Below are positions 1 to 47,148 of a DNA stretch of 47,148 bases, piece after piece. The notes beneath the pieces were generated by a model. It worked only from the letters and a program-made list of their open reading frames with translations. It was not told where the DNA came from and did not search any database. The stretch comes from Desulfobacteraceae bacterium (GTDB lineage: Bacteria > Desulfobacterota > Desulfobacteria > Desulfobacterales > JAABRJ01), in the NCBI GenBank assembly GCA_022340425.1, contig JAJDNY010000101.1, positions 1 through 47,148 on the forward strand, written 5' to 3'. Each line of letters starts with the position of its first letter. The stretch's first letter is position 1. A program made the translations under genes and the position numbers.

Positions 1-584
1 CCCAGGCCGAAGGTGGCGCCGATGCCCCCGGACTGCTGGCCAAGAAGCAGGCCCAGGAGGCTGAAATCCTCGATCGCCGCGACCCCGAAATACTTCAAGA
101 GACCCAGCGGGTAGGCGGGATTGAAGGCGAAGTCATAGCCCACCAGGGCCGTGTCGAAGTCCACCAGATGGCCCCAGGAAACGATCAGAATGGAGAGGGC
201 GACCACCGCCGGGTTGAAGGGATTGCCGCCGATGCCGCCGAAGATCTGCTTGCCGATGCCGATGGCGATCAGGGTGCCGGTCGCCACCACCCACCAGGGG
301 GTCGTGGCCGGGATGAGCATGGCGAAAATCAACCCGATCAGGGCGGCATTGCCGTCGCCGATGGTCAGCGGCCGTTTCATGGCCTTGTTCAAGGCCCACT
401 CCCAGACCATGGCCGTTCCCACCGCCACCGATACCACGCCCACCGCGGGCACCCCGTATTGCAAGAACCCCATCAGAACCGCCGGCAGGGCGGCCAGCAT
501 GGTGTGGTAGTTGCGCTCACGGATCCCGCTGCCATCATGCCAGAAAGGTGCGTGGGAAACGATGTACTTATTCTGTTTCGACAT
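1..584 (-). CDS. rnfD: RnfD, ion-translocating oxidoreductase subunit D (partial, C-terminus outside window)
   Basis: RnfD is a membrane flavoprotein subunit of the Rnf complex, which couples ferredoxin:NAD+ (or cytochrome) electron transfer to ion pumping. The ATG at 584 opens a frame running to the window edge (194 codons) that begins MSKQNKYIVSHAPF and continues as several hydrophobic helices. The RnfD/NqrB hallmark GGIGGNPFNPAVVAL is readable near residue 115, and the frame leaves the window in a GGIGATFGLG stretch that matches the conserved region before the second set of helices. The start lies 17 bp inside the end of rnfC, so the two are probably translationally coupled. The rest of the gene, and presumably rnfG, E, A and B, lie to the left. 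The covalent-FMN threonine region cannot be assessed because it is cut off. Confidence 0.9.
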   Translation of the reverse strand, partial: MSKQNKYIVSHAPFWHDGSGIRERNYHTMLAALPAVLMGFLQYGVPAVGVVSVAVGTAMVWEWALNKAMKRPLTIGDGNAALIGLIFAMLIPATTPWWVVATGTLIAIGIGKQIFGGIGGNPFNPAVVALSILIVSWGHLVDFDTALVGYDFAFNPAYPLGLLKYFGVAAIEDFSLLGLLLGQQSGGIGATFGL

Positions 585-1860
585 GTTCTGCCTCCACCGG
601 GTTGGTCCGGGCAAGTTCGTATTTGGCTAACCGGATGTACTGGAAGATGGGGATCTTCGCCACGCAGACATAGCTGCAGAGGCCGCATTCGATGCACGAA
701 AAGAGGTCGTACTCCTCCGCGCCGGCCTCGTACTGACCCGCTTCCAGAAAGCGCACGAGCATGTTGACCGGCATCTGCGCAGGGCAGACGCGGACGCAAT
801 CGCCGCAGTTGATGCAGGGGTAATCGGAGACCAGCGGCACGCTGGCGCTGTCCTGGACCATGACCGCGTCGGTGTCGGGGCGCACGGGGTAGGTGTCGCT
901 GAAAACGGCGTGGCCGCGGAAGGGGCCGCCCATGACGATCCGGTCACGGTCCTGGAGGGTGATGCCGGTTTTCTGGAAAACGTCCTTCAGGGGAGTGCCG
1001 ATGGGGGCCGCCACCAGGGATTTGGCCCCCTCCTTGTTGATCAGGGTGATGCGCTTGACAACCGGTACCCGCCCCTCGGCAAAGGCTCTGCCCAGGGCTG
1101 CGACGGCCTCGGCGGTCATAAAACAGACCCCGAGCTCTTCGAAGCGTTTGCCGGCGGGCAGCACCTGGCCAAGGCAGTCCTTCATGATCATGTGGGGCAG
1201 CGTCGCCGGGTAGCGGGCGGCGGTGATCTTGACCTCCGCGCCCGAGGCCACGGCATCCTGCATGAGATGCGCCGGGGCGACCAGGACGATGCGCGCCTCC
1301 CCCGTAATCTGCCTCAGGACGGTGATGCCGTTTCGCAGCGCCTGGATGTCTGCCTGCAGAATGTGCTGCTGGGTGGCCACCAGCAGATCGTCGTCCACCC
1401 CGCAGACCACGATCGTGGAGATGGGGTATTGGGGGTCGTTCAGGGCGCTTAACGGCGGCAATCCCGGTGCCTGGGCCAGATAGGCCGCGGCCCGGGTGAG
1501 GCTCGGTTCCGTGCCGGCCTCGCCGAATCCCGCGTCGACTTCCTCGGCGGTTACCGGCGTCACCGTGATGCCGAGAAATTGCTGGCCAAAATCGCCCGGA
1601 AAGGGGGCGACGGCGCTGATGGTGCCGGTAACCGAGGAGATCACGTAGATACCGGGGTTATCCGCCAGGGAGATTTTCTGGCCAGTTTTAACCCGGTCGC
1701 CCACTTTGCGGTCCAAAGTCGGCGTCTGCCGGGGTGCCAGGGGGAGCAAAAGGGTGACGGAGGCTGCGGGACGGATCGGTTTCGGCGCCGGCAGGCTTTT
1801 GACATCGCTGTCGTACTGGAGCTGCGGAAGCGCGTAGCCCAAAAAAGATCTTTTTATCAT
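568..1860 (-). CDS. rnfC: RnfC, electron transport complex subunit C
   Basis: RnfC is the peripheral NADH/FMN and iron-sulfur subunit of the Rnf complex. The 430-residue protein has the family architecture. An N-terminal barrel-sandwich/lipoyl-like region (KVGDRVKTGQKI near residues 50-65) is followed by the Complex I 51-kDa-like fold. Two ferredoxin-type cluster motifs come last: CINCGDCVRVCP (Cys349, 352, 355, 359) and CIECGLCSYVC (Cys389, 392, 395, 399). In each cluster the fourth cysteine would be shared crosswise, as usual for 2[4Fe-4S] domains. The start ATG at 1860 is preceded by GAGAAGG. The protein ends shortly after the second cluster, so the long repetitive C-terminal tail of enterobacterial RnfC is absent, which is normal outside Gammaproteobacteria. 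It lies between the multihaem cytochrome gene and rnfD in one operon. Confidence 0.95.
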   Translation of the reverse strand: MIKRSFLGYALPQLQYDSDVKSLPAPKPIRPAASVTLLLPLAPRQTPTLDRKVGDRVKTGQKISLADNPGIYVISSVTGTISAVAPFPGDFGQQFLGITVTPVTAEEVDAGFGEAGTEPSLTRAAAYLAQAPGLPPLSALNDPQYPISTIVVCGVDDDLLVATQQHILQADIQALRNGITVLRQITGEARIVLVAPAHLMQDAVASGAEVKITAARYPATLPHMIMKDCLGQVLPAGKRFEELGVCFMTAEAVAALGRAFAEGRVPVVKRITLINKEGAKSLVAAPIGTPLKDVFQKTGITLQDRDRIVMGGPFRGHAVFSDTYPVRPDTDAVMVQDSASVPLVSDYPCINCGDCVRVCPAQMPVNMLVRFLEAGQYEAGAEEYDLFSCIECGLCSYVCVAKIPIFQYIRLAKYELARTNPVEAEHVETE

Positions 1861-1932
1861 GGTAAAACCTTCTCGAGTTAGCCGGAATGGGGTGAAAAGC
1901 CGTTTATGCCGGGTGATGAATTGCGGCCGGTT

Positions 1933-2370
1933 TTACATGACGTGGCACGACGAGCAATCGGATGTGCCCGGACCTGCGCCATAATCCTCATGGCAGCCGC
2001 CGCACTGCTGGTGAAAGGCGTCAGTGCGCTTGGGAATCTCTTCGGCATCGATTTCACTTTCGTCATGGCAGTCCAGGCAGGCTTGGGGGGGCATTTCGGC
2101 GTCTGGTCTCAGGTGGCAATCCCCGCAGGGTCGGAACCGGTCCGCATCCTCCTCGTAGTGGTGGTGGCAATCGATGCAGTCCAGACCAATTTCGGTGCCC
2201 GTGAAATGCAGCTTGTGGTCGAAGAGGACCTTTCCGGCGACCCCTTGGAACATCATTCTGACGGGCGGGTCCGGAGTCTTGGCCGGAAAGGCTGCATAGC
2301 TTAAGAGCCCCAGAACAAGTAAAATCGCGGCAAGGCAATAAGCTGTCTGCAGTTCTTTCTTGGCAGTCAT
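1933..2370 (-). CDS. Membrane-anchored pentahaem c-type cytochrome (cytochrome c3/c7-like), Rnf-associated
   Basis: This 145-residue protein has an N-terminal hydrophobic segment (about residues 10-28, AYCLAAILLVLGLL) that is either an uncleaved anchor or a signal peptide. It then has five CXXCH haem-binding motifs: CIDCH, CGDCH, CLDCH, CGGCH and CSSCH. Extra histidines (FDHKLHF, HHHY, DAFH) could be distal ligands as in cytochrome c3. It is the first gene of the rnf operon, 72 bp upstream of rnfC. The start ATG at 2370 follows an AAAGGA site. Multihaem cytochromes next to rnfC are known from sulfate reducers and from Methanosarcina (MmcA), where they link Rnf to a periplasmic electron pool. 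That role here is inferred from position. The very short spacing of the last motif from the C-terminus (CSSCHVM) is notable. Confidence 0.88.
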   Translation of the reverse strand: MTAKKELQTAYCLAAILLVLGLLSYAAFPAKTPDPPVRMMFQGVAGKVLFDHKLHFTGTEIGLDCIDCHHHYEEDADRFRPCGDCHLRPDAEMPPQACLDCHDESEIDAEEIPKRTDAFHQQCGGCHEDYGAGPGTSDCSSCHVM

Positions 2371-2720
2371 TTGCTTACATTCCTTTCGAGCAAGGGGTAA
2401 ACACTGAAGGTTGGAGAGGGATTTGAAACCAGATTTCGCCTATCACACTGGTCTCAAGCTTTCAAGTCATTTTTTTAAAGTCCGCGCTGCCAAAAAACGA
2501 AAATAGGGAGAAATTGTGGGGACTTGTCGGACGCCGCACGGGGGGCCGGCCCCCATTGCCGACCGGCAAGAAAGGGGCGCCAATTGCTCCATCGGGTTTC
2601 ATGGATTACGGGGCGTCGGGGCCGGGCCGAGACGCGTGAGGGGCAAAAAAGGGGGGTGGCAGGCGGCGGCCGCCGTGGCTGATCCCAGCTGCTGGGGGTT
2701 CGGGCGGCCGCGCAGGGCCA
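2371..2720. other. Intergenic region between the NifX/Mrp cluster and the rnf operon
   Basis: I find no convincing gene in these 350 bases; the short open frames have no recognisable protein character. The left 150 bases are AT-richer and should hold the rnf operon promoter reading leftwards. The best match is TTGAAA with 17-bp spacing to TAGGCG (about 2435-2463, minus strand), which is poor at the -10. The right part is very GC-rich. It contains the palindrome GGCGGCCGCC followed, in the minus direction, by a run of six T about 12 nt later, a weak terminator candidate for the upstream NifX gene. Confidence 0.4.
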
Positions 2721-3053
2721 TCAGTGGTCGCAAAGGTTGACACCGGTCACCAGGGAGTCTTCAAGGTAGCCCCGGACCAGTTTTTGGGGTTCTTCGCGTT
2801 CGGCGCCGATGACGACGTTGATGCCGTTCTGGGCGAAGAGGTTGAGGGCTTTCTGGCCCATGCCGCCGGCGATGATCACATCGGCGCCCATCTCTTTCAG
2901 CCAGCGGGGCAGAACGCCCGGTTCGTGCGGGGGGGGCTGCAGCATTTCCGTTTTCTTGATCTCGTTGTTTTCGACTTCGATCAGGGCAAACTCCTGGCAG
3001 TGCCCGAAATGGGCGGCCAATTTACCCTCGGCAATGGGAATTGCGATTTTCAT
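2721..3053 (-). CDS. NifX/NifB-fold (dinitrogenase iron-molybdenum cofactor family) protein 1
   Basis: The 110-residue protein matches the small dinitrogenase Fe-Mo cofactor biosynthesis fold (PF02579 type). It has MKIAIPIAEG at the N-terminus, HFGHCQEFALIEV near residues 15-27, and the ADVIIAGGMGQKAL core near residue 60. Free-standing members in anaerobes bind metal-sulfur clusters rather than serving nitrogenase. No nif genes are present nearby, so a nitrogen-fixation role is not supported. It is the last gene of a leftward cluster with DUF134, a second NifX-like protein and an Mrp ATPase, 72 bp downstream of the latter. The ATG at 3053 is preceded by AGGAGGAAT. It belongs to the same family as the protein at 4011-4373 but is clearly diverged (HFGHC here, DPRFGRAAYF there). 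Confidence 0.88.
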   Translation of the reverse strand: MKIAIPIAEGKLAAHFGHCQEFALIEVENNEIKKTEMLQPPPHEPGVLPRWLKEMGADVIIAGGMGQKALNLFAQNGINVVIGAEREEPQKLVRGYLEDSLVTGVNLCDH

Positions 3054-3125
3054 TTTAACTATTCCTCCTTTGTGCTTCGAATTAACCTCAAACGCGGTGT
3101 TCGGCCCGGGTTCCGCACGGCGCCC

Positions 3126-3962
3126 CTAAGGGGCGATGGCGCGCGCCAACTGGGCAAAGGCTCTGGCCACGGGCGTTTCAGCGTAGCGATCCTGGAAGCA
3201 GGTGCCCTCGTCGCCGCAGGAAACCATGTGGGGATCGAAGGGAATCTTGCCGAGAAAGCGCAGCCCGAGTTGCCGGCAGGTGCGCTCGCCGCCGCCGCTG
3301 CCGAAAAGATCGATCTCGCAGCCGCAGTGGGGACAGGCAAACCCGCTCATGTTTTCGATCAGACCGAAAATGGGCATTTTGACGGTTTTGCAGAAATTGA
3401 TCGATTTGCGCACATCGGCCAGGGAAACCTCCTGGGGGGTGGTGACCACCAGGGCTTGGGCGTCGGGGATCGACTGGGCGATGGAAAGGGGCTCATCACC
3501 GGTTCCCGGGGGGGAGTCGATCACCAGGTAGTCCAGTTCCCCCCAGGCCACATCGCCGATGAACTGCCGGATCACCGAGTGTTTCAGGGGGCCGCGCCAG
3601 ATGATGGCGTCGTCTTTGCTCGCCGTCAGGGCCTCGATGGAGACGGCGCTCAGATTGGCCGAGTATTGCAGCGGCACGAGCTTCTGGCTGGCGTTGAGGT
3701 CCAGCATGCCCTTCAGGCCCAGCATGCGGGGCACGTCGGGTCCGTGGATATCCACGTCGAGGATGCCGACCTTGAAGCCGCGGTTGGCCAGGGCCATGGC
3801 GAGGTTGACGGCGACACTGGTTTTGCCGACCCCCCCTTTACCGCTCATGACCAGGAACTTGTGTTTTATCTTGGCAAGGGCGTCCTTGACCGCCGTGTCC
3901 TTTTGGGCCTGGGCGGCTTTGGGATCGCCCGGGGTGCTGGATCCGGGGGTGCACTGTTGCAT
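3126..3962 (-). CDS. Mrp/NBP35-family P-loop ATPase (iron-sulfur carrier)
   Basis: The 278-residue protein is a MinD/ParA-like ATPase of the Mrp/ApbC/NBP35 group, which carries and transfers [4Fe-4S] clusters. The deviant Walker A GKGGVGKT is at residues 41-48, followed by GILDVDIHGPDVPRMLG, the switch-like LVIDSPPGTGDEP near 146-158, and the IENMSGFACPHCG motif. Its CPHC cysteines (Cys210 and Cys213) are the cluster ligands that dimerise in this family. The N-terminal 30 residues are low-complexity with one additional Cys (MQQC), and no N-terminal ferredoxin domain is present. The gene sits between two NifX-like genes and downstream of DUF134. This is the neighbourhood seen for ORP-type and Mrp genes in Desulfovibrio, suggesting assembly of a metal-sulfur cluster on the NifX-like partners. 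I did not assign a symbol because apbC, mrp and orp paralogs are hard to tell apart by eye. Confidence 0.9.
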   Translation of the reverse strand: MQQCTPGSSTPGDPKAAQAQKDTAVKDALAKIKHKFLVMSGKGGVGKTSVAVNLAMALANRGFKVGILDVDIHGPDVPRMLGLKGMLDLNASQKLVPLQYSANLSAVSIEALTASKDDAIIWRGPLKHSVIRQFIGDVAWGELDYLVIDSPPGTGDEPLSIAQSIPDAQALVVTTPQEVSLADVRKSINFCKTVKMPIFGLIENMSGFACPHCGCEIDLFGSGGGERTCRQLGLRFLGKIPFDPHMVSCGDEGTCFQDRYAETPVARAFAQLARAIAP

Positions 3963-4010
3963 CTGTCATCTCCTCTGGCGGCCGGCGGTGCCGGCTGGGC
4001 GCCGCCGATG

Positions 4011-4373
4011 TTAGACCCAGTGGCCCTCCACGTTGGGGGAATCCACGGGTGTGAGTTGGTTGCGCTTGAACTGTGCGACGGCATCGGCTACGGTGCCGCT
4101 GGCCCCCACCACAATTTTGACCCCGGCGCGCTCGAGGACCTTGAAGGCCTTGGGGCCGCAGTTGCCGGTGATCAGGACGTCCACCTGGTGTTCGGCGATG
4201 GTTTTGCCGGCCTGGATGCCGGCACCTTGGGGCAGCTCCAAATTCTGCGTGTTTTCCACAACCTCAAAGGTCATGGCGTCGGGATCCACCAGGATAAAAT
4301 AGGCGGCCCGCCCGAACCTCGGGTCCAACTCCGCGGAAAGTTGCGGGCCGGTGGCGGTAATGGCGATTTTCAT
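4011..4373 (-). CDS. NifX/NifB-fold (dinitrogenase iron-molybdenum cofactor family) protein 2
   Basis: This is a 120-residue member of the PF02579-type fold: MKIAITATG, then the conserved DPRFGRAAYFILVD near residues 17-30, and VDVLITGNCGPKAFKVL near 68-84. The open frame extends further upstream. I chose the ATG at 4373 because AAAGGTGA precedes it at proper spacing and because the family always begins with this MKIA strand. Orange-protein homologs in sulfate reducers have this same domain and bind a mixed metal-sulfur cluster; that activity is only inferred here. It is co-oriented with and 49 bp downstream of DUF134, and 48 bp upstream of the Mrp ATPase. Confidence 0.88.
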   Translation of the reverse strand: MKIAITATGPQLSAELDPRFGRAAYFILVDPDAMTFEVVENTQNLELPQGAGIQAGKTIAEHQVDVLITGNCGPKAFKVLERAGVKIVVGASGTVADAVAQFKRNQLTPVDSPNVEGHWV

Positions 4374-4422
4374 GGGGTGCTCACCTTTCTGTTGTTTGCG
4401 GGGGCTGGGCGGATGCCGCGCT

Positions 4423-4839
4423 TCAGCCCCGAATTCGGTAAAAATCGGTCTGGCTGCACGCCGGGCAACGTCCGGGGCGGCCGGTTCCCATGGGTTCATG
4501 CCAGGAATGCTGGCAATTGCGGCAGACGAAGACGCGCTCCGCATCGGCCACGATGGTGTAATTGCCTCCGGCCACATTGATGGCCTTGCCGTTGATCAGG
4601 GCGTCGGCAACGGCCCGGCGGGCATTCTGGACGATGCGGCCGAAGGTGGCCCGCGATACCCCCATGCGGCGGCCGGCCTCTTCATGGGACATCCCCAGGA
4701 GATCGGCCAGCCGGATGGCCTCGCGTTCATCCACGGTCAGCCGGACCTCTTCCAGCTCGATCATCGGAATCCCGCGCGGCTTGAAGTAGCTGATGCTGGG
4801 GTTAAAGGCCACGATGCGATTTTTCTGCGGGCGAACCAT
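4423..4839 (-). CDS. DUF134-family HTH DNA-binding protein, predicted cluster regulator
   Basis: The 138-residue protein has the DUF134 signature. An N-terminal basic stretch (MVRPQKNRIV) is followed by YFKPRGIPM, then a sigma-70 region-4-like helix-turn-helix (LTVDEREAIRLADLLGMS through GVSRATFGRIVQNARR, about residues 35-75). The C-terminal part carries paired cysteines (VCRNCQHSW and CPACSQ) that look like a zinc- or cluster-binding ribbon. It is the promoter-proximal gene of the NifX-Mrp-NifX cluster. A strong promoter and a palindrome lie directly upstream, so autoregulation is likely. GGAGG precedes the ATG at 4839. The two Cys pairs would let it sense metal or iron-sulfur status, which is inference. 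Confidence 0.88.
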   Translation of the reverse strand: MVRPQKNRIVAFNPSISYFKPRGIPMIELEEVRLTVDEREAIRLADLLGMSHEEAGRRMGVSRATFGRIVQNARRAVADALINGKAINVAGGNYTIVADAERVFVCRNCQHSWHEPMGTGRPGRCPACSQTDFYRIRG

Positions 4840-4852
4840 ACATCCTCCATTG

Positions 4853-4866
4853 TGAGAATATACTCA
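4853..4866. promoter_or_regulatory. Palindromic operator candidate upstream of DUF134
   Basis: TGAGAATATACTCA is an inverted repeat with one mismatched pair (TGAG-n-ATAT-n-CTCA). It lies 14 to 27 bp upstream of the DUF134 start codon, just downstream of the predicted transcription start. A bound dimer there would block transcription. The likely ligand is DUF134 itself. Confidence 0.5.
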
Positions 4867-4874
4867 AAAGTCTA

Positions 4875-4903
4875 TTTTTAATTTCGGAACCGTTGCTTGT
4901 CAA
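4875..4903 (-). promoter_or_regulatory. Sigma-70-type promoter for the DUF134-NifX-Mrp cluster
   Basis: On the minus strand, TTGACA (4898-4903) is separated by exactly 17 bp from TAAAAA (4875-4880). The predicted start point is near 4868, adjacent to the palindrome at 4853-4866. Confidence 0.6.
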
Positions 4904-4975
4904 GAAAAAAATGGTATCGGCCCAAGCCCCGGGCCGTCCTCCCGGCGGGCCCCGGCAAAGGGCCCCACTATTTTC

Positions 4976-5004
4976 TTGACAGGTGCCGAACCGGCAAATA
5001 AAGT
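4976..5004 (+). promoter_or_regulatory. Sigma-70-type promoter for the HDOD histidine kinase
   Basis: TTGACA (4976-4981) and TAAAGT (4999-5004) are 17 bp apart. The predicted start is near 5011, giving a short leader before the GTG start at 5038. It is divergent from the DUF134 promoter, with the two -35 boxes about 75 bp apart. Confidence 0.55.
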
Positions 5005-5037
5005 GCTGTAAAATCTAAAAAAGTTGATTGATGACGC

Positions 5038-7170
5038 GTGAGCCGAGAAGCCAAAATTTTCGACAGGATCAGGAACTCCAAAAGCCTTCCCAGTCTTCCC
5101 CAGGTACTGCTTAAACTCATCGAGCTCTGCAACCGCGAAGATGCCACCCCCGGGGAGCTTGCCGAGGTCATCCGCAGCGACCCCGCCATCAGCGCCAAGG
5201 TCATGCAGTTGGTGAGCTCCGCCCACATCGGGCTGCTGAACAAACCCGGCAGCCTCGAGCAGGCGGTGGTCTATCTGGGGGCCGGGACCGTCAAGAATAT
5301 CGCCTTGTGTGCTGCCGTGGTGCTGGTTTTCCGGCGGGTCAAGGGCGACCCGGGCTTTAACCTGGCGCGCTTCTGGTGGCATTCCCTGATGTGCGCCGCC
5401 ACCGCCCGGCGCCTGGCCCGCTGCAACGCCGTGGTGCCTCCCGAGGAGGCTTTCCTTGCGGGCTTGCTGCACGATATCGGCAAGCTGCTGCTGTGGGTCA
5501 ATTTCGGGTCCGACTACAGCGCGCTCCTGCAAGCCACCGACACCGGGGGCCAGAGCCTGCTGGCAGGCGAGGCCCAGCTGGGGGCCACCCATTGCGAGGT
5601 CGGTGCCTGGGCCATCCGGCAGTGGGGGCTGGACTCGCTGATGGCCGACGCGGTTTACTACCACCACGAGGGCATCGACCGGGTTGGCGACGCCCTGCCG
5701 CTGGTCAAAATCGTTTACGTCGCCAACGCCCTCAGCCAAGGGCCGCAGGCCGACCCGGCGGCCGGCCGCGCCGCCTGCGAGCGTCTCTTCGGCCTGGCGC
5801 CTGAGCGCTGCGAGGCCCTCGTCGGTGAGAGCGCCGAAGAGGTTCAGGAGACAGCCCGCGCCCTGGGGATGGCGGTGGAGGCCCCGTCTGCGAGCTGGAT
5901 CGCCGAGCCTTCCCCGGAGGGCGCGCCCCAGGAAGTGCTCTCCTACGAGGTGCGCGACGCCTCGCTGCTCTTTGGCACCTTGGACAACCTGCTGCGGGCC
6001 GAGGACACCCGCGCGATCCTGCTGACCGTCGAACGGGCGCTGAAAATCCTCTTTGATGTCCACCAGTCCGCGATTTTTCTCTACGAGCCGGCGGACAACT
6101 GCCTGGTGGGCCGCAGCGGCGCGGAAGACCCCCTGCAGCAGGGCCTGCACCAGCAGGTTCTCTCCCTGGCCAACGGGAAGGGACTGCTGATCCGGGCCCT
6201 GACACGCAACCTCATGTTGGATTCCTTCGGCTATCTTGGCAGCGCACAGCCGAGCATTGCCGACGAGCAGGTGATGCGCGCCCTGGGCACCGAGGGTATG
6301 CTCTGCCTGCCGCTGGCGGTGGGCCAGCAGCCGGTGGGGGTGATGGCCCTGGGGCTTTCCGAGGCCCACTTCCGCCGCCTCACCGGCCGGATCAAGCTGC
6401 TGGGCATGTTCGCCCGCCAGGCGGCGACCTGCCTGCACCTCGATGGGCTCAAGAGGCGCCAGAGCGAAATGATTCAGGCCCAGCGGATCGAGGCGGCGGC
6501 CGTCCTGGCCCGCCGGGTGGCCCACGAGGCCAACAACCCCCTGGGGATCATCAAGAATTACCTCGCCATTCTGATGCCCAAACTGGGCGAAAATCATCCG
6601 GCGGTCGAGGAACTGGGCATCATCCGTGAAGAGATCGACCGGGTGGCCCAGATTGTCCGGCAGCTCTCCGATTTTGCCATCCCCATCAACCGGCCGAGCG
6701 ACCGCGTGGACGTCAACAAACTGATCCTGGACCTGATCAAAGTCATCGAACCCTCGCTCCTGGCGCCGCTTAAGATCGCGGTCCATCTGGATTTGGCAGA
6801 GTCCCTGGGGCCGGTGGCGGCCGAACGCAACGGGCTGAAACAGGTGCTCATCAACCTGATCAAAAACGCCGCCGAGGCGATGGCCCAGGGGGGCAACCTG
6901 TTCCTTGGGACCCGCCGGCTGGGGCCGGCCAAAAACGCCCACGGTCCCACCGGCGAGGTCGAAATCTCGGTCCGCGACGACGGCCCGGGTCTGCCGGCCG
7001 AAGTCCAGGCGCGGATCTTCGAGCCTTTCAACAGCGCCAAGGGCGGCGGTCACGCGGGGCTTGGCCTTTCCATCGTTCACGGGATCGTCAGGTCCCTGGG
7101 CGGGCGGATCAGCTGCCAGAGCCGGGAAGGCCGCGGCACCTGCTTTACCGTCAGGCTGCCGCTCGCCTGA
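5038..7170 (+). CDS. HDOD-GAF sensor histidine kinase
   Basis: The 710-residue soluble protein joins an HDOD domain to a kinase. HDOD occupies about residues 15-215 (SLPSLPQVLLKLIELCN, then FLAGLLHDIGKLLLW). A GAF-like region follows at about 320-470, then a HisKA domain with H-box RRVAHEANNPLGIIKN (His496). The HATPase_c domain has ANNP-type LINLIKNAAEAM, DDGPGLP and GHAGLGLSIVHGIV. HDOD domains are common in deltaproteobacterial signalling proteins and usually lack hydrolase residues; fusion to a kinase is a known but uncommon arrangement. The start is GTG: an in-frame stop (TGA at 5032) lies directly upstream, and an ATG at 5031 is out of frame. It has no receiver domain and no transmembrane segment. 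The REC-containing kinase 17 bp downstream is the obvious phosphotransfer partner. Confidence 0.9.
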   Translation: MSREAKIFDRIRNSKSLPSLPQVLLKLIELCNREDATPGELAEVIRSDPAISAKVMQLVSSAHIGLLNKPGSLEQAVVYLGAGTVKNIALCAAVVLVFRRVKGDPGFNLARFWWHSLMCAATARRLARCNAVVPPEEAFLAGLLHDIGKLLLWVNFGSDYSALLQATDTGGQSLLAGEAQLGATHCEVGAWAIRQWGLDSLMADAVYYHHEGIDRVGDALPLVKIVYVANALSQGPQADPAAGRAACERLFGLAPERCEALVGESAEEVQETARALGMAVEAPSASWIAEPSPEGAPQEVLSYEVRDASLLFGTLDNLLRAEDTRAILLTVERALKILFDVHQSAIFLYEPADNCLVGRSGAEDPLQQGLHQQVLSLANGKGLLIRALTRNLMLDSFGYLGSAQPSIADEQVMRALGTEGMLCLPLAVGQQPVGVMALGLSEAHFRRLTGRIKLLGMFARQAATCLHLDGLKRRQSEMIQAQRIEAAAVLARRVAHEANNPLGIIKNYLAILMPKLGENHPAVEELGIIREEIDRVAQIVRQLSDFAIPINRPSDRVDVNKLILDLIKVIEPSLLAPLKIAVHLDLAESLGPVAAERNGLKQVLINLIKNAAEAMAQGGNLFLGTRRLGPAKNAHGPTGEVEISVRDDGPGLPAEVQARIFEPFNSAKGGGHAGLGLSIVHGIVRSLGGRISCQSREGRGTCFTVRLPLA

Positions 7171-7187
7171 GGGGACGGTATCGCTTC

Positions 7188-9167
<1,980 letters not shown>

Positions 9168-9204
9168 GATTCCCCCACAGCCGCTCTGCGGCCCTGGGCC
9201 GCGC

Positions 9205-10938
9205 CTATACCGCCGGCGCCCGGCTGCAGGCCCCGCAGCGGCTGCAGGCCTCGTCCATGGGGCAGTCGGGGCTGGTGCGGGCCGCCAGGGCCCGCTGGTA
9301 TTCCGCCTTTAGAAATTCCTTGCGTACCCCGTGGTCGATGAAGTCCCAGGGCAGCAGCTCCTCCAGCGGCCGTTCACGGGTGACGTAAAAGCCCGGGTTG
9401 AGGACCGACTGTTTGAAGGTCTGCGGCCAGTTCCACCCGCTTTCGGCCGCCGCCGCCAGCAGCTGCGCCACCCGCCGATCTCCCCGCGACAGCAGCGCCT
9501 GCAGAAACCCCCAGCGCGGCAGGTCCGCATGGACCCGCACGTTGGGCACCTTTTGCAACCCCGCGGTGACCTGTCGGATTTTGGCCTTCAGCGTTTTGAC
9601 CTCGTCCATGGCGGCCCATTGAAAGGGGGTCGCCGGCTTGGGCACGAAGCTGTTGAGGCTCACGGTCAGCTCGCCGATGCGCCCGCGGGAGCGGCTGGAG
9701 GCGAGGAAATGGTGCTTGATCCGCTTGCACAGCGTTACGATGGCGGCCACATCGGCGTCGGTCTCGGTGGGCAGGCCCACCATGAAGTAGAGTTTGAGGT
9801 TGGGGATCCCGGCGGCCACCAGGGTTTCGGCGGCCGCCAGGATGCTGGCCTCATCGATGCCCTTGTTGATCACCCGCCGCATACGCTCGGAACCGGCATC
9901 CGGCGCGATGGTGGCCGTCTTGACCTTGCTTTGCTGCAAAATGGCGATCAGCTCCGGCGTGAGGGCGTCGGCCCGAAGCGAGCTAAACGAGATGCGCACC
10001 CCCGTCTCGCGCAGCCCGCTGCAGAGGGCTGTGATCTCCGGCAGGTCTGAAACCGCCGCCCCCACCAGCCCGATGCGGTCGGTGATGGCGGCGCCCTGGC
10101 GCAGGCTTTCCTCCAACAGCGCCAGGGGGCGGAAACGCGGCGGGCGGTAGATGTAGCCGGCGCTGCAGAAACGGCAGCCGTGGGGGCAGCCCCGGCCGGT
10201 TTCGATCAGGTAGGTGCGCGCGAAGGTGGCGTGCGGGGTGACCACCGCGCTGCAGGTGGCGGTTTGTGACAGGTCCGGCAGAAACACGCGCCGGATGCGG
10301 GGCGGTACGTCCGCCAGGGGGGTGAAGGCCTCAAGGCTGCCGTCGCTGTGGTAGCGCGCGCGGTAGAAGGCCGGCACGTAGAGCCCCGGCTGGTTGCGCG
10401 CCAGGCGCAGCAGCAGCTCGCGGCGGTCGGCGCCGGGGTCGAAGGCGTCGAAAAAGGCCGGCAGCATCTCCTCGGCCTCGCCCAGCATGAAAAGATCGAT
10501 AAAGGGCGCCAGCGGCTCGGGGTTTAAAAAGCAGGCGACCCCGCCGGCCATGACCAGGGGGTGGGCGCTTCCGCGATCTTCGCTGTAAAGGGGCAGGCCC
10601 GTCCGGCGAAGCAGTGAAAGGACGGTGGGGGTGTCGTTTTCAAAGGAGAGCGAAAACGCCACGACATCGAAAGCGTTCAACGGCCGCCCGGACTCCAGGG
10701 TGACCACGGGCGGATTCTGGGACGGGGCGGCATCGGGCGCAAAGGCCCGCTCGCAGACGACCCCCTCCAGCGCATTCAGCAGGCGGTAGACCGTCTGGAA
10801 GCCGAGGTTGGACATCCCCACTGAATAGCGGTTGGGATACACCAGGGCCACCCGGATGCGGCCGGCCCAGGGCTTGCGCAGGGTGCCGTGTTCGCTGGCG
10901 AGCAGCGTCTGGTGCGGCGGAGGTGGTTTGGGTGGCAT
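9205..10938 (-). CDS. B12-binding-type radical SAM protein (rSAM 'fuse unchar' family, TIGR03960-like)
   Basis: A 577-residue protein. The N-terminal region looks like a degenerate cobalamin-binding fold (RVALVYPNRYSVGMSNLGFQTVY at the start). The radical SAM core has the CxxxCxxC cluster motif in GRGCPHGCRFCSAGY, near the middle. Later conserved pieces are DAGSERMRRVINKG, LKLYFMVGLPTETDADV and ELTVSLNSFVPKPATPFQWAAM. The C-terminus ends in a cysteine cluster (CPMDEACSRCGAC) that could hold an auxiliary metal site. The family is widespread in anaerobes and has no established reaction that I know of; related proteins lie next to a DUF2344 partner, which is not present here. I chose the ATG at 10938, preceded by AGGGGA, because an upstream ATG at 10992 would place the GC hairpin at 10962-10991 inside the coding region. 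The gene is convergent with the kinase ending at 9167. Confidence 0.85.
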   Translation of the reverse strand: MPPKPPPPHQTLLASEHGTLRKPWAGRIRVALVYPNRYSVGMSNLGFQTVYRLLNALEGVVCERAFAPDAAPSQNPPVVTLESGRPLNAFDVVAFSLSFENDTPTVLSLLRRTGLPLYSEDRGSAHPLVMAGGVACFLNPEPLAPFIDLFMLGEAEEMLPAFFDAFDPGADRRELLLRLARNQPGLYVPAFYRARYHSDGSLEAFTPLADVPPRIRRVFLPDLSQTATCSAVVTPHATFARTYLIETGRGCPHGCRFCSAGYIYRPPRFRPLALLEESLRQGAAITDRIGLVGAAVSDLPEITALCSGLRETGVRISFSSLRADALTPELIAILQQSKVKTATIAPDAGSERMRRVINKGIDEASILAAAETLVAAGIPNLKLYFMVGLPTETDADVAAIVTLCKRIKHHFLASSRSRGRIGELTVSLNSFVPKPATPFQWAAMDEVKTLKAKIRQVTAGLQKVPNVRVHADLPRWGFLQALLSRGDRRVAQLLAAAAESGWNWPQTFKQSVLNPGFYVTRERPLEELLPWDFIDHGVRKEFLKAEYQRALAARTSPDCPMDEACSRCGACSRAPAV

Positions 10939-10961
10939 GCGTCGGGTCCCCTGTCCGATCC

Positions 10962-10991
10962 TGCGGCCGGCCTTGAACGCGGCCGGCCGCA
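10962..10991 (-). terminator. GC-rich hairpin downstream of ftsZ (no T-tract)
   Basis: A perfect 11-bp stem (TGCGGCCGGCC / GGCCGGCCGCA) encloses an 8-nt loop between ftsZ and the radical SAM gene. No run of T follows on either strand, so it may stall polymerase, protect mRNA ends, or separate the dcw transcript from the next gene rather than act as a classical terminator. Confidence 0.4.
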
Positions 10992-11052
10992 TACCGGATT
11001 AAGGTTTGCCCGCGAAACGCAATGTCAAGCCACCCCTCGGCGGCCGCAGCGC

Positions 11053-12258
11053 TCAGTCGGCCTTGCGGCGCAGGAAGGTCGGGATGTCCAGGTCGTTGTT
11101 GTCGATCACCAGCCCCCGGTAGCCCCCCCGGTAGGTGGCACCGGAGCCTTCGCCCACCGCTTCCTGTTGGCGGATGAAGGTCGGCTCGTCGAAGTTGATG
11201 GCGCGCTTCAAATCCGCCGGGGTGACGTCGCGGATTTTGCCGCGGGCGATGTTGCCCCGGGCGCTGCTGACCCGGGAGGCCTCGCGCAGGGTGGTTTGCG
11301 GCCCGCCGCCGATGCCGGTGGCGATCACGGTTACCCGCATCTCGTCGCCGAGACTCTCGTCGATGGCCTGGCCCCAGATGATCTCCGCGTCCTCGCCGAC
11401 CTCCTCGTAGATGCGGTCGGAGGCCTCGGTCATTTCCTCCAGGGTGAGATCGCTGGTGGAGGTGATGTTCATCAGCACCGCTTTGGCCCCGGCAATCGAG
11501 ATGTCCTCCAGCAGCGGGTGGGAGATCGCGCGTTCGGCGGCTTCGATGGCCCGGTTCTGGCCGGTGCCGATGCCGATGCCCATGATCGCCATGCCCGCCT
11601 TGGACATGGTGGTGCGCACGTCGGCGAAATCGAGGTTGACCAGCCCCGGCATCATGATGAGATCGGTGATGCCCTTGACCGAGTGCAGCAGGATCTCGTC
11701 GGCTTTGCGGAACATGTCGATCATCTTGGCGTTTTTGGGTGCAATTCCCCGCAGGCGGTCGTTGGGGATGGTGATGACGGTGTCGGCGACCTCTCTGAGG
11801 GTCTCGATGCCCTCCTCGGCCTGGCGGGTGCGCTTGCGGCCCTCGAAGGAAAACGGTTTGGTCACCACGGCCACGGTCAACGCCCCGATCTCCTTGCAGA
11901 TCTCGGCAATCACGGGCGCCGCCCCGGTGCCGGTGCCGCCGCCGAAGCCGGCGGTGATGAAGACCATGTGGCTGCCCTCCAGGGCACTGCGGATGGTGTC
12001 GCTGGTCTCAAGGGCGGCCTCACGCCCTTTTTCGGGGTTGGCGCCCGCCCCCAGACCCTCGGTCAGCTTTTCGCCGATCTGAATCTTGAGCGCCGCCTTG
12101 GAGATCTCCAGGGCCTGGGCGTCGGTGTTGGCCGCAATGAATTTCACCCCGTGCAGCTGGGCGTCGATCATGTTGTTGATGGCGTTGTTGCCGGCACCGC
12201 CAACCCCGATCACCTTGATTTTGGCCGAATTGTCATTCTCCACGAATGTAAATGTCAT
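11053..12258 (-). CDS. ftsZ: FtsZ, tubulin-like cell division GTPase
   Basis: FtsZ polymerises into the cytokinetic Z-ring. The 401-residue protein shows [14 protein letters not shown] near residues 15-28 and the tubulin signature [12 protein letters not shown] near 107-118. The T7/synergy region has [15 protein letters not shown] near 210. After a short linker comes the conserved C-terminal peptide [11 protein letters not shown], which binds FtsA and ZipA-type partners. Its length is typical. It is the last gene of the leftward dcw cluster, 86 bp downstream of ftsA. The ATG at 12258 has GGAGGAGGGGG directly upstream, a strong ribosome site that fits the high expression FtsZ needs. Confidence 0.98.
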
Positions 12259-12344
12259 TCCCCCCTCCTCCTGTTTGGTTTGTTATCCCGATCGTTGTGA
12301 TTGCGTAGTGAGATAGACGGGTTGTCCGTTATTTTGCCGAGGCC

Positions 12345-13586
12345 TCAGAGGACCTCCTTGAACCACCTGCGCATCCGGGTCATGACGCGGTTGAAGATGT
12401 TGCTGTCGCGGATGCGGAATTTCTTGGCGGCCTGGTTTCGGGAGCGCTGATTCTTGGCGCCGTAGAGCACCAGCCCGACCCCGGTGGCGTACATGGGGTT
12501 GTTGACCACGTCCACCAGTCCGGTGATGTGCTGGGGTCTGCCCAGACGCGTGGGCAGGCCGAAAATCGATTCGGCCACTTCGGTCACCCCGTCCAGCAGG
12601 GACGTGCCGCCGGTCAGGACCACCCCGGAGGCGATCATGTTCTCCATGCCGGCGCGGTAGATCTCGCGGTTGAGCAGGGTGAACATCTCCTCCATGCGCG
12701 GCTCCAGGATCTCGCTCAGGATCTGGCGCGGCAGCTTGCGGGGTTTGCGACCCCCCATGCCCGGCACCTCGATCATCTCGTCGGCCTGGAGGTTGGACGG
12801 CAGGCAGGTGCCGTACTTCTTCTTGATGCCCTCGACTTCGTTTAGCGGTGCCCGCAGCCCGATGGCGATGTCGTTGGTCAGGTTGTTGCCCCCCAGGGCC
12901 AGCACGAAGGTGTGCTTGATGTTCTTTTCCGAAAAGACCGCCAGATCGGTGGTGCCGCCGCCGAGATCGATCAACGCCGTGCCGAGCTGCTTTTCCTCCT
13001 CGGTCAGAACCGCCTCGCCCGAGGCGAGCGACTCCAGGACGATGTCGCAGACGTCCAGGCCCGCCCGGTTGGCGCACTTGACGATGTTGTGGGCCGAGGT
13101 CACCGCGCCGGTGACGATGTGGATCTTGGCCTCCAGCCGCACCCCGGCCATCCCGATGGGGTTCTGAATGCCCGGCTGATCGTCGACGATGTATTCCTGG
13201 GGCAGCACGTGGATCACCTCGCGGTCCATGGGGATCGCCACCGCGCGGGCCGCGTCGATAACTCGGTCGACGTCCTGCTGGGTGATCTCGGGGCCCTTGA
13301 TGGCCACGATCCCCCGGCTGTTGAACCCGGTGATGTGGCCCCCGGCGATGCCGGCATAGACCGAGGAAATTTCGCAGCCGGCCATCAGCTCCGCTTCCTC
13401 GACGGCCTTTTTGATGGAGTCCACCGTCGATTCGATGTTGACCACCACCCCCTTGCGCAGGCCGATGGAGGGATAGGTGCCGATGCCGATGATGTTGACC
13501 TCACGCCCGGTCACTTCCCCGACCACGGCGCAGATCTTGGTGGTTCCGATGTCCAGACCGACGATTATGTCCCCTTTTGCCTGCAA
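12345..13586 (-). CDS. ftsA: FtsA, actin-like cell division protein
   Basis: FtsA tethers FtsZ filaments to the membrane. The 413-residue protein has the actin-type phosphate 1 motif IVGLDIGTTKICAVVGE at residues 8-24, the FtsA 1C subdomain (SSVYAGIAGGHITGFNSRG and following), the phosphate 2 motif ALIDLGGGTTDLAVF near 203-217, and GVVLTGGTSLLDG near 322. The C-terminus is a basic amphipathic helix (NIFNRVMTRMRRWFKEVL), the expected membrane-targeting sequence. Only 2 bp separate it from the ftsQ stop, so coupling is likely. It is in the standard ftsQ-ftsA-ftsZ order. Confidence 0.98.
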   Translation of the reverse strand: MQAKGDIIVGLDIGTTKICAVVGEVTGREVNIIGIGTYPSIGLRKGVVVNIESTVDSIKKAVEEAELMAGCEISSVYAGIAGGHITGFNSRGIVAIKGPEITQQDVDRVIDAARAVAIPMDREVIHVLPQEYIVDDQPGIQNPIGMAGVRLEAKIHIVTGAVTSAHNIVKCANRAGLDVCDIVLESLASGEAVLTEEEKQLGTALIDLGGGTTDLAVFSEKNIKHTFVLALGGNNLTNDIAIGLRAPLNEVEGIKKKYGTCLPSNLQADEMIEVPGMGGRKPRKLPRQILSEILEPRMEEMFTLLNREIYRAGMENMIASGVVLTGGTSLLDGVTEVAESIFGLPTRLGRPQHITGLVDVVNNPMYATGVGLVLYGAKNQRSRNQAAKKFRIRDSNIFNRVMTRMRRWFKEVL

Positions 13587-13588
13587 TT

Positions 13589-14446
13589 TCAGGTTTCCTC
13601 CTTTTGGGACCCCTCCGGGGGGTCGGGTGCCAGCGGTCTGATCACCACACGGTCGAGGTTCTTGAGGTCGATCATGTCGATCTCGCCAAAGTCGGCGGCA
13701 ACCGGCAGTTGGTTGAGGACCCGCTCCAGGCGGCGGTACTTGGCCCGGTAGTCGCTGTAGCCCAGGCAGACCGATTGCACCCGGTCGTTTCCCACCAGGG
13801 TCAGGCCCATTTCGCGGTCCACCCGGATCTGGCGGATCAAAGACCCCAGCTGGGGGACTTCGGCATCCCGCTGAATCTGCAGAATTTCCATGACCGCGGC
13901 GAACGGCAGGCTGCGCGGGGCGCCGCCGACGCTGACATCCGAAAGGGCCAGGCCGGTGATCACGGGCAGGTCGGCCGGGTCGCGGGGTTCCCAGGCCTTG
14001 AATATTTCGCCGACGTCGTTGAGCAGGAACTTGCGGCCCGCATCGAGGATCGCCAGGGGTTGTTGTTCCTGGATGCGGATCTGGATCCCGTCAGGCAGTT
14101 CGCGGCTCACCCGGGCATCGGAGATCCATGGGTGGGCCAGCAGTTTGCGGCGCGCCAGGTGGAGGTTGACCGACAGGATGTTGACACCGGGATGAATCCC
14201 GCTCTGGGCCAGGACCTCCCCGGCGTCCAAGCGAACGGTGCCCTCCACCGCGATGCGGCTGCCCCGGAAATAGTCGCACTGGGTCAGGAGGTCGTGGACG
14301 AAGACCAGCAGCAAACTGGTCAGGGTCAGGGCACCCAGGAGCCCGGCTGCGGCCGCGGCGCGCCCCAGCAGGCGCCGCGCTGCGGGGCGTGGGCCGGCCG
14401 GTGGGCGCCGGTAAGTGTTTTTGCGGGTGCGCTTCTGAACGACCAT
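13589..14446 (-). CDS. ftsQ: FtsQ, divisome bitopic membrane protein
   Basis: The 285-residue protein has a basic cytoplasmic tail (RTRKNTYRRPPAGPRPAARR) and one transmembrane helix (LLGALTLTSLLLVFVHDLL, about residues 37-55). A POTRA domain follows, beginning at FRGSRIAVEGTVRLD and including SGIHPGVNILSVNLHLARRKL and the WISDARVSRELPDGIQI strand. The FtsQ/DivIB beta-domain and a charged C-terminal tail end the protein. It scaffolds FtsB/FtsL in the divisome. The position directly before ftsA is canonical, but the gene follows murC without the usual murB and ddl. A 123-bp gap with promoter-like sequence precedes it. Confidence 0.93.
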   Translation of the reverse strand: MVVQKRTRKNTYRRPPAGPRPAARRLLGRAAAAAGLLGALTLTSLLLVFVHDLLTQCDYFRGSRIAVEGTVRLDAGEVLAQSGIHPGVNILSVNLHLARRKLLAHPWISDARVSRELPDGIQIRIQEQQPLAILDAGRKFLLNDVGEIFKAWEPRDPADLPVITGLALSDVSVGGAPRSLPFAAVMEILQIQRDAEVPQLGSLIRQIRVDREMGLTLVGNDRVQSVCLGYSDYRAKYRRLERVLNQLPVAADFGEIDMIDLKNLDRVVIRPLAPDPPEGSQKEET

Positions 14447-14464
14447 TCGTTGGTTCGCTATCTT

Positions 14465-14490
14465 CTTATAGTGTTAGAAAAATTTGTCAA
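14465..14490 (-). promoter_or_regulatory. Possible internal promoter for ftsQ-ftsA-ftsZ
   Basis: On the minus strand a perfect TTGACA (14485-14490) is followed after only 14 bp by TATAAG (14465-14470), 19 bp before the ftsQ start. The spacing is short for sigma-70, but the stretch is the most AT-rich in the cluster. Internal promoters for ftsQAZ are common in other bacteria. Confidence 0.35.
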
Positions 14491-14569
14491 CCACAAAATG
14501 TTGTGTATTGTCGCCTGGACTTCCGCGCTTCGAGTCGGCCCGGGCAAGCGGGTCGGGCGCCCACAGCGG

Positions 14570-15985
14570 TCAGTGCTCGCTCGCACTGCGGGGGGGGCTT
14601 GGCGCGGCGTCCCGCTTGGCCAGAACCGCCAGCAGGCGCTCGCCCAATTTCCAAACGTCGCCGGCCCCCAGGGTCAGGAGCAGGTCTCCGGCCTGCAGCT
14701 GGCCGCCGAGAAAGGTCACGGCCGCCTCGGGGCCCTCCTGGTAGACCACCTCGCGGTGGCCGTGGGCGGCAATGGCTTCGGCCAGCTGCTCTGCCGCGAC
14801 CCCCGGCAGCGGCTCTTCGCCGGCCGAGTAGATCGGCAGCACCACCAACAGGTCGGTCTGGTAAAAGGCCCGGGTGAACTCGCCGAAGAGGGCCCGCGTG
14901 CGGCTGTAGCGGTGGGGCTGAAAGACCGCCACCACCCGCCGGCCCGGCCAGCTTTCACGCACCGCATCAAGGGTCGCCTTGATCTCGGTGGGATGATGGC
15001 CGTAGTCGTCCACCACCGTGACGCCGCCGCTTTCGCCCTTGATTTCCAGGCGCCGTTGGACGCCCTCGATCTCCCTGAGCGCCGCGGCGATGGTTGCAAA
15101 GGGGATGTCCAGCTCCAGCCCCACCGCGATGCTGGCCAGCGAGTTGTAGACGTTGTGGAGGCCGGGGAGGCTCAGGGCGATCTCCCCCAGCCGCTCCCCC
15201 TGGCGGTAAACGCTGTAGCGGCTGTGCAGACCCTCGAAGGTCACCGCGCGGGCCTGGAGATCGGCCTGGGGGGTCAGGCCGTAGGTCGTGTAGCGCTTCT
15301 TGACATGCGGCAGCAGGTCCTGGATGGCCTCGTTGTCCAGGCACAGGACCGCCAGCCCGTAAAAGGGGATGCGGTCGATGAAATCCAGAAAAACCGATTT
15401 GATCGCCTCCAGGTCGCGGTAGAAATCGAGGTGCTCCAGATCGATGTTGGTGATCACCGCCACAGTCGGGGAGAACTTCAAAAACGATCCGTCGCTTTCG
15501 TCCGCCTCCGCAACGATGAAATCCCCCTGGCCCAAAAGGGCGTTGGTGTTGATGCTTTTGAGCTTGCCGCCGATGACCACCGTCGGGTCCAGCCCGCCGC
15601 GGGCCAGGACCGAGGCGATGATCGAGGTGGTGGATGTTTTGCCGTGGGCGCCGGCAACGGCCACGCTGTATTTGAGGCGCATCAGCTCCGCCAGCATTTC
15701 GGCGCGCGGGATCACCGGGATGCCCGCTTTTTCGGCGGCGGTCAGCTCCGGGTTGCGGCGGTTGACGGCCGAGGAGGCCACCACGACGTCGGCCCCCTGG
15801 ATCTGGTCGCCGTGGTGGCCCCGGTAGATGGTGCCCCCCAGGCGCTCCAGCCGCTCGGTGATCTCCGATGATTTGAGGTCCGAGCCGCTCACGCGGTAGC
15901 CCAGGTTGAGCAGCAGTTCGGCAATCCCGCTCATGCCGATGCCGCCGATGCCCACGAAGTGGATCTGATATTTTTTGCGGTACAT
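14570..15985 (-). CDS. murC: MurC, UDP-N-acetylmuramate-L-alanine ligase
   Basis: MurC adds L-alanine to UDP-MurNAc, the first Mur ligase step. The 471-residue protein has IHFVGIGGIGMSGIAELL at the N-terminus (UDP-binding Rossmann domain), the ATP loop VAGAHGKTSTTSIIA near residue 112, the central motif VAEADESDGSFL, NIDLEHLDFY, and the C-terminal VDDYGHHPTEI and VFQPHRYSRT motifs. The open frame extends 13 codons upstream. I chose the ATG at 15985 because AAAGG precedes it and because it starts just after the murG stop (4-bp gap). The normal successor murB is not present downstream. Confidence 0.97.
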   Translation of the reverse strand: MYRKKYQIHFVGIGGIGMSGIAELLLNLGYRVSGSDLKSSEITERLERLGGTIYRGHHGDQIQGADVVVASSAVNRRNPELTAAEKAGIPVIPRAEMLAELMRLKYSVAVAGAHGKTSTTSIIASVLARGGLDPTVVIGGKLKSINTNALLGQGDFIVAEADESDGSFLKFSPTVAVITNIDLEHLDFYRDLEAIKSVFLDFIDRIPFYGLAVLCLDNEAIQDLLPHVKKRYTTYGLTPQADLQARAVTFEGLHSRYSVYRQGERLGEIALSLPGLHNVYNSLASIAVGLELDIPFATIAAALREIEGVQRRLEIKGESGGVTVVDDYGHHPTEIKATLDAVRESWPGRRVVAVFQPHRYSRTRALFGEFTRAFYQTDLLVVLPIYSAGEEPLPGVAAEQLAEAIAAHGHREVVYQEGPEAAVTFLGGQLQAGDLLLTLGAGDVWKLGERLLAVLAKRDAAPSPPRSASEH

Positions 15986-15989
15986 GCTT

Positions 15990-17153
15990 TCAGCCTTTGC
16001 TGTGGGGTGCCGTATGGGCGCCAATCAGATGGCAGCAGTCGGCGACGATCGCCTGGGCGGCATCCGCCCGGCCCAGCTCCCGCGCCCGTGCCGCCATGGC
16101 CGCCAGGGCCTCCCGGTGGCGGCGGTAAAATTGAAGCTTGCGGGCCAGCAGCGCTCCGGTCAGGTCGCGCTCCAGGATCATCTCGGCCGCGCCGGCCGCC
16201 ACCAGCGCCTGGGCGTTGAACTGCTGGTGGTTGTCGGCCGCGAAGGGAAACGGGACAAACACGGCCGCCTTGCCGATGGCGGTGATCTCGGCCACCGTGG
16301 TGGCGCCGGCCCGGCAGATCAGCAGGTCGGCAGCGCCGTACTGGGCCGCGATGTCTTCGAAAAAGGCCTGCACCCGGGCGCTCAGGCCCCGTGCGGCAAA
16401 CGCCCGGGCGACCGCCTGGGCGTCCTGCGCCCCGGTCTGGTGCACCCAGGTGATCCCGGACGGGTCCGGGAGACTGTCGAGGGCCGCCAACACGGCCTGG
16501 TTGATGCTGTGGGCGCCCTGGCTGCCGCCGGCCACCAGCACGCGCAGCGGGCGGTCAGGAGGGGCCACGGCCGCCGCCGGCCGGGCCGCCAGTTCGCGGA
16601 TGGCCCTGCGAACGGGGTTGCCGGTGACCCGAACCGGCGTTCTGCCCGCGGCGCGCCGAGTGTCGGCAAACGAGACATAAAAACGGTCGGCCAGGGGCAC
16701 CAGCAGGCGGTTGGTGATCCCGGGCAGGAGGTTCTGCTCGTGCAGCGCGATCTTGCAGCCCAGCAGCCGGGCGGCCAGGACCACCGGGCCGGCGGCGTAG
16801 CTGCCGACCCCCAGCACCAGGTCCGGCCGGAAGGCGCGCAGAATGCGCAGCGACTGCAACAGCGCCCCTGGTATTTTGAGGGCGGCCGAAAGCTGTTGGC
16901 GGCGGCCGCGCCCCTTGATGCCCTCGATTGGCACGGACGCCAGGGGAAACCCGCAGCGCGCCAGCACGCGGCGCTCAAAGCGGTTGCCGGTGCTCACGAA
17001 CAGCACCCGGTTGCCCGGCTGGCGCGCCATGAAGACCTCGGCCACGGCGATGCCCGCAAAGAGATGGCCGCCGGTACCGCCGCCGGCGACCACCAGGCGC
17101 AGGGGCCTCGTCGCCTGACGGAAGGGAGCCTGTGACTGGTCAGGCTTCGGCAT
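15990..17153 (-). CDS. murG: MurG, UDP-GlcNAc:undecaprenyl-PP-MurNAc-pentapeptide GlcNAc transferase
   Basis: MurG makes lipid II from lipid I on the inner face of the membrane. The 387-residue GT28 protein has LVVAGGGTGGHLFAGIAVAE at residues 20-39 (glycine-rich loop 1), the acceptor-binding GVGSYAAGPVVLAA region, and the C-domain LVAGGSQGAHSINQAV loop. The UDP-GlcNAc site reads ADLLICRAGATTVAEITA followed by FVPFPFAADNHQQFNA. All hallmark loops are intact. Its start lies 14 bp inside the end of ftsW, and murC starts 4 bp after it. The N-terminal 15 residues are a charged extension. Confidence 0.97.
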   Translation of the reverse strand: MPKPDQSQAPFRQATRPLRLVVAGGGTGGHLFAGIAVAEVFMARQPGNRVLFVSTGNRFERRVLARCGFPLASVPIEGIKGRGRRQQLSAALKIPGALLQSLRILRAFRPDLVLGVGSYAAGPVVLAARLLGCKIALHEQNLLPGITNRLLVPLADRFYVSFADTRRAAGRTPVRVTGNPVRRAIRELAARPAAAVAPPDRPLRVLVAGGSQGAHSINQAVLAALDSLPDPSGITWVHQTGAQDAQAVARAFAARGLSARVQAFFEDIAAQYGAADLLICRAGATTVAEITAIGKAAVFVPFPFAADNHQQFNAQALVAAGAAEMILERDLTGALLARKLQFYRRHREALAAMAARARELGRADAAQAIVADCCHLIGAHTAPHSKG

Positions 17154-18333
17154 GCCCCTCGTCCTTTCCCGGGCGCGGTGCTCCGCCGGCGATGCGGTTG
17201 GCGCGCCGGGGGCTGGCGGCGCTGATATTGATCAAAATGCCCACCGCCGCCAGGTTGAAGAACAGCGAGGTGCCGCCGTAGCTCAGGAAGGGCAGGGTCA
17301 GCCCTTTGGTCGGCAACAGCCCCAGGGTGACGGCCATGTTGATGCTCACCTGCAATGTCAGCGCAGCGGTCAGGCCCATGGCCAGCAGGGTGCCGAAGGG
17401 ATCGGCCGCCTGGCGGGCGATGCGGGTGCCGCGCCACAGGATCAGGAGAAAAAGCGCCACGATGACCAGCACCCCCCAGAGGCCCAGTTCCTCGCCGATC
17501 ACCGAAAAGATGAAATCGGTGTGGGGCTCCGGCAGGTAGAAGAGTTTCTGGTAGCTCTTCCCGATCCCCGATCCCCACAGCCCGCCGCTGCCGAAGGCCA
17601 TCAGCGAGTGGGTGATCTGATAGCCTTCGTGCTGGGGGTACTGCCAGGGGTCCAGAAAGCTGGTGAAGCGCCGCAGGCGGTAGTCGGTGCTGACCATCAT
17701 GTAGTAGGCAATCGGCCCCAGCGCCAGAAGGCCGCTGGCCAGGTGACGCAGCGGGACCCCGCCGATGAACATCATGATCCAGGTGATGGCCCCCAGGATC
17801 ACCGAGGAGCCGAAATCCGGCTGCAGCATCAGCAGGCCGGCCAGGACGACGAACACAATCACGTGCGGCAGAAACCCCACGGCGAATTCGTTCAGCTTTG
17901 CCCCCTTTTTGCTTAGGGAGTAGGCCAGGTAGACGACCAGCGCCAGGCGCGCGAACTCCGACGGCTGAAAGCTCAGACCGGCGATGTTCAACCAGCGCAG
18001 CGCCCCGCCGGCGGCGCTGCCCAAGGGGCTGAAGCGCACCGCGATCAGCATGGCGAGCGCTGCTGCCAGCAGGGGGTAGGCCAGCGGGCGGTAGACCCGG
18101 TAGGGGATGTGGCTGGTGATGACCAACCCCACGACGCCCAGCACGGCGAAAATCGCCTGTTTTTTGACGAAGAAATAGTCGCTGCCGAACTTGCCCATGG
18201 CCAGCGTCGAGCTGGCGCTGTAGACCATGGCGATCCCGATGCCCACCAGGAAAAGCACCGGAAAAAGAAGCTGCACGTCGTAGGCTGAGCGCGTCTGCGG
18301 AGACCGGCTCTCGGGCGGGGGCTGGCGGCTCAT
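17140..18333 (-). CDS. ftsW: FtsW, SEDS-family septal peptidoglycan glycosyltransferase
   Basis: FtsW is a polytopic SEDS protein that polymerises lipid II with its class B PBP partner, FtsI. The 397-residue protein has about ten hydrophobic helices, beginning YDVQLLFPVLFLVGIGIAMVYSAS. It has the SEDS signatures FQPSEFARLALVVYLAYSL and LMLQPDFGSS, the large loop containing YQITHSLMAFGSGGLWGSGIG, HTDFIFSVIGEELG, and GLLPTKGLTLPFLSYGGTSL near the C-terminus. A longer open frame exists, but the ATG at 18333 overlaps the murD stop as ATGA and has AGGAGG upstream, so it is the start. Confidence 0.96.
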   Translation of the reverse strand: MSRQPPPESRSPQTRSAYDVQLLFPVLFLVGIGIAMVYSASSTLAMGKFGSDYFFVKKQAIFAVLGVVGLVITSHIPYRVYRPLAYPLLAAALAMLIAVRFSPLGSAAGGALRWLNIAGLSFQPSEFARLALVVYLAYSLSKKGAKLNEFAVGFLPHVIVFVVLAGLLMLQPDFGSSVILGAITWIMMFIGGVPLRHLASGLLALGPIAYYMMVSTDYRLRRFTSFLDPWQYPQHEGYQITHSLMAFGSGGLWGSGIGKSYQKLFYLPEPHTDFIFSVIGEELGLWGVLVIVALFLLILWRGTRIARQAADPFGTLLAMGLTAALTLQVSINMAVTLGLLPTKGLTLPFLSYGGTSLFFNLAAVGILINISAASPRRANRIAGGAPRPGKDEGHAEA

Positions 18334-19700
18334 CGGTCCTCCTGCAGGGCGGCCACCGCCCGCCGAAAACAATCCCCCCGGTGGGCGTAGCTGTCGAACA
18401 TATCGAAGCTTGCGCAGGCCGGCGACAGCAGAACCACATCCCCGGGCCGGGCGGCGGCCCGCGCCAGGGCCACCGCCTGGTCCATGGAGGCCGCGCTGAG
18501 GCAGCCGCCGGGACATTCCGGCCCCAGGGCGGCCTGGATTCTCTCGCGGGCCTCGCCGATCAGGATCAGCCGGCGCACCCCGCGGCGCACCGGCACCTTG
18601 AGGGCCTCGTAGCTGCCCAGTTTGTCGCGGCCGCCCATGATCAGCACCACCGGTTCACGGAAGCCCTCCAACGCCCGCACCACGGCATCGACGTTGGTGG
18701 CCTTGGAGTCGTCCACATAACGCACGCCCCCCACCTCCGCCACGGTTTCCACCCGGTGGGGCAGCCCGCGGAAGCGCGCCAGGGCGCGCGCGACCCCCGC
18801 TGCCGTGCCCCCCGCCGCCAGGGCCGCCAGGGCCGCGGCCGCGGCGTTTTCGCGGTTGTGTACGCCTTGCAGCTGCATGGGCCGGAGATCGATGCGGCGG
18901 GCCGGCTCCCGCCCGTCTTCGACAACAAGCGACTCGGCCGTCAGGCTGGCCCCCCATTCCCCCGGCCGGCGGCCGGTGAAATAAAGCCGCCGGGCGGGGC
19001 AGGCGGCGGTCAGACGGCGGATGGTTTCGGCCTCGCCGTTTAAAATCGCCGTGTCGCCGGCCTGCTGGTTTTCAAAGAGCCTGGCCTTGGACGCCGCGTA
19101 AGCCGCCGGGTCGGAGTAGCGGTCCAAATGGTCGTCGCTGATGTTGAGCCAGACCCCCACCGCGGGTCTGAAGGTTGCGATGGTGTCCAGCTGGAAACTG
19201 CTGACCTCCGCCACCACGCGATCCACGCTGCGGCCGCTGTCCACGTGCCCGATCAGGGGGCTGCCGATATTGCCGCCCACGAAAACCTCCATCCCCGAGC
19301 AGGTCAGCATCTCCCCCAGGAGCGCGGTGGTGGTGGTCTTGCCGTTGGTCCCGGTGACCGCCAGCAGCGGGGTTTGCAAGAAGCGGGCAGCGAGCTCGAT
19401 TTCACCGATGACCCCCACCCCCCGCCGGCGCGCCCGGGCCAGGGGCTCCAGGGTGTGGGGCACCCCCGGGCTGAGGACGATCAGATCGGCGGCCGCGAAG
19501 GTGGCCGGGCTGTGGCCGCCGAGTTCCAGCCGAACCCCCAGCCGCTCCAGGGCCGCGGCGCGCTCCCCGATCTGATGCGCGGGGGCCTGGTCGGTCACGG
19601 TCACCCATGCGCCGCGGCGCACCAGGAAACGGGCGGCCGCCTCGCCGGATTTCCCCAGCCCGACCACCAGCACGGCTTTCTGGAACAATTCGATCGGCAT
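18330..19700 (-). CDS. murD: MurD, UDP-N-acetylmuramoyl-L-alanine-D-glutamate ligase
   Basis: MurD attaches D-glutamate to UDP-MurNAc-L-Ala in the cytoplasm. The 456-residue protein has the N-terminal VLVVGLGKSGEAAARFL loop, LIVLSPGVPHTLEPL, the ATP-binding LAVTGTNGKTTTTALLGEML near residues 114-132, EVSSFQLDTI, NISDDHLDRY, the HRVE motif (GLPHRVETVAEV), YVDDSKATNVDA, and the C-terminal VLLSPACASFDMFDSYAHRGD. All are standard. It overlaps ftsW by 4 bp and follows mraY after 40 bp. Confidence 0.97.
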   Translation of the reverse strand: MPIELFQKAVLVVGLGKSGEAAARFLVRRGAWVTVTDQAPAHQIGERAAALERLGVRLELGGHSPATFAAADLIVLSPGVPHTLEPLARARRRGVGVIGEIELAARFLQTPLLAVTGTNGKTTTTALLGEMLTCSGMEVFVGGNIGSPLIGHVDSGRSVDRVVAEVSSFQLDTIATFRPAVGVWLNISDDHLDRYSDPAAYAASKARLFENQQAGDTAILNGEAETIRRLTAACPARRLYFTGRRPGEWGASLTAESLVVEDGREPARRIDLRPMQLQGVHNRENAAAAALAALAAGGTAAGVARALARFRGLPHRVETVAEVGGVRYVDDSKATNVDAVVRALEGFREPVVLIMGGRDKLGSYEALKVPVRRGVRRLILIGEARERIQAALGPECPGGCLSAASMDQAVALARAAARPGDVVLLSPACASFDMFDSYAHRGDCFRRAVAALQEDR

Positions 19701-19740
19701 TGGTCCGTCAGCTCCGTTTCACCGCAGAGGAGCGCCTGCT

Positions 19741-20820
19741 TCAGCGCAGTTTCAGAGTGCTCATGGAGATCAGCGCCAGGATGATCGCAATGATCCAAAA
19801 GCGCACGATCACCTTGGGCTCCGCCCACCCCTTGAGTTCGAAGTGGTGGTGCAGGGGGGCCATTTTGAAGATCCGCCGCCCCTTGGTCATTTTGAAAAAG
19901 CCCACCTGGAAGATCACCGAGAGCGCCTCGATCACGAAAAGTCCGCCCACCAGGATCAGGAGGATCTCCTGTTTGGTGATCACCGCCACGATGCCCAGGG
20001 CGCCCCCCAGTGAGAGGGACCCCACATCGCCCATGAAGACCTGGGCCGGATAGGCGTTGAACCACAGGAACCCCAGCCCCGCCCCGGCCAGGGCGCCGCA
20101 AAAGACCGTGACCTCGCCGCAGCCCGCCACCGGGTTGATCTGCAGGTAGGCGGCGATCCTGGCGTGGCCGGCGACATAGGCGAAAATCATGTAGGTGACC
20201 GCCGCGATGATCACCGGCCCGATGGCCAGACCGTCCAGCCCGTCGGTCAGGTTGACGGCGTTGCTGGTGCCGACGATCACCAGGGCGGCGAAGAAAACGT
20301 AGCCCCAGCCGAGATCCGGCGAGAGATTTTTGAAAAACGGGACCGTCAGCACCGTGCTGAAATTGGGCAGGCGGTAGAGCAGGATGCCGGCGATCAGCGC
20401 CAGGAGGGTCTGGAGCAGAAATTTGTCCCGGGCGCCGAGGCCCTTGCTCTGTTTTTTGACCTGCATCAGATAGTCGTCGATGGTGCCGATGACGGCATAC
20501 CCGGCCGTCACCATCAGGGCGATCCAGACATAGGCGTTCGTCAGGTTGGCCCACAGCAGGGTCGCGGCCACGATCGCAAAGAGCATCAGGACCCCCCCCA
20601 TGGTGGGGGTGCCGGCTTTCTGGCGATGGCTGGCGGGCCCCTCTTCGCGGATGTACTGGCCGACCTGCATCAGGCTCAGCCGCCGGATCACCCACGGCCC
20701 CAGGATGAAACAGATGAACAGCGCCGTCAGCCCGGCATAGATCGTCCGGAAGGTGATGTAGCGGAAGACGTTGAAAACCGTCAGGCTTGTGTGCAGAGGG
20801 TAGAGAAGGTGATACAGCAT
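19741..20820 (-). CDS. mraY: MraY, phospho-MurNAc-pentapeptide transferase
   Basis: MraY transfers phospho-MurNAc-pentapeptide to undecaprenyl phosphate, forming lipid I. The 359-residue polytopic protein matches the family length. It shows [22 protein letters not shown] (substrate loop), [17 protein letters not shown] (aspartate-rich motif), [19 protein letters not shown], and the cytoplasmic [13 protein letters not shown] loop. The open frame continues upstream into the palindromic element at 20833-20951. The ATG at 20820, preceded by GAGGT, is the correct start because the family begins at this MLYHLL helix. Confidence 0.97.
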
Positions 20821-20832
20821 AACCAACCTCGC

Positions 20833-20951
20833 CAGTTCCGTAAAAAACCCAATTTCTGCGTTGCGCCGCATCTCGAGCTCGCTGCGGCGTAAATAATTAC
20901 GCCTCACTTCTCGAGATTTGCGCGCCGTAACTTGGCTTTTTTACGAAACTG
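20833..20951. repeat. 119-bp imperfect palindromic element between murF and mraY
   Basis: The two ends are inverted copies. The left arm starts CAGTTCCGTAAAAAACCCAA; the right arm read in reverse starts CAGTTTCGTAAAAAAGCCAA. Both arms continue through a GCGC-containing segment to CTCGAG (20872-20877 and 20910-20915). At the centre is a perfect 7-bp stem, GGCGTAA-ATAA-TTACGCC (20886-20903). The whole could fold into a long hairpin in the murF-mraY intergenic RNA. Size and structure resemble MITE/REP-type elements. Read leftwards it ends in a run of six T, so it might also attenuate transcription. No open frame that it contains looks real. Confidence 0.7.
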
Positions 20952-21017
20952 TCAACTTTTGCCATTTCGGTTTTCATTGTCGATCCGGCCGGATGCGGGA
21001 TTCCGGCTGGCCGCCCC

Positions 21018-22439
21018 TCAGGGGCCCGCCCAGGCCATCAAGCCCTGGACGATGGTTTCCATGCCCATGCCGCGCGAGCCTTTGACCAGGACCCAGTCCC
21101 CCGGCCGCAGGCTTTTCTTCAAGGCCGCCAGGATCTCGTCGCGGCCGCCCTCGAAGATCCTGTCGCGGGGCAGGCCGCCCGCCCGTGCGCCCCGGGCCAC
21201 CGCCTCTCGGAAGCGGCCGGCGACCAAAAGTCGAAATGGTTCGCTGCGGGCCGCCAGTTCGCCGCTGGCGGCGTGCAGCGCCGCGCTCTGCTCGCCGAGC
21301 TCCAGCATGTCGCCCATCACCAGCATGCGGCGCGCATTGCGGCCCAGATCGGCCAGGGTTTGGATCGCGGCGGCCATGGAACCCGGGTTGGCGTTGTAGG
21401 TGTCGTCGATCAGGTGGATCCCGCCGGTCAGTTCCCGGTGGACCATGCGGCCTGTGATCGGTCGAAACGCCTCCAGCCCGGCCTTGATTTCCGCGATGTC
21501 CACCCCCAGGGTCCAGCCCACCGCAGCGGCGGCCAGGGCATTGGCCACCATGAAGCGCCCCGGCACCGCCAGGGTCACGGTGGCCCGTGCGCCGGGCAAG
21601 ACCAGATCGAAAGTGGTCCCCAGGGCGGCCGGCTGGAGATTCCGGCCCTGGACCTCCGCCGCCGCCGCAGTCGCGAAGCGCACCACCCGCTGGCGGGTTT
21701 CGGCGGCCAGCTCCATGACCCGGGGATCGTCGGCGTTGAGGACCGCAGTGCCGTCGGCGGCCAGCTCCGCCAGCAGTTCGCCCTTGGCGCGCTTAACCGC
21801 CTCCAGGGACCCCAGACCTGCCAGATGGGCCGCCGCGACGTTGGTGATGACCCCGATCCGGGGGTTGCAGAGGGCGGCCAGACGCCGGATTTCACCCGGG
21901 TGGTTCATGCCCATTTCCAGCACGGCCCACTGGTGGGCCGCCGTCAGCCGCAGAAGGGTCAGCGGCAGGCCGATTTGGTTGTTGAAGTTGCCGATGGTGG
22001 CCAGGGTGTGAAACCGCCGCGAGACCACTTCAGCGGTCATGCCGCGGGTGGTGGTCTTGCCGTTGGAGCCGGTGATGGCCACCACCGGCACATTCAGGCG
22101 GCGGCGCTGAAAGGCCCCCAGGTCTCCCAGCGCCCGGGTGGTGTCGGTCACCGCGATGCAGGTCACGCCGGCTGCTGCCCACTGCGGCCAGGGAAGCTTG
22201 CGGGCCGATTCGGCCGCCAGCAGCAGGCCGCGGCCGCCGGCGGCGACCACGGCGGCGGCAAAGCTGTGGCCGTCATGGGTGTCGCCCTTGATGGCGATAA
22301 AAAAATCGGACGGCTGCAGCCTGCGCGAGTCGATGCCGATGGCCGCGAAGCGGCTGGCCGCGGGACCTCCCAGAAGCTCCCCGCCGGTGGCGGCCAGGAT
22401 CTCGCTGACAGTCCATGGAGGGGGGGCGATGGGGTTCAA
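21018..22439 (-). CDS. murF: MurF, UDP-MurNAc-tripeptide-D-Ala-D-Ala ligase
   Basis: MurF adds D-Ala-D-Ala to complete the UDP-MurNAc pentapeptide. The 473-residue protein has the N-terminal GIDSRRLQPSDFFIAIKG motif, the ATP loop VVAITGSNGKTTTRGMTAEV near residue 118, LEMGMNHPGEI, VITNVAAAHLAGLGS, LNADDP, and the C-terminal HLIDDTYNANPGSMAAAI. These are all standard MurF features. It overlaps murE by 4 bp (ATGA type). The separate D-Ala-D-Ala ligase gene that usually lies in this cluster is absent from the window, so the dipeptide must be made elsewhere. Confidence 0.97.
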   Translation of the reverse strand: MNPIAPPPWTVSEILAATGGELLGGPAASRFAAIGIDSRRLQPSDFFIAIKGDTHDGHSFAAAVVAAGGRGLLLAAESARKLPWPQWAAAGVTCIAVTDTTRALGDLGAFQRRRLNVPVVAITGSNGKTTTRGMTAEVVSRRFHTLATIGNFNNQIGLPLTLLRLTAAHQWAVLEMGMNHPGEIRRLAALCNPRIGVITNVAAAHLAGLGSLEAVKRAKGELLAELAADGTAVLNADDPRVMELAAETRQRVVRFATAAAAEVQGRNLQPAALGTTFDLVLPGARATVTLAVPGRFMVANALAAAAVGWTLGVDIAEIKAGLEAFRPITGRMVHRELTGGIHLIDDTYNANPGSMAAAIQTLADLGRNARRMLVMGDMLELGEQSAALHAASGELAARSEPFRLLVAGRFREAVARGARAGGLPRDRIFEGGRDEILAALKKSLRPGDWVLVKGSRGMGMETIVQGLMAWAGP

Positions 22440-23986
22440 TTGCGGTCCTCACGGGCCGAGCTGGCCGCATCGGCCAGCGCCCGGCGGGCTTCGGCGCGGT
22501 CGTCGAAATCGATGCTGCGCGCGCCCAGGAGCTGATAGGTTTCGTGGCCTTTGCCGGCGATCAGGATCGTGTCGCCGGGGCGCGCGGCCGCAACCGCCAG
22601 ACGGATGGCGCGCCGCCGGTCGGGCTCCACCGCGTAGCCGCGGGCGCCCAAACCGCGCGCCAACTCCTCGGGGCTGTATGCCTGGACGTCCGCGCGGCGG
22701 ATGCCTTCCAGCACCTGATCGATGATCCGCGCCGGGTTTTCGCTACGCGGGTTGTCCGAGGTGACGATGGTCAGATCGCTCATCCGGGCGGCGATCTCCC
22801 CCATCTGAGGCCGTTTGCCGGGGTCCCGGTCGCCGCCGCAGCCGAAGACGCAGATGATGCGGCCGCGGGCCAGCGGCTGAAGGCACTGCAGAACGTTTTC
22901 CAGGGCGGCCGGGGTGTGGGCATAGTCCACGTAGACGAACCGGCCCGACGGGTCGGGCACCGGCTCCAGCCGTCCCGGCACGCTATCCAGGGCTTCGATG
23001 CCGGCCCGGATCCTGCCGCCCGGGATGCCAAGCGCCACGGCGGTGCCAACCGCGCAGAGGATGTTTTCCAGGTTGTGGTGGCCCACGAGGCGTGCGGCAA
23101 AGGGGATCGCGCCCTCCGGCGTCAGCACTTCGCCGTGCAGCCCGGCGGGGTCGTGCACGACGGCGCGCGGGTGGACGCGGTTAGTGGCGGCGCTGCCCAC
23201 CGACAGGCCGTGGCCGTTGAGTTCCCGCAGCAGCGCGGCCCCACGGGGGTCGTTGGCGTTGATGACGGCCACGGCGCGGTCGCGCTTGGGGCCGGTGTTC
23301 AGATGCTGGGTGAACAGGGTTTTCTTGACCTCCCAGTACGTTTGCATGTCGCGGTGAAAATCCAGGTGGTCCTGACTGAGGTTGGTGAAAACCCCGACAT
23401 CCAGCCAGCAGCCGGCGATTCTCTGCATGGCGATGGCGTGGGAGGAGACCTCCATGACCACGTGGGTCACACCGGAGCGCACCATCTCCGCCAGCAGGGC
23501 CTGAAGGTCCAGCGACTCCGGGGTGGTCACAGGCGCCTTGCGGACCTGGCCGCCGAAACGGTAGGCGATGGTGCCGATCACCCCGACGCTGAAGCCGGCC
23601 TGCTGCAGGATGCGCTCCAGGAGGTAGGCGGTGGTGGTCTTGCCGTTGGTGCCGGTGATGCCGACGATCACCAGGCGCTCGGCCGGGTAGCCGTGAAAGC
23701 GGGCGGCCAGGTCCGCCAGCGCCCGACGGCTGTCGGCCACAAGGGCCACCGGGACCGGTACCGCGGCGGGCCGCTCGGCCACAACGGCCGCCGCGCCGCG
23801 GGCAACCGCATCGGCGATATAGGCGTGGCCGTCGGCGCGCGTCCCTGCAATCGCCACGAAAAGCCCGCCGGGGGTTACCGCCTGTGAGCGGTAGCAAATG
23901 GCGCTGATCTCCGGGTCGGAAGGCCTTGCGGTCTCCGAAAGCGGGGCCTGGAGGGCAACGGCGGCCAGCAGTCGGGAGAGTTTCAT
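22436..23986 (-). CDS. murE: MurE, UDP-MurNAc-L-Ala-D-Glu-meso-diaminopimelate ligase
   Basis: MurE adds the third stem-peptide residue. The 516-residue protein shows the N-terminal CYRSQAVTPGGLFVAIAG region, ATP loop VGITGTNGKTTTAYLLERIL near residues 108-126, VMEVSSHAIAMQRI, NLSQDHLDFHRDM, and the C-terminal VDYAHTPAALENVL and CVFGCGGDRDPGKRP. The substrate motif TSDNPRSENP carries DNPR, which marks meso-diaminopimelate-specific enzymes, so the peptidoglycan is of the Gram-negative type. It overlaps ftsI by 4 bp upstream and murF by 4 bp downstream. Confidence 0.97.
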   Translation of the reverse strand: MKLSRLLAAVALQAPLSETARPSDPEISAICYRSQAVTPGGLFVAIAGTRADGHAYIADAVARGAAAVVAERPAAVPVPVALVADSRRALADLAARFHGYPAERLVIVGITGTNGKTTTAYLLERILQQAGFSVGVIGTIAYRFGGQVRKAPVTTPESLDLQALLAEMVRSGVTHVVMEVSSHAIAMQRIAGCWLDVGVFTNLSQDHLDFHRDMQTYWEVKKTLFTQHLNTGPKRDRAVAVINANDPRGAALLRELNGHGLSVGSAATNRVHPRAVVHDPAGLHGEVLTPEGAIPFAARLVGHHNLENILCAVGTAVALGIPGGRIRAGIEALDSVPGRLEPVPDPSGRFVYVDYAHTPAALENVLQCLQPLARGRIICVFGCGGDRDPGKRPQMGEIAARMSDLTIVTSDNPRSENPARIIDQVLEGIRRADVQAYSPEELARGLGARGYAVEPDRRRAIRLAVAAARPGDTILIAGKGHETYQLLGARSIDFDDRAEARRALADAASSAREDRN

Positions 23987-25722
23987 CCTTCGGCCTCGGT
24001 TCCCCGCAGCGCGGTCAGGCGCCCCGCGCCGCTGCCGGGGGTGACGTTGAGGTAGTTCAGGGTGCCGTGAGCGATTTTACGGAAGGCCGGTGCTGCCACC
24101 GTACCGCCGTAGTGGGCCTTGCGGGGTTCGTCAACCAGCACGAGGATGGCCACCTTGGGGTCGTCGGCCGGGGCGAAGCCCAAAAACGACGCCACATAGC
24201 GCCCCTGGGCGTAGCGGCCGCGTTCGTCGACCTTCTGGGCCGTGCCGGTTTTGCCGGCCACTTCAAACCCCTCCAGGGCGGCGCTTTCACCGGTTCCGCC
24301 TTTGGTGGTGACGGTTTGAAGGATCTTGCGGACCTGCCGCGCGCTCTGGGTCGAAATCACCCGGCGCACCTCGGTGGGTGCAAAACTTTTGACCAGGCGG
24401 CCGTCCCGGTCGGTCACGGCTTGAACCAGAAAAGGCTTCATCAGCACGCCGTCGTTTGCGATGGCGCAGGCCGCGGTGATCAACTGCACGGCCGAAACCG
24501 AGAGGCCCTGACCAAAGGCGATGGCGGCGGTATCGATCCGGGTCCAGCGCTGGTAGGGCGCCAGCAGACCGGCGGTCTCGCCGGGACAACCGATGCCCGT
24601 CGGGGTGCCGAAGCCGAAATTGCGCATCGTCTCGTAAAGAGTCTTCTGGCCCAGGCTCTCAATGATCTTGACCGCCCCGATATTGCTGGAATACTTGATG
24701 ATCTGCTGCAGGGAGAGCCAGCCGTGGGGATGGGTGTCGTGCACCACGTTGCCCCCGATGCGGTACTTGCCGTTTTCGCAGAAAAAGATCGCGTTGGGGG
24801 TCAGCCGGCCGGATTCGATCGCCGCCGCCGCCAGGAACATCTTCATGCTCGAGCCCGGTTCGAAGGGATCGGTGATCGCCCGGTTGCGCCACTTGTCGCG
24901 GTCGAAGGCGCTGAAGACATTCGGGTTGAAAAAGGGGTAATGCGCCAGCGCCAGCACGGCCCCCGTTTGGGGCACCATCACGATCGCAATCCCCGAGCGG
25001 CCCTCGAACTCGTCGACGGCCTGCTGCAGGGCGCGCTCCGTCAGATACTGGACGGTGCGGTCGATGGTGAGCACGACGTTGCGGCCGCCGTGGCTGTCGA
25101 TCCACTGGCTGACGCCGCTGAAACTCTTGCCGCGGGCATCTCTCAGCAGGGTGTAGCTCTCCGCGGCGCCACGCAGTTCGTGGTCCAGGAAAAACTCCAC
25201 CCCCTCCAGGCCGTGGCCGTCGGTCCCGGTGAAGCCCAGCGCCTGGGCTGCCAGGGTTTTGCTGGGGTAGAAGCGGCTGCGCTCGGGGATGAAATCGACC
25301 CCCACAAGGTCCAGCGCGCGTACCGCCCCGGCTTCCTTGGGGGTCACCTGGCGCTTGATCCAGACAAAGGTCCGTTTGGACGCGAGTTTGCGCTGCAGCT
25401 GGCGGTAGTCGAGACTCAGGGCGCGTGCCAGAGCCTTGGCGGCGGCAGGCGCGTCCGCCAGCTGACGCGGGTAGGCGGCAATCGAGGTCACATCGATGCT
25501 GACCGCCATTTCACGGTGGCGGGCGTCCACGATGGCGCCCCGGCGCCCCTCGATGACCAGCGATTTTTCGTACTGGTCGGCGGCCTTGCGGGCCAGCCAG
25601 GCCCCTTGGTAAATCTGGAGATAGGCGGCCTTGGCGGCGATGACGGTCAGCAAGAGCGTAAAGAAAACGGCCATGCCCGCGGCTCTGCGTCGAATTTTGG
25701 GGTGAGCTTGGGGAATTTTCAT
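23983..25722 (-). CDS. ftsI: FtsI/PBP3-type class B penicillin-binding protein
   Basis: This is the septal transpeptidase, partner of FtsW. The 579-residue protein has a short basic N-terminus, one membrane anchor (AGMAVFFTLLLTVIAAKAAYL, about residues 14-34), and a non-catalytic pedestal domain (VIEGRRGAIVDARHREMAVS near 51). The transpeptidase domain has the SxxK motif SSMK (Ser291 to Lys294), the SxN motif in KYSSNIGAVK, and KTGTAQ near the C-terminus. No PASTA domain follows. In this position some anaerobes carry SpoVD-like proteins, but the length and absence of PASTA favour FtsI. It overlaps ftsL and murE by 4 bp each. Confidence 0.95.
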   Translation of the reverse strand: MKIPQAHPKIRRRAAGMAVFFTLLLTVIAAKAAYLQIYQGAWLARKAADQYEKSLVIEGRRGAIVDARHREMAVSIDVTSIAAYPRQLADAPAAAKALARALSLDYRQLQRKLASKRTFVWIKRQVTPKEAGAVRALDLVGVDFIPERSRFYPSKTLAAQALGFTGTDGHGLEGVEFFLDHELRGAAESYTLLRDARGKSFSGVSQWIDSHGGRNVVLTIDRTVQYLTERALQQAVDEFEGRSGIAIVMVPQTGAVLALAHYPFFNPNVFSAFDRDKWRNRAITDPFEPGSSMKMFLAAAAIESGRLTPNAIFFCENGKYRIGGNVVHDTHPHGWLSLQQIIKYSSNIGAVKIIESLGQKTLYETMRNFGFGTPTGIGCPGETAGLLAPYQRWTRIDTAAIAFGQGLSVSAVQLITAACAIANDGVLMKPFLVQAVTDRDGRLVKSFAPTEVRRVISTQSARQVRKILQTVTTKGGTGESAALEGFEVAGKTGTAQKVDERGRYAQGRYVASFLGFAPADDPKVAILVLVDEPRKAHYGGTVAAPAFRKIAHGTLNYLNVTPGSGAGRLTALRGTEAEG

Positions 25723-26021
25723 GGCATAATGATGACCTGGTTGCGGTTGGGCATTTCCAGCCCGAGTTTTTCACGGGCGTAGCGGGCGATGCGCTGGGGT
25801 GACTTCAGCCGCTCCAGCTCGATTTTCAGGCTGCTCTGGATCCCTTGCAGGCGCTGGTAGTGATCGGCCGCCCGGGTAATTTCATAGCCGATCTGGGTGC
25901 ACTGCACCCGGCACCAGGTATAGAAATATACCTCCCCCATGAAGAAAACCATCATCAGCGCCCAGAGGCTCAGGGTTCCGGCGGTGCGCCGGTTTCGGGG
26001 GGCTGGGGGGGCTGGGGCCAA
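25719..26021 (-). CDS. ftsL: FtsL-like divisome protein
   Basis: This is a 100-residue bitopic protein. It has a short Pro/Ala-rich cytoplasmic tail, one transmembrane helix (LSLWALMMVFFMGEVYFYTW), a periplasmic coiled coil (DHYQRLQGIQSSLKIELERLK), and the FtsL/FtsB-type end IARYAREKLGLEMPNRNQVI. It belongs to the FtsQLB scaffold. The sequence itself is poorly conserved; the call rests on topology and the invariant place between rsmH and ftsI. The frame opens further upstream with a TTG at 26069 inside rsmH. I prefer the TTG at 26021 because GGAG lies 8 nt before it. The stop overlaps the ftsI start. Confidence 0.85.
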   Translation of the reverse strand: MAPAPPAPRNRRTAGTLSLWALMMVFFMGEVYFYTWCRVQCTQIGYEITRAADHYQRLQGIQSSLKIELERLKSPQRIARYAREKLGLEMPNRNQVIIMP

Positions 26022-26052
26022 TTGGTTTTCTCCGTTTTGCAGGGGGGAGTGC

Positions 26053-26991
26053 TTACAGCTTTTCCACAACCCGCAGGCGGGTGCTACGGGCCATGGGGTT
26101 GTCTGCGATTTCGGCCGCCGTCGGGCGCCGCGCCCTGGGGGTCACGATCCGGACTGCCGGTGTGCGCCCGCAAACGCAGCGCGGCAGGTCCGGCGGGCAG
26201 ATGCAGGGCCGGGCCAGTTGCCGAAAATGGTGTTTGACGATCCGGTCCTCCAGGGAATGAAAGGACAGGATGCACAGGCGCCCCCCCGGCTTGAGCAGCC
26301 CGGCGGCGGCTGCCAAAAAGGTCTCCAGCCGTTCCAGCTCACGGTTGACGGCGATCCGCAGCGCCATGAAAACCCGCGTGGCCGGGTGGATTTTCTGGCT
26401 TGCGGCGCTCTTGCGGGGAATCGCGGCGGCCACGATGCGCGCCAGTTGGCCGCTTGTAGCGATGCGGGCGTTGCGGCGCTCTGCCACGATCCTGCGGGCC
26501 ACCGCCGGGGCGTAGCGCTCTTCGCCATACTCCCTGAAGAGCCGGACGAGGGTTTTTTCATCCGCCGAATTCAGCAGATCCGCGGCGCTGCCGCCGGCGG
26601 CAGGGTTCATGCGCATGTCCAGCGGTTCATCCCGCTGGAAGCTGAACCCTCGGCCGCTGGCCGTCAGGTGATGACAGGCGATGCCCAGGTCGAGCAGGAT
26701 GCCGTCCACCGCGCAGATGCCCAGTTCGGCGAGAATCGCCGGCAGATTGGCAAAATTGTCGTGAAACAGGTGATAGCTGCCCTCATAGGGCTGCAGCACG
26801 ACCCTGGCGTTGATCACCGCCTCGGGGTCCTGGTCGACGCCGATCAAGACCCCGCCGGGTGTGATTTTATCGAGAATCGCGCGGGCGTGCCCCGCACCGC
26901 CGAGGGTGCCGTCCACAAAAATTTCCCCGGGTGCGGGATCAAGGAGCGCGACAACCTCGGCGAGCATGGCGGGGACGTGGTGATACGGCAT
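26053..26991 (-). CDS. rsmH: RsmH, 16S rRNA (cytosine-1402-N4)-methyltransferase
   Basis: RsmH (MraW) methylates C1402 in the decoding centre of 16S rRNA. The 312-residue protein begins MPYHHVPAMLAEVVALL and has the SAM-binding loop FVDGTLGGAGHARAIL, GVDQDPEAV, GILLDLGIACHHL, FSFQRDEPLDMRMNP, and the C-terminal LCILSFHSLEDRIVKHHF. All are family signatures. The frame extends 13 codons upstream; I chose the ATG at 26991, 4 bp after the mraZ stop, because the family starts at this HHVPVM-like motif. It is the second gene of the dcw cluster. Confidence 0.96.
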   Translation of the reverse strand: MPYHHVPAMLAEVVALLDPAPGEIFVDGTLGGAGHARAILDKITPGGVLIGVDQDPEAVINARVVLQPYEGSYHLFHDNFANLPAILAELGICAVDGILLDLGIACHHLTASGRGFSFQRDEPLDMRMNPAAGGSAADLLNSADEKTLVRLFREYGEERYAPAVARRIVAERRNARIATSGQLARIVAAAIPRKSAASQKIHPATRVFMALRIAVNRELERLETFLAAAAGLLKPGGRLCILSFHSLEDRIVKHHFRQLARPCICPPDLPRCVCGRTPAVRIVTPRARRPTAAEIADNPMARSTRLRVVEKL

Positions 26992-26995
26992 GGCC

Positions 26996-27442
26996 CTATA
27001 TTCCCAGCGCGGCAATCTGGTCGCGGGCACCCTCCCTTTTCAGATCCTTCTCCATCTTTTCGTTTTCCTCATCCCATTTTTCCCGCGACCAGATTTCAAA
27101 GTGGTCGGTCACCCCGACGAAGACGACCTCTTTTTCGATTGCGGCGTAGATTCTTTGGGGGGGCGGCAGCAGGATGCGCCCCTGGCGGTCAAAGGGGCAT
27201 TCCGAGGCCCCGCCGACAAAGGTGCGCCGGAAGCGCCGGAAAAAATCATCTTTGATGGGGGTTTCCAGGACCCGTTGTTCCAGCTTCAGCCACTCGGAGA
27301 AGGAATAGCCCAGGAGGCAGCCGTCCATGCGGGTCACCATGAAACCGTTGCTGCCGTCGGCACGGGCGATTTCACGGAACTTGGCCGGCACGCTGACGCG
27401 CCCCTTGGGATCGATGTTGTGGAAATTGATTCCCCGAAACAT
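26996..27442 (-). CDS. mraZ: MraZ, AbrB-like transcriptional regulator of the dcw cluster
   Basis: The 148-residue protein carries two copies of the MraZ/AbrB swapped-hairpin domain: NIDPKGRVSVPAKFRE at about residues 9-24 and ECPFDRQGRILLPPPQR at about 76-92. MraZ forms a ring and binds short direct repeats in front of its own operon, usually repressing it. The C-terminal tail (about residues 120-148) is highly charged. The ATG at 27442 was chosen because the family begins MFRG; an upstream in-frame ATG at 27478 lacks a ribosome site. Tandem 10-bp repeats that fit an MraZ operator lie about 90 bp upstream. Confidence 0.95.
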   Translation of the reverse strand: MFRGINFHNIDPKGRVSVPAKFREIARADGSNGFMVTRMDGCLLGYSFSEWLKLEQRVLETPIKDDFFRRFRRTFVGGASECPFDRQGRILLPPPQRIYAAIEKEVVFVGVTDHFEIWSREKWDEENEKMEKDLKREGARDQIAALGI

Positions 27443-27531
27443 GTTTTTCCGTTCGAGGGCCCGGGCGCCCAGGGCCATTACGTGGTCTTGAAACCTGTCG
27501 CCGGTCTCGCTGGGGCCGGTCGATTAAGGAT

Positions 27532-27551
27532 CTGACACTATTTGACACTTT
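27532..27551 (-). promoter_or_regulatory. MraZ-box-like tandem 10-bp direct repeats
   Basis: Read on the minus strand, AAAGTGTCAA and ATAGTGTCAG stand directly in tandem, a 10-bp period sharing AGTGTCA. MraZ operators elsewhere are short direct repeats containing AAAGTG(T/G) or TGGG with a 10-bp period. They begin at the predicted transcription start of the dcw operon, an ideal place for repression. Confidence 0.55.
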
Positions 27552-27557
27552 TCGTCG

Positions 27558-27586
27558 AATAAAAGCCATTTCTGAATAAGAGTCAA
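27558..27586 (-). promoter_or_regulatory. Candidate sigma-70 promoter of the dcw operon
   Basis: On the minus strand TTGACT (27581-27586) is separated by 17 bp from TTTATT (27558-27563). The predicted start near 27551 coincides with the first MraZ-box-like repeat and gives a leader of about 110 nt to mraZ. Confidence 0.5.
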
Positions 27587-28147
27587 GGAAAAAGTGCCCG
27601 CTGCTTTTTATATTTTGATAGTAATTAGTATTATTTAAAAATTTTAAAAACCGATCCCGGGGTGGTGGTAAAAAGTGGGATGAAAATTAAATCGGACGGG
27701 CCAGGGAAACCTTTAGGCCACCGCCCAAAAAAGAGCGCGCGGCAGATTTTTTCCCCATTGGGTGGATTTGGTGCTATACAAAACCTTTTATTTTGCGACC
27801 GACAGATGTGCGGCAGAAAACCCTGCTGTGGGCGGGGATGCGCAAAGGCTCCGGTGCGGTCATTGGTTGGGGGCGCCAAAAATTCAGCGTCATGGGAAGT
27901 CGCACCTTCATTTTTTTATTGCGCCCCGCTACCGAATAAAATATTTAGCCTCCCACATCGCCTGGGGGCGGAGCCTTCAAGGCCAAACGGGCTCGAAAAC
28001 GGCCTTCCGATTCCGGTGGGGGGCGGCTTTTAGGGTCGGCCGCGCAATGGCGCAGACCCCTGGCGCGTCGCTGATCCCCGCAGGCGGGGGCCTCCCCGAA
28101 CGGCCGCTGTGGCATGAACCCGACCAAGGTAGAGGAGTTTATGATAA
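27587..28147. other. Intergenic region between divergent mraZ and AdoMet decarboxylase genes
   Basis: I see no supportable gene in this stretch, although several open frames exist on both strands; none resembles a protein family. The segment at about 27600-27660 is strikingly AT-rich for this genome. At 27666-27680 the plus strand has TGGTA and TGGGA in a 10-bp period (TGGTAAAAAGTGGGA), which looks like a second MraZ-box pair in the opposite orientation. The segment should also carry the promoter of the decarboxylase gene; TATACA at 27775-27780 is a possible -10, but no good -35 is present. A short GC hairpin (CCCCG-CAGG-CGGGG) lies at 28076-28089. AGAGGAG at 28131-28137 is the ribosome site for the TTG start at 28148. 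Confidence 0.4.
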
Positions 28148-29089
28148 TTGACAGCAGCCATAGAACATTTCGAGGGACCTGAAAAAAAGCTGGAAATCAT
28201 TTTGAATTCCCCTTGTCCGAACCTTCGTGCCAACCCGGACGGCCGCTGGGAACGGGTCGTCAACGCCAGTCGCAGCTACATCATCAGCAGCATTTCCACC
28301 GAAGGTCTGGACGCCTACCTGCTCTCCGAATCCAGCTTGTTTGTCTGGGAGGACCGGGTTTTGATGATCACCTGCGGCAAAACCACCCTGGTGAACGCCG
28401 TTCCGGAAATACTGCGCCTGACCGGCAGGGGCAATGTGGCGCGGGTATTTTACGAACGCAAGAACATGCTCTACCCGGATCAGCAGTCCACCCGGTTCGA
28501 GGATGACGTCGCCCGCATGGCGGCCTTTTTCAGCGGCAGGGTGCACCTTCTCGGGTCGGTATCCGAAGATCACGTTCATCTTTATTCCGCCGGTGCCGGC
28601 GCCCCCAAGGCGTCACGGCAGGCGACGCTCCAGGTGCTGATGCATGACCTGGCCCCCGCGGTGCAGTCCCTTTTCTCCGTCCGCCGGGCCGGGTCCGCCG
28701 CGCGGGCGGAAGCCCTCTGCGGGTTGGATCGCCTCTATCCCGACATGGCCCGCGACAGCCATCTCTTTTCGCCCCACGGCTATTCCGTCAACGCGGTCGC
28801 CGGCACGAGCTATCACACAGTGCACGTCACCCCCCAGCCCCAGAATTCATACGCCAGCTTCGAAACCAACCGCTACGAGCCGGACTACAGCGGAACGATT
28901 CGCCAGGTGGTGTCGATCTTCAAGCCCCGCCGCCTGATGGTGCTCTTGACCACCGCCAGCAAAACCCCCGGCCCCCAGCCCCTGCCGTTCGCAAACCTCA
29001 CCCTGCCGGGCTATCGGCTGACCCGCAGCGGCCGTCACGATTTCGATTGCGGTGCGACGGTCAGCATCAGCAACCACGCCTGCGCCTGA
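28148..29089 (+). CDS. S-adenosylmethionine decarboxylase proenzyme, eukaryotic (AMD1-like) type
   Basis: This enzyme makes decarboxylated AdoMet, the aminopropyl donor for spermidine. The 313-residue protein aligns along its whole length with eukaryotic AdoMetDC rather than the short bacterial SpeD. It has HFEGPEKKLEI at residues 7-17 (human Glu8 and Glu11 correspond to Glu9 and Glu12) and the self-cleavage site YLLSESSLFV with Ser62 as the future pyruvoyl. Also present are TCGKTT (Cys76, human Cys82), FYERKNMLYP, FSPHGYSVN (Phe207, Ser213; human Phe223, Ser229) and TVHVTPQ (His226, human His243). The human substrate-binding Glu247 is Gln230 here. Human putrescine-site residues Lys80, Asp174 and Glu178 align with Ile74, Gln158 and Gln162, suggesting putrescine-independent activity. 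The start is TTG: an in-frame stop lies at 28145, an ATG at 28141 is out of frame, and GAGGAG is 10 nt upstream. speE follows. Confidence 0.92.
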   Translation: MTAAIEHFEGPEKKLEIILNSPCPNLRANPDGRWERVVNASRSYIISSISTEGLDAYLLSESSLFVWEDRVLMITCGKTTLVNAVPEILRLTGRGNVARVFYERKNMLYPDQQSTRFEDDVARMAAFFSGRVHLLGSVSEDHVHLYSAGAGAPKASRQATLQVLMHDLAPAVQSLFSVRRAGSAARAEALCGLDRLYPDMARDSHLFSPHGYSVNAVAGTSYHTVHVTPQPQNSYASFETNRYEPDYSGTIRQVVSIFKPRRLMVLLTTASKTPGPQPLPFANLTLPGYRLTRSGRHDFDCGATVSISNHACA

Positions 29090-29096
29090 AACCCGC

Positions 29097-29118
29097 CCGC
29101 CCGCCGGCCGGCGGGCGG
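29097..29118. repeat. Perfect 22-bp GC palindrome after the AdoMet decarboxylase gene
   Basis: Every base of 29097-29118 pairs in an inverted repeat centred on GGCC, 7 bp after the stop codon. It can form a very stable RNA hairpin, but no T-run follows, so it is not a standard intrinsic terminator. A role in mRNA 3' protection or partial termination before speE is possible. Confidence 0.5.
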
Positions 29119-29143
29119 TCACCGGATTGCCGCATTTTTCGGT

Positions 29144-29171
29144 TTGGCAAGCGGCTGGGATCTGCTAAACT
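29144..29171 (+). promoter_or_regulatory. Candidate promoter for speE
   Basis: TTGGCA (29144-29149) and TAAACT (29166-29171) are 16 bp apart, 51 bp upstream of the speE start. This would allow speE to be expressed independently of the decarboxylase. Confidence 0.4.
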
Positions 29172-29222
29172 GATTTTTCGCAGGCGCCGTAATCCCCCAC
29201 CCTTTTTTCGAGGTTTTCCGAC

Positions 29223-30119
29223 ATGACCGACCAGCGCCATTTGAATCTCTGGGTCCGCGAGGAGCACAAAGGGATCCTGGAGACCCACTACCGGGTCGAA
29301 AAAACCCTTTTTTCGGAAAAAAGCCCCTTTCAGCAGATCGATGTGGTTGAAACCGCCGGACTGGGCAGAATGCTGCTCAACGACGGCATCGTGATGCTTT
29401 CCGAGCGCGACGAATTCGTCTATCATGAAATGATCGCGCACGTGCCGCTTTTCGTGCACCCCAACCCCCGGCGGGTGTTGGTGATCGGGGGCGGCGACGG
29501 CGGCAGTGTGCGCGAAATCCTGAAACACAGCACAATCCAGCGGGTGGTGATGGTGGAGATCGACGAAGCCGTGGTGCGGGCTTGCCGCACCCACCTGCCG
29601 TCAGTCAGCTGCGCCCTGGAGGATCCGCGGCTGGAGCTGCGCATCGCCGACGGGGTCGAATACGTGGCGCAGTGCCGTGAAAACTTCGATCTGGTGATCG
29701 TGGACTCCACCGACCCGATCGGACCCGCCAGGCCCCTGTTCAACCGCGAGTTTTACGAAAAAGCCGCCGCCCTGCTGGGTCCCGACGGCATCCTGGTCTC
29801 CCAGGCCGAAAGCCCCTTCTACGATCCCGAACTCCAGGAACCGATGCTTCGCAACCAGCGGCCCTTCTTTGCGCGGCTGCACCTCTACCTCTTCAGCACC
29901 CTGACCTACCCGGGCGGCCTCTGGAGTTTCGGGTTCGCCTCCAAGGGACCCTGTCCGCTGGCCGATTTCAACCCCCGGCGGGTGGCCGCCGCCGGTCTCA
30001 AGACCCGCTATTACAACCCCGGCGTCCACCGGGCGGCTTTCATGCTGCCCACCTTCGTGGGCGACAGCCTGGCCGGCCTGCTGGACCCCCTGGGGTGGCC
30101 TGAACCTGCGTCCCGTTGA
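29223..30119 (+). CDS. speE: SpeE, polyamine aminopropyltransferase (spermidine synthase)
   Basis: SpeE transfers the aminopropyl group of decarboxylated AdoMet to putrescine. The 298-residue protein has the N-terminal beta-domain (LETHYRVEKTLFSEKSPFQ), LNDGIVMLSERDEFVYHEMIAH, the nucleotide loop VLVIGGGDGGSVREILKH near residues 82-99, MVEIDEAVV, the catalytic-aspartate motif VIVDSTDPIGPA near 157-168, and SQAESPFYDP. These are all standard. It lies downstream of the AdoMet decarboxylase, so the window encodes both dedicated steps from AdoMet to spermidine; no ornithine or arginine decarboxylase is present. The HD-domain gene begins 10 bp after it. Confidence 0.95.
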   Translation: MTDQRHLNLWVREEHKGILETHYRVEKTLFSEKSPFQQIDVVETAGLGRMLLNDGIVMLSERDEFVYHEMIAHVPLFVHPNPRRVLVIGGGDGGSVREILKHSTIQRVVMVEIDEAVVRACRTHLPSVSCALEDPRLELRIADGVEYVAQCRENFDLVIVDSTDPIGPARPLFNREFYEKAAALLGPDGILVSQAESPFYDPELQEPMLRNQRPFFARLHLYLFSTLTYPGGLWSFGFASKGPCPLADFNPRRVAAAGLKTRYYNPGVHRAAFMLPTFVGDSLAGLLDPLGWPEPASR

Positions 30120-30129
30120 GGAGGTTGCC

Positions 30130-30894
30130 GTGGCCCCCACCGCCTCCGAGCATCGAAACCCTCCGGCCTGCGACCGGGAAGACGTCCCTGCTGTGGCCGG
30201 AGATCCGGGCGCGCAGGGACCCGAGGGGGGTTGCGAAGCCTGCCGGGAGCCGGCCGATGAACTGAGCGCAGTGGTGCGGCGGTTTGCCGAGGGGCATTTG
30301 CGGGGCACCCGCGGCAGCCACGCCTGGGACCACACCCTGCGGGTCTGCCGGCTGGGCGCGCGGATTGCGCGCCTGGAGGGCGCTGACCTGCTGGTGGTGA
30401 CGGCCGCCGCCTATCTGCACGACATCGGCCGGGGGCGCCAGGACGCCTCCTGCGGCAGGCTCTGCCACGCCCTTTTGGGCGCGGAGCTGGCGGCGCCCCT
30501 TGTGGCGCGTCTGCCGCTGAGCGCCGTGCGGCGGACGAATATCCTGCACAGCATCCGCGCGCACCGTTTCAGGGGCGATTGCCGGCCCCGAACCCTGGAG
30601 GCACGGGTGCTTTTCGACGCCGACAAGCTGGATGCCATCGGCGCGGTGGGAATTGCGCGCGCCTACCTGTTTGCCGGTGAAATCGGCGCCCGGCTGCACA
30701 ACGGGGCGGCCGATATCGCCCGGACGCGCGCCTACTCGCGCGAGGATACCGGCTACCGGGAGTACCGGCTGAAGCTCTGCCGGATTCGGGAGCGGATGCT
30801 GACCGCCGCCGGTCGGCAGCTGGCCGAGGAGCGCCACCGTTTCATGGAAGCCTTTTTCGACCGTTTTTTGCTGGAATACGAAGGAAGGGGGTAG
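30130..30894 (+). CDS. HD-domain protein, predicted phosphohydrolase of unknown substrate
   Basis: A 254-residue protein. The first 45 residues are low-complexity and rich in Pro, Gly and Cys. An HD domain follows: SHAWDHTLRVCRL (His68), AAAYLHDIGRG (His97-Asp98), HSIRAHRFRGD (His140, His145), and LFDADKLDAIGAVGIARA (Asp163, Asp165, Asp168). These cover the metal ligands of active HD hydrolases of the YpgQ/YedJ-like group, so it is probably catalytic on a phosphorylated small molecule; the substrate cannot be told. The start is GTG at 30130 with GGAGG just upstream, 10 bp after speE. It is tightly packed between speE and purH, suggesting a link to polyamine or nucleotide metabolism, which is inference. 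Confidence 0.82.
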   Translation: MAPTASEHRNPPACDREDVPAVAGDPGAQGPEGGCEACREPADELSAVVRRFAEGHLRGTRGSHAWDHTLRVCRLGARIARLEGADLLVVTAAAYLHDIGRGRQDASCGRLCHALLGAELAAPLVARLPLSAVRRTNILHSIRAHRFRGDCRPRTLEARVLFDADKLDAIGAVGIARAYLFAGEIGARLHNGAADIARTRAYSREDTGYREYRLKLCRIRERMLTAAGRQLAEERHRFMEAFFDRFLLEYEGRG

Positions 30895-30899
30895 CGCAG

Positions 30900-31580
30900 A
30901 TGGGTGTCAACATAGTTGAGCGGATCGACGATCTGGTGGCCGTGCGCCATGTGCTGATCAGTGTTTCGGACAAAAGCGGCCTTGAGCGCTTCGTGCCGGG
31001 TTTGTTGGAGATCAATCCCGAGATCCGGATTTTTTCGACCGGTGGCACGTTCCAGCGTCTGGCCGAAATCCTGGGGGGACGCGCCGAAAAATGCCTCACC
31101 CAGGTTTCCGCCTACACCGGCCAGCCCGAAACCCAGGGGGGGCTGGTAAAAACCCTGGACTTCAAAATTTACCTCGGGCTGCTCACCGAAACCTACAACG
31201 ATGCCCACCAGCAGGACCTGGCGCGCACCGCCGCGGTGCCCATCGACATGGTGGTCGTCAACCTCTATCCTTTTCAACAGACCATTGCGCGGCCGGGGGT
31301 CAGCGTGGAAGAGGCCCGCGCCAACATCGATATCGGCGGGCCCTGCATGATCCGGGCGGCGGCCAAAAACTACCTGCGGGTCGCCTCGGTGGTGGACCCA
31401 GGCGACTACCCCGGGCTGCTCGTCCGTCTGGAGGGCTATGACGGGAGGCTGCCCCTGGCCCTGCGCTTCGAACTGTCCCAGAAGGCGTTCGCCCATACCG
31501 CCGGCTATGACCGCGCCATTGCCGATTTCCTCAAGAGCCGCTCACCCGAAGCGGTGGAAGGCTGCTACAGCGGGTTTTAA
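30900..31580 (+). CDS. purH: IMP cyclohydrolase, stand-alone N-terminal half of PurH
   Basis: The 226-residue protein corresponds to the MGS-like IMP cyclohydrolase domain of PurH, which closes FAICAR to IMP. It has HVLISVSDKSGLERF, FSTGGTFQRL, MVVVNLYPFQQTI (the family Tyr), and IDIGGPCMIRAAAKNY, with the Asp and Lys that act in the human enzyme. The usual KTLHPKIHGG motif is KTLDFKIYLG here, a notable change that keeps the Lys but loses both histidines. The transformylase domain is not fused: the frame stops at 31580 and the second half is a separate gene 83 bp downstream. The start is 5 bp after the HD gene. Confidence 0.9.
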   Translation: MGVNIVERIDDLVAVRHVLISVSDKSGLERFVPGLLEINPEIRIFSTGGTFQRLAEILGGRAEKCLTQVSAYTGQPETQGGLVKTLDFKIYLGLLTETYNDAHQQDLARTAAVPIDMVVVNLYPFQQTIARPGVSVEEARANIDIGGPCMIRAAAKNYLRVASVVDPGDYPGLLVRLEGYDGRLPLALRFELSQKAFAHTAGYDRAIADFLKSRSPEAVEGCYSGF

Positions 31581-31663
31581 ACAACGCTCCAGCCCGTAGG
31601 GCCCGGTTTCCCCTGCCGCTGCGGACAAGCCCGCGGTTTGCCGCAAACCCAAAAGGAGGCAAC

Positions 31664-32914
31664 ATGGCTGAGGACCTCAAACAGATGTACCGCACCATCA
31701 TGGATGATAATTTCCCACCGCGCATGGAGATCAGCTTCGTCGCGGACAACGGGCGCCAGACCCTCTTCTACGAGAAGGTGTCGTGGGTCATCGAGGGGGT
31801 CCGCAAGGGCCTGCGCTACGGCGAAAACCCCGGCCAGGAGGCCGCCCTCTACAAACTGGTCAACGGCAACCTGGTGCTCGGCGAAACCCGCACGCTGCAG
31901 CCCGGACAGCATCTGGCCTCGGACATCCGTCTGCTGCAGTCGGGCAAGCACCCGGGCAAGACCAACCTGACCGATGCCGACAATGCCCTCAACATCCTGC
32001 GCTACCTGCACCAGGCGCCCACCGCGGTCATTGTCAAACACAACAACCCCTGCGGCGTGGCCCAGGCCGAGAGCTTGGAGAACGCCTATCTGCGGGCCTA
32101 CATGGCCGACCGCGTGGCTGCCTTCGGCGGCTGCATCGCGGTCAACCGCAGCCTGGACCGGGCCACCGCCGAGGCCATCAGCAACCAGTACGCCGAGGTG
32201 GTGGTGGCCCCCGATTTCGAGGAGGGCGCCCTGGAGATTCTCGCCCGGCGCAAGAACCTGCGGGTGATCCAGATCGGCAACATTCAGCGCCTGCAGACCT
32301 TCGTCGGCCAGCGCTGCGTGGAGTTCAAGAGCCTGATCGACGGCGGCCTCATCGCCCAGTGGTCGTTCGTCTCCCAGGTGCGCACCCGGGCGGACCTCAA
32401 ACCGGCGGTTTGCGACCACCAGGGGCGGACCTTTCGCATTCAACGGGAGCCCACCGATAAGGAATATGACGACATGCTTTTCGGCTGGCTGGTGGAAACC
32501 GGGGTGTCCTCCAACTCGGTGATCTACGTCAAGGATCGCGTGACGGTGGGGATCGGCACCGGCGAGCAGGACCGGGTGGGGGTGGCCGAGATCGCCCGCG
32601 ACAAGGCCTATCGCAAACTCTCCGACCGCTACTGTTTCGAGCAGCAGGGGGTCGCCTACAACAGCCTGCGGGACGCTGACATCCGACAGGCCATCGATGC
32701 CCGGGTTGCCGCCGAGAAAGGCGGCCTGGTGGGCGCGGCCATGATCAGCGATGCCTTTTTCCCCTTCCGCGACGGGGTCGACGTGGGGCTGCGCGAAGGG
32801 GTGCGCGCGGTCATCCAGCCGGGCGGGTCCGCCAACGATCACCAGGCCATCGAGGCCTGCAACGAGGTCGGGGCCACCATGGTCTTCACCGGCCAGCGCA
32901 GTTTCAAACACTGA
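31664..32914 (+). CDS. purH: AICAR transformylase, stand-alone C-terminal half of PurH
   Basis: The 416-residue protein formylates AICAR with 10-formyl-THF. It carries the PurH C-domain motifs [13 protein letters not shown], the catalytic Lys-His in [25 protein letters not shown], and the C-terminal [21 protein letters not shown] followed by [18 protein letters not shown] and [11 protein letters not shown], all well conserved. About 50 residues precede the RYGENP motif ([15 protein letters not shown] and following) and are absent from the fused enzyme, so this is a true independent gene with its own start and an AAAGGAGG ribosome site, not a frameshifted fragment. Supply of 10-formyl-THF connects it to fhs at 43119. 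Confidence 0.93.
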
Positions 32915-32947
32915 CCCTCGCCCCGCCGCCGGATTGGAGGAGACCCG

Positions 32948-35833
<2,886 letters not shown>

Positions 35834-35848
35834 TCCAGGGGGTGGGGG

Positions 35849-36682
35849 CTAGCGCAGGACGTCAAAAAAAATTTCGATGCGGCGGTTCTGCTGACGGTCT
35901 TTGGCGGTGTCGTTGGAGGTCAGCGGTCGATAGCGGCTGAACCCGCTGGCCACTAAACGATGGGGGTCGAGGCCGGCGGTTTCGGCCAGAAAACGGGCCA
36001 CGGCGCTGGCCCGGGCGGCGGAGAGTTCCCAGTTGCTGGGAAATCTCTCCCGGGCGGCCGGCGCAATGGGCAGGCTGTCGGTGTGGCCCTCGATGACGAT
36101 CAGCGTCTCGTGCTGGCGGTTCAGGATTTCGGCGATCCTCAGCAGGAGCTGCTTGCCTTCCTCCTGGATCTCGGCGCTGCCGGAATCAAACAGGATCCGG
36201 TCCACGAAGATCATCTTGAGGCGGCCGTCGATCTCCTCCAGCTTGATCTTTTGGGCGCTGAGCTGCTCCCTGAGGCTGGTCTCGATGGTTTCCTTGGTGT
36301 CGTCCAGGAGCCGGATTACCCGGTTTTGCAGGCCGATGGCGGTGTTGCGTTTTTGGATCTCCAGTTGCAGGGCGGTGACCTGCTCGGTGAGCTGAAGCGT
36401 TCTCTCCTCGGCGGCGCTGCTGCGCGCGGCGAGGGTCGTGATCCGGCTGCGGCATTCGGCGGCCGCCGCCTGGGCGGCGGCCAGCTCCTGCTCCGCCTGC
36501 CGTCGTCTGGCGTTCTCTGCCTCCAGGCGTTGCTCGACCCGGGCCTGGTTGCGCCGCTGTTCCAGAAGCTGCTCCTCCAGTTGGGTCTGCCGGGCATACG
36601 GAACGCACGCCCACAGCAAAACCGCCGCGGCTGCCAGCGGGACAAGCCGCCAGGTGCGGATCTTAAGGCCTGCCAATTCCAT
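35849..36682 (-). CDS. OmpA-family peptidoglycan-binding lipoprotein with coiled coil
   Basis: The 277-residue protein has a signal peptide ending in a lipobox-like LLWAC (cysteine near residue 26), a long Gln/Glu/Arg-rich coiled coil (about 35-160), and a C-terminal OmpA domain. The latter shows ILFDSGSAEIQEEGKQLL, IVIEGHTDSLPI, NWELSAARASAVARFLAE, LVASGFSRYRPL and QNRRIEIFFD, which bind diaminopimelate in peptidoglycan. No stator (MotB) transmembrane helix with its Asp is visible. It probably links the outer membrane to the wall. The gene is convergent with the hybrid kinase (15 bp apart) and follows the ribonuclease gene by 62 bp. Confidence 0.88.
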   Translation of the reverse strand: MELAGLKIRTWRLVPLAAAAVLLWACVPYARQTQLEEQLLEQRRNQARVEQRLEAENARRRQAEQELAAAQAAAAECRSRITTLAARSSAAEERTLQLTEQVTALQLEIQKRNTAIGLQNRVIRLLDDTKETIETSLREQLSAQKIKLEEIDGRLKMIFVDRILFDSGSAEIQEEGKQLLLRIAEILNRQHETLIVIEGHTDSLPIAPAARERFPSNWELSAARASAVARFLAETAGLDPHRLVASGFSRYRPLTSNDTAKDRQQNRRIEIFFDVLR

Positions 36683-36744
36683 TCCTTTCCGTAAGATCGC
36701 TTGCTTCAGGTCGGGGCGCGCCGGGTGACGCCCTGCGGGCGGGG

Positions 36745-38739
36745 CTATCCGATAAAAACCGACAGCACATCGCTGCGGGCATTGACGTACTGGATGGTCA
36801 CCTGTACCAGATCCTCCGGTTTGAGGTCAATCCCGATCGACAGCGGTAGCTGGCACTCCAGCATGTATTCGGTGATCAGCGCCAGATAGCCGTTGCGGCG
36901 TTTCTGCAGGACGATGGCCTCGGTTTTCTGGCCGATTTTCTTCTCGAGGTACTTCAACGTCCAGTAGCGCTGGCGCTGGTACTGGACGCGGGATACGGTG
37001 CGCATCGGGGTTTCCAGGTGGGCCAGGATAGTGGCCACCTGATCGCGGTCGTAGGCGCTGTCCAGCCCCAGCAGGGCCCTGAGCTGGCGCTGGGTGATCA
37101 TGTCGAAATACTTGCGGATCGGGGAGGTGGCGGTGACGTAAGCGTCCAGCCCGAGGCCGCTGTGGCTCTCCGGCTCGCAGCCCAGCATGAAGCGGCTGAT
37201 CTGCTTGCGCTGCATCCAATTCTGAAAGAGGGTGCCCTCGTTCTGGCGGTAGAGCCGCTCCCGGGGCTCGGCCTGGGCGCGGAAGACCGCGGGGCATTTG
37301 TGGCGCCGCAAAAAATCGGCCATCAGCCAGTTGCCCATGATCATCAGCTCGGCCACCATCATGCGCGAGGGGCTTTCGCGGTTGATCCGGCTGAGGGTGA
37401 TCTCACCACTTTCGTCCAACCAGATGTTGATCTCCGGCAGGGTAATCTGCAGCGCCCCGTTTTCCAGCCGTTTGCGGCGGAAGGCCTCGGCCAGGAACAC
37501 CAGGGTGCCGATGGCGGGATCGGCATCGACCATCAGGTTGGCTTCGTAATAGGAAAGCTGTCGGCTGACGGCCACTGTGCTGGCGAAAATTTCGTAATCC
37601 AGCAGGTCGCCGCTGCGGCTGAGGGTGGCCATCACGCTGATTGCCGGGCGCAGTTCACCGGCCCGCAGGCTGCACAGTCCTTCCGCCAGATCCGGCGGGA
37701 TCATGGGGATCTTGCGGTCGGCGGTGTAAATCGAGCTGCCGCGGGCTGCGGCTTCGCGGTCGATGGGGTCGTCGCGTTTGACATAGTGGCCCACGTCGGC
37801 AATGTGAATCCCGAGGCGGTAACGGTCCCCCAAATCTTCGAGGCTCAGGGCGTCGTCGTAGTCCAGGGTGGCCTGCCCGTCGATGGTCAGCAGCGGCAGG
37901 TGGGTCAGGTCGCGGCGCACGGGGGCGCCTGTAAACGGCGGCGGAGCGGAGCGCAGCCGCTCGCTCCAGCGCAGGCATTCCGCGGAGAATTCCAGCGGCA
38001 CATCCAGGCGCAGGAGATCGAGGTTTTCGTTTTCCTCCCATATTCCCAGCTGGACGAAAAGCGGGAAAAGGGATTTTTCCAGGTTGGCCTCCGCCCGCTG
38101 CACGATCGCCTTGGCGAGTTCATACTGGTCGCTGTCTTTTCCGAAAAGGGTGAAGGACTGCAGGATGCCCAGGGTTTCGGCCACCACCGGGTCCTCCATC
38201 GCCTCACGGCCGGTGCCGGAGGCCAGCGCCTGGCGCAGCCAGCCACCGCCCCGATCGATCAGCCGGTTGCGGCGGCCGGCCTCCGCGGCCTGGGCCTGGA
38301 GGCGTGCCACCTGGTCCTCGGAGTTGGGGTAGAAGCGGTCGTGACTGAACTTGAAGTAGATCCGGTTCTCGAAGAAGGCCCGTATCACGGCGGACTCGTG
38401 GTCACCGGTGGTGTCGCCGTTGAAGCAGAACGCGGCCATGGTTTCCAGGTCGATCCACTCTTCCTCGCTGTTGAGGATTTCCCAGAGTTCGCGGATATTG
38501 ACCCGATGCATCAGCGACCTGCGTCGGCTGCCGATTTCCTTCAAAGTCTGGATCACGTGATCGCGGCCCATGGCGAGATCAACCCGCTGGCCGCAGCTGT
38601 GCGACAGCCGGCTGGCGGAGAGTTTGATCTCGCGGTTGTTTTCGGTCAGCAGGCGCAGTCGCTCGTTTTTGACCTCCAGAATGACGGCGCACATGATTTT
38701 CTGGCGGTCAATATATTCAACCACATTCGATGGTTCCAT
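36745..38739 (-). CDS. RNB-domain 3'-5' exoribonuclease (RNase II/R family)
   Basis: A 664-residue protein. The N-terminal domain (VEYIDRQKIMCAVILEVKN and LLTENNREIKLSASRL) is typical of bacterial and plastid RNB proteins. The catalytic RNB core begins at LPLLTIDGQATLDYDDA. Asp287, Asp293, Asp295 and Asp296 reproduce the spacing of the four metal-binding aspartates of E. coli RNase II. IHIADVGHYVKRDDPID, EGLCSLRAGELRPA and a C-terminal S1-like strand set follow (YVTATSPIRKYFDMITQRQL). It has no lysine-rich tail as in RNase R. The N-terminus is well conserved, so the ATG at 38739 is the true start. No ribosome site is visible there, and the promoter places the transcript start almost at the ATG. 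Confidence 0.9.
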   Translation of the reverse strand: MEPSNVVEYIDRQKIMCAVILEVKNERLRLLTENNREIKLSASRLSHSCGQRVDLAMGRDHVIQTLKEIGSRRRSLMHRVNIRELWEILNSEEEWIDLETMAAFCFNGDTTGDHESAVIRAFFENRIYFKFSHDRFYPNSEDQVARLQAQAAEAGRRNRLIDRGGGWLRQALASGTGREAMEDPVVAETLGILQSFTLFGKDSDQYELAKAIVQRAEANLEKSLFPLFVQLGIWEENENLDLLRLDVPLEFSAECLRWSERLRSAPPPFTGAPVRRDLTHLPLLTIDGQATLDYDDALSLEDLGDRYRLGIHIADVGHYVKRDDPIDREAAARGSSIYTADRKIPMIPPDLAEGLCSLRAGELRPAISVMATLSRSGDLLDYEIFASTVAVSRQLSYYEANLMVDADPAIGTLVFLAEAFRRKRLENGALQITLPEINIWLDESGEITLSRINRESPSRMMVAELMIMGNWLMADFLRRHKCPAVFRAQAEPRERLYRQNEGTLFQNWMQRKQISRFMLGCEPESHSGLGLDAYVTATSPIRKYFDMITQRQLRALLGLDSAYDRDQVATILAHLETPMRTVSRVQYQRQRYWTLKYLEKKIGQKTEAIVLQKRRNGYLALITEYMLECQLPLSIGIDLKPEDLVQVTIQYVNARSDVLSVFIG

Positions 38740-38747
38740 AGTTTTGA

Positions 38748-38776
38748 ATCATAGCAATGGGCCCGTTCAAAGTCAA
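38748..38776 (-). promoter_or_regulatory. Strong sigma-70-type promoter giving a near-leaderless ribonuclease mRNA
   Basis: On the minus strand TTGACT (38771-38776) and TATGAT (38748-38753) are exactly 17 bp apart. The predicted start near 38741 is only 2-3 nt before the ATG at 38739. The rest of the 223-bp divergent gap up to 38962 is GC-rich and holds only a weak match for an exporter promoter (TTGAAG at about 38893). Confidence 0.65.
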
Positions 38777-38962
38777 CGCGCAAGCTTACCCGGCAAACGG
38801 CCCCCGGCCTCCCCGGCCGCAGGGGTGGTGGGGGCGGGTGGAGGGCGCCGGGCCATCGCGGCGGCTTGATTCCCCGCTGCCGGGTTCTTACCTTGAAGGC
38901 GCTTTCGGCTTTGTGCCGTAAAACCCCCAAGTCCCGCATGACGGGCGAAAGGTTTGCTTTTC

Positions 38963-40750
38963 GTGAAATCCCTGCAGTTCATCCGGCCTTACTTTCGCGA
39001 GCGCCGTCTGGTCATCCTGCTGGGGATCGTGTGTCTGATCATCGTCGATTTCCTGCAGCTTTTCATACCCCGAATCGTCAAACGGGCGGTGGACGGCCTG
39101 ACCCTGGCGGGCATCGACGCCTCCGGCCTGCTAAGCGATGCGCTCCTGATCGCGGCGATGGGGCTGCTCATCGGGGTTTTCCGTTACGGCTGGCGGCAGT
39201 GCCTGCTGGGCGCCTCGCGGCGGGTGGAGGAGGGCCTGCGCAACGCCCTCTTCGGCCACCTGCAGACCCTCTCGCCGGCGTACTTCGACCGGGTGCGCAC
39301 CGGCGATCTGATGGCCCATGCCACCAACGACATCATGCAGGTCCGAATGGCCACCGGGATGGGCATGGTGGCCCTCAACGACGCCCTAGTGATGGGGACT
39401 GCGGCCATCGGCTTCATGGCCTTCATCAACCTGCGGCTGACCCTTTTCGTCTTGATCCCGGCACCTTTCATCGTTTTCGGCACCCGCATCTTCAGCCGCA
39501 AGATGCACCGCCGCTATCAGGCCGTTCAGGCCGCCTTCTCCGAGCTGACCGAGGCGGTGCGCGAGCGCCTGGCTGGAATCCGGGTCATCAAGGCCGGCAA
39601 CCGCGAGGAGAGCGAGGCGCTGCGGCTGGAGGCCATTTCCAGCGACTACATTCGCAAAAATATCCGTCTGGTGAGGATCACCGGTGCCTTTTTCCCCATG
39701 ATGGCGCTTTTCACCAACCTCAGTCTGGCGATCGTGCTGGTGCTGGGCGGGCGCCAGACCATTCTCGGCACCATCACCCCTGGGGATTTCGTGGCCTTCA
39801 TCAGCTATCTCTGGCTGCTCACCTGGCCGATGATGGCCATGGGCTGGGTCACCAACCTGATCCAGCGCGGCGCCGCCTCTCTGGGTCGAATCGCCAGGAT
39901 CCTGGAAACCCGCCCCGACATCCGGGAGCACCCGCACCCCCGCCCGCTTCCCAAAGTGCGGGGGGAGATCGTCTTTGAAAAGGTGGGCTTCGGCTATGGC
40001 CCAACCGGGGAGCGGGTTCTGACGGAGATCGGTCTGCGGATCCGCCCCGGCCAGGTGCTGGGCGTGGTGGGGCCCCAGGGCAGCGGCAAGACCAGTCTGG
40101 TCAGCCTGATCCCGCGGATCTATGACGCCGGCAGCGGCCAAGTGCGGCTGGATGGCCGCGACGTGCGCGACCTGCGCCTTTCCGAGCTGCGTGCCCACGT
40201 CTCCTTCATGGCCCAGGAACCCTTCATTTTTGCCGGCAGCGTGCGGGAGAACATCACCTTCGGCGATCCGTCGGTGGACGACCGGCGCCTTAAGCAGGTG
40301 CTCGCGGCGGCCGCCCTGACGGAAACGGTGGCCGGGCTGCCCAACGGGCTGGAGACCCGCGTCGGGGAGCGCGGGGTGATCCTCTCCGGGGGTCAGAAAC
40401 AGCGCATCGCGCTGGCCCGGGCGCTGCTCAAGCCCGCGCCGGTGATGATCCTGGACGACCCCATCAGCCAGGTGGACATGCAAACCGGGGCAATGATCGT
40501 GGATACCCTGCGCCAGCTGGCCGGTGGCCGCACGCTGGTGGTGGTTTCCCACCGGCTGACGGCGGTGCGTTTTGCCGACCAGATCATCGTCATGGCCGAC
40601 GGCCGCATTGCCGCCCGCGGCAGCCATGCCGCCCTGGTGCACCAGGGCGGGTACTATGCGCGCACCTACCGCCTGCAGGAATACGCCCCGGCGCAGGCGA
40701 AAGAGGCCCCGCCGGACGCCTGGGCCGCCGGCAACCCGATCCGTTCCTGA
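38963..40750 (+). CDS. Half-ABC exporter 1, degenerate-site NBD
   Basis: The 595-residue protein has an N-terminal six-helix type IV exporter membrane domain and a C-terminal nucleotide-binding domain. Walker A is GPQGSGKTS (370-378), the signature is a canonical LSGGQ (474-478), and the Walker B runs VMILDDP. Asp499 replaces the catalytic Glu, while the H-loop VSHRL is present. A Glu-to-Asp change with a normal partner is the hallmark of heterodimeric exporters such as TM287/288 and BmrCD. I chose the GTG at 38963 over the TTG at 38954 because GAAAGG lies 10 nt before it. The partner gene follows after 31 bp. The substrate (lipid, drug or peptide) cannot be read from sequence. Confidence 0.88.
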   Translation: MKSLQFIRPYFRERRLVILLGIVCLIIVDFLQLFIPRIVKRAVDGLTLAGIDASGLLSDALLIAAMGLLIGVFRYGWRQCLLGASRRVEEGLRNALFGHLQTLSPAYFDRVRTGDLMAHATNDIMQVRMATGMGMVALNDALVMGTAAIGFMAFINLRLTLFVLIPAPFIVFGTRIFSRKMHRRYQAVQAAFSELTEAVRERLAGIRVIKAGNREESEALRLEAISSDYIRKNIRLVRITGAFFPMMALFTNLSLAIVLVLGGRQTILGTITPGDFVAFISYLWLLTWPMMAMGWVTNLIQRGAASLGRIARILETRPDIREHPHPRPLPKVRGEIVFEKVGFGYGPTGERVLTEIGLRIRPGQVLGVVGPQGSGKTSLVSLIPRIYDAGSGQVRLDGRDVRDLRLSELRAHVSFMAQEPFIFAGSVRENITFGDPSVDDRRLKQVLAAAALTETVAGLPNGLETRVGERGVILSGGQKQRIALARALLKPAPVMILDDPISQVDMQTGAMIVDTLRQLAGGRTLVVVSHRLTAVRFADQIIVMADGRIAARGSHAALVHQGGYYARTYRLQEYAPAQAKEAPPDAWAAGNPIRS

Positions 40751-40781
40751 GTCCCACAGCCCACACGCAAGCGAGGTGCAG

Positions 40782-42776
40782 ATGCCATCCGAATTCGGCC
40801 ATTTCGAGGAAGACCGCCTCGACAAGGTCTACGACCTGCGGCTGCTGCGGCGGCTCTACCCCTTTGTCCGCCCCTACCGGCTGTTTCTCTCGGGCGTGAT
40901 CGGGCTGGTAATCCTGATCACCCTGATGGAGTTGTCCCTGCCCTACATCACCAAGATGACCATCGACCGCTACATCGTGCCCACGGTCGAAGTTGCCGGG
41001 GCCGACGGGATGATGGGACGTTACCTGCCGGTTGACACCCGGGAGGCTGCTGCGGCGGCCGTGGTGGCCCGCCATCCGGATTTTTTCAGGACCGAAGGCC
41101 CCACGGTGCTGATCGCTTACAGCGATCTGCCCCGTCTGGACCAGGCCGAGCGCCTGGCGCTGCGCCGTGGCGACCTGCGCGGGGTGGGCTGGATGAGCCT
41201 GGTTTTCCTGACCATCGTGCTCCTCAACTTCGCCTTGGATTTTCTCCAGCAGACCATCATGGAGTATACCGGTCAGATGACCATGCACGGTCTGCGGGTG
41301 CGCCTTTTCCGCCACATCCAGCGGCTGCCGGTGGCATTTTTCAACCGCAACCCGGTGGGGCGTCTGGTGACCCGGGTGACCAACGACGTGCAGAACATGC
41401 ACGAGCTCTTCACATCGGTGGTTGCCTTCTTCTTCAAAGACCTCTTTCTGCTGCTGGGCATTGCGGCGGTTCTGGTGGCCACCGACTGGCAGCTGGCCCT
41501 GGCAACCTTCGCGGTCCTGCCCGTGGTGGTGGTCGCCGGCGGGCGCTTTGCGCGCCAGGCGCGGGAAGTTTTTCGCACCCTGCGAATCCAGGTGGCGGAG
41601 ATCAACACCCGCTTCGCCGAGACCATCGGCGGCGTCAAGGTGGTGCAGCTCTATGGCCAGCAGGGGCGCAATTTCGAACGCTTCGCCCGCCTCAACCACG
41701 AAAATTACCTCGCCGGCATGCGCCAGATCCAGGTTTTGGCGGTCTTTTTGCCGCTGGTGGAGTTTCTGGGGGTGGTGACCGTGGCGACCGTCATCTACTA
41801 CGGGGGCAGGGGGGTGCTGGGCGGGCAGGTCAGCCTGGGGGCGCTGGTGGCCTTCATTTACTACCTGCGGATGTTTTTCCGGCCGATGCGCGATATCGCC
41901 GACAAGTTCAACATCCTGCAAAATGCCATGGCCTCGGCGGAGCGCATCTTCCTGATTCTGGACAACCCCGAGGGCGAGGTGCCCCCGGCTAAGGCCCCGG
42001 CCGGATCCGACCCTCCGGCCAAGGCGCGGGCATCGCGGCTGCAGATCCGGTCCCTGGCCATGGAGGGGGTCAGTTTCGGCTACGTACCCAACGAACCGGT
42101 TCTGCGGGAGATTTCTTTTGCCCTCGAGGCCGGTCAAACCCTGGCGGTGGTGGGGCCCACCGGTTCGGGCAAAACCACCCTGATCAACCTGATCGTGCGC
42201 TTCTACACCCCGACTGCCGGCAGAATTCTGGTCAACGGCGCGGATGTGCGCGATCTGCCGCCGGGGTCGCTGCGGGCTGCCATGGCGCTGGTCATGCAGG
42301 ACCCGTTTCTTTTTTCCGAAAGCGTGGGCTACAATATTTTCCAGGACCGCCGCGACCTGAACCCCGCAGAGGTGCGCGCGGTGCTCGCCGCGGCCCACTG
42401 CGACAGCATCGTCGCGCGGCTGCCCCAGGGGCTTGACACCGTCCTTTCTGAGGGCGGCGCCTCGCTTTCAAGCGGCCAGCGCCAGCTGATTTCCATCGCC
42501 AGAGCCTTGGCCCGCGACCCGTCGCTGATCATCCTGGATGAGGCCACCTCGTACGTGGACTCCGAGACCGAAGAGAAGATCCAGAGCGCTCTCGCCAACC
42601 TGATGCAAAACCGCACCGCCATTGTCGTGGCCCACCGGCTGACCACGGCCCGCAGCGCCGACCGGATCCTCGTTCTGCGGGACGGCCGGATCATCGAGTC
42701 CGGCAGCCACCGGGAGCTTATGGGACGGGCCGGCTTTTACTTCCAGCTCAATCAGGCCGAAAGCGCCCTCGGCTGA
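40782..42776 (+). CDS. Half-ABC exporter 2, catalytic-site NBD
   Basis: The 664-residue partner has a membrane domain with an unusually long insertion of about 80 residues between the first two helices (from YIVPTVEVAGADGMMG to RRGDLRGVGW). Its NBD has Walker A GPTGSGKTT (458-466), Walker B IILDEATSYVD with Asp586 and Glu587, and the H-loop VAHRLTT. Its signature is LSSGQ (562-566) instead of LSGGQ. Paired with exporter 1, the Walker site here plus LSGGQ of exporter 1 forms the competent ATP site, while the Asp499 Walker B plus this LSSGQ forms the degenerate one. The ATG at 40782 has GAGGTG upstream; an open frame continues further upstream inside exporter 1 and is not used. Confidence 0.9.
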   Translation: MPSEFGHFEEDRLDKVYDLRLLRRLYPFVRPYRLFLSGVIGLVILITLMELSLPYITKMTIDRYIVPTVEVAGADGMMGRYLPVDTREAAAAAVVARHPDFFRTEGPTVLIAYSDLPRLDQAERLALRRGDLRGVGWMSLVFLTIVLLNFALDFLQQTIMEYTGQMTMHGLRVRLFRHIQRLPVAFFNRNPVGRLVTRVTNDVQNMHELFTSVVAFFFKDLFLLLGIAAVLVATDWQLALATFAVLPVVVVAGGRFARQAREVFRTLRIQVAEINTRFAETIGGVKVVQLYGQQGRNFERFARLNHENYLAGMRQIQVLAVFLPLVEFLGVVTVATVIYYGGRGVLGGQVSLGALVAFIYYLRMFFRPMRDIADKFNILQNAMASAERIFLILDNPEGEVPPAKAPAGSDPPAKARASRLQIRSLAMEGVSFGYVPNEPVLREISFALEAGQTLAVVGPTGSGKTTLINLIVRFYTPTAGRILVNGADVRDLPPGSLRAAMALVMQDPFLFSESVGYNIFQDRRDLNPAEVRAVLAAAHCDSIVARLPQGLDTVLSEGGASLSSGQRQLISIARALARDPSLIILDEATSYVDSETEEKIQSALANLMQNRTAIVVAHRLTTARSADRILVLRDGRIIESGSHRELMGRAGFYFQLNQAESALG

Positions 42777-42847
42777 AGGGCTCGTGGCTGCGGATGGCCG
42801 GGGCTGGCGGACCCGCCTAGTCAAGTGTTGGCCCCTCAATTCAGGAC

Positions 42848-42876
42848 TTGCCAAAACTCACCGCTAATGATATGAG
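42848..42876 (+). promoter_or_regulatory. Candidate promoter for fhs
   Basis: TTGCCA (42848-42853) and TATGAG (42871-42876) are 17 bp apart. The predicted start near 42883 leaves an untranslated leader of about 236 nt before fhs. The 71 bases between the exporter stop and this promoter hold nothing that I recognise. Confidence 0.45.
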
Positions 42877-42882
42877 CCTTTG

Positions 42883-43118
42883 GTTAATTATTCCCAAACC
42901 GTTCATTGAGCCATCCGGGAATTTCCGAACCCTGCTGATGATTCTTTTTAACGCCGGTTTTCACGGCCCAACCCATATACCGGCAGTAAGCCGGCGGCTT
43001 TTGCCGGCAGGCCGCCCGCCCGGTGACAATCGCGGTTTTTGGGCTTTGGGCAAGCCCAGTGGCGTGTGCCCTTTGGGGCGTCGGACTCACCTAACTCACC
43101 ATAAGGAGGAATGGATCA
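42883..43118 (+). promoter_or_regulatory. Hairpin-rich 5' leader of fhs, possible cis-regulatory RNA
   Basis: Five stems can be drawn in order: ATTCCC/GGGAAT (42890-42895 with 42917-42922), GCCGGT/ACCGGC (42953-42958 with 42979-42984), GCCGGC/GCCGGC (42990-42995 with 43003-43008), GGGCTT/AAGCCC (43041-43046 with 43052-43057), and GCCC/GGGC (43068-43071 with 43076-43079). The AGGAGG ribosome site follows 20-30 nt later. I do not recognise a tetrahydrofolate or other known riboswitch core. Confidence 0.4.
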
Positions 43119-44882
43119 ATGGCTTATAACGCGGTAGAAATGGCTGACTGGCAGATTTCTGAGGCAGCGGAACAAAATATGCCGACGCCGGAAGATTGGC
43201 AGGAAAAGCTCGGTCTCGACAAAAGCGAGATGCTGCCCATGGGACGGCTGGCGAAAATCGACTTTTTGAAGGTCATCGAGCGCCTCAAAGCCAAACCGGA
43301 TGGCAAGTACATCGAGGTCACCGCCATTACCCCGACCCCGCTGGGTGAAGGCAAGAGCACCACCTCCGTCGGCCTGATGGAAGGCCTCGGCATGCGCGGC
43401 AAAAATGTCGGCGGTGCCCTGCGTCAGCCCTCCGGCGGTCCCACGATGAACGTCAAGGGCACGGCCGCCGGCGGCGGCAACTCACTGCTGATCCCCATGA
43501 CCGAGTTTTCCCTGGGGCTCACCGGCGACATCAACGACATCATGAACGCCCACAACCTGGCGATGGTGGCCCTGACCTCCCGCATGCAGCACGAGCGCAA
43601 CTACAACGACGAGCAGCTGGCCCGGCTGACCGGCATGCGCCGCCTGGACATCGACCCCACCCGGGTGGAGATGGGCTGGATCATCGACTTCTGCGCCCAG
43701 GCCCTGAGAAATATCGTCATCGGCCTCGGCGGCCGGTTCGACGGATACACCATGCAGTCCAAGTTCGGCATCGCCGTGGGCTCCGAGTGTATGGCCATTC
43801 TGGCCGTCGCCAAGGATCTGGCCGACCTCAAAGAGCGCCTCAACAACATCACCGTGGCCTTCGACAAGAGCGGCAAACCGGTTACCACCGGCGACCTGGA
43901 AGTCGGCAACGCCATGGCCGCCTTCATGCGCAACACCATCAACCCCACCCTGATGTGCACCGCCGAGTACCAGCCCTGCTTCGTGCACGCCGGCCCGTTC
44001 GCCAACATCGCCGTCGGGCAGTCCTCGATCATTGCCGACCGCGTCGGCCTGAAGCTCTTCGACTACCACGTGACCGAGTCCGGCTTTGCCGCCGACATCG
44101 GCTTCGAGAAGTTCTGGAACGTTAAGTGCCGCTTCTCCGGTCTCAAACCGCACGTTTCGGTTCTGACCAGCACCATCCGGGCCCTCAAGATGCACGGCGG
44201 CGGGCCCAAGGTCGTCCCGGGCAAGGCCATGCCCGAAGAATACACCAAGGAAAATTTGGAGCTGGTGGAAAAGGGTGTCGAGAACATGGTGCACATGATC
44301 GGCGTGATCCGCAAGGCCGGCATCAACCCCGTGGTCTGCATCAACCGCTTTTACACCGATACGGATGCCGAATGCGCCATCGTGCGCAAGGCCGCCGAGG
44401 CTGCCGGCGCCCGCTGCGCCGAGTCCAAGCACTGGGAAAAGGGCGGCGAAGGGGCGCTGGAATTTGCCGATGCGGTCGTCGATGCCTGTGAGGAAGGCAA
44501 CAACTTCGATTTCCTCTATCCCCTGGAGATGAAGCTGCGCGACCGCGTGGCGACCATCGCCAAAGAAGTCTACGGCGCCGACGGCGTCGACTGGTCGCCC
44601 GAAGCCGAGGCCAAGGCCAAGATGCTCGAAAACGACCCCAAATACGCGGACTTCGCTACCATGATGGTCAAGACCCACCTGAGCCTCTCCCATGACCCGG
44701 TGGTCAAGGGCGTGCCCAAGGGCTGGAGGCTGCCTATCCGCGACGTGCTGATCTACTCCGGTGCCAAGTTCCTCTGCCCCTGCGCCGGGACCATCAGCCT
44801 GATGCCCGGCACGGGCTCCAACCCGGCCTTCCGCCGCGTCGATGTGGATCCGGCGACCGGCAAGGTCAGCGGGCTGTTCTAA
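43119..44882 (+). CDS. fhs: Formate-tetrahydrofolate ligase (10-formyl-THF synthetase)
   Basis: This enzyme makes 10-formyl-THF from formate, ATP and THF, the second step of the methyl branch of the Wood-Ljungdahl pathway (or the reverse in acetate oxidation). The 587-residue protein has the P-loop [12 protein letters not shown] (residues 71-82), [59 protein letters not shown], and the C-terminal [15 protein letters not shown]. The N-terminus has about 30 residues more than many clostridial enzymes. It is a single-gene transcription unit with its own leader and terminator. Its product also serves the AICAR transformylase encoded at 31664. Confidence 0.97.
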
Positions 44883-44912
44883 CTGTCCGCGGCAAACGAC
44901 GTACCAACCCGG

Positions 44913-44947
44913 CGGGCCCGGAGGGATCATTCCTCCGGGCCCGTTTT
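44913..44947 (+). terminator. Rho-independent terminator of fhs
   Basis: A perfect 12-bp stem (CGGGCCCGGAGG / CCTCCGGGCCCG) with a short loop is followed immediately by TTTT, 30 bp after the fhs stop. It is the clearest intrinsic terminator in the window. Confidence 0.9.
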
Positions 44948-45230
44948 ATGTTCCGGCCCCTCAGTCGGCAGGCAGGCGATGCGGCCGGGGCTTTTCAGGG
45001 GCGGCCCCCCGTGAGTCGTGCAAAGCGCTTCAGAAATCCCCACCCCCTGTCGATTTAAGTACCGCGTTTACAGTGGCTTAAAAAGCCTTCCGGCGCCACC
45101 TGCCCATCTCATCGATGCCTTCCGGCACGGCTGCCTGCAGCCAGTCGGGCCGGGTTGACGCTGCTGGGGGCCTGCCGTTCTTCCGGCCGTCGGCCGAGGG
45201 CCCCCCACACCGAACAAGGTCTGTGTCTGC
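44948..45230. other. Intergenic region upstream of the DUF4388 gene
   Basis: I see no gene and no clear RNA in this stretch. TTGACG at about 45157 and an AAGGT site about 12 nt before the ATG at 45231 are the only, weak, expression signals. CTTAA/TTAAG half-sites flank TACCGCGTTTACAGTGG at about 45055-45081. Confidence 0.35.
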
Positions 45231-46568
45231 ATGAATCTGAAAGGCGATTTCGATCCCTCGTCCCTGGCCAGCATTCTTCAACTGCTGAGCAATGAAAAGA
45301 AAACCGGCGTGCTGCGGGTCGTCAGCGATGACAATGAGGTCCGGATCTTCATCCAGGATGGGGCCATTATTTATGCCATGGGTTCCCAGAAGGAGGAGCG
45401 CCTGGGGCACCTTCTGATCAGCAAGGGAATGATAACCGCCGAGCAGCTTCAACAGTGCCTGTCCGAGGCGCGCAGCCAAAAACTGGCCATGGGTAAAATC
45501 CTGGTGGGCCGTGGCTTCATCTCATCGGAGCAGCTGAAAACCGTCATTCGCAAACAGGCCGAGTTCATCATCTTCAATCTCTTCTTCTGGGACCAGGGCA
45601 GCTTCGAATACACCGATGCCCGGCTGAATCTCAACGGGCTGATGGTCACGCCGCTGGACATCATGTCCATCATCCTGGAGGCCACCCGGCGGATTGATGA
45701 AATGTCGATCCTGAAAAAGCAGATCCCCAATGACCGAATTGTCTTCCGGATCTCCCAGAAGACGCCCAACCAGAGGCAGATCACCTTCAACACCCTGGAA
45801 TGGCGCTTCATGACTCTGGTGGACGGCAGCCGAACGGTGCGGGAACTGGTGGCGGTCAGCGGCTATGAGGAATTCGTGGTCTACCAGGTGCTCAACTCGC
45901 TGCTGGCATCGGGTGTCATCGAAAAAGACCTCTCCTCGGGAGGCGCGCCGGAAGGCGCCGCCCGCCGCGAGGCAGCCCAGGAAAGGGTCATCGCGGTCTA
46001 CAATGACATCCTTGGCGGCTTTCAGCGCTGCCTGCTTGGGGCCCACGGCCGCTGGCTGTTCACTGCGCTGGAGCAGTTCAACGGGCATCTGGTGCACCCG
46101 GACTGGCGTCGCGTTCAGGACCGCTATCGGTCCGAGCGGCTGCAGTGGGTCGCGGCCGTGATGGAAAACTTGAAGCGCGGTTTTCAGCCCCTGCAAAAGA
46201 GCCTGATTCGCAATTTCCACCCCGATCAGCCGGCCGGGATCAACATCCAGGCCGTCAAGGAAACCCTCAAGCGCTTTCAGACCTTCGAGGCCGGCCACGA
46301 TTTTCTGACCAGCAGCTTGAACGAGTTTGTGCTCAATACCCTTGGCGAAATGCCCCGCATCGTGGGCGCATCCCCCACCCGGGCCCTGATGGCCGATATC
46401 CGCCAACGGCTGCAGGCCGCTGATGTTGCCGACCACCCCGTTTCCGAAGTGCAGCGCCTGCAGCAGGACGTGACACGCATTCTGACCGCGGTCGAACATA
46501 AAATCCTCGCCGATAATAAGGCGCGGGCCTTTGTCGGTGGCATTTTCGGGGTTTGCGGCAGACATTGA
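45231..46568 (+). CDS. DUF4388 domain protein (PatA-type N-terminal domain), signalling-associated
   Basis: The 445-residue protein begins with a DUF4388 domain (MNLKGDFDPSSLASILQLL, TGVLRVV, IFIQDGAIIYAMG), common in deltaproteobacterial gliding, chemotaxis-like and GTPase signalling pathways. Next are GspE-N-like helices (RLGHLLISKGMITAEQLQQCL and MGKILVGRGFISSEQLKTVI). A second DUF4388-like half follows (FFWDQGSFEYTDARLNLNG, ILEATRRIDEM), then a winged-helix-like segment (DGSRTVRELVAVSGYEEFVVYQVLNSLL). The C-terminal 200 residues are helical and unassigned. No catalytic motif is visible. The domain usually acts as a protein-protein adaptor. The downstream partial gene may belong to the same unit. 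Confidence 0.82.
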   Translation: MNLKGDFDPSSLASILQLLSNEKKTGVLRVVSDDNEVRIFIQDGAIIYAMGSQKEERLGHLLISKGMITAEQLQQCLSEARSQKLAMGKILVGRGFISSEQLKTVIRKQAEFIIFNLFFWDQGSFEYTDARLNLNGLMVTPLDIMSIILEATRRIDEMSILKKQIPNDRIVFRISQKTPNQRQITFNTLEWRFMTLVDGSRTVRELVAVSGYEEFVVYQVLNSLLASGVIEKDLSSGGAPEGAARREAAQERVIAVYNDILGGFQRCLLGAHGRWLFTALEQFNGHLVHPDWRRVQDRYRSERLQWVAAVMENLKRGFQPLQKSLIRNFHPDQPAGINIQAVKETLKRFQTFEAGHDFLTSSLNEFVLNTLGEMPRIVGASPTRALMADIRQRLQAADVADHPVSEVQRLQQDVTRILTAVEHKILADNKARAFVGGIFGVCGRH

Positions 46569-46900
46569 AGCTGGCGGCCGCCATCGCTGCCGGGGCGTGC
46601 CGCCGCTGGTTCGGCCGCAGGTGTGGACCTGTATAATTTTGTTTCCTCGGTCTTAAAGTTGACCCGAGCCAAAACCGATAAGAAGCCCTGTGATTGCGCT
46701 ATTCGGGGTCAGGAAGCGCGGCCCGAAATGATGCGGCGGCCAGCCGATCCTCGGTGACCATGGGCGGCGTTGGACGCGCCGACCGGTTTGCGGAAGGCCT
46801 CGGTGAAAGTCCCGCACGGGCCCCGTGGCATGTTTTTGCCGCTATCCCGAATGAAACAAATGTGCACCTTAAACTTGAGGGGACGGTCAGAAAGACAACC
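46569..46900. other. Intergenic region between the DUF4388 gene and the terminal partial gene
   Basis: These 332 bases hold a TATAAT at 46631-46636 with only a poor -35 (TGGTTC, 17 bp upstream). At about 46790-46830 there is a stretch with GGTGAAAGTCC and CACGGGCCCCG that superficially resembles part of a cobalamin riboswitch core; the downstream half of such a riboswitch is missing. The reading frame of the next gene also stays open back to an ATG at 46760. Confidence 0.35.
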
Positions 46901-47148
46901 ATGGACGATCAGCGGGAAAACGCAGACGGCGAGGATATGGGGCTGGCAATCGAAAACGTGGGGCTCTCCATCGAAGATCTCGGTCTTTCCATCGAGGAGA
47001 TCGGCCGCTCGACGGTAGACGCCGGCCCCCAGCCGGTTGACGGGACGGCGCAGGAATCGGCCACCGACCTCGCCCCGCCGGTCACCCCGGCGGGAGCCGT
47101 CCCGGAGGATATGGCGATTCAGGACGCGCCGGCAGGGGCTGCGCTGCC
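46901..47148 (+). CDS. Unrecognised protein with tandem 7-residue repeats (partial, C-terminus outside window)
   Basis: The ATG at 46901 opens a frame with no stop to the window edge (82 codons and 2 nt). It begins MDDQRENADGEDMGLAIEN. Residues 14-34 are three tandem 7-residue units (GLAIENV, GLSIEDL, GLSIEEI) encoded by 21-bp DNA repeats at 46940-47002. An acidic, Pro/Ala-rich, probably disordered stretch follows. The repeats could form a short amphipathic helix for docking. I do not recognise the family. The start is uncertain: the same frame is open back to an ATG at 46760 and contains a GTG at 46862 (reading VHLKLEGTVRKTT), and no clear ribosome site decides. It follows the DUF4388 gene in the same direction. 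Confidence 0.6.
   Translation, partial: MDDQRENADGEDMGLAIENVGLSIEDLGLSIEEIGRSTVDAGPQPVDGTAQESATDLAPPVTPAGAVPEDMAIQDAPAGAAL

Follow-up and report, generated by a model that had tools for sequence, protein, structure and literature searches.

S-adenosylmethionine (AdoMet) decarboxylase provides the donor of the aminopropyl group in spermidine synthesis, and its eukaryotic class is under study as a drug target in trypanosomes. Human AMD1 and the other eukaryotic class 2 enzymes (PF01536; PDB 1jl0, 1msv) consist of two half-sandwiches fused in one chain. Class 1b SpeD and the SpeD-SpeDC fusions (PF02675) do the same job but are built from single or doubled PF02675 domains; one half of the fold is distantly homologous to class 2, while similarity at the sequence level is faint at most. 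Enzymes of class 2 also occur in bacteria, where the 2019 study by Li and coworkers (Biochem J 476:2579) reportedly found them to be phylogenetically limited. According to Li et al. 2023 (PMC10407285), who cite Li 2019, bacteria obtained their class 2 genes from a eukaryote. The same authors propose SpeD-SpeDC fusions as the origin of class 2, and describe fusion genes that adjoin speE. Viruses lack class 2 according to PMC9992855. For the eukaryotic enzymes, Volkov et al. (PMC5201418) name D174 and E15 as putrescine-site residues, and describe P31 and H172 as retained in protists and fungi and P31 as lost in plants.

Here we analyze a class 2 gene within a stretch of 47,148 nt from a Desulfobacteraceae bacterium of the order Desulfobacterales (the window). 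The features of the locus are listed in Table 1. Codes such as G563, L034 and f5 are our own handles for genomes, loci and families.

A class 2 AdoMet decarboxylase gene with a putative ribosome-binding site

PF01536 matched residues 6-300 of the protein with 233.4 bits (E 5e-69, cut-off 22.2), and no match to PF02675 was reported by the Pfam profile search at E<=0.01. The equivalog model TIGR00535 (SAM_DCase) scored 186.1 bits and did not reach its curated cut-off of 233.15, which makes the protein a diverged class 2 enzyme outside that equivalog. The nearest PDB proteins by sequence were the human enzyme, followed by those of Trypanosoma brucei and potato. An earlier note on this DNA had assigned the protein to the AMD1 class on the basis of sequence motifs; all of these motifs were found, and both the profile scores and the fold described below uphold the assignment. 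On sequence and model evidence the ORF is confirmed as a full-length class 2 (eukaryotic AMD1-type) AdoMet decarboxylase. This observation lies far beyond chance level, and the prediction of AdoMet decarboxylase function is strong.

The ORF starts with TTG, and the putative ribosome-binding sequence AGAGGAG lies 10 nt 5′ of this codon. An ATG at position 28141 is in a different frame and follows AGAGGAG by just 3 nt. TTG was also selected by our script as start codon at the equivalent place in the class 2 loci L034, L042, L043, L052, L060, L064, and L066.

Table 1. Features of the class 2 locus (positions refer to the window).
Feature	Position	Strand	Basis
Class 2 S-adenosylmethionine decarboxylase proenzyme, 313 aa	28148..29089	+	PF01536, PDB human AdoMetDC, AlphaFold model
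Predicted beta chain, residues 1-61, ends at Glu61, ~6.8 kDa	28148..28330	+	Alignment to human E67/S68, mass
Predicted alpha chain, residues 62-313, ~27.7 kDa	28331..29086	+	Alignment; Ser62 is the predicted pyruvoyl residue
Putative ribosome-binding region, AGAGGAG at 28131-28137	28131..28147	+	Sequence; role judged by eye
speE, spermidine synthase (polyamine aminopropyltransferase)	29223..30119	+	NF002010, TIGR00417 above cut-off
HD-domain phosphohydrolase-like protein	30130..30894	+	PF01966
Separate gene for the N-terminal part of purH (IMP cyclohydrolase side)	30900..31580	+	TIGR00355 residues 1-193
Separate gene for the C-terminal part of purH (AICAR transformylase side)	31664..32914	+	PRK00881 residues 212-510
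mraZ, divergent upstream neighbour	26996..27478	-	PF02381

Predicted fold, processing site, and active-site residues

The structure of the protein was modelled by AlphaFold2 from an alignment of 43 sequences (the window protein and 42 of the 49 locus copies). The resulting model (pLDDT 88.9, pTM 0.89) is a two-domain alpha-beta-beta-alpha sandwich in a single chain. It superimposed on human AdoMetDC 1jl0 with a Z score of 40 and an rmsd of 1.8 over 298 residues (model residues 6-313). The match to class 1b SpeD of T. maritima was confined to residues 154-274 (Z 9.8).

Residues were compared in 49 bacterial rows, comprising the window protein and 48 other loci; the 59-residue fragment of G414, which lies at a contig end, was omitted from the residue counts and the trees. 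For P31, H172, N132, T104, and C269, as well as for the putrescine residues in common, the roles are those given in PMC5201418; the other human residues are presumed here to have the roles commonly assigned to them. The equivalents of human E8, E11, E67, S68, C82, F223, S229, and H243 were invariant in all 49 rows. In the window protein the alignment places Glu61 and Ser62, the pair named in the earlier note, at the human processing site E67/S68, and Cys76, Ser213, and His226 at C82, S229, and H243. The window protein thus has the processing site and the catalytic residues of human AMD1, but shares just ~30% identity with it, has its partner gene in tandem, and differs at four further positions, where Ile replaces K80 and Gln replaces D174, E178, and E247.

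Three of these positions belong to the charged site of the putrescine-stimulated (human-type) enzyme, which as a whole set we take to be D174, E178, K80, E256, and E15. This site is incomplete in the window protein, where the equivalents are Q158, Q162, I74, E239, and E16, so that the last two positions are retained; E247 corresponds to Q230. The bacterial rows vary in this respect. The K80 equivalent is Ile in 48 of 49 rows, E247 is replaced by Gln in 32 of 49 (the window protein among them), and the position of E178 is occupied by Gln (25 rows), Glu (23), or Arg (1). The D174 equivalent is retained in 44 of 49 rows and was lost solely in the window, G573, G487, G604, and G534. Among the enzymes of family f5, that of G555 is an example in which all three acids (D174, E178, E247) are kept.

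The residues P31 and H172 (T. brucei numbering; P11 and H142 in the bacterial enzyme) were each present in 46 of the 49 rows, N132 in 41, T104 in 24, and C269 in 2. The T. brucei enzyme (5tvf) and the fungal enzymes have the FEGP proline (P31) and H172 in common with the window protein, and the T. brucei row also shares T104 and an Ile at the K80 position with it. In contrast to T. brucei, with 27 residues before the FEG motif, the window protein has 7 and therefore lacks the N-terminal extension; since its genome contains one PF01536 gene, no prozyme was seen. As judged from these residues, the enzymes of the bacteria resemble those of protists and fungi, minus the N-terminal extension.

A recurrent neighbourhood with spermidine synthase

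The gene following the class 2 gene scored above the cut-offs of two spermidine synthase models (NF002010, 355 bits, cut-off 260; TIGR00417, 316.6 bits, cut-off 249.6). We compared the surroundings of 48 other class 2 loci, many of which are truncated at contig ends. A speE gene is located downstream on the same strand in 33 of them, which represent 17 family codes, and this bears out the coupling to spermidine synthase that had been proposed for the window. The HD gene lies downstream in 11 of the 48 loci, the N-terminal part of purH was found in 19 and the C-terminal part in 16 (the pair of G718 is on the opposite strand), and a divergent mraZ lies upstream in 15. The order mraZ / class 2 / speE / HD / split purH recurs across several families: it is complete in G397 and G491 as well, and was seen without a visible mraZ in G467, G563, and G434, and likewise in G423 as far as the N-terminal purH part. 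In G406, mraZ, speE, and HD are visible. In further genomes of the order the two purH parts again occupy ORFs of their own, which makes a sequencing error unlikely.

Distances between class 2 proteins correlate with those between the SpeE proteins (rho 0.56, permutation p 0.0005, 33 pairs including the window), also outside of f5 (rho 0.62, permutation p 0.0005, 23 pairs), although kinship may inflate these values.

At several loci the class 2 gene is found without speE. In G487, G573, and G534 the class 2 gene is followed by HD and then purH, with no speE, and in G604 HD is the next gene and the last one on the contig. That the HD protein (L076, L077, L079, L080) stays next to class 2 without speE hints at a functional link. 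In these four genomes and in G426, the best SpdSyn match lies inside an ORF of 520-548 aa, and the N-terminal half of this ORF is hydrophobic in G487 and G604, as read by eye. In the study by Li and coworkers, some genomes reportedly pair a bacterial class 2 enzyme with a membrane-fused SpdSyn-like protein. The idea that such a membrane protein serves every locus lacking speE was refuted: six of eight such g5 genomes have an ordinary SpeE-type gene elsewhere (284-385 aa, >200 bits), G672 has a fragment, and G718 has a weak match only. We also noticed that the four other rows without the D174 equivalent (G573, G487, G604, G534) are those in which no neighbouring speE was seen and the best SpdSyn match is in the long ORF; the window lacks this Asp yet retains speE, and G426 has the long ORF yet keeps the Asp.

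Proposed function in spermidine synthesis

Conserved residues and the predicted fold suggest that the proenzyme cuts itself between Glu61 and Ser62, and that Ser62 would be converted to the pyruvoyl group heading an alpha chain of 252 residues. On the same grounds, the mature enzyme would decarboxylate AdoMet to the aminopropyl donor, which the adjacent SpeE would use to form spermidine from putrescine. Agmatine is the probable source of putrescine, by way of agmatine deiminase (AguA) and N-carbamoylputrescine amidase (AguB), whose genes lie elsewhere in the genome and both score above the equivalog cut-offs. No match to the agmatinase family was obtained in this genome, and the search for known families of arginine or ornithine decarboxylases found no member; PF01276 and PF01862 gave no match, and two PF02784 proteins match lysA best, neither above the cut-off. 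As the genome is 97.7% complete, the gap at arginine decarboxylase may reflect the assembly, uptake, or an unknown enzyme.

This gap could also be filled by the class 2 protein itself, if it were a neofunctionalised amino-acid decarboxylase acting, for example, on arginine. The presence of AguA and AguB without an arginine decarboxylase would agree with this, as would the replacements E247Q, D174Q, and E178Q, and relatives of SpeD have shifted function in a similar way, as described in PMC10407285. However, the adjacent speE requires decarboxylated AdoMet, for which the genome revealed no second decarboxylase; furthermore, the equivalents of F7 and F223 are kept. We therefore consider a change of substrate very improbable. 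Overall, it is highly likely that the class 2 proenzyme decarboxylates AdoMet for SpeE, and that its gene replaced SpeD and has long been inherited in the order. Points that count against this reading are the missed TIGR00535 cut-off, the Gln replacements, the gap at arginine or ornithine decarboxylase, the four genomes in which no neighbouring speE was seen, and the uneven distribution described below.

Distribution of class 2 and class 1 genes

In a sample of the phylum, class 2 was found in 2 of 395 genomes, both of which belong to the order of the window. A sample of this order revealed class 2 in 49 of 389 genomes, from 33 of 150 genera and 24 family codes. The window's genome has one PF01536 gene and no class 1 speD (PF02675) match at E<=0.001. 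In 14 control genomes PF01536 was not detected, and PF02675 was detected in 8. A single-sequence scan of genome contigs gave one matching locus. G406 contains a stretch that is identical across 10.9 kb to the Desulfobacterales MAG JAEINQ010000029.1, which points to this order.

Most carriers of class 2 (47 of 49) lack PF02675, the exceptions being G399 and G528. In comparison, class 1 is present in 69 of 242 genomes of the order (Fisher p 0.0003, not corrected for kinship, which may inflate it, and with 37 carriers placed among the 242 genomes by reading an incomplete list of handles). In the families f2, f6, f11, f126, f138, and f152 some genomes have class 2 and others class 1, and the distribution is therefore patchy. 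G443, a genome from the genus of the window (84% complete), is without class 2 and class 1 and gave only a weak SpdSyn match.

In the tree, f5, f6, f126, f168, and f11 each formed a supported clade. Members of f127 did not group, and f113 shared a clade (86/88) with f136 and f117 and formed none of its own; like the mixed families and G443, these cases depart from clean vertical descent. We read the pattern as old residence with chiefly vertical inheritance inside families, where loss, displacement, or transfer among families may have occurred as well. Since carriers mostly lack class 1 and the neighbourhood recurs in several families, class 2 appears to have replaced SpeD and to have been inherited for long. 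We infer that in Desulfobacterales class 2 has long stood in for SpeD and was passed on chiefly by vertical inheritance, with a patchy spread. In contrast to the reportedly limited occurrence in the study by Li and coworkers, the genes seen here are spread over one order and share a recurrent speE/HD/purH neighbourhood.

Carriage by phages or plasmids was rejected as an explanation, as no relatives were found among viral_contigs, plasmids, and phages (the viral scan used patterns from one sequence, and covers close relatives only).

Origin of the bacterial branch

The earlier note had regarded the gene as the clearest out-of-place gene of the window, and had left the choice between a transfer from another domain and a little-known bacterial branch. 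The gene is not out of place: its GC3 of 0.79 lies among those of eight neighbouring genes (0.76-0.89), and class 2 is carried by many genomes of the order. The rarity of class 2 in the phylum sample might point to recent transfer from a eukaryote or to contamination of the assembly. Against this stand the number of carriers in the order, some of them single-contig genomes (G563, G494, G442, G528), the neighbour-like GC3, and the recurrent gene order, so that we rejected this explanation and give it next to no probability. Of the two options of the earlier note, a little-known branch is thus favoured by a clade within one order with recurrent gene order. A transfer between domains does not hold in its recent form, and as an old event at the root of the branch it may still hold and is the published view (PMC10407285).

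Trees were calculated with five eukaryotes, two of them represented by provisional sequences, and long branches were flagged in both trees. A single branch sets off the bacteria (99/99 with 49 rows, 88/83 with 16 rows), and they do not nest among the eukaryotes used. At the split that remains, T. brucei sides with the bacteria (99/94 and 97/96), but its branch is very long, and in both trees the meeting of long eukaryotic branches calls for caution. AU tests rejected neither a grouping of the bacteria with opisthokonts (p 0.225) nor one with plants (p 0.068). The bacterial clade is separate in these trees, which with their five eukaryotes neither confirm nor exclude a transfer from a eukaryote. 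P31 and H172 without an extension argue against an animal or plant donor, and the pattern fits a protist-type donor or a stem position.

In the published account, a eukaryotic AMD gene was transferred once, long ago, into an ancestor of this bacterial group, was then inherited or lost, and took the place of class 1 SpeD. We consider this account fairly probable. It has the statement in PMC10407285 (citing Li 2019) on its side, as well as the limited spread in the phylum sample and the presence of P31 and H172, as in fungi and several protists, P31 being absent from animals and plants; the bacterial rows are nevertheless un-nested within the small and long-branched set of eukaryotes, and hence no donor lineage emerges. 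The opposite course, with class 2 born in bacteria and passed to eukaryotes from a relative of this group, would agree with the separate bacterial clade and with P31/H172 in the absence of an extension. ORFs with two PF02675 matches, which resemble the SpeD-SpeDC precursor proposed in PMC10407285, do occur in this order (nine were read). However, bacterial and eukaryotic class 2 proteins are equally distant from class 1 and the fusions by single-sequence HMM scores, which overlap. The lean of hhalign to bacteria (35 versus 10% probability, or 44 versus 4% with three rows each) is weak and profile-dependent, and as the HMM scores show no such difference, we draw no inference on the direction from this comparison. 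Considering also the confinement to one order in the phylum sample, a birth of class 2 in bacteria seems unlikely. A more specific version, in which the Desulfobacterales branch is the bacterial stem of class 2 and the first eukaryotes took AMD from a sulfate-reducing partner or its relative, is speculative and must likewise be rated as doubtful; under it, the syntrophy hypothesis would allow a transfer of AMD to eukaryotes.

Significance

That bacteria can have a class 2 AdoMet decarboxylase is not new; the useful addition is that the gene is settled across one order. The order-wide spread and the gene order are unreported in the accessible portions of the open-access literature that we searched, and the P31/H172 signature without an N-terminal extension in bacterial proteins also adds to what was known. 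A well-populated bacterial branch with recurrent partners provides a test bed for the residues of self-processing, and the bacterial enzymes allow the switch residues P31 and H172 to be tested without N-terminal extension or prozyme. The branch is moreover a sample for asking whether eukaryotes invented class 2 or inherited it from bacteria. Should the published direction hold, a eukaryotic gene became a settled metabolic gene of a bacterial order. If instead the Desulfobacterales branch is the stem, the bacterial enzymes would show the class at a stage that preceded both the autoinhibitory N-terminal extension and the putrescine site of the human type.
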